From: Epilithonimonas arachidiradicis
Lineage (GTDB): Bacteria > Bacteroidota > Bacteroidia > Flavobacteriales > Weeksellaceae
Length of the DNA: 64,000 nt
Assembly (NCBI RefSeq): GCF_003610695.1
Contig: NZ_RAQH01000002.1
Coordinates: forward strand, 248,001 to 312,000
Direction: 5' to 3'
This document shows positions 1 to 64,000 of the stretch, one piece after another. Within the stretch, counting starts at the first letter, position 1. The number at the start of each line of letters is the position of its first letter. The notes below the pieces were generated by a model. It was not told the origin of the DNA, searched no databases, and saw nothing but the letters and a program-made list of their open reading frames with translations. A program made the position numbers and the translations under genes.

Positions 1-302
1 TAGATTTTCGAAGAATGCTGTTTCAGTTCGTTCTCAGGATAATAATGCGCTACAAAATAATCAAAAGCCACATCAACAAAAGCACCCGAATATAATCTCA
101 CCAAAGGACTGAAGATCTTCTTGGCTTCCGAAACAGCCGGGTGAGAATCTGTAAACGTATCGATGAATCTGTGCAGCCTGATACCTTCCTGGATTTCTAA
201 TGGAAAATTTTCCCGCTCATTGTTTTTGATAAAATCTGCGATCATATTTCCAACGATTTGTCCGTCGGTATAGGATAGAATAGAATGAGCGAGATAATTC
301 AA
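1..302 (-). CDS. acpH: Acyl carrier protein phosphodiesterase (AcpH/DUF479 family), 3' end cut by window
   Basis: Hand translation of the minus strand from 302 down to base 1 gives about 100 residues beginning NYLAHSILS and containing LHRFIDTFTDSHP, then a DVAFDYFVAHYY stretch. These match the start and the His/Asp-rich core of the ACP phosphodiesterase (DUF479) family, which removes the 4'-phosphopantetheine arm from holo-acyl carrier protein. The only start that fits the family's usual N-terminus is a TTG at 302-300; in-frame TAG lies upstream at 355-353. The gene runs off the left edge, so the C-terminus is not seen. It lies 37 bp downstream of radA on the same strand and may be read through from it. 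The product is cytoplasmic. Confidence 0.8.
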   Translation of the reverse strand, partial: MNYLAHSILSYTDGQIVGNMIADFIKNNERENFPLEIQEGIRLHRFIDTFTDSHPAVSEAKKIFSPLVRLYSGAFVDVAFDYFVAHYYPENELKQHSSKI

Positions 303-339
303 TGTAAACTGATTTGGGTTATAACTTTCAGAAATAAAT

Positions 340-1683
340 TTAGAATAATAATTCTACAAAATCTTCAATTTTACTGATTTCTTCAATTTTGATTCCGAAT
401 TTGCGCTTAGGAATTTTATTCAGATTTGAGACAAAAATCTTTTCGTAACCCAATTTTTCAGCTTCAGTAATTCTTTGTTCAATTTGGGCGACGGGACGGA
501 TCTCGCCACTCAGTCCAATTTCTCCTGCAAAGCAATATTGTTCAGAAATGGCAATATCTTCATTACTCGACAAAATGGAGGCCACAACTGCTAAGTCCAA
601 AGCTGGATCGTCTGTTTTAATTCCGCCTGTAATATTAAGGAAAACATCTTTCGCACCAAGTTGGAAACCTGCTCTTTTTTCCAAAACGGCCAATAGCATG
701 TTGAGCCTTTTGGAATCAAATCCTGTCGAACTTCTTTGTGGCGTTCCGTAAACCGCCGTAGAAACCAACGCCTGGATTTCCAATAACATTGGACGATTAC
801 CTTCCAAAGTCACTGCTACAGAGTTACCGGATAGTTCTTCGAATTTTTTAGTGATTAAAACTTCGGATGGATTTTTAATTTCTTTCAAACCTTGCGAAAT
901 CATTTCATAAATCCCGATTTCCGCAGTAGATCCAAAACGGTTTTTATTCGCTCGAAGTAATCTGAATAGATGATTTCTATCGCCATCGAAATTCAGGACC
1001 ACATCTACCATATGCTCCAAAACTTTTGGTCCGGCAATTTGTCCATCTTTGGTAATGTGACCAACCAAGAACACAGGAATGTTATTTCCTTTGGCAAATT
1101 TGATAATCTCGTTGGAACATTCCCTGATTTGTGAAACCGTTCCGGGCGAACTTTCTATCAATTGGGATTGAAGCGTCTGTATGGAATCGATAATCATAAA
1201 ATCCGGCTGAAGTTTTTTGGCTTCGTGCAAGATTTTTTCAACATTCGTTTCAGTAAACAGGAAACAATTTGGATTTTTGACTTCGGCTAATCGGTCGGCT
1301 CTCATCTTGATTTGTGATGCGCTTTCTTCCCCAGAAACATAAAGAATTTTTTTCTTCATCTTCAAAGCCAACTGAAGAAGGAGTGTTGATTTTCCAATTC
1401 CGGGTTCGCCACCAATTAATGTGACCGAGCCCAGAACAATGCCGCCACCCAAAACGCGGTCCAGTTCTTCGGAAGGTGTTTTGATTCTTGGTTCTTCATT
1501 GGTTTCAACTTCGATGATATTAATAATGGAAGATTTGGATTTTGTTACAACAGATTTTGTTGATTTTTCTACAATTTCTTCCACAAGCGTATTCCATTCG
1601 CCACAGGTTTTGCATTGCCCGTGCCACTGGGAATATTGTGCGCCACAGTTCTGACAGAAATATTGAGTTTTGAGTTTTGCCAT
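340..1683 (-). CDS. radA: DNA repair protein RadA (Sms)
   Basis: This is a 447-residue RecA-related ATPase that drives branch migration during recombinational repair. In order it shows a four-Cys zinc finger (C10, C13, C24, C27 in CQNCG and CKTCGEW), a Walker A motif GGEPGIGKST (about 91-100), the RadA signature KNRFG, and a C-terminal Lon-protease-like domain. The open frame reaches 16 codons further upstream, but MAKLKTQYFCQNCG is the family's N-terminus, so the ATG at 1683 is chosen. Length is normal for the family. Cytoplasmic; acpH follows on the same strand. Confidence 0.96.
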   Translation of the reverse strand: MAKLKTQYFCQNCGAQYSQWHGQCKTCGEWNTLVEEIVEKSTKSVVTKSKSSIINIIEVETNEEPRIKTPSEELDRVLGGGIVLGSVTLIGGEPGIGKSTLLLQLALKMKKKILYVSGEESASQIKMRADRLAEVKNPNCFLFTETNVEKILHEAKKLQPDFMIIDSIQTLQSQLIESSPGTVSQIRECSNEIIKFAKGNNIPVFLVGHITKDGQIAGPKVLEHMVDVVLNFDGDRNHLFRLLRANKNRFGSTAEIGIYEMISQGLKEIKNPSEVLITKKFEELSGNSVAVTLEGNRPMLLEIQALVSTAVYGTPQRSSTGFDSKRLNMLLAVLEKRAGFQLGAKDVFLNITGGIKTDDPALDLAVVASILSSNEDIAISEQYCFAGEIGLSGEIRPVAQIEQRITEAEKLGYEKIFVSNLNKIPKRKFGIKIEEISKIEDFVELLF

Positions 1684-1770
1684 TCTGCTAAGTTCCAGAT
1701 TTTTTTTCGAAAAGAAAATATTAAAAAACAAGTTTTGTTGTAAATCATCAGCTCTTAATTTTCAAAAGCT

Positions 1771-1778
1771 TAATTTTG
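1771..1778 (+). promoter_or_regulatory. -7 box (TAATTTTG) for slyD
   Basis: The octamer is a perfect match to the Bacteroidota -7 consensus TAnnTTTG and lies 48 bases before the slyD ATG. No TTG (-33) is found at 17-23 bp spacing, so the assignment rests on the -7 box alone. Confidence 0.5.
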
Positions 1779-1786
1779 TTCACGAT

Positions 1787-1805
1787 ACATCATAATTGAT
1801 GATGT
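1787..1805. promoter_or_regulatory. Inverted repeat in the slyD leader
   Basis: ACATCAT and ATGATGT form 7-bp perfect arms around a 5-base centre (AATTG). The repeat sits between the -7 box at 1771 and the ATG at 1827, so it would lie in the 5' leader or at the transcription start. It could be an operator or a small leader hairpin; no regulator is identified. Confidence 0.35.
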
Positions 1806-1826
1806 AAATAACTTAAATAATTAAAA

Positions 1827-2327
1827 ATGGCATTAGACAAAAATCAGGTTGTAACTTTAAAATATGTTCTGCATACGAATGATGAGAATGGAGAGAAGCT
1901 TTTTGTAGAAGAAACTTCTGTAGAAAATCCTTTGACTTTTCTTTATGGCGTAGGAATGATGATTCCAAAATTTGAAGAGGAAATCAAAAATCTGGCTATT
2001 GGCGACACAACTTCTTTCGAAATCGCACCAAATGAGGGTTACGGAGAAAGAGATCCACAGGCTGTTACACAATTGCCCGTTGATATGTTCCAAGGCCAGG
2101 AACTGCCACCGGTTGGGGCTATCTTGCCGTTGTCTGACAACCAGGGGAATAATTTCCAAGCGGTAGTTTTGGAAGTAACTCCAGAAGCTGTAGTTGTGGA
2201 TCTTAACCATCCTATGGCCGGACGACCATTGTTTTTTGATGTGGAAATCCTTAATGCACGTCCTGCAACAGAAGAAGAGCTGGCACACGGCCACGCTCAC
2301 GGACCGGACGGTCATTCTGGACATTAA
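1827..2327 (+). CDS. slyD: FKBP-type peptidyl-prolyl isomerase, SlyD-like
   Basis: This 166-residue cytoplasmic protein has the SlyD layout: a split FKBP domain (residues about 1-70 and 125-150) with an inserted chaperone flap, including FLYGVGMMIPKFEEEIKNLAIGD and the GYGERDPQAV stretch. The tail is short and His-rich (HGHAHGPDGHSGH), as in metal-binding SlyD proteins. SlyD proteins isomerise X-Pro bonds, act as folding chaperones and in some species deliver nickel. It has its own promoter and ends at a strong bidirectional terminator, so it looks monocistronic. Family assignment is firm; the metal role is inferred from the tail. Confidence 0.92.
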   Translation: MALDKNQVVTLKYVLHTNDENGEKLFVEETSVENPLTFLYGVGMMIPKFEEEIKNLAIGDTTSFEIAPNEGYGERDPQAVTQLPVDMFQGQELPPVGAILPLSDNQGNNFQAVVLEVTPEAVVVDLNHPMAGRPLFFDVEILNARPATEEELAHGHAHGPDGHSGH

Positions 2328-2348
2328 TAAAAATAATTATTGTAAAAT

Positions 2349-2374
2349 AAAAGCTCCCAAATTTGGGAGCTTTT
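2349..2374. terminator. Bidirectional terminator between slyD and the M4 protease gene
   Basis: A perfect 26-bp palindrome with arms AAAAGCTCCCAAA and TTTGGGAGCTTTT has T-runs on both strands. It lies between two convergent stop codons, so it can serve both genes. Confidence 0.9.
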
Positions 2375-2399
2375 GTTATTAAGAAGCTGGGATTTGCGA

Positions 2400-5168
2400 T
2401 TATTTTTTAATGAATTTTTGAGTGGATTTTTCTCCTTTTTTATTCACCAGTTCAATCACATAATTACCAGTAGGCAGTTGGTTAACATCGATCTTGTTTT
2501 CGATAGATTTTCCGTTCGCTACAGATTGACCTGCTACATTATAGATTTTGTACGTTGATTCTCCGGTTTCCTTTGCTTTGATATTAATTACATCTTTCAC
2601 AGGATTAGGATAAATCATAGTCTGGTTAAAAGAGTTGACATCAGAAACAGCTAACACGTCTTGGATATCAATAGAATAATCTTCTACCTGTCCATAAGTG
2701 ATTGTGGAACAGGAAGTTGGTGTCTGGTTGTACGCGGCCTGAACTCTTACTCTAACTCTACCTGTTGCTGCGGTGGCAGGAATTGTAAATGTTCCGGTAA
2801 CTGTTGCTGCAGAAGATGCTGTAGTCTGTGACCAAGCAGTTTCTCCTGCATCCGTAAACACGCCATTGTTGTTATAGTCTATATACAATCTATATCTTAG
2901 CGGATAAACAGTTCCAGACCAAAATGGTGTAATGGTTATTGTATAAGTACTTCCTTTAGTAACATCAGTCGACAAATAAGAAAAGTCTTCATAGCCTGTG
3001 CTTCCTGTACTTGCATTATCAATTGTATTAAGTTTCACGTTTTGTATTTTCATAAAGCTTGTATTAGAAGCCTGCGAAGTACAATAAATATTGCCTGTGG
3101 CCAATGTAGTAACTGGAACTGTGTTGCTGAAGGCGGATTTGTTACCAGCTTCATCTTTAGCCTCAACCTTGAAATTATAGGTTGTAGATGCTGATAATCC
3201 TGTAACATAGTACGATGTTTTATATGTTGTTCCCAGCAAGACGTTGTCTTTATAAACATTATAGCCGTCTAATGCAAAATTATCCGTAGAGGCATCCCAA
3301 GTCAAATAAGTAGAAACATTCGTAGTAGAAGTAGCGGCTAGATTGAGTGGGGTAGTAGGTACCGTTGTATCTGGTCCGTTTGGATTATATTTTGCACCTA
3401 AGCCAACAGCGTAGAAAGCATCCTGAGTCGCTATTGCTTCAGCTGAACCCGCTCCGTATAGTTCTGTTGCGGCCTGGATACCGAAATCTCTTGCATTCAT
3501 GTAAGTGGAATTGGGAGATAAGAAAGCTGTTTCCAGACGATAAACAATTTTAGATGCTTTTTCAAATCCGATTCCTGTTACACTGTATGATTTTCCAATG
3601 TCATTGGTTCCCGTTTTTCCTTGCACTAATACATAATACCAGTGGTTAAGAACACCACTGTTTGTGTGGACACCACAATAGTCGTTGGTATCTTGTCCTG
3701 GAGTAGCACAGCCTTCTGCAACTGTTGCCGGTTGCCAGTTGATACCTTTATATGTGTCTGGCTGCCCTGCAGATTTAGGATTGCTCATCGACCTTAAATA
3801 ATAAGGTGCATATAAGGTAATATCTTCACCAATGGTGAAAGCTTGTTTGTTAGGGAGATAAGTTTCTTCTACTACTGCTCCCCAAATATCAGAAAGACCT
3901 TCGTTCATGGCTCCGGATTCTCTTTGGTATGCCAGGGCTGCGGATGCAGAACAGACGCCGTGACCCAATTCGTGAGCCGTAACGTCAAATGCTGTCAAAA
4001 CATTGAAATTGCTTGTTCTGTCACCATCGCCATAAAGCATATAAGAACCAGACCAATAAGCATTATTGATATTACTTCCATAATGCACATAGCTTCTCAG
4101 AAGTGAACCATTGTTGTCATAACTATTCCTGTTATGAACATTTTTAAAATAATCATAAGTTTTTTCTACGCCAAAATGGGCATCCAAAGCAGCATTATCC
4201 CAAGTAGAATTGTCAAATTCCGTAGCAGTCCAATCATTATCTGCGTCTGTGAAATCCACAGCACCTGCAATCGCTGTACTTTTTTTTGCATTATAGGTTC
4301 TTACGCCACTACCTCTTGTAGTATCATACAAGATATAATTAGTTCCTGCGGTATTCAGAGAGGTTTCAATAGATTGTGTTCCACTGTAACGCGTAGCAGC
4401 GTTGCCAGTTGCCAGTTTTGAAATAGTATTTTTAAGTTCAGAATCCTTAACTTCAGAAACGATTTTGTCAGTATCGAGTTCGTTTTTTAAAACATTATGC
4501 TTGCTTCCGTTAGCGTGCTTGATGATCGCATCTGATAATAAAATCTGACCGTTTGTTGCATCTACATAGATATAAGCTCTACTCATTGGCTGTGAAGCGA
4601 AAACATCAAATTTATAAGCTAGAGCCAGTTTGTAACTTTCGTCTACCTGTTGTAGTGGAAGCAAAACCAATTCTCCAGCTGGCTTTTTATAATTATCTAC
4701 ATTGCTCTCCGCATCATCCCACATATATTTCTGCGCTCCAACATTTTGAATTGCTCTGTCTAATGCAGATTGTGAAGATATTTTTGGTGAAATACTGACA
4801 TTCTTCGTGTCGAAAATCTCACCATTCATACTTATAAGATTTCCGTTTTTGTAATGCAGATTGTAATTTCCAAATTCAACTTTGACGTTGTTGTAGTATA
4901 ATTGATATTTTTCATCCAGAAAGCTGCCTTTAGCATCTTTCTCCGATTTAGCAAGTCTAAGTTCTGTACCAGCAGGAAGCTGTAAAATCTCTTTAAATAA
5001 ATCAGTTTTTGAAGCCGATTTTAAGTTTGCGTCACTCTTAAATGTGACTAAACTAATATTCCTGTTTTTTTCGGTAATTTTCTTGTCAATGTATTCCTGT
5101 GCATTGGCGGATAGGGTGAATCCAAAAACACTACACAAAATACCAATTCGTAAAAGCTCTTTCTTCAT
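2400..5168 (-). CDS. Secreted M4-family (thermolysin-like) metalloprotease with FnIII, GEVED and T9SS sorting domains
   Basis: This is a 922-residue preproprotein. It has a signal peptide (residues about 1-23, ending ANAQ), an FTP-type propeptide (about 30-215), and the peptidase domain with HELGH at 399-403. E423 in NEGLSD is the third zinc ligand, 20 residues after the second His exactly as in thermolysin. A later CGVHTNSGVLNHW segment carries the expected active-site His. A fibronectin III domain follows (about 610-695), then a GEVED domain (IDYNNNGVFTDAGE) and a C-terminal Por sorting tail beginning IYPNPVKDVINIKA. Such proteins cross the outer membrane by the T9SS and act outside the cell; porU and porV for that route are at 29.6-34.7 kb. 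It appears monocistronic. Confidence 0.95.
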   Translation of the reverse strand: MKKELLRIGILCSVFGFTLSANAQEYIDKKITEKNRNISLVTFKSDANLKSASKTDLFKEILQLPAGTELRLAKSEKDAKGSFLDEKYQLYYNNVKVEFGNYNLHYKNGNLISMNGEIFDTKNVSISPKISSQSALDRAIQNVGAQKYMWDDAESNVDNYKKPAGELVLLPLQQVDESYKLALAYKFDVFASQPMSRAYIYVDATNGQILLSDAIIKHANGSKHNVLKNELDTDKIVSEVKDSELKNTISKLATGNAATRYSGTQSIETSLNTAGTNYILYDTTRGSGVRTYNAKKSTAIAGAVDFTDADNDWTATEFDNSTWDNAALDAHFGVEKTYDYFKNVHNRNSYDNNGSLLRSYVHYGSNINNAYWSGSYMLYGDGDRTSNFNVLTAFDVTAHELGHGVCSASAALAYQRESGAMNEGLSDIWGAVVEETYLPNKQAFTIGEDITLYAPYYLRSMSNPKSAGQPDTYKGINWQPATVAEGCATPGQDTNDYCGVHTNSGVLNHWYYVLVQGKTGTNDIGKSYSVTGIGFEKASKIVYRLETAFLSPNSTYMNARDFGIQAATELYGAGSAEAIATQDAFYAVGLGAKYNPNGPDTTVPTTPLNLAATSTTNVSTYLTWDASTDNFALDGYNVYKDNVLLGTTYKTSYYVTGLSASTTYNFKVEAKDEAGNKSAFSNTVPVTTLATGNIYCTSQASNTSFMKIQNVKLNTIDNASTGSTGYEDFSYLSTDVTKGSTYTITITPFWSGTVYPLRYRLYIDYNNNGVFTDAGETAWSQTTASSAATVTGTFTIPATAATGRVRVRVQAAYNQTPTSCSTITYGQVEDYSIDIQDVLAVSDVNSFNQTMIYPNPVKDVINIKAKETGESTYKIYNVAGQSVANGKSIENKIDVNQLPTGNYVIELVNKKGEKSTQKFIKK

Positions 5169-5273
5169 ATACTAGGTATTAAATTTCGAGCCAATTTAGT
5201 GAATTTTTTAATGAATGTATAAGAATTGTGATGAATTATGTTTAGGATTTTAATCAAAAGTAATTTAAATAAT

Positions 5274-5299
5274 AAATCCAACAAAATTTTGTTGGATTT
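5274..5299 (-). terminator. Terminator downstream of pepD
   Basis: A perfect palindrome with arms AAATCCAACAAAA and TTTTGTTGGATTT lies 12 bases beyond the pepD stop on the minus strand. The stem is long and A/T-edged, as in other terminators here. Confidence 0.8.
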
Positions 5300-5311
5300 A
5301 AAATTGAATTA

Positions 5312-6754
5312 TTAATTCTTGATTGGAATATTCCTCAAAATATCCTGCGTGTATGTCCAGAATTTTTGAACAGATGGTATATTGGCTCTTTCGTCTGGAG
5401 AATGTGCGCCTTTGATGGTTGGTCCAAAACTCACCATTTCCATTTTTGGGTAATTGGCACCAATGATTCCACATTCAAGACCAGCGTGGCAAGCGACAAC
5501 TAAAGGTTTTTCTCCGAAATTGTTTTCATAAAGTTCTGTCATTACCTTGATGATTTCTGCTTCTGGTTTTGGTTTCCAGCCTGGATATGAGCCTCCGAAT
5601 TCCGTTTTCAAAGAATTACTTTCGAATGCCGATTTCAATTGATTCGCTACTTCCCATTTTGTAGATTCTACAGATGAACGGGTTAAGTTTAAAATCTTGA
5701 CTTCTCCATTTTTCAGTTCAACTCTAGCGACGTTGTTTGATGCTTCCACCAAGCCTTCAACATCCGGACTCATTCGGTAAACGCCATTGTGCGCTGCATT
5801 GATTGCAAAAACTATTTTCTTCGAATTTTCAACAGAAATTGCTTTCTCTGATGAATCTATTTTTTCAATATTGATAACTAAATCTTTTTCTAATGAAGCG
5901 AATTCTTCCAAAATATCAGATTTCAATTGCTCAATTTTTGAAGAAAAATCTTCTGAATTGTTAACTGAAATAATTGCTTTCGCTTCTCTTGGAATAGCAT
6001 TTCTCAAACTTCCACCATCGATAGAAATTAACTGGATTTGATTGTCTAATCCTAAAAACAAGAATCTTCCCAATAATTTATTTGAGTTTCCAAGACCTTT
6101 GTGAATATCCATTCCGGAATGTCCACCTTGCAAACCTTTGATTTCAATTTTGAAAGTTTCGTCTTTTGCATCCTCCAAATCAAATTTAGCAGAAGCTGTT
6201 ACATCCACACCACCAGCACAACCAATATCGATTTCGTCGTCTTCTTCGGTATCAAGATTTAAAAGAATTTCACCTTTCAATTGCCCTGGTTTCAAAGCTA
6301 AAGCACCAGTCATTCCGGTTTCTTCATCAATCGTAAAAAGTGCTTCCAATTCCGGGTGTGCTATGTCGTTGCTTTCTAAAATTGACATAATCGTAGCAAC
6401 GCCCAAACCGTTGTCAGCGCCCAAAGTTGTTCCCTTTGCTCTTACCCAATCGCCGTCCACATACATTTGGATTCCCTGAGTTTCAAAATCAAAATCGACA
6501 TCGTTATTTTTTTGGCAAACCATATCAAGGTGCGATTGCATTATGATGGGCGTTCGGTTCTCCATTCCCTGAGTTGCAGGTTTTGTGATGATGACATTTC
6601 CAACTTCGTCAACCGTTGTAGGTAATCCCAGTTTTTCCCCGAATTCTTTTATGAATTGTATAACTTTTTCTTCCTTTTTTGATGGTCTCGGAACCGAATT
6701 GAGTGCTGCGAAATTCTTCCATATCACTTTTGGCTCCAGTTGTGAATATTCCAT
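5312..6754 (-). CDS. pepD: Aminoacyl-histidine dipeptidase (PepD-type, M20 family)
   Basis: This 480-residue cytoplasmic metallopeptidase hydrolyses dipeptides such as Xaa-His. M20 zinc-site segments appear in order: SHLDMVCQKN (His/Asp), LGADNGLGVA (bridging Asp), DEETGMTGA (catalytic and ligand Glu) and the late LECGIIG and GPTIKGAHSPDE segments (Glu, His). Length fits the family. The frame allows a start nine codons upstream (6781), but MEYSQLEPKVIWKNF is the usual N-terminus, so 6754 is preferred. It is followed by a perfect terminator palindrome and is separate from ahcY upstream. Confidence 0.92.
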   Translation of the reverse strand: MEYSQLEPKVIWKNFAALNSVPRPSKKEEKVIQFIKEFGEKLGLPTTVDEVGNVIITKPATQGMENRTPIIMQSHLDMVCQKNNDVDFDFETQGIQMYVDGDWVRAKGTTLGADNGLGVATIMSILESNDIAHPELEALFTIDEETGMTGALALKPGQLKGEILLNLDTEEDDEIDIGCAGGVDVTASAKFDLEDAKDETFKIEIKGLQGGHSGMDIHKGLGNSNKLLGRFLFLGLDNQIQLISIDGGSLRNAIPREAKAIISVNNSEDFSSKIEQLKSDILEEFASLEKDLVINIEKIDSSEKAISVENSKKIVFAINAAHNGVYRMSPDVEGLVEASNNVARVELKNGEVKILNLTRSSVESTKWEVANQLKSAFESNSLKTEFGGSYPGWKPKPEAEIIKVMTELYENNFGEKPLVVACHAGLECGIIGANYPKMEMVSFGPTIKGAHSPDERANIPSVQKFWTYTQDILRNIPIKN

Positions 6755-6883
6755 TTTTTTTGAAATTTTTTGAAGTGGCAAGTTACTAATTAATGGGCTA
6801 TTTTTGAAAGCTTATTATCATTAATGGTCATTCTTTTTCTTCGCTTTGAACCAGAATATCCTTTAATTTTTTTATCAGAGAAA

Positions 6884-6912
6884 CAAAAAAACTCCCCAAA
6901 AATGGAGAGTTT
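6884..6912 (-). terminator. Terminator downstream of ahcY
   Basis: On the minus strand the sequence reads AAACTCTCC, a loop, GGGGAGTTT and a T-run. The 9-bp stem has one non-canonical position. It lies just past the ahcY stop. Confidence 0.75.
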
Positions 6913-6927
6913 ATATTATGTTGAGAT

Positions 6928-6950
6928 CCTTCGACAAACTCAGGATGACA
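6928..6950. repeat. Dispersed short repeat (CTTCGAC...CTCAG...TGACA family), copy 1
   Basis: This copy reads CCTTCGACAAACTCAGGATGACA-like sequence directly before the ahcY stop codon. Two related copies lie at 9078-9100 (other strand) and 58369-58391. All three are next to gene ends and share CTTCGAC, CTCAG and TGACA at the same spacing. Confidence 0.6.
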
Positions 6951-6954
6951 ATTC

Positions 6955-8268
6955 TTAGTATCTGTAATACTCAGGTTTGAAAGGACCTTTCACATCAACA
7001 CCGATATACTCAGCTTGTTCAGGAGAAAGAGTTTCCAATTCTACGCTTAATTTCTTAAGGTGAAGAGCAGCTACTTTTTCATCTAAATGTTTTGGCAACA
7101 TATAAACTTCGTTTCCGTAAGCTTCAGAATTATTCCAAAGTTCGATCTGAGCCAAAGTCTGGTTAGAGAAAGAGTTAGACATTACGAAAGATGGGTGACC
7201 GGTTGCGCAACCAAGATTTACCAATCTACCTTCAGCAAGAATGATAACTTCCTTACCTTCAATAGTATAGATGTCAACTTGAGGCTTCACTTCAGATTTA
7301 GTAGAACCGTAGTTTTTGTTCAACCAAGCCATATCGATTTCGTTATCGAAGTGTCCGATGTTACAAACGATCGCTTTGTCTTTCATTTTAAGGAAATGCT
7401 CGCCTCTTACGATGTTGAAGTTACCTGTTGTAGTAATGATGATATCTGCGTTATCAACGACAGTATCCAATCTTTTCACTTCATAACCGTCCATTGCAGC
7501 TTGTAACGCACAAATTGGATCGATTTCCGTAACTGTAACGATAGAACCGGCTCCTCTGAAAGATGCAGCAGTACCTTTACCTACGTCTCCGTATCCGCAA
7601 ACTACCACTCTTTTTCCAGCCAACATTACGTCTGTAGCTCTTCTTACAGCATCTACTGCAGATTCTTTACATCCGTATTTATTGTCGAATTTAGATTTAG
7701 TAACTGAATCGTTTACGTTGATTGCAGGCATTACCAAAGTTCCGTTCTTCATTCTTTCGTACAATCTGTGAACTCCTGTTGTAGTTTCTTCAGAAAGTCC
7801 TTTGATTCCGGCAGTAAGTTCAGGGTATTTATCAAAAACCATATTCGTTAAATCACCACCGTCATCCAAGATCATATTCAATGGCTTTCTGTCTTCACCA
7901 AAGAAAATAGTCTGCTCTATACACCAATCAAATTCTTCTTCGTTTAGACCTTTCCAAGCGTAAACCGGAATTCCTGCGGCGGCGATTGCAGCAGCAGCAT
8001 GATCCTGTGTAGAGAAAATATTACAAGAAGACCAAGTCACTTCAGCTCCTAAAGCTACCAAAGTCTCGATAAGCACAGCCGTTTGGATCGTCATGTGAAG
8101 ACATCCAGCGATTCTTGCACCTTTTAACGGTTGAGACGGTCCGTATTCTTCACGGATAGCCATCAAACCAGGCATTTCTGCTTCTGCAAGAGTAATTTCT
8201 TTTCTTCCCCATTCTGCCAGGGAAATATCCTTCACTTTGTAAGGAACGTATTGTGTTGTAGTACTCAT
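6955..8268 (-). CDS. ahcY: Adenosylhomocysteinase
   Basis: This 437-residue NAD-dependent enzyme hydrolyses S-adenosylhomocysteine to adenosine and homocysteine and so keeps methylation running. Visible marks are the N-terminal substrate domain with [14 protein letters not shown], the Rossmann motif [14 protein letters not shown], and the family C-terminus PFKPEYYRY. The frame extends 14 codons upstream, but [21 protein letters not shown] is the family N-terminus, placing the ATG at 8268. It has a full TTG-N18-TAATTTTG promoter upstream and its own terminator, so it is monocistronic. Cytoplasmic. Confidence 0.97.
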
Positions 8269-8307
8269 ATGTAAATGAATAAGTTTAAATTCAACGATAA
8301 TAAGTTG

Positions 8308-8336
8308 CAAAATTACGATTAATAATTTAGATACAA
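8308..8336 (-). promoter_or_regulatory. Bacteroidota-type promoter of ahcY
   Basis: On the minus strand TTG (8336-8334) is followed after 18 bases by TAATTTTG (8315-8308). This fits the TTG-N17-23-TAnnTTTG consensus and leaves about 39 bases to the ahcY ATG at 8268. Confidence 0.7.
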
Positions 8337-8384
8337 ATAATGCTGCTTAAACTTAATTGATATGATAAGTTGCATAACAAAAAT

Positions 8385-8407
8385 TTATTTAGTTTAAATC
8401 TAAATAA
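8385..8407. promoter_or_regulatory. Fur-type palindrome upstream of the HugZ-like gene
   Basis: TTATTTAG and CTAAATAA are perfect 8-bp arms around a 7-base centre (TTTAAAT). The inner 19 bases follow the pattern ATTTAG-N7-CTAAAT, which I recall as the Fur box form described for Riemerella, another Weeksellaceae genus. The palindrome ends one base before the -7 box, so a bound repressor would block the promoter. Confidence 0.6.
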
Positions 8408-8408
8408 C

Positions 8409-8416
8409 TATTTTTG
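8409..8416 (+). promoter_or_regulatory. -7 box (TATTTTTG) of the HugZ-like gene
   Basis: A perfect TAnnTTTG match starts two bases after the Fur-type palindrome and lies 20 bases before the ATG at 8437. No TTG at the right distance is seen, because the palindrome occupies the -33 region. Confidence 0.6.
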
Positions 8417-8436
8417 TGACATCAAAAAAATATATT

Positions 8437-8961
8437 ATGAGTGAACATACAGAAGAAGCAAAGAGACAGGCTAAACCAGTTGCTCCAAAAGTAAAAGAAT
8501 TAATTGCTAAAACGTTAAGTGTAACTTTGGCAACTGTAGATGCAGAAGGAACACCGAACGCTAGTTATGCACCATTCGTAGAAATCGATAACAAATTCTA
8601 TATTTTGGTTTCTTTTATGGCTAAGCACACCAAAAATCTTGCTGAGGGTAGGAAAGTGTCTGCAATGTTCATCGAGGATGAGTCTGCTACGAAACAAATC
8701 TATGCAAGAGAAAGATTGACAGTTGAAGTTTCTACTTCTCAAATCGAAAGAGATTCTGATGATTGGAATAACATCGTTGGTAAACTAAAAGAAAGACACG
8801 GAAAAATCGTAGATGTTTTGAATGAAATGACTGATTTTATTCTAATTGCACTACATCCTGTAAAAGGTGCTTATGTGAACGGATTCGGAAGTGCTTATTT
8901 CGTAGATGCCAATCTGGAAATTATGGAACACAGAAACGATATCAATCACACACAGAAATAG
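8437..8961 (+). CDS. HugZ/HutZ-like haem-utilisation protein (PNPOx-like split-barrel family)
   Basis: This is a 174-residue cytoplasmic protein with the flavin-binding split-barrel fold. The stretch TLSVTLATVDAEGTPNASYAPFV is the barrel start, and VNGFGSAYFVDAN near residues 145-157 matches the GFG-A segment typical of HugZ and HutZ, which bind haem and take part in its degradation for iron. A GTG at 8416 would add seven residues, but it is the last base of the -7 box, so the ATG at 8437 is chosen. The Fur-type palindrome immediately upstream supports an iron-repressed role. It could also be a general pyridoxamine-phosphate-oxidase-like protein; the haem role is inferred from the motif plus operator. 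Confidence 0.82.
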   Translation: MSEHTEEAKRQAKPVAPKVKELIAKTLSVTLATVDAEGTPNASYAPFVEIDNKFYILVSFMAKHTKNLAEGRKVSAMFIEDESATKQIYARERLTVEVSTSQIERDSDDWNNIVGKLKERHGKIVDVLNEMTDFILIALHPVKGAYVNGFGSAYFVDANLEIMEHRNDINHTQK

Positions 8962-8984
8962 TACCGTTTTCAAATATATACGAG

Positions 8985-9012
8985 AGGCTTAGTTTTTACT
9001 AAGCCTTTTTTT
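8985..9012 (+). terminator. Terminator of the HugZ-like gene
   Basis: AGGCTTAG and CTAAGCCT form an 8-bp perfect stem with a 6-base loop, followed by an uninterrupted T-run. Confidence 0.88.
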
Positions 9013-9077
9013 GATTTTTTATGTCTTCGAGAGCCTCAAACTGACATTGCCAAAATTAGAAAATTTAGTATTCGAAA

Positions 9078-9100
9078 TGTCACACTGAGCGGAGTCGAAG
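9078..9100. repeat. Dispersed short repeat (CTTCGAC...CTCAG...TGACA family), copy 2
   Basis: On the minus strand it reads CTTCGACTCCGCTCAG then TGTGACA. It shares the first 16 bases exactly with the copy at 58369-58391. It lies between the terminator at 8985-9012 and the fabF stop. Confidence 0.6.
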
Positions 9101-9114
9101 TGTTTTTCTTAAAT

Positions 9115-10350
9115 TTAAATCTTCCTAAAAATAACCGTCGAGTTATGCCCACCAAAACCAAATGCATTGCTCATTGCGATATTGATTGGTTTCTCTTTAT
9201 TTTCGGTAACGATATTAATGCCTTCCGGAATATTCTCATCCAGCTTTGAAACATTTATTGTTGCAGGGATTATATTCTCCTGAATTGCTTTGATGCAAAT
9301 AATTGCTTCTACAGCACCAGCGGCTCCCAACAAATGGCCTGTCATCGATTTGGTGGCGCTGATGTCAAGATTCTGGCTTCCTTTAAAAACTTTATTAATA
9401 GCGTTCAGCTCTGCTAAATCTCCGAGTGGAGTAGAAGTAGCGTGCGGATTCAGATAATCGACTTGATCGGACTGAATGTTGGCGTCTTCCAATGCCAGTT
9501 CCATAGATTTTGCCGCGCCAATTCCTTCCGGATGAGGTGCAGTCATATGATAAGCGTCGGCTGTCATTGCTGCGCCAATTAGTTCCGCGTAGATTTTTGC
9601 ACCTCGGGCTTTGGCGTGTTCATATTCTTCCAAAACTAATGAGCCTGCGCCTTCGCCCATTATAAAACCATCACGTTCCACATCATAAGGCCGGCTCGCA
9701 ACTTTCGGATTATCATTTCTTGTGGACATTGCTTTCATTGATGAAAACCCACCTAATGAAGCTGGCGTAATTGGCGCTTCCGAGCCACCACTCACAATCA
9801 CTTTTGCTTTTCCCCAGCGGATGTAATTGAAGGCATCCATAAAAGCAGTATTAGAAGTTGCACAAGCTGAAACCGTGGTATAATTAATTCCTCGCAATCC
9901 GTATTTCATAGAAATCATTCCGGAAGCCATATTGGCAATCAGTTTCGGAACAAAAAACGGACTGAATCTCGGTGTTCCATCTCCTGAAACATAGTCTGTG
10001 ACTTCATTTTCAAAAGTTTCCATTCCGCCTTGCCCGGTTCCCCAAATGACGCCAATGTCAAAAGGATCGAAGTCCTTAAAATTCAATCCGGAATCTTCCA
10101 TCGCCTGAGCGGCTGCATAAATAGCATATTGTGTGAAAAGGTCACTGCGCTTGATTTCGTTTCTGTCCAGATATTTTTCAGGCGCAAAATTTTTTACCTC
10201 GGCAGCAAACTGAACTTTGAATTTTTCCGGGTCAAAATGAGTGATTTTGTCAGCGCCACTTTCACCTTTTAGAATATTATTCCAGAAGGTTTCAACATCA
10301 TTTCCCAAAGGCGTTACGGCTCCCATTCCTGTAATTACGACTCGTTTCAT
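9115..10350 (-). CDS. fabF: 3-oxoacyl-ACP synthase II (KAS II)
   Basis: This 411-residue condensing enzyme elongates acyl-ACP with malonyl-ACP. The catalytic triad is visible: Cys163 in VSACATSNTAF, His in NPHATSTPLGD and His in SMTGHLLGAAGA. The true N-terminus is MKRVVITGMGAVTPLG at 10350; the open frame extends 27 codons further but only across the upstream gene. Its ATG overlaps the TAA of the thioesterase gene by one base (TAATG), so the two are translationally coupled. No acpP is adjacent, so this may not be the main housekeeping fabF; a second copy elsewhere is possible. Confidence 0.93.
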   Translation of the reverse strand: MKRVVITGMGAVTPLGNDVETFWNNILKGESGADKITHFDPEKFKVQFAAEVKNFAPEKYLDRNEIKRSDLFTQYAIYAAAQAMEDSGLNFKDFDPFDIGVIWGTGQGGMETFENEVTDYVSGDGTPRFSPFFVPKLIANMASGMISMKYGLRGINYTTVSACATSNTAFMDAFNYIRWGKAKVIVSGGSEAPITPASLGGFSSMKAMSTRNDNPKVASRPYDVERDGFIMGEGAGSLVLEEYEHAKARGAKIYAELIGAAMTADAYHMTAPHPEGIGAAKSMELALEDANIQSDQVDYLNPHATSTPLGDLAELNAINKVFKGSQNLDISATKSMTGHLLGAAGAVEAIICIKAIQENIIPATINVSKLDENIPEGINIVTENKEKPINIAMSNAFGFGGHNSTVIFRKI

Positions 10351-10781
10351 TATCTTGTGATTTGTGTTTTGAATAAGTTGGATGTGCCTTTTGCAATCAG
10401 TCTGGTTTTGTCTGCATTCCAGATTTCGCAAGTGGCGTTGATGAATTGTTTCCCTAATTTGGTGATGTGTGTTTCGGCAATGATATTTTCGCCTTCTTTC
10501 CCGATGGAGAAATAATCGATAACATTATTAATCGTCGTGTAAAAAGTAGGTTCATTAAGAGAAAACATTGTGGCTCCCAAAACGTCATCAATTATTGCAG
10601 CTGTCACACCGCCGTGGAGATTCCCGATCGGGTTCAACCATTCCGGACGAATAGTGTACTGGAATTCCAAATGACCTTTTTCCGCGGATAGGACAATCGG
10701 TTTCAGCCAGCGCATAAACGGCGAGGGTGAATCTTTGAATTCTTTTCCCGTTAATGATTGCAAATGTGCTAGTCTATCCAT
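10350..10781 (-). CDS. Hotdog-fold thioesterase (PaaI-like)
   Basis: This 143-residue protein belongs to the hotdog family. It shows the segment NPIGNLHGGVTAAIIDDVLGATMFSL, with the HGG-x-D/E pattern that forms the acyl-CoA or acyl-ACP thioesterase active site. The C-terminal half has GKEGENIIAETHITKLGKQFINATCEIW as expected for the central strands. It is the first gene of a two-gene unit with fabF, which starts inside its stop codon. A role in releasing or editing acyl thioesters made by the adjacent KAS is inferred. The substrate is unknown. Confidence 0.85.
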   Translation of the reverse strand: MDRLAHLQSLTGKEFKDSPSPFMRWLKPIVLSAEKGHLEFQYTIRPEWLNPIGNLHGGVTAAIIDDVLGATMFSLNEPTFYTTINNVIDYFSIGKEGENIIAETHITKLGKQFINATCEIWNADKTRLIAKGTSNLFKTQITR

Positions 10782-10863
10782 AATATTATTTACTTAATTT
10801 GATTGAGTATTACTTTCGCAGACTGTCAAGAGCGGATTCTTCGAGAGTCCCATAAGACTTAAT

Positions 10864-11622
10864 CTACTCACCAACTTCCTGCGTTCTTCTTTGATTCATT
10901 GCCAGCAAAGCATCTTCGGGTGATGACAAATATAATCTGTAGATATCTTCCGTCTGCCCAACGCGGATTTCGTAGTTATCCTGTTCCAATCCGGCAATCA
11001 ACTGCTCGGCAACAAAGGACGCTGGAACGCCGTTTTTTCCACCAATTGGCGCGGAGAATTCGGTGTCTACCAAAGGTGGCATCAGTTCAAAAACTTTGAC
11101 GTTAGCATTTTTTAAAGCTAAACGTAAATATCTGGTGTAAGAATGCAAGGCGGCTTTGCTCGCAGAATAGGTCGCCAAAGCGCCCGGAACGAAGGCTACG
11201 ACAGAAGATACGTTCACGATGGTTGGATTGTCGTTAGTTTTCAGAATCGGGAGTAGTTTTTCGTTTAATCGGATGATAGAGAGATAATTGGTTAGCATTT
11301 CGTCTTCTGCTTTTTCGAAAGCGTTGACGTTTTCTTCTGTAATGTCGTAAACGAGCGCGCGACCGGCATTGTTGATGACCATATTCAAATCTGGAAATTC
11401 GGATTTGATTTGGCTGACCAGATTGTCTACATCTTCTGCATTACTGACGTCCGAAACGATGGTGCTGACATTTTTCAGTTGCGAAGCGGCTTGCTGTAAA
11501 CGTGCTTCATTTCTGCCTGTGATGATGACCTTATTACCTTTTTCTGATAATAATTTTGCGATTTCTAATCCGATTCCGGCTGAACCGCCTGAGATTAATA
11601 CCGTGTTGTTGGATGTTTTCAT
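10864..11622 (-). CDS. Short-chain dehydrogenase/reductase (DltE-like)
   Basis: This 252-residue NAD(P)-dependent oxidoreductase has the Rossmann motif SGGSAGIGLEIA (about 11-22), an NNAG segment (MVINNAGRAL) and the catalytic Ser plus YSASK motif (VSSVVAFVPGALATYSASKAAL). The late segment FELMPPLVDTEF is typical of the DltE/YdfG-like subgroup. The substrate is not predictable. It lies 43 bp downstream of a TetR gene on the same strand, with a TetR-type palindrome in the gap, so it is probably controlled by that regulator. Confidence 0.88.
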   Translation of the reverse strand: MKTSNNTVLISGGSAGIGLEIAKLLSEKGNKVIITGRNEARLQQAASQLKNVSTIVSDVSNAEDVDNLVSQIKSEFPDLNMVINNAGRALVYDITEENVNAFEKAEDEMLTNYLSIIRLNEKLLPILKTNDNPTIVNVSSVVAFVPGALATYSASKAALHSYTRYLRLALKNANVKVFELMPPLVDTEFSAPIGGKNGVPASFVAEQLIAGLEQDNYEIRVGQTEDIYRLYLSSPEDALLAMNQRRTQEVGE

Positions 11623-11633
11623 AATGATGTTTA

Positions 11634-11647
11634 ATACCGATTGGTAT
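11634..11647. promoter_or_regulatory. TetR-type operator half of a matched pair (SDR promoter)
   Basis: ATACCGATTGGTAT is a 14-bp palindrome with one imperfect position. It differs by one base from the core of the perfect palindrome at 12297-12314 in front of the tetR gene. It lies 12 bases upstream of the SDR ATG. Confidence 0.65.
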
Positions 11648-11665
11648 ATTTTTAATTAAAAAAAA

Positions 11666-12259
11666 TTATTTGATTAATTCGTTATCGATGATTGTTTCGA
11701 TTCTTTCTAATGCATTGAAAAGATAAGTTTTGTTGTTCATTGTTTTTGAAAGCAGGATTCCGCCTTCTATCAAAGCAATAAATTGAAAAGCATATTGTAA
11801 AGAATCTGCAGTTTCTACGATTTCTTTTTGAGTTTTCCCTTTTTCTAAAATTCGACTCCATTGGTTGCCCCAATTTTCAAAATTCTTAGCCACTTCCGCT
11901 TTAAGAAAAGGCATTGTATCGTCTGCTTCTACAGCTGTATTCAAGTGAGGACAGCCACCACGAGAGAAATTGATTTCCCAAGTCTTTCTGTAATAATCTA
12001 TAATTGTGAATAGTTTTTCACGCGCTGTCATTTCGTTGTTCAGCTGATTGATAAAGCTGGTTTGCAACCTTTTGGAATTGTAGAGATAAACTTCTTTTGC
12101 CACCTCGTCTTTATTTTCGAAGTTACCATAAATGCTGCCTTTTGTTAATCCGGTTGCAGTTGTAATGTCTGACAGAGACGTACCGGCATAACCTTTCTTA
12201 TTGAAAAGTTCTGCGGTTTGTTCAATAATGAACTGTCTTGTTTTTTCTGCTTTTGACAT
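11666..12259 (-). CDS. TetR/AcrR family repressor (NemR-like)
   Basis: This 197-residue regulator has the N-terminal helix-turn-helix in LFNKKGYAGTSLSDITTATGLTKGSIYGNFENKDEV (about 18-55). Its ligand domain contains RGGCPHLNTAVEADD, close to the GC-L-N segment of NemR-type electrophile sensors, where the Cys is redox-sensitive. MSKAEKTRQFI at 12259 is chosen over a start eight codons upstream. A perfect palindrome sits at its own promoter and a near copy in front of the next gene, so autorepression and control of the SDR gene are inferred. Confidence 0.88.
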   Translation of the reverse strand: MSKAEKTRQFIIEQTAELFNKKGYAGTSLSDITTATGLTKGSIYGNFENKDEVAKEVYLYNSKRLQTSFINQLNNEMTAREKLFTIIDYYRKTWEINFSRGGCPHLNTAVEADDTMPFLKAEVAKNFENWGNQWSRILEKGKTQKEIVETADSLQYAFQFIALIEGGILLSKTMNNKTYLFNALERIETIIDNELIK

Positions 12260-12280
12260 TTTAAATCTGAATTGACGATG

Positions 12281-12288
12281 CAAAGATA
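12281..12288 (-). promoter_or_regulatory. -7 box (TATCTTTG) of the tetR gene
   Basis: On the minus strand this is a perfect TAnnTTTG octamer, 21 bases before the ATG at 12259. The operator at 12297-12314 lies directly behind it over the -33 region. Confidence 0.6.
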
Positions 12289-12296
12289 AACAAATT

Positions 12297-12314
12297 ATAT
12301 ACCAATTGGTATAT
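12297..12314. promoter_or_regulatory. Operator palindrome of the tetR gene
   Basis: ATATACCAATTGGTATAT is a perfect 18-bp palindrome overlapping the expected -33 region of the tetR promoter. The core is repeated at 11634-11647 in front of the SDR gene. Confidence 0.75.
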
Positions 12315-12337
12315 TTTATGAATTTATTTAAAAATAA

Positions 12338-12363
12338 AACCCGGAAGTAAAAACTCCCGGGTT
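12338..12363 (-). terminator. Terminator of the ELWxxDGT gene
   Basis: Arms AACCCGGAAGT and ACTCCCGGGTT (one mismatch) surround a 4-base loop, 20 bases past the stop on the minus strand. Confidence 0.75.
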
Positions 12364-12382
12364 AAATTTGAAATTGAAAATA

Positions 12383-14035
12383 TTACTTTTTGATGATTTT
12401 ATACGAACTGCTTTTCTGCTCAGATAAAACTTTAACCACATAATTCCCTTTTGGTAAAGAAGAAACATCAAGTTGAAGCTTTTTCGAATTGGCAGGATTA
12501 CTTAATAATAATTTCCCGGAATAATCATAAACCTGAACAGAAGAAATCTGAGAATCTCCGGAAATATGGATGACATCAGCAACCGGGTTTGGATACACTG
12601 AAAATTGATTTTTACTAATATCCGTTACAGCCATTGCCTCATCAGCAGCTACACTCCATAGTTCATAACCGCTGTCATTATATTTTGCCGTGAAATATAA
12701 TTTGTCTCCCATCGCCGTAAAATAAGGAGTGTAACTTAGGGCATCCTGTGACGGATTCTGTGGGTCAGCCATTATCTTTTGAGTTCCCGCCAATGTTCCG
12801 TCGGATTTCCATAACTGATAATATTCTTCACTATTGACAGCTCGGAAGTATAGCTTACCACCCATCACCTGGAAAAACATTGGCGAAATAGTAATGCCCA
12901 TAGAATCGCCAGGACCTGGCAAAACATCTATAAATAATTGAGTACCTTCCGGTGTTCCGTCGGTTGACCAGATCTCTCCGCCGTGCTCAGCATCTCTTAA
13001 TGTCATAAATAACTTGTTGTTATAAATGATATATTTAAACTGTGGAATTACGCCATTTTCAGTTCCTTCGTAAACATCTTTCAGGATTTTAGTACCAGCT
13101 TCGGTACCGTCTGTCGTCCATATTTCTCTTCCTGTGTCGCTACTATATGCTGTGAAAAATAACTTTCCATTAAAGTCAATAAAATCTGCAGGAATAGCGT
13201 TTCCATTACCACCAGTATTGATATTTTTAACCATATAAGTTCCGGCGCTGGTTCCGTCTGTAGCCCAAAGTTCGATGCCGTTTGTGCCATCATCGGCATT
13301 GAAATAGATTTTATTGCCAAACGCTTTCAGGTTAGAAGGATTGGAACTTTCTGCATGGATATCTTTTACCATTTGCGTTCCGGCCGCAGTGCCGTCTGTT
13401 ACCCAAAGTTCAAAGCCGTGCTGACCGTTATCAAAATCAAATCCATCTAGCGCGTTGAAGTAAAGTTTATCATTGAGAACTGTAAAATAAGAAGGATTAG
13501 AACCAAATTCACCTTCGCGCAAATCTGTCACCATTACGGTTCCTTCCGTTGTTCCGTCGGTTTTCCAAAGCTCGGTTCCGTGAACACCATCTTCTGACCT
13601 AAAGTATAAAGCATTGTTGAACTCCACGAATTCAAAAGCATAAGAACCACCGCTACCCGGATACATATCTTTTACAAGGACTGTTCCAGCTTCTGTCCCG
13701 TCTGACGTCCAAAGCTCGTTTCCGTTAGCTTCATCAGTCGCGGTAAAAAAAAGTTTTCCATTCAGAACTTTAAAGTTATAAATATCAGAACCATTGCTTC
13801 CTGGATTGATGTCTTTGACCAGTTTGGTTTCCGTACCGTCTGTGACCCAAAGTTCTTTTCCGTGTTCGCCGTCATCTGCAGAAAAATATATTTTTGAATC
13901 TACTTTGATGAGATTTTCCGGAAAAGAATCGCCCGTCGGATTGATGTCTTTGACCATTTTAAAGACTGGCGTCTGCTGAGCATTGATTTCTAAAAATGAT
14001 ACCAATAATGCCGCAAGGATAAATTTACTCTTCAT
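12383..14035 (-). CDS. ELWxxDGT-repeat surface protein with T9SS sorting tail
   Basis: This 550-residue secreted protein has a short signal peptide (about 1-19, ending NAQQ). About eight repeats of roughly 50 residues follow, each centred on E/Q-L/I-W-x-x-DGT with a following AGT or EGT (ELWVTDGTE, ELWTSDGTEAGT, EIWSTDGTPEGT, QLWKSDGTLAGT and others). A ninth degenerate unit (ELWSVAADE) comes before the C-terminal Por sorting domain (YPNPVADVIHISG ... GNYVVKVLSEQ ... IIKK). The repeats probably form a beta-propeller. It is predicted to be exported through the PorU/PorV system and attached or released at the cell surface. Function is unknown; adhesion or glycan binding would be guesses. Confidence 0.9.
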   Translation of the reverse strand: MKSKFILAALLVSFLEINAQQTPVFKMVKDINPTGDSFPENLIKVDSKIYFSADDGEHGKELWVTDGTETKLVKDINPGSNGSDIYNFKVLNGKLFFTATDEANGNELWTSDGTEAGTVLVKDMYPGSGGSYAFEFVEFNNALYFRSEDGVHGTELWKTDGTTEGTVMVTDLREGEFGSNPSYFTVLNDKLYFNALDGFDFDNGQHGFELWVTDGTAAGTQMVKDIHAESSNPSNLKAFGNKIYFNADDGTNGIELWATDGTSAGTYMVKNINTGGNGNAIPADFIDFNGKLFFTAYSSDTGREIWTTDGTEAGTKILKDVYEGTENGVIPQFKYIIYNNKLFMTLRDAEHGGEIWSTDGTPEGTQLFIDVLPGPGDSMGITISPMFFQVMGGKLYFRAVNSEEYYQLWKSDGTLAGTQKIMADPQNPSQDALSYTPYFTAMGDKLYFTAKYNDSGYELWSVAADEAMAVTDISKNQFSVYPNPVADVIHISGDSQISSVQVYDYSGKLLLSNPANSKKLQLDVSSLPKGNYVVKVLSEQKSSSYKIIKK

Positions 14036-14183
14036 ATAAATAATTTCTTTTAAGTAAAATTAGAGCCTTAATTTCAGAATGCGTAGAGATATGCTATTAG
14101 ATATCCGAAAATTTCAAGAAAACAAAAGTTTTTTAATTTTAATTAATTGAAAATCAGATTATTTTTACTGAATTAATTTTAGA

Positions 14184-15305
14184 TTAAGAAATTTTATTTT
14201 TGATGTTTTGATTGATTTTTTTCGACTTTTTTACTAGAAAATAAGATAAGGTCAAACCTGATAAAATTAAAATACCAAGAAGAACATAAATGATAATCAC
14301 AGATTTTTTTTGTTCGGATTCAAAATTTTTCTGCTTGAATTCGTTTCGTTTTTGAATTAATTCATTCAGAGATTTTACATCTTCCAGCGCAAATTTGGAT
14401 TGAGTCGAATCAAATAGTTTTTGGTATTTCTGATGATTTTCAAAGTCATTAAGCTCGATGAAATTTTCTGCCAAGAGTTTGTAAATTCGACTTTCCATTT
14501 CGATTTGCTGAGCTTCTTTAGAAAGAGGAAGTGCAGATAACAAAGTTTCATTAGAACTATTAAAATCTTTTCTGGAGCTTTTGATTTCAGATAAACCAAT
14601 CAACGCATTACATTCCAGAGATTTTGCACCATTTTTTCTGGCGTCGGCTAATCCATTTTCAAAACTGACCTGGGCAGAATCTTTGTTGATGTTGAGGTAG
14701 CAATAAGCTTTCTGGTTATAAGCCTGCCCGAGATTCGCTTTCGCAAATCCGTTGTCTTTGTCTTTTTTGAACTCGTTAATCGCTTTGTCAAAATGCTTAA
14801 TCGCATAACCACAATCCAGACTTCTTTTGTACAGAAACCCTTTCAGGAGATTGATATTTCCAATCAAATATTTTTTAGACCCAGGCAAAGAAACCGACTG
14901 CGAAAGCTTGTCTGCTTTATCCAGATAATGCCAGGCTTCGTCACGCATTTCTATCCTAATGTATTGATTTCCAATGAGCCCCAAAGTCCTGATTTGGTTG
15001 GCAATATCTTTAGTTTGTTCAGATAATTCGTTGGCTTTCAAAGCGAATTCAATGGATTTTTGATAATCATTCAAACCAGAATAGCCGTTGGAAATCAAGA
15101 TATAAGACGAGATTTTGTAAGAAGATTCAATGTTTTTTTTCTTCAAAATGTCCTTTCCAATATCAATGGTTTTCTGTGGATTTTTGAAAATAAATGAATT
15201 AGCAGAACTTATCAGACTGTCAAGTTCTTTATTGCCTTCCTGAGCAAAAACCAAACTTGTTGAAATGGATAAAATCATCACCAAAAAAATTCTCAATGCT
15301 CTCAT
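14184..15305 (-). CDS. TPR-containing single-pass membrane protein lacking a DNA-binding domain
   Basis: This 373-residue protein has a signal peptide (MRALRIFLVMILSISTSLVFAQ), a long region of TPR-like helical repeats (about 25-310), a coiled segment, one transmembrane helix (VIIIYVLLGILILSGLTLSYFLV) and a basic tail of only about 15 residues. The layout equals the sensor half of the upstream AraC-type regulator but without the helix-turn-helix. The ATG at 15305 follows the upstream TAA after one base, so translation is probably coupled; a GTG at 15314 is an alternative start. Function is unknown. It may act as partner or decoy of the upstream sensor, or be a gene that lost its HTH after duplication. 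Confidence 0.8.
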   Translation of the reverse strand: MRALRIFLVMILSISTSLVFAQEGNKELDSLISSANSFIFKNPQKTIDIGKDILKKKNIESSYKISSYILISNGYSGLNDYQKSIEFALKANELSEQTKDIANQIRTLGLIGNQYIRIEMRDEAWHYLDKADKLSQSVSLPGSKKYLIGNINLLKGFLYKRSLDCGYAIKHFDKAINEFKKDKDNGFAKANLGQAYNQKAYCYLNINKDSAQVSFENGLADARKNGAKSLECNALIGLSEIKSSRKDFNSSNETLLSALPLSKEAQQIEMESRIYKLLAENFIELNDFENHQKYQKLFDSTQSKFALEDVKSLNELIQKRNEFKQKNFESEQKKSVIIIYVLLGILILSGLTLSYFLVKKSKKINQNIKNKIS

Positions 15306-15306
15306 T

Positions 15307-16737
15307 TTATTCACTTTTAATGGTTTTGATAAATGAGGCAGGCGAATGTCCCGTAACCTGTTTGAATACAGTAGAAAACAAACTATGTGAAGAAAATCCA
15401 GCTTCTTCAGCCAGATGACTAACTTTATATTTTAAATAGACAGGATTATTTCTTAGTTGATTGATGATATAATTGATTCTCAATTCATTGATATAAGTGT
15501 GGAAATTTTTATTCTTATAAGTATTGATGATTTCGGATAGATATTTAGTATTTGTATTTAGATTTTCAGCCAAAAGATTGAGTGAAATCGCTGGGTCAAG
15601 ATAGTCATTGTTTGACTCGAATTTTTCCAGTTTTTCCAGCAAAAAACTAATGGTTTTATCAGGAATTACAATTTTTCCGGCACTTTCCTGCGCTTTGTTT
15701 TCCGCAATGAATTTTTCTCTTTCTTCCGCTTCTTTTATTGCTTTTTCGTACTCGTTTTGTTTTTGATTTAATTTCCGATTGATGAAATAACCAATAATCA
15801 ATACAAGTAAAATCGCAATCGAAATAAAATAAATAATTCTTTTCTGCTGTTCAGATTTGGATTCTAAAATTTCATCCTGTTTCTGACTGATTTTGGTAAG
15901 AAAAAAAATTCTGGCATTTTCTTTTACAGACTTCAAAGAATCCTGCAAAGCGGTTTGAAGTTGACAGAATTCCCGATATTTTTCCTGGTCTTTGGATTCG
16001 TAATTGTTGATTGCCAATTGATAAATCTCTTCTCGCAACCAAATATCCTGAGCTTTCTTTTCAATTGGTTTTAAAAGTTCGAGATAATCAATATTCTTAT
16101 CAAATTCTTTTCCTGAAGATGGAATTTTAGCCTTTGCATAAAAATAATAAGGTGTGTCATTCTGAATTTTATGTGAGAAATATTGTGCTGAATCCAACTT
16201 TCCAAGATTAGAATAGGAAAGCGCGTAATAGAAATTGCTAAGCTCCGGAAAAGATTTATTTTTTTGCTTTTCGAATAACTTTAAATTCTTAATAGTCTGA
16301 TTCCAATTAGAATTTGAATAAGATTTTATCGCTTTTTCATAATAATTCTGAGTGATTTCCTTTTCATCTTTGATAAGATATAATTGAGAAAAATCAATTC
16401 CCAATTCATCACAAAGTCTTGCCAGTAGAAAGTTGATTTGAAATTCATTTTCCGGACGACTGGATTTTTTTGAAAGTTCCAGACATTGAAATAATTTTTC
16501 ACTCGCAGAATTGTAATCGCCTCTTAATAGATAACTTTCGGCAAGAAGTAAAAGCGCTTTTATTTTATCATTATCATCCGAACTGTTTTTGGAAAGAAAT
16601 TCTGAAATAACAGCAGATTCCGAAGGTTTTTTATAAAGTAAATCCTTGCATTCTAAGAACAAAGTTTCCGCATCTCGGCTATTTTGTGCTTTGATGATTG
16701 TACCGAATGCGAGAAAAATTGCTAAAATTAATTTCAA
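15307..16737 (-). CDS. Membrane-anchored AraC-family regulator with periplasmic TPR sensor
   Basis: This 476-residue protein has an N-terminal signal-like helix (MKLILAIFLAFGTIIKAQ), TPR-like repeats (about 20-290), a transmembrane helix (IIYFISIAILLVLIIGYFI, about 300-318) and a coiled linker. The C-terminal AraC/XylS double helix-turn-helix spans about 370-476 (LNLLAENLNTNTKYLSEIIN and VSHLAEEAGFSSHSLFSTVFKQVTGHSPASF). Such proteins, common in flavobacteria, would sense in the periplasm and bind DNA from the membrane. It is the first gene of a pair with the HTH-less homologue. Targets and ligand are unknown. Confidence 0.88.
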   Translation of the reverse strand: MKLILAIFLAFGTIIKAQNSRDAETLFLECKDLLYKKPSESAVISEFLSKNSSDDNDKIKALLLLAESYLLRGDYNSASEKLFQCLELSKKSSRPENEFQINFLLARLCDELGIDFSQLYLIKDEKEITQNYYEKAIKSYSNSNWNQTIKNLKLFEKQKNKSFPELSNFYYALSYSNLGKLDSAQYFSHKIQNDTPYYFYAKAKIPSSGKEFDKNIDYLELLKPIEKKAQDIWLREEIYQLAINNYESKDQEKYREFCQLQTALQDSLKSVKENARIFFLTKISQKQDEILESKSEQQKRIIYFISIAILLVLIIGYFINRKLNQKQNEYEKAIKEAEEREKFIAENKAQESAGKIVIPDKTISFLLEKLEKFESNNDYLDPAISLNLLAENLNTNTKYLSEIINTYKNKNFHTYINELRINYIINQLRNNPVYLKYKVSHLAEEAGFSSHSLFSTVFKQVTGHSPASFIKTIKSE

Positions 16738-16838
16738 AACGAAATAGGTCTGATTGCTTATAAACCAGTAAATTTATGTAAATATTTTTTCAAAAAAATA
16801 TCTTTTTCATTTCCAATATTGAATATGTCGCAAAAAAA

Positions 16839-16866
16839 ATGCTCCCGAAAAAAAATCCGAGAGCAT
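16839..16866 (-). terminator. Terminator of the RND efflux operon
   Basis: On the minus strand ATGCTCTCG pairs with CGGGAGCAT (one U-G wobble) around an A/T loop and is followed by eight T residues. It lies 26 bases past the TolC-family stop codon. Confidence 0.85.
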
Positions 16867-16891
16867 CGCGTATAGAGAGAATAATGAATGT

Positions 16892-18337
16892 TTATTTCCA
16901 GCCGCCACCTAAGCTTTTGTAGATGTTGACAACTGTGCTTAGCTGTCTTTCTTTAGCTTCGATGAGTTCCATTTTTGCGTCCAATGCATCACGCTGATTC
17001 ATCAGAACTTCGAGATAATCGGCTCTCATATTTCTGAATAGCTGATTGGCAATATCGATTCCCTGGTCAAGTGCCTGGACTTCCTGCGATTTCATTTCGT
17101 AATATTGGTCAAGGTTTTTGATTGCCGACATTTGATTGGTAATATCAAGATAAGCGCTCAAAATGGTTTTGTCATATTCGTACAAAGCCTGGATTTGTTT
17201 CGCATCAGCTGATTTGAACTGCGCTTGAATAGCACTTTTGTTAATCAGCGGACCAGCCAGTTCTCCAACTAGGCTGTATGCAATTGATTCCGGCATTTTC
17301 ACAAGATAATTGGGCTTGAAAGCTTCTAAACCAAGAGCAGCGTTGATTTCCAAGCTTGGATAGAATTCTTTTCTTGCTGCTTCTACATCCAATTTGGCAG
17401 ATTGTAATTCCAATTCAGCTTGCTTAATATCTGGACGATTTGCTAATAACTGAGACGGAATCCCTGTGTAAACCGTTTGCGGAACAATCGACATAAAGCT
17501 TTCTTTGGTTCTCACAATCGGTTGCGGATAACGACCAAGCAAAGCATTGATTTGGTTTTCCTTTTCCGTGATTTGCTGTTTCAAGTCGTATTCTGTCGCA
17601 TTGGATTTTGCCAGTTCAGCTTCGAATTTTTTAACGGCCAATTCCGTTGCAGCCATTGCCTGTTTTTGGATTTTGGCAACTTCAAGCGCTTTTTTCTGCA
17701 AATCCATATACTGATGGATGATATCCAGTTGATTGTCCAGCGACAATAATTCGTAATAATTATCAGCCACTTCTGCAATCAAACTTGAAAGAACAAAATT
17801 CTTTCCTTCGACCGTTGACAGATAATGCGCAACAGCAGCCTGTTTTTCGGTTCTCAATTTATGCCAGATATCAACTTCCCAGTTGGCAACTAATCCGCCT
17901 TCAAAATTGGTCAGGTTTTCAGGAACTTCTTTTCCATCGGTTATATCAGTTGAAGCATCACCAGCTCCTGTGCTTGTGTAGCGGCCAACTTTTTCTATTC
18001 CGGCTCCTAATCTTGCTGCAACCGTCGGACTTAGCTTTCCGTTCTTGTACATAACATCGCTTTTCGCAATTTCGATTTGCTGAAGCGTAATCATTAATTC
18101 CTGATTGTTTTTCAAAGCTTCATCAATCAGATTCACAAGATTCGGATCTGTAAAAAATTGTTTCCAGGGTGTAATTCCCGAGTTGTTTTCGGAAACGGCT
18201 TGGTTTTCAAAGTTCTGAGGGATTGTTTCTTTTACTCTATCCTGAATTTTGGTCGCCATTGGTGCTTTACATCCAATCAATGCTAATGAAATGAATGCTC
18301 CAGCTATTATATTTTTATTTATCTTCAAATTTTCCAT
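16892..18337 (-). CDS. Outer-membrane efflux lipoprotein (TolC/NodT family) of an RND pump
   Basis: This 481-residue protein starts with a lipoprotein signal (IIAGAFISLALIGC, acylated Cys about 23). Two TolC-type repeats follow, including LIDEALKNNQELMITLQQ in the first half and LLANRPDIKQAELELQSAKLDVEAARKEFYPSLEINAALG in the second, the hallmark of OprM/NodT channels. It forms the trimeric exit duct for the RND permease. Its ATG lies 23 bp inside the end of the permease gene, so it is the last gene of a coupled three-gene operon. Drug specificity cannot be read from sequence. Confidence 0.93.
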   Translation of the reverse strand: MENLKINKNIIAGAFISLALIGCKAPMATKIQDRVKETIPQNFENQAVSENNSGITPWKQFFTDPNLVNLIDEALKNNQELMITLQQIEIAKSDVMYKNGKLSPTVAARLGAGIEKVGRYTSTGAGDASTDITDGKEVPENLTNFEGGLVANWEVDIWHKLRTEKQAAVAHYLSTVEGKNFVLSSLIAEVADNYYELLSLDNQLDIIHQYMDLQKKALEVAKIQKQAMAATELAVKKFEAELAKSNATEYDLKQQITEKENQINALLGRYPQPIVRTKESFMSIVPQTVYTGIPSQLLANRPDIKQAELELQSAKLDVEAARKEFYPSLEINAALGLEAFKPNYLVKMPESIAYSLVGELAGPLINKSAIQAQFKSADAKQIQALYEYDKTILSAYLDITNQMSAIKNLDQYYEMKSQEVQALDQGIDIANQLFRNMRADYLEVLMNQRDALDAKMELIEAKERQLSTVVNIYKSLGGGWK

Positions 18338-21300
18338 CGTGTTGGTAAGGTTCAGTTTGTTCAGTTAAAGGATTTTCTTCTTCATAGTAAGTCAGTTTGG
18401 ACTTAGCTGCAATGTTGGCAAAAATGTAATACAATCCTGGAATTATCATTAATCCGAAAATAGTTCCGATGAGCATTCCTCCTGCAGCTGCGGTTCCGAT
18501 GGTTCTGTTACCAACGGCTCCAGGTCCTGTTGCCAAAGCCAAAGGAATCAATCCGGCGATGAATGCGAACGAGGTCATCAAAATCGGACGGAATCTTAAA
18601 GATGCTCCTTGTAACGCCGCTTCTTTTGTAGAAAGTCCTTCTTCTGCTTTTTTCTGAACTGCAAATTCGACAATCAATACAGCGTTCTTTCCGAGTAATC
18701 CTATGAGCATTACCATTGCCACCTGTGCATAGATATTATTTTCTAATCCGAAAAGTGTTAAACATAAAAATGCTCCGAAAATCCCTGTTGGTAAAGACAA
18801 AATAATTGGAAGCGGCAAGATGAAACTTTCGTATTGTGCAGAAAGAATCAGATAAACGAAGCCAAGACAAACCAAGAAAATGTAAATTGCTTCATTACCT
18901 CTGGAAACTTCGTCTTTAGAAATCCCTGCCCAGTCGATTCCGAAACCTCTAGGCAAAGTTTTATCAGCAACTTCCTGAATGGCTTTAATGGCGTCTCCTG
19001 AACTATATCCGGGAGCCGGTGTTCCGCTCACTTCGGAAGAGTTGTACATATTATGTCTTGTGATTTCTGACAATCCATACACTTTTTCAAGATGCATAAA
19101 ATCTGAATAAGGAACCATTTGGTCTTTATCATTTTTCACGTAAAGCTTCAATAAATCACTTGGCAAAGCACGATATTGGGGACCGGCCTGAACAATCACC
19201 TTATAAGGTCTGTCGAATCGGATGAAACTTGTTTCGTAATTGGAACCAATCAAAGTAGAAAGGTTGTCCATTGCTTTCTCTATTGTCACACCTTTTTGTT
19301 CTGCTAAATCGTTATCCACTTTCAACATATACTGAGGGAAACTCGAAGAATAGAATGTGAAAGCAGAACCCAATTCCGGACGTTTTTTCAATTCTTTCAC
19401 AAAATCATTGCTGACTTGTTCCATCTTGTGATAATCACCACTTCCAGCTTTGTCAAGAAGTCTTAATTCAAACCCTCCTGCAGCTCCATAACCGGGAATT
19501 GAAGGTGGTTGGAAGAATTCGATGTTTGCTCCAGGTATTTCCTTGGCTTTTTGTTCTAATTGTTCAATGATTTCCGTGGCTGATTCTTTTCTTTCGTCCC
19601 AATTTTTAAGGTTAATCAAACAAGTTCCAGAGTTAGAACCTGTACCCTCAGTCAGAATCTCATAACCTGCCAAAGATGAAACAGACGAAACCCCATCAAT
19701 ATCTTCAGACGCTTTTTGAAGTTGTAATGCAATCTGATTGGTTCTTTCTAAAGTTGAACCCGGAGGCGTTTGGATAATTGCATAAATCATCCCTTGGTCT
19801 TCACTTGGAATAAATCCGGAAGGTAATTTGTTACTCAAGAAAAATGTTCCGATACAGAAAAGAACTAATAACGGAAGTGTTACCATTTTTCTCGTAACAA
19901 CTTTAGTTAATAAGTTGTGGTATTTTCCTGCTCCAACTGTAAATAAGTTATTAAAACCATCCAAAAATCTTGTAACCGGAGTTTTCTTTTTTTCTTTTCC
20001 GTGGTTGTTTTTCAGGATTAATGCACACAAAGCAGGTGTCAATGTCAAAGCGACAACTCCGGATAAAATAATGGATGAAACCATCGTAATCGAAAACTGA
20101 CGATAGAAAACCCCAACCGGACCGGACATAAAAGCAACCGGAATGAAAACCGAAGCCATTACTAAAGTGATTGCGATAATTGCCCCACTAATTTCGTGCA
20201 TTGCTTCTTCCGTTGCCTTGAGTGGCGACAGATGTTTTTCTTCCATCTTGGCGTGGACGGCTTCTATCACTACAATCGCATCATCAACGACAATCCCAAT
20301 TGCCATTACCAAGGCAAAGAGTGAAATCAAGTTCAAAGTAATTCCGAAGGCGGACATTACTGCAAATGTTCCTACCAAAGAAACCGGAACTGCAATTGTT
20401 GGAATCAAGGTAGAACGCCAATCTCCCAAGAATAAGAAAACCACGATTGCTACTAATATAAACGCTTCGAATAATGTATGAACTACTTTCTCAATCGATG
20501 CATCCAGGAATCTGGAAACGTCATAACTGATTTCGTAATGCATTCCTTTTGGGAAGGTTTTCTGCAAATCAGACATCAACACTTTTACATTCTTGATTAC
20601 GTCACTTGCATTAGAACCGTAAGATTGTTTCAATGTGATTGCGGCTGATGGTTTTCCATTCAAAGTAGAGTAGATGTCATACATTGATGAACCGAATTCT
20701 ATATCAGCAACATCTTTCAGTCTTACAAATTCGCCATCTGTTTTAGCTTTCAGAATGATATTGCCATAGTCTTTTTCGTTATTGAAACGACCTGGATATT
20801 TCAAAATATATTCAAATGACTGAGAACGTTTTCCTGAACTTTCTCCCGTTTTTCCTGGAGAAGCTTCCAAACTTTGCGCATTCAAAGATTCCATCACTTC
20901 GTCAGCTGAAATTCCGTAAGCTGTCATTCTATCAGGCTTTAACCAAATACGCATTGCATATTCACGAGTACCTAAGATGTCGGCAAAACCAACACCGCTA
21001 ACCCTTCTCAATTCCGACATTACGTTGATATCCGCATAGTTGAAAAGGAATTTTTGGTCCGCTTTCGGGTCATCACTGTAAAGGTTGATATACATTAGCA
21101 TATTCGGTTCTTCACGCGTGATTTTCACACCTTCACGAACTACCAACGGAGGTAATTTGTTAACAACAGACGACACACGGTTTTGAACGTTAACAGCAGC
21201 AACATTCGGGTCAGTTCCCAAATCAAAAACGATTTGGATCGAACATTCACCGTCGTTTCCGGCGTCGGAAGTCAAATATTTCATTCCCGGAACACCATTT

Positions 21301-21506
21301 AGTCCGCGTTCCAACGGAATTACAACAGATTTAATTAGCAACTCGTTATTAGCTCCTGGATATTCCGCAGTGATGTTCACTTTTGGTGGAGAAATAGAAG
21401 GGAATTGCGTGATAGGAAGTTTTACCAAAGACAAGACTCCCATAAATACGATGATCAAGGAGATCACGATCGACAGAACAGGTCTGCGAATGAATTTCTT
21501 AAACAT
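18315..21506 (-). CDS. RND multidrug efflux permease (HAE-1/AcrB family)
   Basis: This 1063-residue inner-membrane proton antiporter has the usual AcrB layout. It has an N-terminal helix (FIRRPVLSIVISLIIVFMGVLSL), two large periplasmic loops, and 12 membrane helices with the proton-relay motif GIVVDDAIVVIEAVHAKMEE in helix 4. The C-terminal AVLIVEFAVQKKAEEG segment and the RFRPILMTSFAFIAGLIPLA stretch are conserved. It works with the adaptor at 21.6 kb and the TolC-like protein at 16.9 kb. The gene order adaptor-permease-channel is standard. No regulator is adjacent. Substrates are unknown. Confidence 0.96.
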   Translation of the reverse strand: MFKKFIRRPVLSIVISLIIVFMGVLSLVKLPITQFPSISPPKVNITAEYPGANNELLIKSVVIPLERGLNGVPGMKYLTSDAGNDGECSIQIVFDLGTDPNVAAVNVQNRVSSVVNKLPPLVVREGVKITREEPNMLMYINLYSDDPKADQKFLFNYADINVMSELRRVSGVGFADILGTREYAMRIWLKPDRMTAYGISADEVMESLNAQSLEASPGKTGESSGKRSQSFEYILKYPGRFNNEKDYGNIILKAKTDGEFVRLKDVADIEFGSSMYDIYSTLNGKPSAAITLKQSYGSNASDVIKNVKVLMSDLQKTFPKGMHYEISYDVSRFLDASIEKVVHTLFEAFILVAIVVFLFLGDWRSTLIPTIAVPVSLVGTFAVMSAFGITLNLISLFALVMAIGIVVDDAIVVIEAVHAKMEEKHLSPLKATEEAMHEISGAIIAITLVMASVFIPVAFMSGPVGVFYRQFSITMVSSIILSGVVALTLTPALCALILKNNHGKEKKKTPVTRFLDGFNNLFTVGAGKYHNLLTKVVTRKMVTLPLLVLFCIGTFFLSNKLPSGFIPSEDQGMIYAIIQTPPGSTLERTNQIALQLQKASEDIDGVSSVSSLAGYEILTEGTGSNSGTCLINLKNWDERKESATEIIEQLEQKAKEIPGANIEFFQPPSIPGYGAAGGFELRLLDKAGSGDYHKMEQVSNDFVKELKKRPELGSAFTFYSSSFPQYMLKVDNDLAEQKGVTIEKAMDNLSTLIGSNYETSFIRFDRPYKVIVQAGPQYRALPSDLLKLYVKNDKDQMVPYSDFMHLEKVYGLSEITRHNMYNSSEVSGTPAPGYSSGDAIKAIQEVADKTLPRGFGIDWAGISKDEVSRGNEAIYIFLVCLGFVYLILSAQYESFILPLPIILSLPTGIFGAFLCLTLFGLENNIYAQVAMVMLIGLLGKNAVLIVEFAVQKKAEEGLSTKEAALQGASLRFRPILMTSFAFIAGLIPLALATGPGAVGNRTIGTAAAGGMLIGTIFGLMIIPGLYYIFANIAAKSKLTYYEEENPLTEQTEPYQHDGKFEDK

Positions 21507-21608
21507 AATTTTTTAATTATTAATTATGAATTGTTAATGATTAATGAAAACATAGTATATTTTCACAAACAGATTGATAATTAACCACTAACAATTAATC
21601 CTTAAGTT
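21507..21608. other. AT-rich linker with imperfect inverted repeat between adaptor and permease genes
   Basis: The 102-bp spacer contains TTAATTATTAATTATGAATTG on one side and CACTAACAATTAATCC on the other, with a weak inverted match (AATTGTTA / TAACAATT). A similar string (ATTAACAATTAATC) occurs at 63397-63410. It probably does not end transcription, as the operon order is conserved. Confidence 0.35.
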
Positions 21609-22694
21609 TTAGTTTGCTTGTAATTTTAATGAGCTCAGGACTTTTTTCGGGTCTTGGAATTTGGTCTCCACTTTCTGGTCGTCTTTTACTTTTTGTACCC
21701 CTTCTAACAAGATTTTGTCATCAGGATTAAGTCCTTCAGAAACAACATAGATATCAGGAAGTTCGTAAGCAACCTTGATATTTTTTGATCTGGCAACCCC
21801 ATCTTTTCCAACTACAAAAACATATTTCTGATCCTGGATTTCGTAAGTTGCTTTTTGAGGAATAATCAAGGCATTTTTAAGCGGAAGGGTCATTTGGATT
21901 TTTCCAGTTTCTCCATTTCTCAATAATTGGTTTGAATTCGGGAATTTTGCTCGGAAAGCGATGTTTCCCGTTTCGTTGTCGAATTCACCTTCAATGGTTT
22001 CAATGATTCCTTTGTCCGGAAAGGTTTCGCCGTTGGCCATTACCAAGGAAACGAGATTATTGCCACGTTCTGCTGAATGCATCTGATAGTTAAGATATTC
22101 CGGTTCGGAAACGTTGAAGTAAGCATAGATTCCTCCATTATCAGAAAGACTTGTCAATAGGTCGCCTTCATCTACTAAACTTCCTAATTTAAGAGGAAGG
22201 CGATCAATAATTCCGGAAAAAGGTGCTTTGATTGTAGTGAAAGATAAATGCGTTTGAGCTAAGTTCAATTCAGCTTTTGCTGCGTCTAATTTAGCTTTAG
22301 CCATTCTTTTTTCATTAATGGAAACAACATTGTTATTGGCTAATGTGCTAGAGTTTTGTAATTCAATTTCTGCTTGTGCCACTTCAGCTTTAGCTTTTAG
22401 AACATCAGCCTGATAAAGTTGAGGCATAATTCGGAACAAAACCTGTCCGGCCTGCACGTGCTGACCTTCGTCTACAAAGACTTTTTCCAGAAATCCTTTT
22501 TCCTGTGCACGGATTTCGATATTTTTTTGAGAGCGTATCTGGGATACAAATTCTTTAGTAATGACCGTATCCATTTTTACCGGTGAAGTGGTGGGATAGA
22601 TAACAGCTTCTTCCTTTTCTTCCTTTTTGTCTTTGCAGCTGAACGCCAGCAAAAAGCTACTGAGAAGAAGACTGATAACAATTTTGTTTTTCAT
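21609..22694 (-). CDS. RND efflux periplasmic adaptor lipoprotein (MFP family)
   Basis: This 361-residue adaptor has a lipoprotein signal (LLLSSFLLAFSCKDKK, acylated Cys about 20) and a biotinyl-lipoyl half motif IRAQEKGFLEKVFVDEGQHVQAGQVLFRI. An alpha-helical hairpin follows (about 95-165), then the second lipoyl half (LAQTHLSFTTIKAPFSGIIDRLPLKLGSLV) and a beta-barrel with IIPQKATYEIQDQKYVFVV. It bridges the permease and the outer-membrane channel. The frame continues 18 codons upstream, but the ATG at 22694 gives a proper lipoprotein signal. First gene of the operon. Confidence 0.93.
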   Translation of the reverse strand: MKNKIVISLLLSSFLLAFSCKDKKEEKEEAVIYPTTSPVKMDTVITKEFVSQIRSQKNIEIRAQEKGFLEKVFVDEGQHVQAGQVLFRIMPQLYQADVLKAKAEVAQAEIELQNSSTLANNNVVSINEKRMAKAKLDAAKAELNLAQTHLSFTTIKAPFSGIIDRLPLKLGSLVDEGDLLTSLSDNGGIYAYFNVSEPEYLNYQMHSAERGNNLVSLVMANGETFPDKGIIETIEGEFDNETGNIAFRAKFPNSNQLLRNGETGKIQMTLPLKNALIIPQKATYEIQDQKYVFVVGKDGVARSKNIKVAYELPDIYVVSEGLNPDDKILLEGVQKVKDDQKVETKFQDPKKVLSSLKLQAN

Positions 22695-22929
22695 AATTTT
22701 TGATGTTTTTGTAAAGCGATTTACCAACGTTGTCGGTTTCATTTTCAATAAATTTTATTTTTTTATAGAGTATAGGATGAATAACTATTAGAAGATAAGC
22801 TCTGGAAATTGAATTCTAGAATTAAATTATAACTAATGATTACTCAGAATGTTGAGTTTGGGAATTTCAAGCAACGGTGATTGTTACCACTTTGGAATAA
22901 GGGTAATGCAGTTGTTGAAAAATCGAAGT

Positions 22930-23307
22930 TTAAATACGGATTGTGCGCAGTAAGATGAACCTTTTAACGGACGGAAAAATCCCTTTCGCCTCGTAGAATT
23001 TTAAGTTTCTGCGTCTAAAATATAGGTGTAGAAGATAACCAATCCCGAAAGTTGCAGCAATTGCTATAAAATTGAGAACATCGGAAAAATTAAGAGTCAT
23101 TTCCTCGGGAGAGTCCAGAGAGTCACTCATTTGCTGCAAAGATGCTTTTTCTAGAGAATGGTTGAGGTGATGTTTTTTAGCAAACGATAGTATGTGCAGA
23201 GATATATTCTGATTCCCAAAATCTGGCTGGAAATCAAGCGTCTGCTTATTCTCTGCTGTAAAAAGCAGAAAGATAAACATTAGAATATATACAATTACAT
23301 TTCTCAT
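22930..23307 (-). CDS. Small membrane protein of unknown function
   Basis: This 125-residue protein has an N-terminal hydrophobic helix (VIVYILMFIFLLFTA, possibly a signal peptide), about 55 polar residues, a second hydrophobic segment (VLNFIAIAATFGIGYLLHLYF) and a very basic tail (RRRNLKFYEAKGIFPSVKRFILLRTIRI). I do not recognise the family. A perfect -7 box lies 10 bases upstream of the ATG, which supports expression. It is 235 bp upstream of the RND operon on the same strand, so a link to the pump is possible but unproven. Confidence 0.6.
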   Translation of the reverse strand: MRNVIVYILMFIFLLFTAENKQTLDFQPDFGNQNISLHILSFAKKHHLNHSLEKASLQQMSDSLDSPEEMTLNFSDVLNFIAIAATFGIGYLLHLYFRRRNLKFYEAKGIFPSVKRFILLRTIRI

Positions 23308-23317
23308 TTTGATACTG

Positions 23318-23325
23318 CAAATTTA
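23318..23325 (-). promoter_or_regulatory. -7 box (TAAATTTG) of the small membrane protein gene
   Basis: A perfect TAnnTTTG match on the minus strand, 10 bases before the ATG at 23307. No TTG at -33 spacing. Confidence 0.5.
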
Positions 23326-23450
23326 CATCGGATAAGTGTTAAAATAATCTTAAAGCATCATTTTTAAGGCATTTTTAAGTTCTGGAAATCAGGTTTGTAA
23401 TTTCCTGCTTATGTTTTTTTATTAATTTTAAGGACTCAAAATAATTATTA

Positions 23451-24062
23451 ATGCCTTTTTATAAAGACCTTTCCGATGATGTTGCAAAAGTTCTGATGTG
23501 GGAATATGATGAGAACGAGGTACTTGATTCTAATGAATTGTTGGAACCGGAAAACCAACATAAGATTCTCGGTTATCATCCCAATAAAATTGCCGAAGTT
23601 CTTATGGTGAGGAAATTATTGAAAACCGTTCTGCCCAACCACAAAATCCTGTATAGAGAGAATGGGGAGCCTTATCTTTTTCCACAGGATTTCCATATTT
23701 CCATCAGTCATTCTTATCCATTGGTCGCTTTGGCAATTTCTAAAAAAAAGGTTGGAATCGACCTGGAAAAACGCAAGGAGAAAATTAAAAAAATCCGCCA
23801 CAAATTCATTCTTCATGAGGATCTTTTTATCGACAATAATGAGGAAGTGGATTACCTGACTGCGATCTGGTGCGTGAAAGAAGCGCTTTACAAAATCCAT
23901 CACAGTAAACACTGGTCACTGAAAAAGCATTACGATGTTTTGCCTTTTGAACTGAAGGAAGCATTCACGGCGAAAAGCAGAGTTTATGACATCGAAAATG
24001 AAGATTTCTTCAAGGCAAGAGTTTCTTTTTTCGAGGATTACTGTTTAGCCATTGTGGATTGA
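23451..24062 (+). CDS. 4'-phosphopantetheinyl transferase superfamily protein
   Basis: This 203-residue Sfp-type enzyme transfers the phosphopantetheine arm from CoA to a conserved Ser of carrier proteins. The two signature blocks are present: VGIDLEKRKEKIKKI (first Mg-binding Asp) and AIWCVKEALYKIHH (WxxKEA motif). The segment FHISISHSYPLVALAIS before them also fits. It stands alone on its strand, with no polyketide or peptide synthetase nearby. It may be the cell's general ACP activator. Cytoplasmic. Confidence 0.88.
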   Translation: MPFYKDLSDDVAKVLMWEYDENEVLDSNELLEPENQHKILGYHPNKIAEVLMVRKLLKTVLPNHKILYRENGEPYLFPQDFHISISHSYPLVALAISKKKVGIDLEKRKEKIKKIRHKFILHEDLFIDNNEEVDYLTAIWCVKEALYKIHHSKHWSLKKHYDVLPFELKEAFTAKSRVYDIENEDFFKARVSFFEDYCLAIVD

Positions 24063-24133
24063 TTATGAATTAGGGTTCAGATTGTGAAAATTACTGCGGT
24101 AATTTGGTGTATTTTTATGTTCTAATTATATTA

Positions 24134-25753
24134 ATGAGAATGATAGTCCCGAGAAAGAGTCTGCTTATATTATTTTTTTTGTTTCCATTTTTTTTCGTTG
24201 CTCAAAAGAATATTTCCAGATTATTAGATAGTTTGGTTTTGAGCAAAAGTAAGCAACAAACAGTTGATTTGAGTTTGAAAATAGCTTCGAAAATAAAATT
24301 CGAAGATGTGGAACGAATGAATTATTATATTGGTGTTGCCGAGGAATCTACAAAAAAAATCAATACAGATACAGCTTGGGTTAAATATTACAGACAAACG
24401 GCAGAGATTTATTCGGCTGTAGATGCAGTAGATCTTTTTGCCAATGCGCTTCTAAAAGAATATGATTTTTACAAAAATTCGTCAGAACCGAGGAGGTATA
24501 AATTGGAGACCAAATTGGCGATTTTGTACGCCAGACTCAATGACAAAAATTTGGCTTTACTATATTTTAATAAGCTTTGGAAACACTATAATAGTGTGAA
24601 AGATTATTATTACATGGCGCAAACCAAAATCAATATTGGTCGATTGAATTTCCAATATGGCACTCCGAAATTGGCTTTGAAATATTACCAGGAAGCCGCT
24701 GCGTATCTCAAAAAAAAGCCAGATGAAAAACTGCTGATCATACTCAATACCAATATCGGAGAAGCTTATATCCATCTGCAAGATTATGAAAAAGCCAAAA
24801 TTTTTCTAGACAAGGCAAGATCATCTATAAACAAAACCACAGATGACTCAACAAAAAGTTGGATATATCTTGTTTCATCCCATTTTTATCGGAAAATTGG
24901 CGATGCTAATCAAGCTGTTTTCTACGCGCACGAAGCCGAAAAATATGAGTCTACAACAAACACCTTTGCACAGAAAAACGTGTTAGAAGCATTGTATAAA
25001 GCTTACCTGCTAAAAAAAGATTACGAAAACTCAGCTAAATATTTTTCATCTTATGATAGTGTGCGTGATAGTCTCAAAATCGAGGAAAAAGCGGTTAATG
25101 TAGAAAAAACGAAGCTGGAATATGCCAGCAAAATCAAATCGCAACAACAAAAACTGGATTATAATCAAAAAAAATTCACGCTGATTCTTACCATTTGCAT
25201 TCTGGTTATTCTGCTGTTGATTTTATCGATTTTCATGATTCGTTACAAAAGTCGGTTATTGAAAATCAAACTAGAACATGAGCTGAAGGAATACAAAGAA
25301 ATCCAATTGAAACAAGAATTGGAAAAACGGAATAAGGAACTTACAATCAAAACGATCAAGGAAGCGGAACAGAAAGAGTTGTTTCATGTTTTGGTAGACG
25401 ATCTTAAAAAAATCCAATCGACCGCAGGAGAAAGCAACGTGAAACAATCTGTTAATCTTGTAATTAATATGATGAATCATAATTTGGTTCACAATAACTG
25501 GGAAGAGTTTGAACTTCGGTTTTCTAATGTTTACGAATCTTTTTATGAAAAACTCAATGCTAAACATCCGGATCTGAGCCTAATGGATAAGCGGATTTGT
25601 GCGTTGATAAAACTCAATCTCTCCACAAAAGAGATTATGAATATTACCAAATCCTCACTTAGATCCGTAGAAAATATCCGCACACGTCTTAGAAAAAAAT
25701 TAGGATTAACCAACAGTAAAACTGATTTAAATAAGTATTTGTCTGATTTGTAA
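24134..25753 (+). CDS. TPR-transmembrane-HTH (LuxR-like) regulator
   Basis: This 539-residue protein has a signal-like N-terminus (RKSLLILFFLFPFFFVAQ) and periplasmic TPR repeats (about 40-300), including a clear unit around KLALKYYQEAAAYL and AYIHLQDYEKAKIFLDKA. A transmembrane helix (LILTICILVILLLILSIFMI) and a coiled coil follow. The C-terminal HTH reads LSLMDKRICALIKLNLSTKEIMNITKSSLRSVENIRTRLRKKLGL, as in LuxR-like flavobacterial regulators. Three starts are possible: TTG 24104, ATG 24134 and ATG 24140; an ATG is preferred. It is followed by a T9SS cargo gene, with a 14-bp palindrome between. Ligand and targets are unknown. Confidence 0.85.
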   Translation: MRMIVPRKSLLILFFLFPFFFVAQKNISRLLDSLVLSKSKQQTVDLSLKIASKIKFEDVERMNYYIGVAEESTKKINTDTAWVKYYRQTAEIYSAVDAVDLFANALLKEYDFYKNSSEPRRYKLETKLAILYARLNDKNLALLYFNKLWKHYNSVKDYYYMAQTKINIGRLNFQYGTPKLALKYYQEAAAYLKKKPDEKLLIILNTNIGEAYIHLQDYEKAKIFLDKARSSINKTTDDSTKSWIYLVSSHFYRKIGDANQAVFYAHEAEKYESTTNTFAQKNVLEALYKAYLLKKDYENSAKYFSSYDSVRDSLKIEEKAVNVEKTKLEYASKIKSQQQKLDYNQKKFTLILTICILVILLLILSIFMIRYKSRLLKIKLEHELKEYKEIQLKQELEKRNKELTIKTIKEAEQKELFHVLVDDLKKIQSTAGESNVKQSVNLVINMMNHNLVHNNWEEFELRFSNVYESFYEKLNAKHPDLSLMDKRICALIKLNLSTKEIMNITKSSLRSVENIRTRLRKKLGLTNSKTDLNKYLSDL

Positions 25754-25832
25754 TATTTTGATAAATAGGTTTTTACGTTTGGGTGAGTGTTGAATGAGTA
25801 TCTCAAAATAATCGTTGAGCATTTATAGTGTA

Positions 25833-25846
25833 TCCAAATATTTGGA
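25833..25846. promoter_or_regulatory. Perfect 14-bp palindrome upstream of the T9SS cargo gene
   Basis: TCCAAATATTTGGA lies 53 bases before the ATG at 25900 and after the regulator gene ending at 25753. It is a candidate operator, possibly for that regulator. Confidence 0.4.
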
Positions 25847-25899
25847 GACATTATTGTTTTTTTCAACATTTGTTACCAATCAACAAAATTTATTATGAC

Positions 25900-27189
25900 A
25901 TGAAAAAAATTGTTTTTTTATTATTGGTATTTATTTATCAATTGAGCTACTCGCAACAATCAAAAAACTTCGAAAGCCGAATCTCGTATAACCAAATTGC
26001 TAAATCTAAAACTGATGGAGCTGGTTGCTTAGCTGCCGGATATTATTTTCCTGAGGAACTCTTCACTCCAAGTTGCCAAGGGAGAAATGAGCAGATCCAT
26101 ACAGCGGTTATGTATGGATCTTACTCTAATGTAAATGTTACTGCCGGGGTTGAATATACGTTTATTATTTATTCAGAAAATACAACTACTAAAACGTCCT
26201 ACATTACTATTTCAGATGAAGAAGGAACAACGGTATATGCATCGGGGTATGATACAATCAAATGGACGGCTACCAAAGATGAAGTTGTAAGATACTATGT
26301 ACATGCAGATGACCAATGTGGTACCAATAATGATTTGGTTAAAAAATACATTAGATGTGGCGATATTCCTGCGGAACCAGCTTATGGCTGTAACCAGGAT
26401 TACCAAGGTCCATTTTGGGCAGCTTGTTCTGTAAGTGGAGATACTGGATACTTGACAGCAGATGATTTTTTTGTACCTAAAGATTCGGAAGCCTTTAAGC
26501 TGAAATCTTTGAAATTTCTGTTGTTGCCATTGGCAGAAAACGATGATTTTGAAAAATTCTCTATTGAAGTTCGAAAAGATAACAACAACTCTCCAGGAGA
26601 TGTGATTGCGTCTTATGAAAATCTTGTTCCTACAGAAGTCACTAGACATAGTGAGGATTTTGTAATTTATCCAACCTTTTGGGCTAGCCTGACAATTCCT
26701 GATAGTGGTTTGGAAATCCCCGTTAATAAAGATGAAAATACAAGATATTGGCTCACATTACAAGTCTGGTCCAAAACGGGGCAAAACATTTTTATAACCA
26801 ATTTTCAGCGCATCCAAGGATGGGCGACGAATCCTACTTTCCAAAGCTTGGACAATAAAGAATCTTGGATTACAACAACTTGGGAAGAAGATCCAGGATT
26901 GGAGGGCAATTGGTCCTTTATTTCCGATTGTAGCAAATTAGGTGTTGATGATATAGAAACAGAATCTATCAGTCTTTATCCTAATCCTGTACACCATACT
27001 TTGAATGTTTCTTCTAAAAAACAAATCAAGGAAATATCAATACTAAGTTTGACCGGACAAACATTATTAAGCTCGATTCAACCAAAAAGTCATCAGATGG
27101 ACGTTTCAGCACTGGCTTCAGGAATCTATTTGGTCAATATAAAATTAGAGAATGGAATTCTGCAGACCTTCAAGATCATAAAAAAATAA
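25900..27189 (+). CDS. Secreted protein with T9SS type A sorting domain, function unknown
   Basis: This 429-residue protein starts with a signal peptide (MKKIVFLLLVFIYQLSYSQQ); the frame runs 24 codons further upstream but without a signal. The middle shows two apparent modules: a Cys-rich stretch to about residue 165 (GAGCLAAGYYF, ADDQCGTNN, KYIRCGDIP) and a beta-rich jelly-roll-like part (about 175-350). The end is a Por sorting domain (LYPNPVHHTLNVSS ... GIYLVNIKLENG ... IIKK). It would be exported by the T9SS. I recognise no catalytic motif. Confidence 0.85.
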   Translation: MKKIVFLLLVFIYQLSYSQQSKNFESRISYNQIAKSKTDGAGCLAAGYYFPEELFTPSCQGRNEQIHTAVMYGSYSNVNVTAGVEYTFIIYSENTTTKTSYITISDEEGTTVYASGYDTIKWTATKDEVVRYYVHADDQCGTNNDLVKKYIRCGDIPAEPAYGCNQDYQGPFWAACSVSGDTGYLTADDFFVPKDSEAFKLKSLKFLLLPLAENDDFEKFSIEVRKDNNNSPGDVIASYENLVPTEVTRHSEDFVIYPTFWASLTIPDSGLEIPVNKDENTRYWLTLQVWSKTGQNIFITNFQRIQGWATNPTFQSLDNKESWITTTWEEDPGLEGNWSFISDCSKLGVDDIETESISLYPNPVHHTLNVSSKKQIKEISILSLTGQTLLSSIQPKSHQMDVSALASGIYLVNIKLENGILQTFKIIKK

Positions 27190-27210
27190 AAATGTTTTTA
27201 CTAATATCAC

Positions 27211-27240
27211 AAAGCAACTTGAAATGACAAGTTGCTTTTT
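27211..27240. terminator. Bidirectional terminator between the T9SS cargo and FUSC genes
   Basis: AAAGCAACTTG and CAAGTTGCTTT form an 11-bp perfect stem with a 6-base loop and T-run, between convergent genes. The FUSC stop codon begins at its right edge. Confidence 0.9.
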
Positions 27241-29498
27241 TAAGCATTTGTTTTGGCCTGATGAATCAAATATTCTTCGATGATTTTCCGCTGATCTTTG
27301 GCTACGTCATAGATCAGTTCCAGTAGTTCCTTGATGTTTTTAATTTCTGTCAGGTGGCTCACGGTGAAGGGTTTTCTTTCGTTGGAGATTTCCTGTTGTT
27401 CAATTTCTGCTCGTCTTTTTTCCAAGAGATCCAAAACGTGATCTTCCGGCTTGATGTGGCTTTCGGTTTTGATCTGTTCGTCCAGATCCTTCTGGTAGAG
27501 CAGGGAAGATGTTCTCAGCATCTCGGCAGAAATCTTGATTTTCCAATTCTCAAAGTCAATTTCCGGAAACTGATGGTCAGACTTCGCATACTGTGATAAG
27601 GATGCGGTATAAGCCGTAATCAGATGCGTGGTGGTAACGAACTGATGAACCGTTTCCAGCTTTCTTTGCTGATTTTTGGGATCAGAAATCATCCGTTGAA
27701 AATTATCCGAAAGATTGGCAAGGTCGATAATGGCATTTTTTCTTTTGAGCCTGAAGTCCTGATCGTCCACTTCGTCCTTTTTCAGAAAATGATTCATCAC
27801 CAATCTGAAATAGTCAAGGTTGCTTTTAGAGGATTTTTTCATCAGTGCCAGATTCTGGGTATGTTCCCAAACCGGAAGAATAAAATAAGCTACCAGCAAC
27901 GTCACAGCTCCGCCAATAATCGTGTCAAGAAGTCTGTCCTTGAAGATAAGATTGACATTACCCGGATTCAAAAAATTGAAAGATAAGAAAATGTAAACCG
28001 TCATAAAAAGAACTGCCCAGGAATAATGGAACTTCAACAAGCTAAAACACATAATCATACTGGCCAGCAAAATTACCAGAAGCGCCGTTGGCTCGCTGAT
28101 GAAATGCAATAGAATATATGCGATAATGGCGCCGGCTACAGTTCCGTAGAGTCTCAATAGATTCCGGTGTTTGGTTGTGGAGTAGGCCGGTTTTAGGATA
28201 GCAATAATCGTAATAAGAATCCAATACGAATGTCCGATTCCCAAGATTGCAAATCTTGAAACGATATAACCGATCAGTAAAGCAATGGTAACGCGGACGG
28301 CATGCCGGAAATGCCCTGAATTGAGAGAGAAATTAGACATCAGCACTTTGTGGTTTAGTTTTTCCTCTTTTGGTAAGAATTTGGTATAATCCAAGCCTGT
28401 GGAAAGACTTTTGGCTAATTTCACATCCTGCGCATTAACTTTGAAAATGGTTGTCACCTCGTCCGTGATTTCGGTGATTCTCATCAGTACCTGGCGCATC
28501 ATCATAAAATCTTCCAACCTTTCCGGAGAAAACATCTCAGCCCTGAGTTCAAAAAAATCGTCATAAAGATTCTTAAGTTCTTCATCAAAATGGATTAACG
28601 GTTTGAAATCCAAACCACCTTGCAGTGCAATGCCAAGATTGGTAATTTCGTCTGCCATTCTCATCAGGTAATTGTGGATGTTTCTGAGTAAGGCCGTTTC
28701 GCCAAAGACTTCATGCATCCGTTTGTAATCATTTTCGGAGGTCAGCAATTTATCGTAAAGATCGATGGAATTAAGAAACATCAGCATCAGAATCCGGCTC
28801 TGCGTTGTGGACTCGTTGACGATCTGCCTTGTACGGAAAACAATTTCGCGGGTGTCTTCCTGATGGTTTTTGATCTTGACCTGTTGCGTAATCAGCTGAT
28901 TGAGAAGGGCGTCAAAATCCGGATTTTTGCCATAATATTTAGCTTTGATTCTGAGATAATCAGCCAATTCAATGTAATTTTCACCTACCACCTGACTTGC
29001 CAGCTTATAAGGCTGGAGCCTGGTGACAATCATAAACACAATGAAAAACCAAAGACAACCCAGAAAGAATATGAATGAACCCTTGAAGATATTGTCGCCA
29101 GTGAGATGTCCATCGATAAAGATACTTAAGACAACCAATGCAATACTTCCAAAAACAGCCAATCGCTGTCCGTAAACACCGACCATCGAAAAGAAAAAGC
29201 CAAAAATGATAATTTCCAGATAGACAGCCACTGGGAAATCTTTTAGCATACTGGCAATAAGCGCCACGAAGGAAAACGTGAAGACAGAAATGATCAATGT
29301 ATTACGCCGTCTAATAAACGGACCTTGCTGATCAGTTAGACCTACGAAACTGGTTCCGAGCGGGAAGAGAAAAAATTCCTTTAGTAAGCCCAACTGTGCC
29401 AGTATGATGCTGGGAATCACAATCGCGAGAGCAATCCGTACTCCGGAGTAGATGTATTGGCTGGTCAGGAATTTTTTGAGCTCGGCGCGGTAGTTCAT
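27240..29498 (-). CDS. FUSC family inner-membrane protein (YccS/YhfK-like)
   Basis: This 752-residue protein contains two bundles of about five to six membrane helices (about 15-155 and 395-540). They are separated by a long cytoplasmic helical region and followed by a second soluble tail. The second bundle has the repeated element FRHAVRVTIALLIGYIVSRF ... HSYWILITIIAILKPAYSTTKHRNLLRLYGTVAGAIIA, the FUSC signature. The family is linked to aromatic-acid efflux (AaeB-like) and other transport, but the substrate of YccS-type members is unsettled. A -7 box sits four bases before the ATG. Monocistronic. Confidence 0.9.
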   Translation of the reverse strand: MNYRAELKKFLTSQYIYSGVRIALAIVIPSIILAQLGLLKEFFLFPLGTSFVGLTDQQGPFIRRRNTLIISVFTFSFVALIASMLKDFPVAVYLEIIIFGFFFSMVGVYGQRLAVFGSIALVVLSIFIDGHLTGDNIFKGSFIFFLGCLWFFIVFMIVTRLQPYKLASQVVGENYIELADYLRIKAKYYGKNPDFDALLNQLITQQVKIKNHQEDTREIVFRTRQIVNESTTQSRILMLMFLNSIDLYDKLLTSENDYKRMHEVFGETALLRNIHNYLMRMADEITNLGIALQGGLDFKPLIHFDEELKNLYDDFFELRAEMFSPERLEDFMMMRQVLMRITEITDEVTTIFKVNAQDVKLAKSLSTGLDYTKFLPKEEKLNHKVLMSNFSLNSGHFRHAVRVTIALLIGYIVSRFAILGIGHSYWILITIIAILKPAYSTTKHRNLLRLYGTVAGAIIAYILLHFISEPTALLVILLASMIMCFSLLKFHYSWAVLFMTVYIFLSFNFLNPGNVNLIFKDRLLDTIIGGAVTLLVAYFILPVWEHTQNLALMKKSSKSNLDYFRLVMNHFLKKDEVDDQDFRLKRKNAIIDLANLSDNFQRMISDPKNQQRKLETVHQFVTTTHLITAYTASLSQYAKSDHQFPEIDFENWKIKISAEMLRTSSLLYQKDLDEQIKTESHIKPEDHVLDLLEKRRAEIEQQEISNERKPFTVSHLTEIKNIKELLELIYDVAKDQRKIIEEYLIHQAKTNA

Positions 29499-29502
29499 AC
29501 TA

Positions 29503-29510
29503 CAAATTTA
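29503..29510 (-). promoter_or_regulatory. -7 box (TAAATTTG) abutting the FUSC start codon
   Basis: Perfect TAnnTTTG on the minus strand, ending four bases before the ATG. Transcription would begin at or next to the start codon, so the mRNA may be leaderless. Confidence 0.55.
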
Positions 29511-29516
29511 AAAATA

Positions 29517-29546
29517 AAAATGCCTCTTTTGGAATAGAGGCATTTT
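29517..29546 (-). terminator. Terminator downstream of porV
   Basis: AAAATGCCTCT and AGAGGCATTTT form an 11-bp perfect stem with an 8-base loop, 25 bases past the porV stop and just upstream of the FUSC promoter. Confidence 0.88.
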
Positions 29547-29571
29547 AAAATTATAGTTAATAAATAAAATA

Positions 29572-30702
29572 TTAATAATCTTGTGCATTGTAGGTTTCGC
29601 TACCAATATTCCAGGTTAATCCAAATCTTAAGGTGTTATCCAAAGCAGAATTAATTTTAGATGTGTTGATCAGATAAGAAAGATCCAAGCCAAAAGAAGC
29701 ATATTTGAATCCAACACCAACGGTTGCATATTGTCTAGCACCTTGTTCCGGTGCTTCTGTAAAATAACCTGCTCTCAAAGCAAAAGTCTCATCATAAGAA
29801 TACTCCGCAGCTCCACTGAACATGATACTTTTCTTATTACTGAATGATTTCCCGATTCCTTCCATTACACCAACGTTTGGAACGTTACCTGTATCATCCG
29901 GTCCAGGAACTAAAATCTTTGAAGCTTCACCACTCAGACTGAAACGGTTCTGATCATCAATTAATAAATCGTAACCCAAACCTAGTCTCGCCATCGTAGG
30001 AAGATAAGATCTTGATTCTTCATCACCTGTATAGTCTAGCCTAGGACCAAGATTCTGAACAGCCCACCCCGCTTTTACACGACCTTCGTATCCACTGATA
30101 CTCTCGTGCTTCGGCGACATATAATATCCGGAAACATCTACTGCGAAGGTGTTCGCCGCTTTCAATGTGCTATTGGAGTTGAAGCCACCGCCAATGTCTG
30201 ATCTGATGAATCTACCGGTAACAGCCATAGAGTAGTTGTCCGTTAATTTCAAACCATAAGCAAGGTCGATTGAGAATTCGTTTGGTTTTGCAGTTCCACC
30301 CTGGATGACTTCATTACCTACAAAATCTGTCAAGTCAACATCACCCATATTGAAATAATAGATACTCGCACTCAAAGTAGAACGTTCCTCGTCTCCTAAG
30401 AAAGTATAGAAAGATCCGTAGAGTAAAAATACATCACTTGTAAGCTTGCTCATATATGGTGTGTAGTTAACGCCTACACCCGAAGAAACTTTTGCGAAAG
30501 GATATTTTGCAGCATTCCAAAACTGTGAGAAAACATCTGTAGACGTCACAACACCCTGATCTCCCATACCACCTGCTCTTGCATCCGGAGATATTCTCAA
30601 GAATGGAGCGCCTGTCAATACAGGCTGAACATTGCTTTGAGAAAAGGCAAAGGCACTCACACCGATTCCTAATCCTAAAAATAATCTTTTTGTTAAATTC
30701 AT
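29572..30702 (-). CDS. porV: Type IX secretion outer-membrane protein PorV (LptO)
   Basis: This 376-residue FadL-like beta-barrel has a signal peptide (MNLTKRLFLGLGIGVSAFAFSQ). The conserved N-terminal segment PFLRISPDARAGGMGDQGVVTSTDVFSQFWNAAKYPF is characteristic of PorV, and alternating beta-strands run to the C-terminus. PorV takes cargo from the SprA/Sov translocon and hands it to PorU for cleavage of the sorting domain and attachment. The ATG at 30702 is chosen over one 10 codons upstream because it directly starts the signal peptide. It lies 43 bp after porU on the same strand, the usual porU-porV order. Confidence 0.95.
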   Translation of the reverse strand: MNLTKRLFLGLGIGVSAFAFSQSNVQPVLTGAPFLRISPDARAGGMGDQGVVTSTDVFSQFWNAAKYPFAKVSSGVGVNYTPYMSKLTSDVFLLYGSFYTFLGDEERSTLSASIYYFNMGDVDLTDFVGNEVIQGGTAKPNEFSIDLAYGLKLTDNYSMAVTGRFIRSDIGGGFNSNSTLKAANTFAVDVSGYYMSPKHESISGYEGRVKAGWAVQNLGPRLDYTGDEESRSYLPTMARLGLGYDLLIDDQNRFSLSGEASKILVPGPDDTGNVPNVGVMEGIGKSFSNKKSIMFSGAAEYSYDETFALRAGYFTEAPEQGARQYATVGVGFKYASFGLDLSYLINTSKINSALDNTLRFGLTWNIGSETYNAQDY

Positions 30703-30745
30703 TGTTTTTCTTTTAAGGTAAAAGTTTACCAATATATTAATTTTT

Positions 30746-33700
30746 TTATTTTAATAACACCATTTTCTCTACAGCTGTTGCACTTCCGGAGCATTTTTCC
30801 TGATTTTGGCTGCGTGCAAATATCTTAAAAATATAAGTACCTTTTGCAACGGTATCTCCAAAATCGTCTTTGCCGTCCCATTCTATGGCCTGTCTCGGTG
30901 TTCTGAAGCCTTCTAAAAATGGCTCTGCCGAGATGCTTGTCGATAATGTTCTGACGATCTTTCCTGTAATTGTATAGATCTGAACATTGACATCCAAGAT
31001 ATCATCACAATTATGCTCAAACTGAACATAGGTTTTATTAGTAAATGGATTTGGCCAATTAAGAAGTCTGTTTACAGCCAGTTTCTTTTCCGATTCATCT
31101 TTTACTACAAAGTTTAACGTAGAGCTTGTTGAATTATTGTTGATATCCCAAACTTTAAAAACCAATTGATGTTCTCCGGGTGCTAAATTTCTGAAAGGGA
31201 ATGTGACAGAACCTATTTGATAGTCTTGTAGTCCTGTGAATGTACATCCGTTATTTTCGCCGGAAGAGAAGTAATCATTTAAAGCAGTTGTATTAATGAT
31301 ATCTCCATCCAAAACAACTGTTATATCATGACCGATTCCTGCTCCCGTGGAGTTAATACCTATATTATCTTTAATACAAGCTAATAACATTGGATTTTGG
31401 TCAGTGATACCGCCATTGGCAAAATTAGTATTGTTCATATAAAGATTGGCTACAGGAGGCTCTGCATCATTTATTCCCGCTGGATTAATATCTCCGACTT
31501 TCTGTACTTTGTTTGTGAAAACATCATAAGCATTTTCTTTAGCATTTACGAAGTTCTCTGCGTAAGCAAGCATTCTTCCTTCGCCTACTGTATAATTGAT
31601 ATCTTTCGGTACATAAAATTCAACCGTGTAAATTCCATTTTCAACCTTACCAGAAGCTTTTACGATGGCGCTTGGCTCCTCAAAATATTTCATCTTATTA
31701 GTCAATTGTGAAACATTGTCATTATTTAAAGTTGTTTTTTCAATTTTCTTATCAAAAATATTAATCACTACACGACCATTAAATGTATTGTCGGTAGTTG
31801 AGCCGTCCGCCTTCAGCACTTTACCTGTTACCTTAACAAAATCTAGTGCTCTTATCTGGTCTGGAACGGGCGTTTCTATATTGTCAATTGTTAGTAGTCT
31901 TTTCGGTCTACTCATTTTCATGGCAGGATCGCCTAAAAAATTAACTCTTAAATGGTCCGGAACAGCCGCAAGAGGACTTGATGGATTATAGGTAGGATTG
32001 TATTGTTGTTTTGCAGCAAGGTATGCGTCACCTAAACTCGAAAAACTGTCACCAGTTAATGCAAATAATTTATCAGTAAATAATGGTGTAAATTTTCTTC
32101 CATAATCTACGGAGATAGCGCGGCTTGAAGTTATCATGGTTGCCGCTCCTCCAGTTGTATGTTTTATCATTTGTTCACCTGTGGAGTTTGTTCCTGGCTC
32201 ATCCCAAAGAGTGAACTCGCAAGTTATAGTGGATACGAGCGGAAATCTACTATAAACAGCTGTGAAATTATTAAAACCCTGTACTTCTGTAGATGTTAAG
32301 ACTCTTTCCTGGGCCCAGCCATTGATTCCTCCGTGACCAAAATAAAATAGGTATAAGGAATTACCTACATCATTGGTAATTGCTTGGTTGATTTGAGGAT
32401 ATCTTTGACCTCCAGCACTTGTAACAGCAGGGAAAGCGTCAAGATATAGTTTTCGTATGTTATACTCCGGTTTATTGCTACTTGTGAAATTTTGATTAAT
32501 GGTATAATCTACAAGATAATGAAATGGAGGTTCAACGCCATTTGGACCACTTCCTTCAAAATCATCATCGGCAACAAAATCTAACTTCATTCTCCATTCA
32601 CCAAAAGGATTTGATTGTCCGGGAAGCGCATTGTAGTATGCTAACGTTTTATCAATCATTATTTTAGCTTCCTGAACATTATCTGCGGGTAACCTTCCTA
32701 TGGGAATATTGGGTAGGATTTGAGTTAAATCAGTAGAGGCTTGTGGTTTCGTAGTCATTACAAAATAATCATCTGTCACATAGGATGCCTTCACATCAGC
32801 ACTATATTCGCTTTGATAACTTGGGATAATATCTGTATTGTTTGCAACTCTATTTTTGAAATCATATGACGTGTCTCCTAGTAAAAAAACATATTTTAAA
32901 CTACCAGCCGGGTTATTCAACTTTGTTATAAAATCTCTGATTGCAGTAATATCTTTGCTACCGCTGCTGAATTCATTATAGATTTTATTAACATCAATGA
33001 CTTTTACGTTATAATGATTTTTTGACATGTGATAATCTGCCAGTCTTTGTGCTTGGGACAGATAGGATTGTTGTGCAATCATAAGATATTGAACACCGGT
33101 AAGAGAAGCGAGATCTTGATTTTCGATTCTTCCCACGAAACTTGGTTCAAAAGCTGCTGAATTTTTGAATGCTGTAAATTCATTGTTAAAATTTTCACTG
33201 TTAGCTATATATCCGAAGTTGAAAGTTGAGTTTTGAGTGTTTTTATTTGTCACTCTTTTTGCATTGGTAATATCGGACACATCCCAAATTTGCTCAATCT
33301 CAGCTGCATTTTTTACAGAAAAACCATATAATTCTCCAGATCCTGTAATAATATCAAAATCACGGAAATTCATCTGAGTATTATTAAAACTTAAATCTTC
33401 CTTGTACTGTACTTCCGCATAATCAAAATAAAAAGTAGCATTCGGATTACCGCTTATATCCGTTGTATAATTGAATTTTATATTATTTCCTGTTTGAGTA
33501 AATAGCACACCTTCGTGCCTTAGCGGAACATAGCTTTCTGAATTGCTAGCCAGACCTTGATCACGTTTTGATCCATTAACATCAATGGTAACTTTTCCTG
33601 ATTGAGCATTGAAGGCGATAACCTGCGTTCTGAAACGTATAGCGTCGTCAGGTTGTATAGCCGATCTTGTATTAAATGTTATTTCCTTACTTCCTGAAAT

Positions 33701-34705
33701 GATATCTCCCGTCCATGTTCTTCCAAGTTTAACAAGATTAAATTTTTCTTCATTGATGACCTGATAATCATCATAACGTGTAATCAGTTCCGAGGGAAGG
33801 TTGTTGTCTATAATTTGAACTCTTTTTCCTGGACCGTTATCAAAATTTATAAAATAATAAGCATAGTCGTCATAGATATTGACTAAATTGTTTGGAGTGT
33901 CAATTCTTCTATATTCTGTTCTTTTTTTTCCTCTGCCATTGCTTTTGTCGAAAAGGTTATAACCGTTAGGCCCTTGTGCATAGAATAACGCATAATCATT
34001 ATCATTCCAGATACCGTCTTCTTCACCAACCACCTGTATTGCGTTTTCTTGCAATGCATCATAACGGCTGTCATAATTCACCTCTGGAAGCATTAATCCC
34101 CCGTTTCCATAGATTCGGAAATTCTTCGGGTTGATACCCGCTGGATTGATACCGTTTTGTTGCAGAAACTGTTTGGTGATTTTAAATATTCCGGATTTAT
34201 CAACTTTTATTTTATAAAAAGTCCCTGATTTGAGAGGGTTATCAGATGTACCAAGCCTATTATTACCTTTTAAAACAGAGTTTTTAATATTAGTTTGGCT
34301 GATATTGAAAGAAATTAGCTTGTAGATTTTATTATTTTCAACTTTTACAGCTTCAACTCTTAGATTAGCACTTTGAGCCTTGTCAGTTTCGTTATAATAA
34401 TAACTGATGTTGACAGAAGGATTGGATGAGATAGAATTGATTTTAAGATCGTGGATATCCTTTCCGGATAATTCTTGCCACTGAAACTGATCTAATTGGA
34501 CTTGATTATCTGTCTTTATATTTATATTAGCATAGATTGAATTAGCATCAACCAGATAATTATAATTTGTAAAATAAGGATATGTTACTTTTTCTAAACC
34601 ATAATCCATTTCCTTTGTACCTTCCCAGTTCAAAACGGTTTTTTGAGCAAAGTTTAAGATCGAAAAAAGACAGAATGAGATAATATAAAATTTGAATTTC
34701 ATCAA
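30746..34705 (-). CDS. porU: Type IX secretion C-terminal signal peptidase (sortase) PorU
   Basis: This 1319-residue surface protease belongs to the gingipain-like C25 family. It has a signal peptide (FKFYIISFCLFSILNFAQ), a long N-terminal beta domain and a C25 caspase-like core. The catalytic His is in YLFYFGHGGINGW and the catalytic Cys, 38 residues later, in VSTITCEFTLWDEPG. The C-terminus resembles an FlgD-like or sorting-type Ig domain (NWPNPFTNKTYVQFEHNCDD ... GTYIFKI). PorU removes the C-terminal sorting domain of T9SS cargo and joins the cargo to surface lipid. It is divergent from gldJ and followed by porV, the conserved flavobacterial arrangement. Confidence 0.96.
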   Translation of the reverse strand: MMKFKFYIISFCLFSILNFAQKTVLNWEGTKEMDYGLEKVTYPYFTNYNYLVDANSIYANINIKTDNQVQLDQFQWQELSGKDIHDLKINSISSNPSVNISYYYNETDKAQSANLRVEAVKVENNKIYKLISFNISQTNIKNSVLKGNNRLGTSDNPLKSGTFYKIKVDKSGIFKITKQFLQQNGINPAGINPKNFRIYGNGGLMLPEVNYDSRYDALQENAIQVVGEEDGIWNDNDYALFYAQGPNGYNLFDKSNGRGKKRTEYRRIDTPNNLVNIYDDYAYYFINFDNGPGKRVQIIDNNLPSELITRYDDYQVINEEKFNLVKLGRTWTGDIISGSKEITFNTRSAIQPDDAIRFRTQVIAFNAQSGKVTIDVNGSKRDQGLASNSESYVPLRHEGVLFTQTGNNIKFNYTTDISGNPNATFYFDYAEVQYKEDLSFNNTQMNFRDFDIITGSGELYGFSVKNAAEIEQIWDVSDITNAKRVTNKNTQNSTFNFGYIANSENFNNEFTAFKNSAAFEPSFVGRIENQDLASLTGVQYLMIAQQSYLSQAQRLADYHMSKNHYNVKVIDVNKIYNEFSSGSKDITAIRDFITKLNNPAGSLKYVFLLGDTSYDFKNRVANNTDIIPSYQSEYSADVKASYVTDDYFVMTTKPQASTDLTQILPNIPIGRLPADNVQEAKIMIDKTLAYYNALPGQSNPFGEWRMKLDFVADDDFEGSGPNGVEPPFHYLVDYTINQNFTSSNKPEYNIRKLYLDAFPAVTSAGGQRYPQINQAITNDVGNSLYLFYFGHGGINGWAQERVLTSTEVQGFNNFTAVYSRFPLVSTITCEFTLWDEPGTNSTGEQMIKHTTGGAATMITSSRAISVDYGRKFTPLFTDKLFALTGDSFSSLGDAYLAAKQQYNPTYNPSSPLAAVPDHLRVNFLGDPAMKMSRPKRLLTIDNIETPVPDQIRALDFVKVTGKVLKADGSTTDNTFNGRVVINIFDKKIEKTTLNNDNVSQLTNKMKYFEEPSAIVKASGKVENGIYTVEFYVPKDINYTVGEGRMLAYAENFVNAKENAYDVFTNKVQKVGDINPAGINDAEPPVANLYMNNTNFANGGITDQNPMLLACIKDNIGINSTGAGIGHDITVVLDGDIINTTALNDYFSSGENNGCTFTGLQDYQIGSVTFPFRNLAPGEHQLVFKVWDINNNSTSSTLNFVVKDESEKKLAVNRLLNWPNPFTNKTYVQFEHNCDDILDVNVQIYTITGKIVRTLSTSISAEPFLEGFRTPRQAIEWDGKDDFGDTVAKGTYIFKIFARSQNQEKCSGSATAVEKMVLLK

Positions 34706-34860
34706 TGTTATTTATTAAGATTACAAAATAAACGATTTTTTTAAAAAAATGGTATATAATAAAATTAATTTAATCTCGTTTTATCAAAAAAAGGTAAACA
34801 ATATTTGATTAATTAAAGAATTTACTTTTTCTTTGTACTTTGAAAATTTCTATATAAATT

Positions 34861-36468
34861 ATGAAAAAAATTAGGTTGTTTTCGATAATCACTTTAAGCA
34901 CCACATTACTATTGGTAAGCTGTGGCGGCGGAGGAAACTCGAAGAAAGGTGGTGGCACAAAAGGCTTTGTGAGCAAAACCGGATGGAAGCCCAATGAAAA
35001 AGACGGGTGGTTCTTCTCTGGTAAGCAGCAAAAGCCAAAAGCTTGGCCAGGAATGGTCTATGTAGAAGGTGGTACTTTTACTATGGGATTGGTGGAAGAC
35101 AATGTGATGCATGATTGGAATAACACGCCAAGAAGAATGCAGGTAAGTTCTTTCTTCATTGGAGATACAGAAATTACAAACTCTGAATATAGAGAATATA
35201 CGACTTGGCTTAAGTTTGTTTTCCCTTCTTCAGATCCAAGCTTCAAACATATCTATACTGGTGCTTTGCCAGACACATTGGTTTGGAATAACAAATTATC
35301 TCGTAACGACTATGCCGAGACCTACTTTAGATCACCTGAGTATGATTATTATCCGGTTGTAGGTGTTTCTTGGTTACAGGCTACAAAATACTGTGACTGG
35401 TTGACAGACAGAGCGAATGAAAAGGCTTTGATGAGACAAGGTGTTATTTCTAAGGATGTTTACACAGCAGACAAGGCAGCTACTGCTGGAGCAACTTTCA
35501 ATATGGATAAGTTCAAATCCAATGATGCGGAGATGGATGCTTATGTTGATAAGAAAAAGCTTCAACAGAGAAGTGGCATCAAAACTTCTAACGAAAGAAT
35601 AGCAGCAGCTAACAGAAATGCAGCTTCGGGAGTTGTGGAAAAATTCAGACTTCCAACAGAGGTTGAATGGGAATTCGCAGCTTTAGGACTTCAAAAAGAA
35701 AGAGAGTATAACAACTATCTTGGTAAAAATACTCAGATCGATAAAATCAAAGGTACAAAAGGTAGAAACAGAGGAATGTATCTGGAAAACTTCAAAATGG
35801 GCCGTGGAGATTACTCTGGGGTTGCAGGTTGGAAAAACGACGGATCTCCTACAACTGCTGACGTTAAACAATATCCTTCTAATGATCTAGGGATCTACGG
35901 GATGTATGGTAACGTTGCAGAGTGGGTAGCTGACATCTACAGACCAATGATTGATGAAGAATTCAGTGATTTCAATTACTATAGAGGTAATGTTGTGGTT
36001 CAGGCTGTTAAGAACCAAGATGGTTCTTATAAAAAAGTAGGAAATACAGAGATCAAATATGATACGCTTGCTGACGGACGTCTGGTTTACAAAGGCTTGC
36101 CTGGGGAGTTTGAAAGAAAAGTTGTAGAAGATAACAGAAACTATAGAGACGGTGACTACCAGTCATCTTTGGATGCCGGTGGAACGCCTCCTAGCGATAG
36201 TGCAGATTTTAATATGTACAACTCTGTGAAACCAACATTTATCGTAGATAAAAACGGAAATGTAGTTTTGCAAAAAGATAAAAACAAAGCAACTTCTCAA
36301 ATCAATGATTACAGTAGAGTGGTGAAAGGAGGTTCTTGGTTAGATTCAGCATATTGGTTGGATCCGGGACAAAGAAGATTCAAAAACCAAATGAAAGGTT
36401 ATGGTTGGATCGGTTTCCGTGTTGCACAAGATGCGAAGAACAGCAAATCCGGAAGAACAAAAAGATAA
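34861..36468 (+). CDS. gldJ: Gliding motility lipoprotein GldJ
   Basis: This 535-residue lipoprotein has a lipoprotein signal (TLSTTLLLVSC, acylated C21), a Gly/Lys-rich linker and an FGE-sulfatase (formylglycine-enzyme-like) fold. The fold shows MVYVEGGTFTMG near residue 65, EITNSEYREY, VVGVSWLQATKYCDWLTDR, FRLPTEVEWEFAA, NVAEWVADIY and the terminal GGSWLD ... GFRVAQD. GldJ is a structural part of the gliding and T9SS machinery, related to GldK/PorK. Divergent porU on the other side keeps the conserved flavobacterial order. It ends at a strong terminator. Gliding by this organism is not proven; the genus Chryseobacterium keeps gld genes for secretion. Confidence 0.95.
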   Translation: MKKIRLFSIITLSTTLLLVSCGGGGNSKKGGGTKGFVSKTGWKPNEKDGWFFSGKQQKPKAWPGMVYVEGGTFTMGLVEDNVMHDWNNTPRRMQVSSFFIGDTEITNSEYREYTTWLKFVFPSSDPSFKHIYTGALPDTLVWNNKLSRNDYAETYFRSPEYDYYPVVGVSWLQATKYCDWLTDRANEKALMRQGVISKDVYTADKAATAGATFNMDKFKSNDAEMDAYVDKKKLQQRSGIKTSNERIAAANRNAASGVVEKFRLPTEVEWEFAALGLQKEREYNNYLGKNTQIDKIKGTKGRNRGMYLENFKMGRGDYSGVAGWKNDGSPTTADVKQYPSNDLGIYGMYGNVAEWVADIYRPMIDEEFSDFNYYRGNVVVQAVKNQDGSYKKVGNTEIKYDTLADGRLVYKGLPGEFERKVVEDNRNYRDGDYQSSLDAGGTPPSDSADFNMYNSVKPTFIVDKNGNVVLQKDKNKATSQINDYSRVVKGGSWLDSAYWLDPGQRRFKNQMKGYGWIGFRVAQDAKNSKSGRTKR

Positions 36469-36492
36469 TATCATATATAAATATTATAAATT

Positions 36493-36524
36493 AAAAAACA
36501 GCAGATTTTTCTGCTGTTTTTTTG
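36493..36524 (+). terminator. Terminator of gldJ
   Basis: CAGCAGA and TCTGCTG form a perfect stem with a TTTT loop, flanked by A-run and T-run. Confidence 0.9.
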
Positions 36525-36546
36525 TTTTTATATTGTAGCATTTTAA

Positions 36547-36554
36547 TATTTTTG
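36547..36554 (+). promoter_or_regulatory. -7 box (TATTTTTG) abutting the murF start codon
   Basis: Perfect TAnnTTTG ending four bases before the murF ATG at 36559, so the transcript may start at the initiation codon. Confidence 0.55.
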
Positions 36555-36558
36555 ATCT

Positions 36559-37830
36559 ATGAATATCAATGAGTTTTATCCGGTTTTTTTGCAGAGCAAA
36601 AATGTGGTTATAGATAGCAGAAAGATTGAAAAAGGGAGTCTGTTTTTTGCTTTCTCTGGAGAAAGTTATAATGCTGCAGAAAAAGCAAAAGAAGCCATTG
36701 AAAATGGCGCTCTGGCTGTCATTATCGAAGATGAAAAATATTCTGATCCGGAAAACAATATTTTTTATGTTTCTTCTACTTTAGAATTCCTGCAAAATCT
36801 CGCAATCTTCCATAGAGATCAATTAACAATTCCATTTATTGGATTAACTGGAAGTAACGGGAAAACTACAACTAAGGAGTTGATTAGCAATGTCCTGGCA
36901 GAAAAATTCAAAGTTCAATATACTTTTGGGAATCTTAACAATCACATTGGTGTTCCATTGACACTGCTTTCAATAAGAGAGGAACACGAGATTGCTGTCA
37001 TAGAAATGGGCGCCAATCATCAGAAAGAGATTGAATCCCTTTGCAAAATTGCAAAACCCAACATCGGTTATATTACTAATTTTGGTAAAGCCCATCTCGA
37101 AGGTTTTGGCGGATTTGAAGGTGTGATCAAAGGCAAATCCGAACTTTATAATTATCTTAAGGAAAATCAGCAGAAGATCTTGGTGAATCATAATGATAAG
37201 ATCCAGGTAGAAAAAACTGAAGATTATCATGATAAAATAACCTTCGGAACTCCGGATTCTGATTATAATTTTGAACCGGTTTTCAAAGATCATTTTGTTG
37301 GTGTTGATTATAATGGAACAGATATATTTTCCAATCTTACGGGGAAGTATAACTATGATAACATCTCTGCAGCTGTGGCTTTAGGGCTTCATTTCGGTCT
37401 AGATATTTTTGAAATCAAGAATGCGATAGAAAATTATTTCCCTTCCAATATGCGTTCTCAGATCCAGAAAAAAGATAATATAACTTTGGTTTTGGATACG
37501 TATAATGCCAATCCAAGCAGTATGCAGGTTTCTCTGGAGAATTTTAAAACCTTCGAAGGAAGTAAACTGATTATCATTGGTGATATGTTGGAATTGGGCG
37601 ACGAAAGCCTGAAAGAGCATCAGAATATTCTGGATTTTGCTAAGTCTTGTGGCTTTGATGAGATCATAACGGTTGGGCCGAATTTTAAAAAAGTCAATCA
37701 AACCGGAAATGCTTTTGAAAATACATCAGAACTGATAGAGGTTTTAAAAGCTAATCCCATTAAAAAAGATAATATTCTTCTGAAAGCTTCACGCGGAATT
37801 GCGCTCGAAAAAATCATTGATTATATATAA
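36559..37830 (+). CDS. murF: UDP-N-acetylmuramoyl-tripeptide--D-alanyl-D-alanine ligase
   Basis: This 423-residue cytoplasmic ligase adds D-Ala-D-Ala to the UDP-MurNAc-tripeptide, the last soluble step of peptidoglycan precursor synthesis. The N-terminal domain shows VVIDSRKIEKGSLFFAFSGE. The ATP loop is GLTGSNGKTTTKELI (about 95-109), followed by NLNNHIGVPLTLL and EMGANHQKEIESL. The C-terminal domain begins at VLDTYNANPSSM and includes GDMLELGDES. Length is normal. It stands alone between the gldJ terminator and its own. Confidence 0.95.
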   Translation: MNINEFYPVFLQSKNVVIDSRKIEKGSLFFAFSGESYNAAEKAKEAIENGALAVIIEDEKYSDPENNIFYVSSTLEFLQNLAIFHRDQLTIPFIGLTGSNGKTTTKELISNVLAEKFKVQYTFGNLNNHIGVPLTLLSIREEHEIAVIEMGANHQKEIESLCKIAKPNIGYITNFGKAHLEGFGGFEGVIKGKSELYNYLKENQQKILVNHNDKIQVEKTEDYHDKITFGTPDSDYNFEPVFKDHFVGVDYNGTDIFSNLTGKYNYDNISAAVALGLHFGLDIFEIKNAIENYFPSNMRSQIQKKDNITLVLDTYNANPSSMQVSLENFKTFEGSKLIIIGDMLELGDESLKEHQNILDFAKSCGFDEIITVGPNFKKVNQTGNAFENTSELIEVLKANPIKKDNILLKASRGIALEKIIDYI

Positions 37831-37833
37831 CAC

Positions 37834-37860
37834 AAAATCCTCAAATTATTGAGGATTTTT
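37834..37860. terminator. Terminator after murF, overlapping the NUDIX gene end
   Basis: AAAATCCTCAA and TTGAGGATTTT form an 11-bp perfect stem with loop ATTA and a T-run on the plus strand. The TAA stop of the convergent NUDIX gene lies in the loop and its last codons form one arm. Confidence 0.88.
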
Positions 37861-38457
37861 ACTTTTGAAATCGTTCAGAATCAACTTGATATTTTGAAAT
37901 GTCGAAGGTAAAATCTCAGATTCGATTTGTTCTTCGTTTTTCCAGCCAACCTCATTGATACCTTCTTCTATCTGAGGAATTGGTGTTTCGGTTCCTGCAT
38001 AAAACATTTCGAACCAATAGGTTGTCTTTAGGATTTTTTTGCCGTCTCTGTCTGTATAAATATGGTAGGTGGAATTAATGAAATCTTTGAGCTGGAGATC
38101 AAAAATCCCGCATTCTTCTTCAACTTCCCTTACAGCAGCCACTTCTCTGGATTCGCCGGGCTCAATTTTGCCTTTTGGCAAATCCCATTTTCCCAACCTG
38201 TGGATGAATAGGATTTTGTTTTCCAGATTCATAACAATTCCGCCGGCTGCGTCAATCTTCTTAAAATAATTGCCAAAATCTGCCCAGAGTTGATCAATGT
38301 CATTATGATAAATATTCAAGCCTTGCGATGCAGTATTTTCAAGCAGATCAATGGCGAAATCAAAGCTATGCGTTCCATCGTAATTCAGTGTTTTAGGACT
38401 GTTTTGAGGCTCAGAACTCAAAATTAATTTTTTCTCATTGATAAAAACTTTATACAT
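37846..38457 (-). CDS. NUDIX hydrolase
   Basis: This 203-residue protein has a complete NUDIX box, GKIEPGESREVAAVREVEEECGI, matching G-x5-E-x7-R-E-U-x-E-E-x-G-U (about 114-136). The preceding segment LFIHRLGKWDLPKG is typical of the class that hydrolyses nucleoside diphosphates linked to another group. An N-terminal extension of about 80 residues is shared by flavobacterial members. The substrate is unknown. A perfect -7 box lies 23 bases upstream. Its final codons are part of the terminator hairpin at 37834-37860. Confidence 0.9.
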   Translation of the reverse strand: MYKVFINEKKLILSSEPQNSPKTLNYDGTHSFDFAIDLLENTASQGLNIYHNDIDQLWADFGNYFKKIDAAGGIVMNLENKILFIHRLGKWDLPKGKIEPGESREVAAVREVEEECGIFDLQLKDFINSTYHIYTDRDGKKILKTTYWFEMFYAGTETPIPQIEEGINEVGWKNEEQIESEILPSTFQNIKLILNDFKSKNPQ

Positions 38458-38480
38458 TTGTAAGGCTTTTAATATTAATA

Positions 38481-38488
38481 CAAAAATA
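38481..38488 (-). promoter_or_regulatory. -7 box (TATTTTTG) of the NUDIX gene
   Basis: Perfect TAnnTTTG on the minus strand, 23 bases before the ATG, within the 36-bp gap to the divergent SRPBCC gene. Confidence 0.5.
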
Positions 38489-38493
38489 TAAAA

Positions 38494-38880
38494 ATGAATT
38501 TAGAAGGACGAAAAATAATTGTAAATAAATCTTCATCAGAATTGGCAGGGATGCTTAAAAATCCTCAGGATTACAAAGATCTGATGCCGGACAGTCTCCA
38601 GAATTTTGAAGCGAGAGAAGACGGTTTCAAATTCGGGCTGAAAGGGATGCCGGAAATTGCACTTAAAATAGATAATGTTTCTGATAAAGAAGTTGTTCTG
38701 AAGTCTGCAAGCTCCAGTCTTGATTTTGCTTTAACCGGAACAATGAATCCTGTGAGCGATAATCAGACTGAAGTTCAGTTATTATTCGAAGGGAAATTCA
38801 ATCCGTTTATCAAAATGATGGTAGAAAAACCGCTTCAGAATTTTATCAATTCTTTGACTGATAAGATCGAGCAATTGTAA
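38494..38880 (+). CDS. SRPBCC (START-like) superfamily protein, function unknown
   Basis: This 128-residue protein resembles the small helix-grip START-like proteins of flavobacteria. It begins with MNLEGRKIIVNKSSSELAGMLKNPQDYKDLMPDSLQNF, has alternating strands in the middle and ends with a long amphipathic helix (VEKPLQNFINSLTDKIEQL). This fold encloses a hydrophobic ligand, but none is known here. It is divergent from the NUDIX gene and its stop is immediately next to the convergent anmK stop. Confidence 0.75.
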   Translation: MNLEGRKIIVNKSSSELAGMLKNPQDYKDLMPDSLQNFEAREDGFKFGLKGMPEIALKIDNVSDKEVVLKSASSSLDFALTGTMNPVSDNQTEVQLLFEGKFNPFIKMMVEKPLQNFINSLTDKIEQL

Positions 38881-39936
38881 TCAGCAAATCAATCCGGAAG
38901 AATGATCTCCTGAACTTCCTGTTGCGGACGACAAAATATTGTTGAGACCAAGTGATCTCAAAACACCCATAAAAGCAAAAATCAAAGCTTCCTTATATTC
39001 AATAATTTCCTTTTCGGGAATGTGGATTTCGGTTTTGGTCTTTGCTTTTATCTTTTCTATAAGATAACTGTTATAAGCTCCACCACCTGTTATTAACACA
39101 TTCTGGATTTCGTACTCATCCAAAATTTTAGCAATCTGAAAGGCTGAATGTTCTGTAAAAGTCGCCAGCAAATCTTCGACTTTTTGATTTTGGATTAATG
39201 GTTGAATGTTGTTATTAATCCATTCCACTCCAAGAGATTTCGGATGCTTTTCGGAATAAAAACTTAATTGGTTTAATTCGTCTAAAAGCCTTTCATCAAC
39301 CATTCCTGCTTTTGCCAGATCGCCGTTCTCATCATATTTCTTTCCTAACTGGAGAGCGAAATCATTGAGAAGAATATTGACAGGGCAAATATCGAAAGCG
39401 ATTCTTTCTCCATCCCGATTCAATGAAATATTAGAAAATCCGCCGAGATTAAGACACGCATCAAATTCTGAAAATAATAGTTCATCTCCAATCGGTACCA
39501 AAGGTGCGGCGTTTCCACCCAAAATGACATCCTGACTTCGGAAATCGTAGATAACGGTTTTATTGATTTTTGATTTGATGGCTCTTCCGTCGCCGATCTG
39601 TAAAGTAAAAAGCTTCTGAGGCTGATGAAAAACAGTGTGTCCGTGCGAAGCGATCAGGTCGAGTTCAGAAATATGATGTTTTGAAATAAATTCAGAAACT
39701 TGGTCACCAAGATAGAATCCGTACTCCGAATTCAGTTTCAAAAGTTCTTCACTGGAAAGATAAATAGCATTTCTCAAGATATTTTCAAGCTCAGAAGAAT
39801 AGGGAAGTGTGTTACATTTTAGAATTTCGAAATTCCAGGTTGATTCTTTCCTGGTAAATTTTGCGTAGCAAATATCCAATCCGTCAAGGCTTGTTCCGGA
39901 CATCAGACCGATTGCAAAAAAAGTTTGCTGTCCCAT
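38881..39936 (-). CDS. anmK: Anhydro-N-acetylmuramic acid kinase
   Basis: This 351-residue cytoplasmic kinase opens and phosphorylates 1,6-anhydroMurNAc in cell-wall recycling. It shows the family start AIGLMSGTSLDGLDICYAKF, the segments ASHGHTVFHQP and DFRSQDVILGGNAAPLVPIGD, the sugar-binding NLGGFSNIS and the late LITGGGAYNSYLIEKI. Its ATG directly follows the lptC stop with no gap, so it is the third gene of a unit with the upstream outer-membrane protein gene and lptC. Length is close to the family norm. Confidence 0.95.
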   Translation of the reverse strand: MGQQTFFAIGLMSGTSLDGLDICYAKFTRKESTWNFEILKCNTLPYSSELENILRNAIYLSSEELLKLNSEYGFYLGDQVSEFISKHHISELDLIASHGHTVFHQPQKLFTLQIGDGRAIKSKINKTVIYDFRSQDVILGGNAAPLVPIGDELLFSEFDACLNLGGFSNISLNRDGERIAFDICPVNILLNDFALQLGKKYDENGDLAKAGMVDERLLDELNQLSFYSEKHPKSLGVEWINNNIQPLIQNQKVEDLLATFTEHSAFQIAKILDEYEIQNVLITGGGAYNSYLIEKIKAKTKTEIHIPEKEIIEYKEALIFAFMGVLRSLGLNNILSSATGSSGDHSSGLIC

Positions 39937-40530
39937 TTACTTGCTGGTTGCAGGGAGATTTGTAGAATTGAAACTTCCCGAATTATTGAAGAAGGTATAT
40001 TCCGTAAAGTCATCTTTAGCAACCATGCCGTGAGATCCAACCAAAATGTTCCCGTCTTTATCAGACACAAATACCGTGTCTTTGGTGTACATTTTTTGGC
40101 TTTTTTTATCCCAATTGATGGTCTCCGTTACAAAGGTTTGTCCTTCGGTCGTGATGATTTTCACCCTGCCTTTAGCAAAATAAAAATCTTTTTTCTCGTT
40201 ATATTTGGCATACTTAGCCCATATTTTTCCGGGATCTTTGGATTTTTTGTCAAAAAACTCCAGATAGATTCCTTTTTTTGTTTCGATGTAAGGCGAGTCG
40301 ATCAATTCATACTTCTCGATCAAAGGTGCTTTGAAATTAACCTTTACGATGCCCGAATCTCTTTGGATAATGTTCCCATTATAGATGACCTGAGAAGCAA
40401 AATTGGTTTTCTTGTCTTTGTTAACCTTTGTCATATCTTCTTCACAAGACTGCATAAGAAAAAACATCAGCAACAAAATGAATTGTTGTGATGTTTTAAG
40501 GTTAAATATTTTGTAGCAATAATCCTTCAT
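39937..40530 (-). CDS. lptC: LPS export periplasmic lipoprotein LptC
   Basis: This 197-residue protein has a lipoprotein signal (FILLLMFFLMQSC, acylated C29). Its OstA-like beta-jelly-roll repeats include VIYNGNIIQRDSGIVKVNFKAPLIEKYEL, YIETKKGIYLEFFDK and FYFAKGRVKIITTEGQTFVTETINWDKKSQKMYTKD. LptC links the inner-membrane LptBFG transporter to LptA in the lipopolysaccharide bridge. The lipoprotein form, rather than a membrane anchor, is usual in Bacteroidota. It lies 28 bp after the outer-membrane protein gene. Confidence 0.88.
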   Translation of the reverse strand: MKDYCYKIFNLKTSQQFILLLMFFLMQSCEEDMTKVNKDKKTNFASQVIYNGNIIQRDSGIVKVNFKAPLIEKYELIDSPYIETKKGIYLEFFDKKSKDPGKIWAKYAKYNEKKDFYFAKGRVKIITTEGQTFVTETINWDKKSQKMYTKDTVFVSDKDGNILVGSHGMVAKDDFTEYTFFNNSGSFNSTNLPATSK

Positions 40531-40558
40531 AGATTATCAATATCGGTCTCTTATAACA

Positions 40559-41851
40559 TTAGTTGTAGAGTCTCTTTCCAAACCACTTGTCTGCGAAATT
40601 GATTCCAACTCTCAAATTTATAAAATTTTGACGAATCAGATTGTTATCAAGTGTTCCTCTTTTTCCGAGTTCAATTCCAAGATCAATGCTGTTCATACGA
40701 TTGATATTGCTTTTCTCGAAAGGAAGCGTTACACCAGCTGTGACAGCGTACTTGTTGATGTTAGTTCCGTTGATCTGCAGGTTACCTTTTTCGTAGTAAG
40801 CGCCATAACGGTAAATAACTCGTGAAAAGTAAGAACGGAAATTATTGAAGTTTGGCAAATACCAACCTCCCACAGAGTATCTGTAAGAATCCTGATAGTT
40901 CAAAGCCTGTCCTAAGAAGTTAAAAGTTTCTCCTTTTTTATAGTCTACCTGAGTTCCGATAAACCATTTCGCATCTTTACCATAACCTACGCCCAAAGAT
41001 CCTTCTTGCGGAAGAAACTTTTTATCATACGTCGTTTTTTCTTCGATGATCGTTTCGTAAGCTTTTGTCTCGCCAAGAAGATAATAATAAGTACTGTTAG
41101 TGTAAGTATTTTTCATAGTCCCGGTATTACCGAAAGTATATGTTGCACCAACTGTCAATTTATGATCATTTGCCAGCTTTTTCTGATAGGTCGTACCTAA
41201 AGTGAAATTAAATGACTGGATTCTGTAGCTGTTAGCATATCCACTTGTCAATTCTGCTCCGGTGAAAGCTACTTCTTCTATGTCATATAGTTTCCCAAAA
41301 TAGAAATTGGACCTTAAACCAACCGCGAACTGGGAATTGATCTGATAAGATAACGCCGCCTGGACTGTATTCAGTGTTCCTTCACCGTGGAAGTGATGAA
41401 CTGCCGTCACTTGGTCCGTCGGTTGCTGAGATGATTCTAAAGCATCAGATGTTACAATATTATAGGATTTGGAACTATAAGGCTGATAGCCCAACCCGAA
41501 TTTTACTTTTTTCGAGATCGGAAAAGCTATCGTAATATTAGACAGATACGTCGAGTGTTTAGTCGAATTGATATTGTTAAAATCAGACTTATAATAGTTA
41601 TTCTCGTTAGTACCTTCAACTTTCAAAGTAGTTAGCTCCAGGTTGGTGTTTGCAGCTGGATTTCGGAAATTAAAATTATTATTAAAGTCCCAAATATAAG
41701 CTGTGGTAATACCACCCATAGAGTTAATATCGACTGTGTTATCATATTTTACATCTCCAATTCCATAAGCCCCGTACGGCGAATTCCCAATACTTTGAGC
41801 GTTTAGGAAATATCCTGCTACCAATGATGATAAAACAAAAATTCTCTTCAT
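40559..41851 (-). CDS. Outer-membrane beta-barrel protein encoded upstream of lptC
   Basis: This 430-residue protein has a signal peptide (MKRIFVLSSLVAGYFLNAQ), the start SIGNSPYGAYGIGDVKYDNTVDINSMGGITTAYIWDFNNNFNFRNPAA, and alternating amphipathic strands to a barrel-like C-terminus (NFINLRVGINFADKWFGKRLYN). The opening resembles FadL-like proteins that begin SPYSRFGIGD in Bacteroidota and commonly lie next to lptC. The exact function is unknown. First gene of the unit with lptC and anmK. Confidence 0.82.
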   Translation of the reverse strand: MKRIFVLSSLVAGYFLNAQSIGNSPYGAYGIGDVKYDNTVDINSMGGITTAYIWDFNNNFNFRNPAANTNLELTTLKVEGTNENNYYKSDFNNINSTKHSTYLSNITIAFPISKKVKFGLGYQPYSSKSYNIVTSDALESSQQPTDQVTAVHHFHGEGTLNTVQAALSYQINSQFAVGLRSNFYFGKLYDIEEVAFTGAELTSGYANSYRIQSFNFTLGTTYQKKLANDHKLTVGATYTFGNTGTMKNTYTNSTYYYLLGETKAYETIIEEKTTYDKKFLPQEGSLGVGYGKDAKWFIGTQVDYKKGETFNFLGQALNYQDSYRYSVGGWYLPNFNNFRSYFSRVIYRYGAYYEKGNLQINGTNINKYAVTAGVTLPFEKSNINRMNSIDLGIELGKRGTLDNNLIRQNFINLRVGINFADKWFGKRLYN

Positions 41852-41896
41852 CCTTTAAAATTTCAATGCGCAAATATCTTAATTAATAATGAATTG

Positions 41897-41904
41897 CAAA
41901 AATA
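41897..41904 (-). promoter_or_regulatory. -7 box (TATTTTTG) upstream of the outer-membrane protein gene
   Basis: Perfect TAnnTTTG on the minus strand, 45 bases before the ATG at 41851. A second near-match lies closer to the ATG (about 41870), so the start point is uncertain. Confidence 0.4.
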
Positions 41905-42014
41905 TATTTGGGTTAAAGTTTGTTAAGTAGTTTCGACAATTCGGCGAGTTTAGTCGATTGTTTATATATATTAATAGATTGTTGTTGATAGGTGCAAAAT
42001 TGCATCCTCATAAA

Positions 42015-42047
42015 ACTAACAACTAAATACTAACAACTAAAAACTAA
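42015..42047. repeat. 14-bp direct tandem repeat in the holB promoter
   Basis: ACTAACAACTAAAT is followed at once by ACTAACAACTAAAA and a partial third unit ACTAA. The repeat ends four bases before the -7 box. Confidence 0.6.
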
Positions 42048-42051
42048 TATT

Positions 42052-42059
42052 TATCTTTG
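42052..42059 (+). promoter_or_regulatory. -7 box (TATCTTTG) abutting the holB start codon
   Basis: Perfect TAnnTTTG ending five bases before the ATG at 42065, so a leaderless transcript is likely if this box is used. Confidence 0.55.
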
Positions 42060-42064
42060 CGAGT

Positions 42065-43168
42065 ATGAAATGGGAACAGATTATAGGCCAGCAATCCATC
42101 AAAAATCTTTTACGAGATAGTATCCAGGATTCCAGGGTAGGGCACGCGCAACTTTTCGTAGGAGAAGAAGGCTTTGGTGTTTTACCATTGGCTTTAGCAA
42201 TGGCTCAGGAGATTTTTGAGAAAGAAAATCCCGCTTCTGTTCATAAGGTCGAGAATCTCAATCATCTCGATTTACATTTCAGTTTTCCTGTTTTTTCTGA
42301 TAAGAATGTTTCGCTGAGCAAACGTTTTTTCGACAATTTCCGAGAAATGATTTTGGAAAATCCTTACTCATCGTTTGATGATTGGACAAGCTTTTTGGAA
42401 TCGGAAAATAAACAGTTTTTCATTTCTGCAGATGAAGCGGAAGATATCGGACAAAGATTCAATCTGAAAAGTTTTGAAGGTGGGAGCAAAATTCTGATTA
42501 TCTGGCGAGCTGATAAAATGAATGATGCTGCAGCCAACAAAATCCTGAAGTTTCTGGAAGAACCTCCAAAAAATACGTTCATCATTCTTTGTGCTCCAAG
42601 TACCAATGATATATTGCCAACCATTTTATCAAGATGTCAGATTGTCAATGTTCCGAGAATTAATGATAAAGATATTTTAGAAAAACTTCAAAACCACAAT
42701 TCTGCAAAAGAAATTGCTTATCAAGCTCAAGGTGATTGGAATCTTGCAAAATCACTGTCAGAAAATAATGAAGGAGCTTCAGAATTTGAAACCCTATTTA
42801 TTCAATGGGTTCGGAATGCTTTTCAGGCAAAAAAGAAACCCGAAGTTCTCCGCGAAATTGTAAAATGGGCACGTCAAATCTCCGAATGGAATCGTGAAAA
42901 GCAAATGAAATTCCTCAATTATTGTATTGAGATTTTCCGTCTGGCAATGCTTCAAAATTACGGAAATGATAATCTAGTTTACAAGAAGCTGAGTGAAGGT
43001 AATTTTAACTGGCAATCTTTTTCTAAGTTCATTCACGGAGCAAACATCGTTTCCATTGTTGAGGAAATTACAGATGCATCCTACCACATTTCCAGAAACG
43101 CCAATTCTAAAATTGTTTTGACGGATATGGGAATTAAGTTAACCCGTTATATCCACAAATCCGCTTAA
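42065..43168 (+). CDS. holB: DNA polymerase III subunit delta' (clamp loader)
   Basis: This 367-residue AAA+ protein begins with the family pattern IIGQQSIKNLLRDSIQDSRVGHAQLFVGEEGFGVLPLALAMAQ. The normal Walker A Lys-Thr is missing, as is usual for delta', which does not hydrolyse ATP. The segments KILIIWRADKMNDAAANKILKFLEEPPKNTFIILCAPSTNDILPTILSRCQIV contain the Walker B-like region and the SRC motif used to trigger ATP hydrolysis in the neighbouring subunit. I see no zinc-binding Cys cluster. It acts in loading the sliding clamp. It stands alone on the plus strand. Confidence 0.92.
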   Translation: MKWEQIIGQQSIKNLLRDSIQDSRVGHAQLFVGEEGFGVLPLALAMAQEIFEKENPASVHKVENLNHLDLHFSFPVFSDKNVSLSKRFFDNFREMILENPYSSFDDWTSFLESENKQFFISADEAEDIGQRFNLKSFEGGSKILIIWRADKMNDAAANKILKFLEEPPKNTFIILCAPSTNDILPTILSRCQIVNVPRINDKDILEKLQNHNSAKEIAYQAQGDWNLAKSLSENNEGASEFETLFIQWVRNAFQAKKKPEVLREIVKWARQISEWNREKQMKFLNYCIEIFRLAMLQNYGNDNLVYKKLSEGNFNWQSFSKFIHGANIVSIVEEITDASYHISRNANSKIVLTDMGIKLTRYIHKSA

Positions 43169-43300
43169 ACTTTCTTGCAAGATCTATCAATCAGGATTGG
43201 TTAATATGATTGTTCCTAGATTTTTAAAGATTAGTGATATCAGCTTCTATTCACCAGTTTGATATTATAGACAAATTCGATAAACTTTTAATAAAAAATT

Positions 43301-43320
43301 AATCAAACAAATGTTTGATT
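43301..43320. promoter_or_regulatory. Operator palindrome at the tetR-tolC-emrAB promoter
   Basis: AATCAAACA and TGTTTGATT are 9-bp perfect arms with a 2-base centre. The right arm contains the -33 TTG, so binding would block RNA polymerase. It is most simply the site for the TetR protein encoded just downstream. Confidence 0.75.
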
Positions 43321-43344
43321 GAATGTGTTTTTGATTTAACTTTG
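43315..43344 (+). promoter_or_regulatory. Promoter of the tetR-tolC-emrAB operon
   Basis: TTG (43315-43317), 19 bases, then TAACTTTG (43337-43344): a complete match to TTG-N17-23-TAnnTTTG, with the ATG 18 bases further on. Confidence 0.8.
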
Positions 43345-43362
43345 CGCCGTTAAAAATCAATT

Positions 43363-43992
43363 ATGCCAACAAAAGAAGAACATATTATGATGGTTGCGGA
43401 GAAGCTCTTCGCTGCCAACGGCTATAATGGGACTTCGGTAAGGGACATTGCGACCAAAGCAAAAGTTAATGTTTCTATGATTTCCTATTATTTCGGTTCA
43501 AAGGAAAACTTGATGGAAGAGCTTTTCAAATGGAGAATGGAAGAAGGACTCAACTTTGCTAAAAATATTCTGGAAAATAATGAACTGAACGAAATTCAAA
43601 AAATTGATGCTTTTATAGATAATTTCGTAAACCGAGTTCAGAGATTGAGAGACTTCTTTTTGCTTGTTCATACGCAACAAGTTATCAGTCAGAATAAAAA
43701 TATTCAGAATTTTCTTAGAGCATCAAAAATCAATTATATAGAAATCAATCAAAAGATTATAGAACAAGGTCTGGAAAAAGGGATTTTTACTAAAAAACCT
43801 TCTTATCATCTTTTACAATGTACCATTTCAGGAACGATTTTCAATGCGATGCACGGCATCAAAATTTATAAAGAATATCTGAAAAAACATAACTCAGATT
43901 TCGATGAGAAACTCTATGAAAATCAATATTTCCAGGAAGCATCTGACCACGTGAAAACCATTGTGAGAGCGCTTGTTGGTTATCAGAATTAA
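43363..43992 (+). CDS. TetR family repressor of the adjacent export operon
   Basis: This 209-residue regulator has a TetR HTH in AEKLFAANGYNGTSVRDIATKAKVNVSMISYYFGSKENLMEELF (about 10-52), then an all-helical ligand domain. It is the first gene of a unit with tolC-, emrA- and emrB-type genes, 33 bp before the TolC start. A 20-bp palindrome overlaps the promoter upstream of it, so it probably represses the whole unit and is released by a pump substrate. The inducer is unknown. Confidence 0.9.
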   Translation: MPTKEEHIMMVAEKLFAANGYNGTSVRDIATKAKVNVSMISYYFGSKENLMEELFKWRMEEGLNFAKNILENNELNEIQKIDAFIDNFVNRVQRLRDFFLLVHTQQVISQNKNIQNFLRASKINYIEINQKIIEQGLEKGIFTKKPSYHLLQCTISGTIFNAMHGIKIYKEYLKKHNSDFDEKLYENQYFQEASDHVKTIVRALVGYQN

Positions 43993-44025
43993 TATTTAAA
44001 CACAACTATAACAATAATTACTAAA

Positions 44026-45324
44026 GTGAATAAATTTTTTGCAACAGTATTCTTAATAACCACTTTCTCTTTTGTTTCTGCCCAAGAAAAAAGAGTATTG
44101 AGTCTGGAAGAAGCTGTGAAGTTGGGAATAGCGAATAGCAAAAATCTAAAGATAGATCAAGCTAAAATTGAAGAATCTACCGCAAATCTTCTGGAAGCGA
44201 AGAACAGACAGTTACCAGAGCTCAAGGTGTCCGGAAGCTATCTGTACCTTCCACTGGAACCGAATGTGGATATCAAAATCCCCGGAATGTCTGGTGGCGG
44301 ACCAAAAGTGAGCAATGTACTTTATGGTTCTGCCAATCTTTCCGTTCCAATCTACTCGGGAGGAAGAATCAAATACGGAATCAAATCTGCTGAATATCTT
44401 GTTGAGGCTTCTAAACTAACATCTGAAAACGATAAGAACGCGATTGCTTACAATATTTCTCAGGCGTACAATAATCTTTTCAAAGCGAATGAAGTAGTGA
44501 AATTACTGAAAGAGAATTTAGCGTCTTCTCAGAAAAGAGATGAGTCCTTCATCAAGCTGGAAAACAATGGCGTCATTGCCAGAAATGATCGGTTAAAAGC
44601 ACAACTTCAAACTTCTAATATTGAGTTACAGCTAATGGAAGCGCAGAACAATTACAGCATTGCCAACATCAATATGGATTTGCTCCTTGGTCTTCCGGAC
44701 AATACGGAAATCGAGGTTGATTCTAACTATATCGGCGAAGATGATCTTGGAAAACCGGATGATTTTTATTTGAATTTAGCCAGAGAAAACAGAAAAGATA
44801 TCCAGGCTTTGGATTATCAAAGAAAAGCTGCTGCGCTTGGAACTAAGGCTGCAAAAGCAGAGAACCTTCCTTCATTAGCTTTCACAGGTGGTTACGTTGC
44901 AGCGGATATTCCGAAACTTTTAACGATTACCAATGCTGTGAATGTCGGAGTTGGAATTCAATATAATCTTTCTAATATCTGGAAAAAGAATTCGAGTCTG
45001 ATGCAATCCAAAGCCAGAGAGCAGGAACTGGCAGCAAACAACGATTTATTAAATGACAATGTGACTTTGGAAGTAAAACGTGATTATCAAAATGACCTTT
45101 ATGCGCATAAGAAAATCGATGTTTATCAAAGAGCACTGGAACAAGCAGAAGAGAATTACAGAATCACATTGAACAAATATAACAACGGACTGGAAACCAT
45201 TACCAACCTTCTGGATGCAGACACTGCGAAAATCACAGCCAATGTGAATGTCATCACTTCCAAAGCAGACGCGGCACTGGCTCATAAAAAATTATTACAA
45301 ACAACAGGAATTATTAATCAATAA
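44026..45324 (+). CDS. TolC-family outer-membrane channel of an EmrAB-type exporter
   Basis: This 432-residue protein has a signal peptide (MNKFFATVFLITTFSFVSAQ) and two TolC repeats, seen in LSLEEAVKLGIANSKNLKIDQAKIEESTANLLEAKNRQLPELKVSGSY and RKDIQALDYQRKAAALGTKAAKAENLPSLAFTGGYVAA. There is no lipoprotein Cys, unlike the RND channel at 16.9 kb. The start is a GTG at 44026; no ATG nearby would keep the signal peptide. It is the second gene of the operon and supplies the outer-membrane exit for EmrAB. Confidence 0.92.
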   Translation: MNKFFATVFLITTFSFVSAQEKRVLSLEEAVKLGIANSKNLKIDQAKIEESTANLLEAKNRQLPELKVSGSYLYLPLEPNVDIKIPGMSGGGPKVSNVLYGSANLSVPIYSGGRIKYGIKSAEYLVEASKLTSENDKNAIAYNISQAYNNLFKANEVVKLLKENLASSQKRDESFIKLENNGVIARNDRLKAQLQTSNIELQLMEAQNNYSIANINMDLLLGLPDNTEIEVDSNYIGEDDLGKPDDFYLNLARENRKDIQALDYQRKAAALGTKAAKAENLPSLAFTGGYVAADIPKLLTITNAVNVGVGIQYNLSNIWKKNSSLMQSKAREQELAANNDLLNDNVTLEVKRDYQNDLYAHKKIDVYQRALEQAEENYRITLNKYNNGLETITNLLDADTAKITANVNVITSKADAALAHKKLLQTTGIINQ

Positions 45325-45388
45325 TCGGTTAATAATAATTGATCATAAAGAACTTTAAACTTAGAACAAAAAACTTTAAACAAATAAA

Positions 45389-46504
45389 ATGGCACAAGAC
45401 AATATAAAATTTGAGCAGGGAGAGATTCCTGAAAAAAAGAAAAAAAGCCCTGTTTTTTACATCGTATTAGCAGTTGCAGTTTTGGCTGGCGCTTTCTTCG
45501 GCTTCAGAGAATACCAGTACAGTCAGGCTCATGAAGAAACGGACGATGCACAAATCGCAGCAGACGTAAGTCCGGTAATTTCTAAAATATCGGGCTACGT
45601 TGCAGAAGTAAAAGTTAAAGATAATCAGTTTGTGAAAAAAGGAGATACGCTTGTTGTTCTTGATAACAGAGATCAGCAAATGGCTTTGGAGCAGGCAGAA
45701 GCAGCGTTAGGAACGGCTCAGAGCAATGTTGCATCTGCCCAGGCTGGTTCGGAAGCAGCAAAGACCGGAATCGGTAACTCCAGAGCGGCAGTACAGACGG
45801 CTAACGCACAAATCGAAGCGGCCAAAGTTAATGTCTGGAGAACTGAACAGGATATGAAAAGATATTCTGAATTGGTAAAAGACCACACCATCACGCAGCA
45901 ACAATATGAACAGGCATCTGCAGCTTATCAAACGGCACAGAAACAACTTCAGGTTTTGATTGACCAAAAGAATCAGGCCAATGTCCAGACAGGTGTTGCA
46001 ACATCACAGTCCAATGCAACTTATCAAAATGTCGGCATCGCCAATTCACAATTGAAACAAAGACAGGTGGATGTAGAAAATGCAAAACTAAATTTGTCTT
46101 ACACCGTCATCACGGCTAAAGAAAATGGTTATGTTTCTAAGATTCCTGTTCAGGTGGGACAATATATCCAGGCAGGTTCACAATTGTTCAGCATAGTTTT
46201 GAGCAACCAAAAATGGGTTGTTGCCAACTACAAAGAAACTCAGGTTGAGAAAATGGTAGAAGGCCAGAAAGTAGAAATTGAAATCGATGCTTATCCTGAC
46301 CAAAAATTCCAGGGAACTATCAGTTCATTCTCTCCGGCCACAGGTTCTGCCTTTGCATTGTTGCCTCCGGATAACGCGAGTGGTAACTTCGTGAAAGTCG
46401 TTCAGAGACTTCCTGTTAAAATTACTTTCGACAATCTAAACCCGGACATTATGAAAAAACTCCGCGTCGGGATGAATGTTCAAACTGTCGTTTCATTAAA
46501 ATAA
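45389..46504 (+). CDS. HlyD-family periplasmic adaptor (EmrA-like)
   Basis: This 371-residue membrane-fusion protein has one N-terminal transmembrane helix (VFYIVLAVAVLAGAFFGF). The EmrA signature EETDDAQIAADVSPVISKISGYVAEVKVKDNQFVKKGDTLVVLD holds the first lipoyl half. A long Ala/Gln-rich coiled-coil hairpin (about 95-215) comes before the second half NLSYTVITAKENGYVSKIPVQVGQYIQAGSQLF and a beta-barrel. It joins the MFS pump to the TolC-like channel. Spacing to its neighbours is 64 and 78 bp. Confidence 0.93.
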   Translation: MAQDNIKFEQGEIPEKKKKSPVFYIVLAVAVLAGAFFGFREYQYSQAHEETDDAQIAADVSPVISKISGYVAEVKVKDNQFVKKGDTLVVLDNRDQQMALEQAEAALGTAQSNVASAQAGSEAAKTGIGNSRAAVQTANAQIEAAKVNVWRTEQDMKRYSELVKDHTITQQQYEQASAAYQTAQKQLQVLIDQKNQANVQTGVATSQSNATYQNVGIANSQLKQRQVDVENAKLNLSYTVITAKENGYVSKIPVQVGQYIQAGSQLFSIVLSNQKWVVANYKETQVEKMVEGQKVEIEIDAYPDQKFQGTISSFSPATGSAFALLPPDNASGNFVKVVQRLPVKITFDNLNPDIMKKLRVGMNVQTVVSLK

Positions 46505-46510
46505 AAACAA

Positions 46511-46571
46511 GGAAGCTGGAAGAGGGAACAAAAAGCATTTAAAAACTTCTGACCTCTGACATCCGGCATCC
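46511..46571. repeat. Degenerate inverted repeat between emrA and emrB
   Basis: GGAAGCTGGAAGAGGG is followed 19 bases later by CTTCTGACCTCTGACATCC, then GGCATCC. The right side roughly mirrors the left (CCTCT, ATCC, GGCATCC against AGAGG, GGAAGC). It looks like a worn copy of a dispersed intergenic repeat. Confidence 0.35.
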
Positions 46572-46582
46572 AACTCAAAATT

Positions 46583-48163
46583 ATGCAAGACGATTCATTA
46601 GTAGAATACGGATTTCGCAGAACCATTATTACCATCACGGCGATTATGTGTGCGCTTCTTGAGATTGTGGATTCCACCATCGTAAACGTGGCACTTAATG
46701 AGATGAAAGGTAATCTTGGGGCAACACTTTCCGAAGTGGGCTGGGTAATCACGGCTTATGCCATTGGTAACGTGATTATCGTTCCGATGACCAGCTGGTT
46801 ATCCCAACAGTTCGGGCGTAGAAATTACTTTGCGGTATCTATCATCATATTTACGATTTTCTCTTTTCTCTGTGGTAATGCGACTAACATCTGGGAACTG
46901 GTATTTTTCCGTTTGTGTCAAGGGATTGGTGGAGGAGCACTTTTGGTAACTTCACAAACCATCATTACCGAATCTTACCCTATCGAGAAAAGAAGTATGG
47001 CTCAGGCCATCTACGGATTGGGCGTAATTATCGGGCCAACGCTTGGTCCGCCATTGGGAGGTTATATTGTTGATAATTATAGCTGGCCTTACATCTTTTA
47101 CATCAATATTCCGTTGGGAATTATTGCGACGTTGCTGACATTACAATTTGTGAAAAGTCCGCGATATTCAGAAAAACGCTCAGCTTCCGATGTCGATTGG
47201 ATCGGGATTGGATTATTGGCAGCGTTCGTGGGTTCTTTACAATACATTTTGGAAAGAGGTCACGAGGATGATTGGTTTGCCAGTAAAGCCATTGTGGTAT
47301 TGACGATTACAGCTGTTGTAGGATTCATATTATTTATTTGGCGAGAACTCACCTTCAAATATCCGATTGTAGAACTACGCGTTCTCAAGAATGGAAATCT
47401 GAGGATTGGAACCGTGATGTCTTTCATTCTGGGATTCGGGTTGTACGGCTCAACGTTTATTGTTCCGCTTTATACACAGAGTATTCTGGGTTGGACAGCG
47501 CTGCAGTCCGGAGCATTAATGATTCCAGCCGCATTAACGACCGCTTTTATGATGCCGATCATTGGCCAATTGTTGACCAGGGGTGCCAAGCAACAGATAT
47601 TGGTAGCATTAGGCTTATTCATCTTCTTCGTTTACAGTTTCTGGGGATATAAAATCCTGACACCAGACACAGGAAAAGACGCCTTCTTCTGGATGCTGAT
47701 TGTAAGAGGAATGGGACTGGGTTTACTATTCATTCCGATTACATCATTATCACTAAGTACGCTGAAAGGTCCTGAAATTGGACAAGGCGCCGCTTTCACG
47801 GGAATGATGCGTCAGTTAGGAGGTTCATTCGGAATCGCTGCGATTACGACCTTCATTGCCAATAAAAGCGAGCTTTACAGGAGTAATCTTGTATCGCACT
47901 TGGATGTCAACGATTTTGATGTTCAGCAGAGAGTTGCAGCACTCAAAGCCAGCTTCATCGCCAAGGGTTATACGCCAGACAGAGCGCTGAACGCTGCTTA
48001 TCAAATGCTGGACTTCTCAGTAACCAAACAGGCAACAGTATTATCTTATATGGATGTTTTCCTTTATTTGGGATTGATGTTTTTGATATGTATTCCCTTT
48101 GTGCTCTTCGTAAGAGAACGAAAAGGCAAAGGCGAGAAAATCGACCTGAGCGCGGCTCATTAA
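46583..48163 (+). CDS. MFS multidrug exporter, DHA2 family (EmrB-like)
   Basis: This 526-residue inner-membrane protein has about 14 membrane helices. Family marks are ALLEIVDSTIVNVALNEMKGNLGATLSEVGWVITAYAIGNVIIVPMTSWLSQQFGRRNYF (helices 1-2 and motif A) and GLGVIIGPTLGPPLGGYIVDNYSWPYIFYINIPLG (motif C, typical of drug antiporters). It is the last gene of the tetR-tolC-emrA-emrB unit and ends at a terminator. Substrates are probably hydrophobic compounds, but are not known. Confidence 0.95.
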   Translation: MQDDSLVEYGFRRTIITITAIMCALLEIVDSTIVNVALNEMKGNLGATLSEVGWVITAYAIGNVIIVPMTSWLSQQFGRRNYFAVSIIIFTIFSFLCGNATNIWELVFFRLCQGIGGGALLVTSQTIITESYPIEKRSMAQAIYGLGVIIGPTLGPPLGGYIVDNYSWPYIFYINIPLGIIATLLTLQFVKSPRYSEKRSASDVDWIGIGLLAAFVGSLQYILERGHEDDWFASKAIVVLTITAVVGFILFIWRELTFKYPIVELRVLKNGNLRIGTVMSFILGFGLYGSTFIVPLYTQSILGWTALQSGALMIPAALTTAFMMPIIGQLLTRGAKQQILVALGLFIFFVYSFWGYKILTPDTGKDAFFWMLIVRGMGLGLLFIPITSLSLSTLKGPEIGQGAAFTGMMRQLGGSFGIAAITTFIANKSELYRSNLVSHLDVNDFDVQQRVAALKASFIAKGYTPDRALNAAYQMLDFSVTKQATVLSYMDVFLYLGLMFLICIPFVLFVRERKGKGEKIDLSAAH

Positions 48164-48189
48164 TTTATTTTTTTTAGTTATTTGTTAGA

Positions 48190-48222
48190 AACTCAGAATC
48201 TTGATTGGTTCTGAGTTTTTTT
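48190..48222 (+). terminator. Terminator of the emrAB operon
   Basis: AACTCAGAA and TTCTGAGTT form a 9-bp perfect stem with a 10-base loop, followed by a T-run. Confidence 0.85.
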
Positions 48223-48273
48223 GGCATTGATTTTAATTGTAGTTGAATTATCAATCCATTCAAAATCAAAGTT

Positions 48274-48675
48274 ATGATACCATTACTATCCCAGGTACTT
48301 TATCTCTTTCTGATAGCCATTCCCGTAGCGTGTATTGCCTGGACAGTGACCCACGAGGAAATCTTCCGTGAACCCAGGGAGTATTGCCAGAAAATATGTG
48401 GCAGCACGCAATCCATTGCTAAGCGAAAATTCTTCTATCTCTTCACCTGCGAATATTGTTTCAGCCATTACATCAGCATTATTTTTTTAATTATCACCAA
48501 ATTCCAGTTGCTCTACGATGATTGGCGCGGTTACTTGTTGGCGTTCTTCTCGCTGGTATGGATTGCTAACTGGTATATGAGCCTCTTCGGCTACCTGAGA
48601 CAGAGCCTTAAGGTTGAGAAAATAGAGGCTAAGATGAAGGATGAGAATTTGAAGGAAATGACGGGCGATAAGTAA
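48274..48675 (+). CDS. Small Cys-containing membrane protein of unknown function
   Basis: This 133-residue protein has an N-terminal membrane helix (LLSQVLYLFLIAIPVACIAWTV), a polar loop with CQKIC and, beyond it, CEYC, and two further hydrophobic segments (FSHYISIIFLIITKFQLL and GYLLAFFSLVWIANWYMSLFGYL). It ends in a charged tail (KVEKIEAKMKDENLKEM). The paired Cys could bind metal or form disulfides. I do not recognise the family. It follows the emrAB terminator and is directly followed by a 4 x 23-bp tandem repeat. Confidence 0.65.
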   Translation: MIPLLSQVLYLFLIAIPVACIAWTVTHEEIFREPREYCQKICGSTQSIAKRKFFYLFTCEYCFSHYISIIFLIITKFQLLYDDWRGYLLAFFSLVWIANWYMSLFGYLRQSLKVEKIEAKMKDENLKEMTGDK

Positions 48676-48690
48676 TCTTTCAGACAAACG

Positions 48691-48782
48691 GTCTTTGTCC
48701 GCTCGAGTAAAGAGTCTTTGTTCGCTCGAGTAAAGGTGTTTCGTTCGCCCGAGTAAAAGGTCTTTATTCGCTCGACTAAGAT
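48691..48782. repeat. Four-copy 23-bp tandem repeat
   Basis: Four adjoining units of exactly 23 bp start at 48691, 48714, 48737 and 48760. The consensus begins GTCTTTGTTCGCTCGAGTAA. Copies 1 and 2 differ at two positions; copies 3 and 4 are more worn. Each unit has a CTCGAG-like centre. The array lies between convergent genes, and the period is not a multiple of three. Confidence 0.85.
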
Positions 48783-48832
48783 AGTTTCTCAAAAATCTCT
48801 CAATTCTCAAACCATCACATTCTCCCACTCAA

Positions 48833-49585
48833 TCAAATCCATTTCAGTCTCGTTGCCAATGTACAAGCTTCCGTGGTATTGGAAACCCGCATCTTCTCAA
48901 GGATATTTTGTCTGTGACGATTCACCGTATTGATGCTGATAAAGAGAACATCCGCAATTTCCTTACTCTTTTTTCCTGACTGAATCATCTTCAGAATTTC
49001 CTTTTCACGGGCAGACAGAAAATTAGAATTCTCAACTTCGGTCTGCTGAATAATGCTTCCTTCAGCTGTATTGATAATCATTCCTGTGTAATCTGAGGAC
49101 GGTAAGAAATCGAAATGATAAAGGCAGAGTGCCAGCTCCACATTCTTATGATGCACATCTGAAAAATAAAACATCTTATGTATCAAAGATCTTGAATTAC
49201 TCAATAATCTCAGTTTGCAGATGATACAAAAATCCTTACGCTTATCAAACGCCACCGTCTTGATAAACTGAAAAAACTGAAGCTCCAGGATGTGCTTCTG
49301 CAAAACATCGTCAGGATTCAGAATGTTAAACAATTCATCTTCCCAGATACTTTCAATTTCAAGCTGATTTCTATTCTGAAAGATATTGAGTTCATCGGCG
49401 ATTTTGCCTGAGTAGATGTAGCTTTTATTGTTTTTGAGGTCGCTGAGAATTGCGATTCCATTTTCCAGTTCCACAAAGTTCTGAGCTATTAACTGGCATT
49501 GCTCCAGCTGCAATTGTTCTGTTTCGTAAACAAAATCCTGTTGCAATAATTGCTCATTCAAATCAGACTGAATATTCTTCATCAA
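48833..49585 (-). CDS. LuxR-type helix-turn-helix regulator
   Basis: This 250-residue cytoplasmic protein has an N-terminal sensor-like region of about 180 residues, PAS-like in its mix of strands (NFVELENGIAILSDLKNNKSYIYSGKIADEL), and a C-terminal LuxR/GerE HTH (LSAREKEILKMIQSGKKSKEIADVLFISINTVNRHRQNILEKMRVSNTTEACTLATRLKWI). There is no receiver domain. It begins three bases after the stop of the upstream S41-type peptidase gene, so the two are cotranscribed. Ligand and targets are unknown. Confidence 0.88.
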   Translation of the reverse strand: MMKNIQSDLNEQLLQQDFVYETEQLQLEQCQLIAQNFVELENGIAILSDLKNNKSYIYSGKIADELNIFQNRNQLEIESIWEDELFNILNPDDVLQKHILELQFFQFIKTVAFDKRKDFCIICKLRLLSNSRSLIHKMFYFSDVHHKNVELALCLYHFDFLPSSDYTGMIINTAEGSIIQQTEVENSNFLSAREKEILKMIQSGKKSKEIADVLFISINTVNRHRQNILEKMRVSNTTEACTLATRLKWI

Positions 49586-49588
49586 TAA

Positions 49589-50800
49589 TTATTTAATCTC
49601 TCGCGCTTTTTGAAGTGTTACCTCGATATTTTGGGTCAGGATTTCAGGAACGTAATTTTCTCTTGGTGTTCCATTGATATGATATAATCTCTCCGTCGGA
49701 AACTGGAATCCAATCTTGGTTTCGTTTATTTGGAAGTTAGAGATTGCGCCAAGCAAACCAGCCATTTTGGTTCCGATTATTTTGGCTTTTTTCATACCGT
49801 CAAAACCAATTGCCATCCCTTCGCCCATGCTTCCCGTCCAATGTCCAACCAGAATATAAACTTTACCATTATAAGTTGTTTTGCGTGGTGTCACGTATTC
49901 TTCCCAATGTCTTTTGGTTTCAAATTCTTTTTCATCAAACTCATGCACCTGAAAAGGTAAAAGCTGATTGGTGAATCTGCCCATTATTGCCCTTGCAACA
50001 GTAGAATTGCCGCCACTAGGAGTTTCAGTTAAGTCAATAATCAGATTTTTGAACTGGAAAAAGTTATCCAATGTTTTATCAAATTCTGCAATGAGATTGT
50101 TGTTTCCCAAAGAATTATTGATTTTGATATAGGCAGTAGTATCATTCAGAACCTTACTGAAAAGCAATTCATTACTGTTTCCATAGGTGATGGGAAAAAA
50201 AGTTTTCGATTTTCCGTTCTCGACAACTTTAATTTCTCTTTTAATATCGTGAGTACCTGCAAACAGCATATCAATGGCATATTGATACATCTTTTGAGTA
50301 TGTTGGGTTGTAAATTTTGGTAAGAATTTTTTCAGTTGTTCATCAACAGACTTTCCATTGTAAGCGGTAACTTCCATTCCGATTTTTAAACCTGCCAAAT
50401 CAGCCCCAAATCCTTTTCTTAGATCCTTAATAATGTATTTATTGCCAACTTTTTCGAGATACAAATCCGATCCGGAAGGGACTAATCTGTTGGAATTTGG
50501 TAGATTAGTATTTAAGGATGAATGCCCGTTGTACAATTCGTTTAAAACATTTTCCATAAATGTAATGAATTCGTCATCATTGGAAATCCTGGAAGATTGA
50601 GGCTCATAGATTTGTTTGACTTTTTTCCAGTCAATATTTTGCTGGTCAAGATAGGCGTAATTATCATTGATATCTGTCCAAAATTCATTGAAATCTTTTT
50701 GGTATTTTGTCTGAGCAGAAGTCCAGTTATTTACAAGAAACATTATAACTGATAAGATTAGTTTTATTTTAAGATTGAAAATTCTATCGAAAGGATTCAT
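49589..50800 (-). CDS. S41-family (C-terminal processing peptidase-like) protein
   Basis: This 403-residue protein has an N-terminal signal-like helix (KLILSVIMFLVNNWTSAQ) and the helical cap DFNEFWTDINDNYAYLDQQNIDWKKVKQIYEPQSSRI. A PDZ-like part follows (DLYLEKVGNKYIIKDLRKGFGADLAGLKIGMEVTAYNGKSV) and then the S41 core, with VYILVGHWTGSMGEGMAIGFDGMKKAKIIGTKMAG holding the probable catalytic Ser in GSMGE. It probably acts in the periplasm; the substrate is unknown. First gene of a pair with the LuxR-type regulator. Confidence 0.86.
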   Translation of the reverse strand: MNPFDRIFNLKIKLILSVIMFLVNNWTSAQTKYQKDFNEFWTDINDNYAYLDQQNIDWKKVKQIYEPQSSRISNDDEFITFMENVLNELYNGHSSLNTNLPNSNRLVPSGSDLYLEKVGNKYIIKDLRKGFGADLAGLKIGMEVTAYNGKSVDEQLKKFLPKFTTQHTQKMYQYAIDMLFAGTHDIKREIKVVENGKSKTFFPITYGNSNELLFSKVLNDTTAYIKINNSLGNNNLIAEFDKTLDNFFQFKNLIIDLTETPSGGNSTVARAIMGRFTNQLLPFQVHEFDEKEFETKRHWEEYVTPRKTTYNGKVYILVGHWTGSMGEGMAIGFDGMKKAKIIGTKMAGLLGAISNFQINETKIGFQFPTERLYHINGTPRENYVPEILTQNIEVTLQKAREIK

Positions 50801-50851
50801 TACTTGTTTAGTCTTTTTTATTTTAAGTCAAAAAATGGTTATTTATCAGTA

Positions 50852-50882
50852 TTGATTATTCAGGCTAATGAATCTAAATTTG
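50852..50882 (+). promoter_or_regulatory. Promoter of the sugar O-acetyltransferase gene
   Basis: TTG (50852-50854), 20 bases, then TAAATTTG (50875-50882): full match to the Bacteroidota consensus. It lies 23 bases before the ATG at 50906 and supports that start over the longer open frame. Confidence 0.75.
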
Positions 50883-50905
50883 CCTTGTCAAGATGTAAAA
50901 ATACA

Positions 50906-51466
50906 ATGAATAATCTGAACGAAAAAGAGAAAATGCTCTCCGGCGAATTATATGATGCGAATGATGCAGTACTGGTGGAGGAAAGACAGAGAAGCAAGGA
51001 TTTGTGCTTCCGCTACAATCAGACTCAACCTTCTAAAATGAAGGAGCGAAAAGGCATTATCAAAACGCTATTTGGCAAAACAGGGAAAATGTTCCTGATA
51101 GAGCAGCCTTTCTACTGCGATTACGGTTACAACATAGAAATCGGGGAAAACTTCTACACCAATGTCAATGTCGTGATTCTCGATTGCGCCAAAGTGACTT
51201 TCGGAGACAATGTTTTCATTGCTCCCAATTGCGGATTCTATACCGTGAATCATCCTCTTGATGTAGAAACCAGAAACACAGGACTGGAATATGCAAAACC
51301 TATCACCGTCGGAAATAATGTTTGGATTGGCGCAGGTTGTAGCATTCTTCCGGGTGTAACCATTGGTGATAATGCTGTCATTGGTGCAGGAAGCGTCGTC
51401 GTAAAAGATATTCCAGCGAATGTTTTAGCCGTCGGCAATCCTTGTAAAGTCATCAGGGAAATATAA
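50906..51466 (+). CDS. Sugar O-acetyltransferase (maltose/galactoside acetyltransferase type)
   Basis: This 186-residue left-handed beta-helix enzyme uses acetyl-CoA to acetylate sugars. It has the MAC-type N-terminal helix region (NEKEKMLSGELYDANDAVLVEERQRSKDLCFRYN) and hexapeptide repeats (IEIGENFYTNVNVVILDCAKVTFGDNVFIAPN). The active-site His is in GFYTVNHPLD, and the C-terminal coils read VWIGAGCSILPGVTIGDNAVIGAGSVVVKDIPANVLAVGNPCKVI. The open frame starts at 50804, but a promoter at 50852-50882 lies inside that extension, so ATG 50906 is used. The substrate is unknown. Confidence 0.92.
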   Translation: MNNLNEKEKMLSGELYDANDAVLVEERQRSKDLCFRYNQTQPSKMKERKGIIKTLFGKTGKMFLIEQPFYCDYGYNIEIGENFYTNVNVVILDCAKVTFGDNVFIAPNCGFYTVNHPLDVETRNTGLEYAKPITVGNNVWIGAGCSILPGVTIGDNAVIGAGSVVVKDIPANVLAVGNPCKVIREI

Positions 51467-51472
51467 AAATAA

Positions 51473-51580
51473 AAACCACAAAAGGCATAAAAGTACGAGT
51501 TCAGGAATATTTAAAAGTTCATATTTTCTTATAATCCAAACTAATAACCAGCTGAAATTCTTTTATGTCTTTTGTGGTTT
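51473..51580. repeat. Long inverted-repeat element, copy A
   Basis: A 21-bp left arm (51473-51493, beginning AAACCACAAAAGGCAT) and right arm (51560-51580) match at 20 of 21 positions when inverted. The 66-bp interior contains TAATAACCAGC at 51542-51552, which also occurs in the element at 57285-57449. The element begins 6 bases after the acetyltransferase stop and fills most of the 209-bp gap before the DUF1349 gene. Confidence 0.75.
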
Positions 51581-51675
51581 AATGTAACTACTTGACTTTG
51601 ATGAGTAAAACGTCTTTGTGACGGTTACAACATTGAATCAAACTAAAAAACTTTGCGTTTAAAATTATATTAAGA

Positions 51676-52326
51676 ATGAAGAAAATTATATTAGCATCAA
51701 TTCTGATGTTGGCTCTTTTCCAAACAAAAGCACAATCTTTGGAAAAAATGACATGGTTCAACGAGCCTTCACAATGGGAAATCAAAGACAAAAGACTTAC
51801 AATGACCGTCACGCCGCAAAGCGATTATTGGAGAATTTCGCATTATGGTTTTACGGTGGATGATGCGCCTTTTTATTATTCAACTTACGGTGGAGAATTC
51901 GAAACGAAAGTTAAAATCACCGGAGATTACAAAGCCCGATTTGACCAAATGGGACTGATGCTCAGAATTGATGAACAAAATTATATCAAAGCCGGCGTTG
52001 AGTTCGTGGATGGAAAATTTAATCTGAGTACAGTTGTGACTCACAAAACCAGTGATTGGAGTGTGATTGTTCTCGAGAAAACACCGCCATTCGTCTGGAT
52101 AAAGGCAGTCAGAAGATTGGATGCTGTAGAGATTTTCTATTCATTTGATGACAAAGAATATGTAATGATGCGAAATGCTTATCTGCAGGACAACACACCG
52201 GTTCAGGTTGGTTTTATGGCAGCAAGTCCGGACGGAAACGGTTTCAAAGCGACTTTTGAAAATTTTTCTGTCAAACATTTACCGGACCAACGACGATTGG
52301 AATGGCTGAGGAAAAATCAGAATTGA
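51676..52326 (+). CDS. DUF1349 domain protein (concanavalin-like fold), probably exported
   Basis: This 216-residue protein has a signal peptide (MKKIILASILMLALFQTKAQ) and a DUF1349 beta-sandwich. Visible family stretches are MTWFNEPSQWEIKDKRLTMTVTPQSDYWRISHYGF, ARFDQMGLMLRIDEQNYIKAGVEFVDGKFNLSTVVTH, SDWSVI and AVEIFYSFDDKEYVMMRNAYL. The family is often linked to carbohydrate binding, but its reaction is unknown. It stands alone and is followed by a stem-loop terminator. Confidence 0.88.
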   Translation: MKKIILASILMLALFQTKAQSLEKMTWFNEPSQWEIKDKRLTMTVTPQSDYWRISHYGFTVDDAPFYYSTYGGEFETKVKITGDYKARFDQMGLMLRIDEQNYIKAGVEFVDGKFNLSTVVTHKTSDWSVIVLEKTPPFVWIKAVRRLDAVEIFYSFDDKEYVMMRNAYLQDNTPVQVGFMAASPDGNGFKATFENFSVKHLPDQRRLEWLRKNQN

Positions 52327-52350
52327 TTTATAATATTTATTAATTAAAGT

Positions 52351-52386
52351 AAAAAGGTGTTTGGAAAATTCTGAATGCCTTTTTTA
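52351..52386 (+). terminator. Terminator of the DUF1349 gene
   Basis: AAAAGGTGTT and AATGCCTTTT pair with two wobble pairs around a 15-base loop and end in T-run. Confidence 0.65.
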
Positions 52387-52458
52387 ATATGGCTTCGTAA
52401 TCTGATGGCTTGGCAAATGTGATCCGGGTTTTATGAATTGTTTTGCTTTGTCTAAAGA

Positions 52459-53103
52459 TTAAAATTGATAAGAATTGATTTTATCATCATTCATCAATTG
52501 TTGAATAAGTGCTTCGTGATTTGTATTTTTCCCAGTCAGCTTCCAAGTGGTGGCAAGGCTTCCTGTCGTAAATTGCTGTTTGATGATGAGGTACTTCAAA
52601 TGATGATTTTTAAACATCGCTTCACAATATTGAAAGTCATCCTTGGAGCTTGTTACAATGCGGTATTCCCTGATTTTATGACGATTATCAATGTAATCTT
52701 GGAGATAAGTCAACAGACTGAGAATCAATAAAACCAGAATCGTTCCCAAAAGAGCTAGAGCAATGTGACCGGAACCAATGGCCATTCCAAGAGAAGCGGT
52801 TGCCCAGATCGTTGTGGCGGTCGTTATACCTCCAATCTTATTATCGTCTTTGAAAATAACACCAGCACCAAGAAAACCAATTCCTGTAATAATATTGGCG
52901 GCTAGTCTGTCTGGATTCTCGACTCCGATTTTGATGGAAAGAATGGTAAATAAGCAAGACCCAAAACTTACCAATATGAAAGTCCTTAAACCGGCAGATT
53001 TATTACGATATTCTCTTTCGGCGCCAATAATAAGACCGATAAAAACTGAGATGATTATTAATAAAAGGTCATTTTGCAAGGCGAACATTTCCAAAAATTC
53101 CAT
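52459..53103 (-). CDS. MgtC/SapB family membrane protein
   Basis: This 214-residue inner-membrane protein has about five helices and the MgtC signatures GAEREYRNKSAGLRTFILVSFGSCLFTILS and DRLAANIITGIGFLGAGVIFKDDNKIGGITTATTIWATASLGMAIGSGH. A soluble ACT-like tail of about 75 residues follows (IREYRIVTSSKDDFQYCEAMF). Members modulate the F-type ATP synthase or Mg adaptation in pathogens; the role in this organism is unknown. It lies downstream of the methyltransferase-like gene with a 33-bp gap, so they may be cotranscribed. Confidence 0.92.
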   Translation of the reverse strand: MEFLEMFALQNDLLLIIISVFIGLIIGAEREYRNKSAGLRTFILVSFGSCLFTILSIKIGVENPDRLAANIITGIGFLGAGVIFKDDNKIGGITTATTIWATASLGMAIGSGHIALALLGTILVLLILSLLTYLQDYIDNRHKIREYRIVTSSKDDFQYCEAMFKNHHLKYLIIKQQFTTGSLATTWKLTGKNTNHEALIQQLMNDDKINSYQF

Positions 53104-53136
53104 AGAAAAATATTGATTAAAATTAAGAAAAATCTA

Positions 53137-53733
53137 TCATATCAACCTTCTTGTTCTAATCAAATAATCCAGATACTTTTCCCCATGTTGTCTATAAAGA
53201 AATTCCTCTTCCAGTCTTATCTGAATCTGAATCAATACATAACCCAGAATCAAAAACAATAGAGAAACCGCATTTGGTGTAAGAAAGAAAAGACCGACCA
53301 AACTTACAACCATTCCAAAGAAAATAGGATTTCTGGAAATCGAAAATAATCCGGAAGTTACCAATTCAGTTTTCATATCGTTATCAATCCCGATTCTCCA
53401 AGAATTTTTCATTTGATTCTGAGCAACAATCGTCCAAATCAAAGCTAATAACATGAATATCAATCCAACGAATTTTAGGAACTCGACATCAAGAAAATCA
53501 ATAGAAAGAAAAGAACTTTCCGACAAAAACGGAAACAAAATAACATAAACGAAAATCCCAACCAGACAAAGTTTGAAATAATTGCCGACCAACGCATAAG
53601 CACTTTCGTCCTGAGGCAAAACCAAAGGGTTTTTCCTGATTTTTCTGGCAACAATAATCGTTTTCGCAACAAAAGAAATCCCGAAAAACAAAATAAAATA
53701 AGCGGGTAAAAAGATTTTGATCAATAATTCCAT
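53137..53733 (-). CDS. Isoprenylcysteine carboxyl methyltransferase-like membrane protein
   Basis: This 198-residue integral membrane protein has about five helices and the ICMT/PEMT core near its C-terminus. The core reads TELVTSGLFSISRNPIFFGMVVSLVGLFFL, in which RNP is the cofactor-proximal motif, then EEEFLYRQHGEKYLDYLIRTRRLI. Such proteins methylate small or lipid substrates with S-adenosylmethionine; the substrate here is unknown. The open frame extends 35 codons upstream across the intergenic region; ATG 53733 begins the first membrane helix. Confidence 0.85.
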   Translation of the reverse strand: MELLIKIFLPAYFILFFGISFVAKTIIVARKIRKNPLVLPQDESAYALVGNYFKLCLVGIFVYVILFPFLSESSFLSIDFLDVEFLKFVGLIFMLLALIWTIVAQNQMKNSWRIGIDNDMKTELVTSGLFSISRNPIFFGMVVSLVGLFFLTPNAVSLLFLILGYVLIQIQIRLEEEFLYRQHGEKYLDYLIRTRRLI

Positions 53734-53776
53734 AGCTAATTTTTTCTGCGAAATTACAGCTGTGGAAAGTGCAATA

Positions 53777-54199
53777 CTATTGCAAAGTTTCGTCGAGACA
53801 GTTTTCGCAAATCCCTTTCGCAAAAAACCGCACTTCATCTATTCGGAAACCGAGATTCGGGTGGTCTGCAAACGTCACATTCTCTTTGCAGGTCGTCTGT
53901 TTGCAGATTTTGCAGTAGAAATGCAGATGTCTGTCGCTGTGTGTATTCTCGTTGCAATCGTCCTCGCAAAGCCGATATTTTGTCGTGCTATTTTCCTGGA
54001 TGCTGTGAACAATTCCTTTCTCCTCAAATGTTTTCAGCGTTCTGTAGATTGTAATTCTATCAGCATTTTCAAACTGATTTTCAATCTCCGACAAAGACAA
54101 AGCCACATTCTGAGAATCCAAAAAATCATACACCAAAATCCGCATACTCGTCGGTTTGGTATTCTTGTTCATCAGTTTATTTTCAATCTCATTTTTCAT
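53777..54199 (-). CDS. Fur-family transcriptional regulator
   Basis: This protein of about 140 residues has the Fur winged helix (MRILVYDFLDSQNVALSLSEIENQFENADRITIYRTLKTFEEKGIVHSI). The dimer and metal part includes SDRHLHFYCKICKQTTC and GICENC, two Cys-x2-Cys pairs that form the structural zinc site. Starts are possible at 54211, 54199 and 54172. The longer open frame to 54298 runs through a GC-rich repeat and is rejected. Whether it senses iron, zinc or peroxide cannot be told. It is preceded by the GC-rich element at 54217-54308 and by ligA on the same strand. Confidence 0.88.
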   Translation of the reverse strand: MKNEIENKLMNKNTKPTSMRILVYDFLDSQNVALSLSEIENQFENADRITIYRTLKTFEEKGIVHSIQENSTTKYRLCEDDCNENTHSDRHLHFYCKICKQTTCKENVTFADHPNLGFRIDEVRFFAKGICENCLDETLQ

Positions 54200-54216
54200 C
54201 AGAAAACTCATTTTTA

Positions 54217-54308
54217 GGAGCCGGGAACCTGCTTTCCGTTGCAATTCCTCGCTCGGTCGGCTTCGCTCCGCCGCCTCACTGCGGGATTTCCACTGCAATC
54301 AGGGCTAG
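54217..54308 (-). repeat. GC-rich structured intergenic element (possible RNA or dispersed repeat)
   Basis: This block of about 92 bp is far richer in G+C than its surroundings. On the minus strand it opens with TAGCCCTGATTGCAGTGGAA and closes with AACGGAAAGCAGGTTCCCGG then CTCC. It holds two related motifs (ATTGCAGTGGAAA and ATTGCAACGGAAA, 11 of 13 identical), terminal AGCC/GGCT complementarity, and inner hairpins (CGGC-loop-GCCG; GGAA-loop-TTCC). The pattern resembles repeats I have seen repeatedly in flavobacterial intergenic DNA. It is not a tRNA, and no plausible protein is coded. Confidence 0.6.
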
Positions 54309-54376
54309 GAGATTCGACATTCAATCAACGTTTCTCATAACTCAAACGCTTGTACTCTCAAACCCTCCAACTCAAA

Positions 54377-57220
<2,844 letters not shown>

Positions 57221-57284
57221 TTTTGTCGCATAGTCAGGTTAAATTTTATTAAATATATAATTTAATGTAATTGTTATCTGAGAA

Positions 57285-57449
57285 TTTTTGAACACAAAGC
57301 TCACGAAGAATATATAATATTTTGGATATTTTAGTTCACAAAGGCGCTTACGCTTATATAAGTCTTTGCTTTTCTTTTTTAAGTTTACGGCTTTGTGAAC
57401 TTAATAACCAGCAATGCATAAAAAATTTCGTGCGCTTTGTGTTCAAAAA
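57285..57449. repeat. Long nested inverted-repeat element, copy B
   Basis: The outer 23-bp arms (57285-57307, beginning TTTTTGAACACAAAGC, and 57427-57449) match at 22 of 23 positions when inverted. Inner arms AGTTCACAAAG (57333-57343) and CTTTGTGAACT (57391-57401) pair perfectly. TAATAACCAGC at 57402-57412 is shared with copy A at 51473-51580. The element fills the middle of the 354-bp gene-free stretch between the phosphodiesterase and SDR genes; the rest of that stretch is AT-rich with no visible gene. Confidence 0.75.
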
Positions 57450-57540
57450 AATAAGTATATTGTAAAGTCCAATTGAATTCCTCAATGATAAACTTGTATT
57501 AAATCATAAGACTTTATTCGGATTTTAAACGTGTGTTTGG

Positions 57541-57548
57541 TAAATTTG
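57541..57548 (+). promoter_or_regulatory. -7 box (TAAATTTG) of the SDR gene
   Basis: Perfect TAnnTTTG, 26 bases before the ATG at 57575. No TTG at the proper distance. Confidence 0.5.
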
Positions 57549-57574
57549 CACCTTCAAATTTTATAGATTGAATT

Positions 57575-58288
57575 ATGAATTTAAAAGGTAAAAATGCCAT
57601 TATCACTGGCGGTGGAAGAGGACTTGGAAAAGCTGTAGCTCAGATTCTTGCCAACGAAGGTGTGAACGTTGGTATCACGGGAAGAAACGAAAATTATCTC
57701 AAAATAGCAGTTAACGAACTGAAACAAACCGGCGTGAAAGTAGCTTATGCGGTTTTTAGTGTCGATAACGAATTAGAAGTAAAAGCAGGAATCGAATCTT
57801 TAGCAAACGAATTAGGCGGAATCGATATTTTGGTCAACAATGCAGGAATCGGTGATTTTGGAAGCATCGAGGAAATGCCGTCTGAAACCTGGGAACAAGT
57901 GATTAAAACCAATCTTTTCGGCGTTTATTACACAGCCAAAGCCGTTTATCCGTTTTTGAAAGAAAAAGGACAAGGTGACATCGTGAATGTCGCTTCCACA
58001 GCGGGATTGAAAGGTGGACCGAATATGTCGGCATACGCAGCTTCCAAAGCGGCTGTCGTTTCTCTTTCGCAGTCGATGATGGCAGAATGGAGAAAGCAAA
58101 ATATCCGTGTTATTACCTTGACTCCGAGCACGATTGCTTCCGATATGAGCATCAATGGCGGTTTGACAGACGGTAATCCGGACAAGGTTCTTCAGCCAGA
58201 AGATTTTGCAGAATGGGTAAGAGATATCCTGAAAATGAACAGACGCGCATTGATTGCTAATGGTTCTATTTTCTCGACGAATCCTTAA
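57575..58288 (+). CDS. SDR-family 3-ketoacyl-ACP reductase-like oxidoreductase
   Basis: This 237-residue NADP-type SDR shows GGGRGLGKAVAQIL (cofactor loop), NNAGIGDFG, and the catalytic Ser and YAASK in NVASTAGLKGGPNMSAYAASKAAVVSLSQSM. The ending ALIANGSIFSTNP is shared by a Bacteroidota/Firmicutes FabG-like subgroup. It reduces a carbonyl, but the physiological substrate is unknown. Monocistronic, with a very stable terminator. Cytoplasmic. Confidence 0.9.
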   Translation: MNLKGKNAIITGGGRGLGKAVAQILANEGVNVGITGRNENYLKIAVNELKQTGVKVAYAVFSVDNELEVKAGIESLANELGGIDILVNNAGIGDFGSIEEMPSETWEQVIKTNLFGVYYTAKAVYPFLKEKGQGDIVNVASTAGLKGGPNMSAYAASKAAVVSLSQSMMAEWRKQNIRVITLTPSTIASDMSINGGLTDGNPDKVLQPEDFAEWVRDILKMNRRALIANGSIFSTNP

Positions 58289-58310
58289 AATAAAATAATT
58301 CTTAATATTC

Positions 58311-58346
58311 AACCCTTTCAGAGTTTCAAACTCTGAAAGGGTTTTG
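58311..58346 (+). terminator. Terminator of the SDR gene (CCCTTTCAGAG type)
   Basis: AACCCTTTCAGAGTTT and AAACTCTGAAAGGGTT are perfect 16-bp arms with a one-base centre, followed by T-rich sequence. A related hairpin ends der at 62649-62685. Confidence 0.9.
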
Positions 58347-58368
58347 TTTTATATTAAGTTCAATTTGA

Positions 58369-58391
58369 CTTCGACTCCGCTCAGCCTGACA
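58369..58391. repeat. Dispersed short repeat (CTTCGAC...CTCAG...TGACA family), copy 3
   Basis: It reads CTTCGACTCCGCTCAG then CCTGACA. About 35 bases further on, TCGAAGGATCTC (58423-58434) is an inverted match to GAGATCCTTCGA found at copy 1 (6923-6934). Confidence 0.6.
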
Positions 58392-58513
58392 ACGTTCAGG
58401 ATAGAGACCTAAAAATACTTAATCGAAGGATCTCGAGCTTAGTAATAGTTTCGTTATTTAATCTTTGCGTTTAAAACCCTTATTCTTATCTTTATCGGAA
58501 TCAAATAAAAGAT

Positions 58514-60082
58514 ATGAAGAGAAACTCATTTTTAGCAATGTCTGCAGTTTTCTTTGCAGCTCAAATTACCTTAACCAACGCTCAAACTAAATCCGAAGAA
58601 AAACTTAATCCAATCGTTCAAAGTTTTGTGAATGAAGTCAATAACAATTCCCAATTGGAAGATATGGCTTACGAACTTCTAGACGGCATCGGACCGCGTC
58701 TTGTTGGAACGCCTGAGATGTTAGCCGCTAACAATTACACAGCCGATAAATTAAAATCTTGGGGAATCGATGCGAATCTTCAGCAATTCGGAACTTGGAA
58801 AGGCTGGCAGCGCGGAACAACACACGTAGATTTGGTTTATCCAAGAACTAAAACATTATCTGCAACCCAATTAGCGTGGAGTCCCGCAACTAAAAAAGCG
58901 GTAGAAGCAGAAGTGGTGATTCTTCCAAAAGTATCTTCCAAAGCTGAGTTTGATAAATGGTTGCCTTCTGCAAAAGGTAAAATTGTTTTAATGGCGCAAT
59001 ATCAGAAAATCGGACGTTCAGATGAGCAAATCAAAGAATTTGCGACTCCGGAATTATATGAAAAACTGAAAGCTGAAAAAGAACAAGCTAAAAAAGATTT
59101 CGCAGATTATATCAAGAACATAGGGTATGATAATACAACATTGCCAGAAGCTTTAGAGAAAGCCGGAGCAGCAGGAATCGCCATTTCCAACTGGACAGGA
59201 ATCCATAGCACCAATCGTATTTTCGGTGCTAAAACCAAATCAATTCCAATGTTCGACATCGATTTGGAAGATTATGGAATGTTATATAGAATGGCGGAAA
59301 AAGGTGCAAAACCGAGAATCAAAGTGGATGCTCAATCCAAAGTTCTTCCCGAAGCAAAATCCTTCAATACTATCGGAATGATAAAAGGTTCAGAAAAACC
59401 AAACGAATATGTGATTCTTTCCGCTCACCTTGATTCTTGGGACGGCGCGCAGGGTGCAACTGATAATGGAACGGGAACTTTGACAATGCTCGAAACAATG
59501 AGAATCCTCAAAAAATATTATCCCAATCCAAAACGTACCATTGTCATTGGACTTTGGGGAAGTGAAGAACAAGGTCTGAACGGTTCAAGAGGTTTTGTTG
59601 CTGATAATCCTGAAATTGTTAAAGGTGTGCAGGCAGTTTTCAATCAGGATAACGGAACGGGTAGAGTAGTGGACATCAGCGGACAGGGTTTCAAGGATTC
59701 TTATGCTTATATCGGAAGATGGCTGGATGCAGCACCTAAAAAAGTGAGAGACCAAATCAAATCCACTTTCCCGGGAATGCCTGGTGGTGGAGGTTCTGAC
59801 CACGCTTCGTTTGTCGCTGCGGGAGTTCCGGGATTTTCCTTGAGTTCGCTTAACTGGGGTTATTTCGGTTACACTTGGCATACGACCAAAGATACTTATG
59901 ACAAAATCGTTTTTGATGAATTGAAGAATAATGTAATTTTAACTGCGACTTTAGCTTATATGGCGTCAGAAGACCCGGAATTTGTAAGCAGGGAGAAACG
60001 TGTAATGCCGAATAATGAAAAAGGTGAACCTGCAAAATGGCCGGAAGTAAGAGAGCCGAAAAGAAGCACTAAGGATTATTAA
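58514..60082 (+). CDS. M28-family zinc aminopeptidase/carboxypeptidase, secreted
   Basis: This 522-residue protein has a signal peptide (about 1-24, MKRNSFLAMSAVFFAAQITLTNAQ), a PA-like insert (about 130-280) and an M28 core. The zinc ligands lie in VILSAHLDSWDGAQGATDNGTGT (His, Asp), LWGSEEQGLNGS (catalytic Glu and ligand Glu), NQDNGTGRV (Asp) and GYTWHTTKDTYDKI (His). Members trim amino acids or dipeptides from peptides outside the cytoplasm. There is no T9SS tail, so it probably stays periplasmic or is membrane associated. It ends at a perfect terminator. Confidence 0.93.
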   Translation: MKRNSFLAMSAVFFAAQITLTNAQTKSEEKLNPIVQSFVNEVNNNSQLEDMAYELLDGIGPRLVGTPEMLAANNYTADKLKSWGIDANLQQFGTWKGWQRGTTHVDLVYPRTKTLSATQLAWSPATKKAVEAEVVILPKVSSKAEFDKWLPSAKGKIVLMAQYQKIGRSDEQIKEFATPELYEKLKAEKEQAKKDFADYIKNIGYDNTTLPEALEKAGAAGIAISNWTGIHSTNRIFGAKTKSIPMFDIDLEDYGMLYRMAEKGAKPRIKVDAQSKVLPEAKSFNTIGMIKGSEKPNEYVILSAHLDSWDGAQGATDNGTGTLTMLETMRILKKYYPNPKRTIVIGLWGSEEQGLNGSRGFVADNPEIVKGVQAVFNQDNGTGRVVDISGQGFKDSYAYIGRWLDAAPKKVRDQIKSTFPGMPGGGGSDHASFVAAGVPGFSLSSLNWGYFGYTWHTTKDTYDKIVFDELKNNVILTATLAYMASEDPEFVSREKRVMPNNEKGEPAKWPEVREPKRSTKDY

Positions 60083-60131
60083 TTTTATAGAAATTAGTAG
60101 TCAGAAATTGGACTTTCTTTGAAATAAAGAG

Positions 60132-60158
60132 AAAAGCGACAATCATTTGTCGCTTTTT
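60132..60158 (+). terminator. Terminator of the M28 peptidase gene
   Basis: AAAAGCGACAA and TTGTCGCTTTT form an 11-bp perfect stem with a 4-base loop and T-run. Confidence 0.9.
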
Positions 60159-60268
60159 CTGTCTTAATTATTAAAATTTGTTAAATACTTAATAGATGAT
60201 ATTTTTGTAGCTAAAGAGTATACACATTCAGCAAAATCAAAAAATCTTTTTAGGATTGATTTATGCTA

Positions 60269-60691
60269 TTATTCTATGAATTTTTTCCGTTGTTCAGCAC
60301 TTGGCAAAAAGCATTGATTTGCGGCCAGCTTTTTCCGGTTCCGGGAAACTAAATTATAAAACTGGTTGCCTATAAAGTCAGGAATTACTTTCCCAATGGC
60401 AGCCAAAGAGTAGATTCCGCCAATTTCAGTTGCAATTTTCAAAACAGCTTGATATTTCGTAAGATAAAAACTTTCCGGTTGCCAAAGATAAAGTGTGTCG
60501 AAAATCTGGTTCGGAAGATTTCTTTCATTCAGGAATTTTTGACCAAATCCGGATTGAAGAGAAGCAAATAGAAATTTATCATGTTTATCTTTTTCCAGAA
60601 TCCACTGTACCCAATGATTGCAAAAACCGCATTCACCATCATAGAAAACAATATATTTATCTTTAAAACTGGCTGAGATTTCTGTTGTCAT
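60269..60691 (-). CDS. Thiol-disulfide oxidoreductase DCC family (DUF393) protein
   Basis: This 140-residue protein has the DCC signature YDGECGFCNHWVQWIL (Asp-x3-Cys-x2-Cys, about 18-23), the thioredoxin-like core FASLQSGFGQKFL and the GKVIPDFIGNQFYNLVSRNR ending common to the family. The reaction and partner are not established. Its ATG overlaps the stop of the haem-binding-domain gene by four bases (ATGA), so the two are coupled; a shared redox role outside or at the membrane is inferred. Confidence 0.9.
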   Translation of the reverse strand: MTTEISASFKDKYIVFYDGECGFCNHWVQWILEKDKHDKFLFASLQSGFGQKFLNERNLPNQIFDTLYLWQPESFYLTKYQAVLKIATEIGGIYSLAAIGKVIPDFIGNQFYNLVSRNRKKLAANQCFLPSAEQRKKFIE

Positions 60692-61146
60692 AATGGGCTG
60701 GTTTCTGTTTGTTTCTGTATTTTTCTAAAATATTGTGCCAATTCTTTTCTTTGTGCGTCAGTCAATTTTGCATTAGAATGACCTAGCAGATAACTTTCCA
60801 GAGGCATTTTGCTTTGTTCCACATATTCGGCGGCTTCTTCCAGTTTATGGGCTTGACGTTTCGGTTCATACGTTGCGAATGTAGAAAAATTAAGTTCTTT
60901 TCTGCCTTCGTCGATATGGTTTTTCAGTAGCCACGCAACAGGTTGGATATTACTATAAAAAGGATATGTTGTTTCATTGGAATGACAGTCGTAACAAGAG
61001 TTCCGAATCAGTTTCGCAATCGGTTCAGGTGTGTTTTTGATTTTTAAGAAATCCATTCCTTCATTGGTTGCAGGATTGGTTTTATCAATTGGAAAAAACT
61101 GAATCATAACAAATGCTGCTAAAAGGATGATTAATATTTTTTTCAT
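60688..61146 (-). CDS. Haem-binding-domain (cytochrome c-like, CxxCH) exported protein
   Basis: This 152-residue protein has an N-terminal membrane or signal helix (MKKILIILLAAFVMIQFF) and a single haem c site CYDCH followed by SNETTYPFYSNIQPVAWLLKNHIDEGRKELNFSTF, the signature of the Bacteroidota Haem_bd family. It would sit in the periplasm anchored to the inner membrane and carry electrons, but the partner is unknown. The open frame extends 23 codons upstream; ATG 61146 starts the hydrophobic helix. First gene of a pair with the DCC protein. Confidence 0.9.
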   Translation of the reverse strand: MKKILIILLAAFVMIQFFPIDKTNPATNEGMDFLKIKNTPEPIAKLIRNSCYDCHSNETTYPFYSNIQPVAWLLKNHIDEGRKELNFSTFATYEPKRQAHKLEEAAEYVEQSKMPLESYLLGHSNAKLTDAQRKELAQYFRKIQKQTETSPL

Positions 61147-61265
61147 AGTTTGATTTTCAATAAAATTACAAAAAGCTTTCCAAAATACTTTGTAGTTTGA
61201 GAAATCATTATTCATTTAAATTCAGGACTTTGCAACTTCAAGCTCTAACCTTGTTTGTAAATTCG

Positions 61266-61273
61266 TATCTTTG
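61266..61273 (+). promoter_or_regulatory. -7 box (TATCTTTG) of der
   Basis: Perfect TAnnTTTG, 62 bases before the der ATG, giving a leader of about 55-60 bases. Confidence 0.5.
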
Positions 61274-61335
61274 CAAAAATTTTGGGCTCTTAAAGTAAGA
61301 GTAACCCATTAATAATCTTATTATTAAACAAATTT

Positions 61336-62643
61336 ATGTCAAACATTGTCGCTATCGTTGGGCGCCCCAACGTAGGAAAATCCACATTATTTAACCGATT
61401 ATTAGAAAGAAGAGAAGCTATTGTAGACTCTACAGCTGGTGTTACACGTGACCGTCATTACGGAAAATCCGATTGGAATGGTGTCGACTTCACGGTAATC
61501 GATACAGGCGGTTATGATGTCGGAACAGACGATATCTTCGAGCAGGAGATTCGTAAACAGGTTCAGTTAGCGGTGGACGAAGCAACTTCTATCATTTTTA
61601 TGGTGAATGTGGAAGAAGGTCTTACCGATACAGATCAGGAAATCTTCGAATTATTAAGAAAATCCAACAAGCCGGTTTATCTGGTGGTGAACAAAGTAGA
61701 TTCTTCCAAAGAAGAATTGCCAGCCACCGAGTTTTACCAGTTAGGTGTTGAAAAATATTTTACTTTGTCTTCTGCAACAGGTTCCGGAACCGGAGAATTA
61801 CTAGATCAGGTTGTCAGCGATTTCCCGACGACAGATTATAAGGATCCGTTCGAAGGATTGCCAAAAATCACGATCGCAGGTCGTCCGAATGTTGGAAAAT
61901 CGACGTTGACAAACGCTTTGTTGGATGTTGAGAGAAACATTGTTACCGATATTGCCGGGACAACAAGAGACAGTATTCAGACTTTATATAACAAATTCGG
62001 TCACGAATTTGTGTTGGTGGATACAGCCGGAATGAGAAGAAAATCTAAGGTTAACGAGGATTTGGAATTTTATTCCGTGATGCGTTCCATTCGTTCTATC
62101 GAATATTCCGATGTTGTGATCATTATGGTAGATGCAACTTTGGGTTGGGAATCTCAGGATATGAACATTTTCGGATTGGCTCAAAAGAACAGAAAAGGTA
62201 TCGTTATTTTGGTGAACAAATGGGATTTGGTTGAAAAAGAAACTAACACAATGCGTGATTTCGAAGCGGCTATCAAACATAAAATCGGTCAGTTCAATGA
62301 TGTTCCAATTCTATTCGTTTCTGCTTTGACAAAACAAAGAATTCTGAAAGCGGTTGAGGTGGCAATGCAGGTTTATGAAGACCGTAAGAAAAAAATCAAA
62401 ACGTCTAAATTGAACGAAGTGATGCTTCCTATTTTTGAAGGAACGCCGCCACCGGCAATCAAAGGAAAATATATCAAAATCAAATATTGTGTGCAGCTAC
62501 CAACACCGTCGCCACAATTCGTATTTTTCTGTAATCTTCCGCAATATGTGAAAGAGCCATACAAACGTTTTACCGAAAACCAGCTTAGGAAAGAGTTTGG
62601 TTTTACAGGTGTTCCAATCGAAGTTTATTTCAGACAAAAATAA
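61336..62643 (+). CDS. der: Ribosome-associated GTPase Der (EngA)
   Basis: This 435-residue GTPase is needed for 50S ribosome assembly. It has two tandem G domains: GRPNVGKSTLFNRL (about 8-21) with DTGGYD and NKVDS, and GRPNVGKSTLTNAL (about 182-195) with DTAGMRRKSKVNEDLEFYS and NKWDLVEKE. A C-terminal KH-like domain ends IKIKYCVQLPTPSPQFVFFCNLP ... FTGVPIEVYFRQK. Length is normal. Monocistronic, with its own -7 box and terminator. Confidence 0.97.
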   Translation: MSNIVAIVGRPNVGKSTLFNRLLERREAIVDSTAGVTRDRHYGKSDWNGVDFTVIDTGGYDVGTDDIFEQEIRKQVQLAVDEATSIIFMVNVEEGLTDTDQEIFELLRKSNKPVYLVVNKVDSSKEELPATEFYQLGVEKYFTLSSATGSGTGELLDQVVSDFPTTDYKDPFEGLPKITIAGRPNVGKSTLTNALLDVERNIVTDIAGTTRDSIQTLYNKFGHEFVLVDTAGMRRKSKVNEDLEFYSVMRSIRSIEYSDVVIIMVDATLGWESQDMNIFGLAQKNRKGIVILVNKWDLVEKETNTMRDFEAAIKHKIGQFNDVPILFVSALTKQRILKAVEVAMQVYEDRKKKIKTSKLNEVMLPIFEGTPPPAIKGKYIKIKYCVQLPTPSPQFVFFCNLPQYVKEPYKRFTENQLRKEFGFTGVPIEVYFRQK

Positions 62644-62648
62644 TTTTC

Positions 62649-62685
62649 AACCCTTTCAGAGCTTAGGTTCTGAAAGGGTTTTTTA
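62649..62685 (+). terminator. Terminator of der (CCCTTTCAGAG type)
   Basis: AACCCTTTCAGA and TCTGAAAGGGTT form a 12-bp perfect stem with an 8-base loop and T-run. The arms match the SDR terminator at 58311-58346. Confidence 0.9.
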
Positions 62686-62724
62686 TTAATTTTAAATATT
62701 CATAAATAAAAATCACAATAACTA

Positions 62725-63375
62725 ATGTTTACAATATTATCAGATAATTTCTCTCTTGTCAATTCTTGGATTAATGATTTAAGAAACGTTGAGGTACAAC
62801 AAGACCGAATGAAATTCCGTAGAAATATGGAAAGAATTGGAGAAATTGCAGCTTTCGAAATTAGTAAAACACTCGATCAGAAAGAGATTGAAATCACAAC
62901 GCCTCTTGATACCATCAGAGTTAAAGAAATTGAAACACAACCTGTTATCACCACTATTCTGAGAGCCGGGGTTCCTTTGTTTCAAGGGATTTTGAATTAT
63001 TTTGATAAGGCGGATTGCGGTTTCGTTGCAGCTTACAGAAAACACGACGCAAACGATTATTTCTCTATCAAACAAGATTATCTGACTTGTCCGAAATTAG
63101 ACGCTCGTCCGCTTATCGTAGCAGATCCGATGCTTGCAACAGGCGCGTCTCTGATTGAAGCGATTAAAGATTTGTTGACCAACGGAAAACCGACTTCCAT
63201 TCATATTGTTGCAGCCATCGCAAGCAGACAAGGTGTTGAGACGATTCAGAATGCTTATCCGGATGCGAAAGTTTGGGTTGGCGCCTTGGATGAAAGTCTG
63301 ACCTCAAAAGGTTATATCACACCGGGTTTAGGTGATGCAGGCGATTTGTCTTACGGCGAAAAACTGCAGCGATAA
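62725..63375 (+). CDS. upp: Uracil phosphoribosyltransferase
   Basis: This 216-residue salvage enzyme makes UMP from uracil and PRPP. It shows TTILRAGVPLFQGILNYFDKADCGFVAAYRK, the PRPP-binding loop LIVADPMLATGASLIEAI (about 130-147) and the uracil-binding C-terminal segment YITPGLGDAGDLSYGEK. Length fits the family. It lies 81 bp after der and may have its own AT-rich promoter. Convergent with comF. Cytoplasmic. Confidence 0.95.
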   Translation: MFTILSDNFSLVNSWINDLRNVEVQQDRMKFRRNMERIGEIAAFEISKTLDQKEIEITTPLDTIRVKEIETQPVITTILRAGVPLFQGILNYFDKADCGFVAAYRKHDANDYFSIKQDYLTCPKLDARPLIVADPMLATGASLIEAIKDLLTNGKPTSIHIVAAIASRQGVETIQNAYPDAKVWVGALDESLTSKGYITPGLGDAGDLSYGEKLQR

Positions 63376-63382
63376 TTGTTAG

Positions 63383-63404
63383 TTGTTAAATTTATCATTA
63401 ACAA
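63383..63404. terminator. Weak AT-rich stem between upp and comF
   Basis: TTGTTAA and TTAACAA form a 7-bp stem with an 8-base loop in the 47-bp convergent gap. It is a poor terminator by stability and may be a worn linker repeat. Confidence 0.35.
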
Positions 63405-63422
63405 TTAATCAATAATAATTAA

Positions 63423-64000
63423 TCAAACGTCCATCGCCATTACCAAAATACTGATTTTTACATTCTTGGAATTACGGAGAATTTCCCAGGCGATATTTGA
63501 CATTGTGTTTCCGGTGGTGTAAACGTCATCAATCAAAAGAATATGCTTATCATTGATATTTTCAGTCAATTGGTAAGCATTTTTTGTTTTCAGTCTTTCG
63601 GTTTGATTTTTCTTGGCTTGCGCCCGGGAATGTTTTATTCTTTTTAATAAAGTATGATTGACAGGAATCTGATAATGCTTCGACAATTCGTTTCCAAATA
63701 GATGAAGCTGGTTATAGCCGCGTTGTTTCAGTTTTTTATAATGGAGCGGAACTGTTACAAGCAAATCCGGTTTGTGGTTACGGAAATCTATTCTTTCAGT
63801 AATCCATTTGGCGAGAACTTTTCCGATCTTTTCCCGATGATTATATTTGAGCTGGTGGATGATTCTCTGTGCCAGACTTTCTTTCTCATAAAACAGAAGC
63901 GAGTAAGCATTTTCTACAGGAATTTGTAATGATGCTTTGTCCATCAGAGAATTATTTCCGAAATAATTATGATTTGAGAAATTGATTTTGTCCAAGCACA
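63423..64000 (-). CDS. comF: ComF-family phosphoribosyltransferase-like protein, 5' end cut by window
   Basis: The visible 190-odd residues carry VENAYSLLFYEKESLAQRIIHQLKYNHREKIGKVLAKWI, PDLLVTVPLHYKKLKQRGYNQLHLFGNELSKHY, SRAQAKKNQTERLKTKNAY and the PRPP-like loop HILLIDDVYTTGNTMSNIAWEIL, all typical of ComF. The frame continues to the window edge with a Cys just before LDKINFSNHNYFGNN, consistent with the missing N-terminal zinc finger, so an internal TTG at 63995 is not taken as the start. ComF supports DNA uptake in naturally competent bacteria; here only the family is clear. Confidence 0.9.
   Translation of the reverse strand, partial: CLDKINFSNHNYFGNNSLMDKASLQIPVENAYSLLFYEKESLAQRIIHQLKYNHREKIGKVLAKWITERIDFRNHKPDLLVTVPLHYKKLKQRGYNQLHLFGNELSKHYQIPVNHTLLKRIKHSRAQAKKNQTERLKTKNAYQLTENINDKHILLIDDVYTTGNTMSNIAWEILRNSKNVKISILVMAMDV

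Follow-up and report, generated by a model that had tools for sequence, protein, structure and literature searches.

The spacer between ligA and a Fur-family regulator gene in Epilithonimonas arachidiradicis raises the question of what a short, GC-rich and seemingly structured block is doing directly upstream of a regulator: whether it is a leader of that gene, a non-coding RNA in its own right, or one copy of a dispersed repeat. The window analyzed here, to which positions refer unless stated otherwise, is a stretch of 64,000 nucleotides of contig NZ_RAQH01000002.1, and a sequence-only reading had placed the block at 54217-54308. Upstream of it lies ligA, encoding NAD-dependent DNA ligase (54377-56458, minus strand; Pfam), and downstream, outside the repeat, lies the Fur-family gene (53777-54199, minus strand; PF01475, Pfam E 7.3e-7), with the block and both genes on the same strand. 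The start codon of the regulator is likely the ATG at 54199, judging from relatives, since three of these lack the ATG at 54211 but possess the next one.

The identity of the block was established with cmscan, which matched 54310-54221 on the minus strand to the Rfam family Flavo-1 (RF01705, model positions 1-76) at 43.6 bits, over a gathering cut-off of 42. With an E-value of 4.6e-6 (the 64-kb window against 4227 families), this was the window's sole Rfam match at that threshold, and a genome-wide list has the copy at the same place (G000:C2:302221-302310). The sequence-only reading had suspected a flavobacterial intergenic repeat, perhaps flavo-1, and was right in this as well as in its placement of the block, which agrees with the match within 2-4 bases. 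Its contrast with AT-rich surroundings also holds, as GC content is 0.59 in the 92-bp bin at 54206-54297 versus 0.33 and 0.39 in the separate bins on either side and 0.33-0.48 in the remaining bins of 53700-54800 outside the block.

The two near-identical internal motifs noticed earlier are both present on the minus strand, ATTGCAGTGGAAA at 54299-54287 and ATTGCAACGGAAA at 54245-54233, where they form the two arms of one imperfect hairpin made of short Watson-Crick steps with purine mismatches between them. The 5' arm containing ATTGCAGTGGAAA spans 54284-54310, as judged from the sequence, the Rfam alignment and an alignment of copies, A1 (row L054), and the 3' arm, with ATTGCAACGGAAA and the outer type GCAGGTTCCCGG, spans 54221-54245. 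Between them, at 54246-54283, lies a variable, GC-rich apical part whose segment type is swapped between copies and species, as seen at the Fur site of three relatives and in 21 orthologous pairs elsewhere. The same GC-rich sequence is found in the loops of copies L037 and L070 as well, and has the look of a nested repeat. The terminal complementarity that had been claimed is likewise found in the sequence, AGCC (54306-54303) pairing with GGCT (54222-54219) in minus-strand reading as an outer stem whose equivalent covaries in one subfamily of copies; GGCT is followed by the end CTCCTAAAA, which reaches 54212 and recurs in alignment A1. The folding energy of the block is ordinary (z of -0.68 as RNA and +0.31 as DNA), and its structural support therefore comes from covariation and copy number rather than from stability.

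Covariation was assessed in subfamilies of copies, whose labels (A, B, C, A', A''), like the interior labels i1-i3 and the site names used below, were coined in this analysis. In subfamily A (23 copies, the window copy included), 96.8% of cells were paired and 11 of 15 pairs had changed on both sides, with a covariation score of 0.685 that was reached by none of 500 shuffles and fell to 0.178 or less when the pairing partner was slid. Subfamily B (25 copies) gave 99.0% of cells paired, 11/24 pairs changed on both sides, and a score of 0.360, again reached by 0/500 shuffles and at most 0.075 with the partner slid. The share of paired cells lay beyond all 500 shuffles in both subfamilies; the count of pairs changed on both sides was ordinary in A (290/500 shuffles as high) and rare in B (3/500), and the number of pair types was ordinary in both (479/500 and 431/500, respectively). 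One mismatch step is also kept, as an A opposite a G in 38/40 copies of A, and in B as A-G in 21/27 and flipped to G-A in 4; these counts exclude 2/42 A copies and 1/28 B copies that fell outside the regular expression.

The outer stem extends beyond the Rfam model. In subfamily B it closes the Rfam core and contains two compensated pairs. Subfamily C has several alternative versions of its outer ends, each complementary between the two sides, which enclose a second foldable stretch (by eye, as in L048 and L052), so that this subfamily probably has a second hairpin beyond the model. Seven copies (L017, L019, L022, L024, L030, L032 and L035) have long loops containing the palindrome ATTGCG...CGCAAT, which looks like a further repeat that sits inside Flavo-1.

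As for abundance, the E. arachidiradicis genome contains at least 61 Flavo-1 matches over the cut-off and at least 103 at E<=1 (from 150 scored candidates out of 1003), the weak ones being partly due to chance, since 5 of 14 control genomes also show weak matches at E<=1, none of them over the cut-off. The sequence-only reading would have given way to a single copy devoid of compensatory changes among homologues and of a transcript; instead, the genome-wide covariance search bears out its expectation of multiple copies, and the scores of A and B that no shuffle reached bear out its expectation of compensatory change. Within the genus, the one-contig genomes G008, G112 and G054 have 102, 115 and 66 matches at E<=1e-4, respectively. 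In a survey of 100 genomes of the family, Flavo-1 was found in 76 at E<=1e-5 and in 71 over the cut-off, and among 296 genomes of the phylum in 38 at E<=1e-6, of which 29 belong to the same order. The gathering score, the hairpin with compensatory changes and the occurrence in Bacteroidetes/Flavobacteria together place the copies in Flavo-1. These counts call for treating Flavo-1 as a dispersed structured repeat, and it follows that a single match beside a gene is no sign that it regulates that gene.

Further analysis covered 89 of the 103 matches, the remainder being C3:62909-62990, the 12 weakest (E of 0.0017 or more) and L081. A search of the genome for half-element patterns, split copies and large inserts revealed no autonomous form, and beyond the listed copies it gave only two lone halves, a 5' half at C9:150380 (1/44 matches) and a 3' half at C6:188648 (1/15). 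A 78-bp gap at L201:7802-7879, seen in several genomes, was considered as a candidate and is not a Flavo-1.

How these copies persist can be judged by comparing stretches of this genome with the 22 other genomes of the genus; 20 of these (G109 and G115 being set aside) show 79.6-92.2% identity to it over a 4-kb segment. When the 30 best of 117 matches in two relatives were taken, 21 had both flanks in common with a copy in E. arachidiradicis, and the sampled copies appear from these shared flanks to be mostly old. By eye, among the aligned genomes, the element occupies site s1 in 10/12, s2 in 12/16 (one copy being degenerate), s3 in 12/16, t2 in 9/9, t3 in 4/5 and t1 in 2/3, and s4 is intact-looking in four of nine genomes, decayed in four and absent from one; these sites are few, and best-scoring or clustered copies are over-represented among them.

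What does change at shared sites is the interior. In 21 orthologous pairs, involving 18 copies of E. arachidiradicis, the interior class differs in 8, and the outer class was kept in six of these and changed in two, as it was in one unexchanged pair; classes were called by regular expression, with one interior and two outer types judged by eye. Site s3 alone displays three interior classes and one outer class over 12 genomes. At exchanged sites, the inner arms and loop have been swapped together, as another matched pair. The 13 unexchanged pairs, in turn, show 95.5% and 88.7% identity in the arms and 81% in the loop, with 68% in the 80 bases upstream and 84% in the 80 bases downstream, which are often coding. 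In E. arachidiradicis itself, 71/89 copies have their nearest loop within their own broad family (32 expected), and exchange would accordingly be mostly within groups; the corresponding figure among fine families is 50/89, and a few loops are nearly identical despite belonging to different families, such as those of L001 (subfamily A) and L020 (subfamily C). No donor copy for an exchanged interior was identified. A different kind of change is seen in L085, where roughly 25 bases are inserted within the 3' arm and are lacking from the orthologue in L176.

Taken together, Flavo-1 in this genus is best read as a high-copy structured repeat; neither an sRNA gene nor a leader that serves the Fur-family gene in particular fits as well. 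More specifically, with a probability of roughly 0.6, it is a REP-like structured repeat that has mostly been retained by vertical descent, with copies that exchange interiors and have at most local effects. The simplest mechanism would be non-reciprocal exchange between dispersed copies, through gene conversion or template switching, which would replace interiors while keeping the copies folded. Any effect would be local, on whichever transcript or DNA site carries a copy: for the window copy, the hairpin would be transcribed in the ligA-fur spacer by read-through from ligA into fur or from a promoter in the spacer, and many other copies sit in reverse orientation directly after a stop codon. 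The window copy is itself ordinary; the interest lies in the family, which Rfam has so far listed as an sRNA family without explanation, and in the exchange of whole interiors between related species at sites they share, an unusual way for repeats to evolve.

It is conceivable, if doubtful, that the repeat goes further and is a distinct class of structured repeat acting as single-stranded DNA rather than an RNA gene, with machinery other than that of RAYTs repeatedly swapping the apical half at fixed positions and leaving the stem base in place, in a kind of stem-guided cassette exchange.

Unlikely is a non-autonomous element moved as single-stranded DNA by an HUH (Y1) transposase, which would make it a genuine RAYT-associated REP, or by some related enzyme. 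Such an element might look like Flavo-1, a hairpin with mismatches in many intergenic copies; its position near stops matches that of some E. coli REPs, according to the accessible text of PMC12306157, and around TnpA-REP genes of subclass 2.6 in Bacteroidetes, atypical structures that also have copies elsewhere are reported in the available portion of PMC6006769. Only one of the 89 copies lies inside a predicted gene, as expected of high-copy intergenic palindromes of the REP kind. At t3, moreover, genome G037 lacks about 134 bp in a near-precise manner, and a gain of the element there is possible because the four genomes that carry it form a clade to which G037 does not belong; on the tree, the pattern fits either a gain in that clade, which includes E. 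arachidiradicis, or a loss in G037. However, no target duplication is visible at this one near-clean empty site, and the sampled sites are mostly shared, as described above.

The element lies on the lagging strand in 94 of the 149 copies listed, out of 283 matches in three genomes (p 0.002 if copies are independent), and this would fit a single-strand process; the bias is weak, since orthologous copies recur between genomes. The three genomes tested singly give p values of 0.02, 0.45 and 0.05, for guessed origins based on 20, 10 and 10 skew windows, and a split test without fixed origins gives p values of about 0.10, 0.05 and 0.10.

The search for the enzyme speaks against mobilization by a Y1 transposase. 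Pfam finds no Y1_Tnp match (PF01797) in the E. arachidiradicis genome, and 59 of 100 genomes of the family have one. Fifty Y1 loci, the 30 best and 20 divergent ones among the matches listed, were scanned within about 1.5 kb with the Rfam Flavo-1 model and with R1, a model built here from a set of copies that includes the window copy. Flavo-1 was on both sides of the Y1 gene in 0/50 and on one side in a single locus, at a distance of about 190 bp, so that a REP associated with a RAYT is not supported by the 50 loci examined or by the PF01797 search of the genome itself, an enzyme outside PF01797 being compatible with these results. The 12 divergent Y1 loci with inspected flanks carry other palindromes (by eye), and L001, used as the one query against plasmid and phage collections, had no match in either.

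Two observations on the Y1 loci themselves deserve mention. Acido-Lenti-1 (RF01687, also of the sRNA type in Rfam) matches at E<=1 within about 300 bp of the Y1 match in 8 of the 30 best loci, on both sides in L271, L273 and L277 and on one side in L257, L267, L274, L276 and L284, with one match at the gathering score, which suggests that Acido-Lenti-1 serves a RAYT as its REP rather than being an sRNA. In addition, the divergent Y1 genes of L327-L333, L335, L337, L338, L341 and L342 form a clade encoding proteins of about 183-203 aa, mostly with the motif YIHQNP, and long palindromes flank the gene in the ten with inspected flanks; the clade resembles subclass 2.6 as far as the available text of PMC6006769 describes it.

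The position of copies relative to genes bears on an explanation that is improbable in its own right, namely that Flavo-1 works in the 3' UTR of the gene located on its 3' side, acting on the strand opposite to that of Rfam to control translation or the mRNA end after the stop. In the sense of the element, the neighbors of the 89 copies are arranged -/- in 33, +/+ in 22, -/+ in 20 and +/- in 14; these counts carry errors because the gene caller missed the Fur-family gene itself. Genes ending against the 3' side have their stop within 25 nt of the element in 24/47 cases, versus 5/36 for those ending against the 5' side (Fisher p 0.0005), and this proximity is most pronounced in subfamily B (15/18). 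By contrast, it holds for just 9/23 copies in subfamily A and 0/6 in C, and 42 of the 89 copies face the start of a gene on that side. Reading the reverse strand would also turn the kept purine mismatches into pyrimidine ones.

Terminators can be weighed along with this explanation. In the four genomes that lack the element at s3, a terminator-like hairpin is found there (by eye), but the occupied genomes carry another such hairpin beside the element as well. The element itself scores as terminator-like in only 3/89 copies in sense and 0/89 in antisense, and an intrinsic terminator was rejected as a candidate. Within 120 bases of the element, terminator-like hairpins occur on the 5' side in 17/89 (sense) and 18/89 (antisense) and on the 3' side in 5 and 8 of 89, respectively; a comparison stretch 700 bases away has them on either strand in 8/89.

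Even less probable is a cis-acting leader that controls the Fur-family gene. The copy ends 12 bases (by its end motif) to 21 bases (by the Rfam boundary) before the likely start codon, and it is kept in all four genomes seen with the ligA-fur order, E. arachidiradicis included. When 80 loci with a Fur orthologue were searched with R1, whose match in the window is by construction since the window copy was in its building set, an adjacent sense match lay upstream of the gene in 3 (L091-L093), the only ones in which ligA was found beside fur. Two further loci (L143 and L148) have a reversed match some 230-440 bases upstream, and 75/80 have no match anywhere, some of them being short upstream (229 bases in L152 and about 1 kb in L147). 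With 3/80 loci, this is no conserved leader or riboregulator that relatives keep ahead of the orthologous gene. The special link to the Fur-family gene suggested by the sequence-only reading is not supported, and the block does not look like a special switch of that gene. The outer ends are the same in all four genomes, as a leader might have it, yet L091 and L092 have the interior type of E. arachidiradicis and L093 has another, and the remaining copies in the genome adjoin many genes in every arrangement. In L092, about 770 extra and apparently coding bases (3095-3868) separate ligA from Flavo-1, and the element still adjoins fur.

Least credible of all is an independent family of trans-acting sRNA genes, in keeping with the Rfam type 'Gene; sRNA', for which strong covariation and the keeping of A.G and G.A mismatches on one strand could speak, and against which stand tens of copies per genome, the lack of a common promoter by eye in the 70 bases upstream, and transcripts without a consistent strand in Flavobacterium psychrophilum, whose Flavo-1 matches seemingly lie sense or antisense to transcribed regions alike, with many in none, in the available text of PMC9723704.

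Flavo-1 as such is a known family, described as an RNA by Weinberg et al. in 2010 and entered in a table of that paper with 'y' for RNA and 'n' for cis-regulatory (PMC2864571, in the portion accessible). The copies studied here are like it in reaching the gathering score, in having the same core hairpin and in occurring in the same phylum. Unlike Flavo-1 as modelled in Rfam, they form a dispersed repeat divided into subfamilies and have an outer stem, a probable second hairpin and interiors exchanged at shared sites. No paper that treats Flavo-1 as a dispersed repeat was found by title and the start of abstracts, in a search that mostly fell outside subscription papers, and some of the properties seen here were not found described in that search.

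With elements of the MITE type, Flavo-1 shares a dispersed, short and non-coding nature and complementary ends; unlike them, it shows no visible target duplication at the one near-clean empty site, has no transposase partner among those sought, and sits at sampled sites that are mostly common to several species. It may also bear some resemblance to the attC sites of integrons, elements with core sites and an associated integron integrase. There is a likeness, too, to the REP/BIME sequences of enterobacteria and their RAYT (TnpA-REP), with which it has in common many intergenic, imperfect palindromes and a tendency to sit just after stops. However, Flavo-1 is longer (core matches of 65-117 bp in E. 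arachidiradicis, plus the ends), has A.G mismatch steps, flanks none of the examined Y1 genes on both sides and occurs here in a genome with no Y1 gene detected. By analogy, the nearest functional parallel may be the E. coli REPs that lie close after stop codons and are reported, in the accessible text of PMC12306157, to lower translation.
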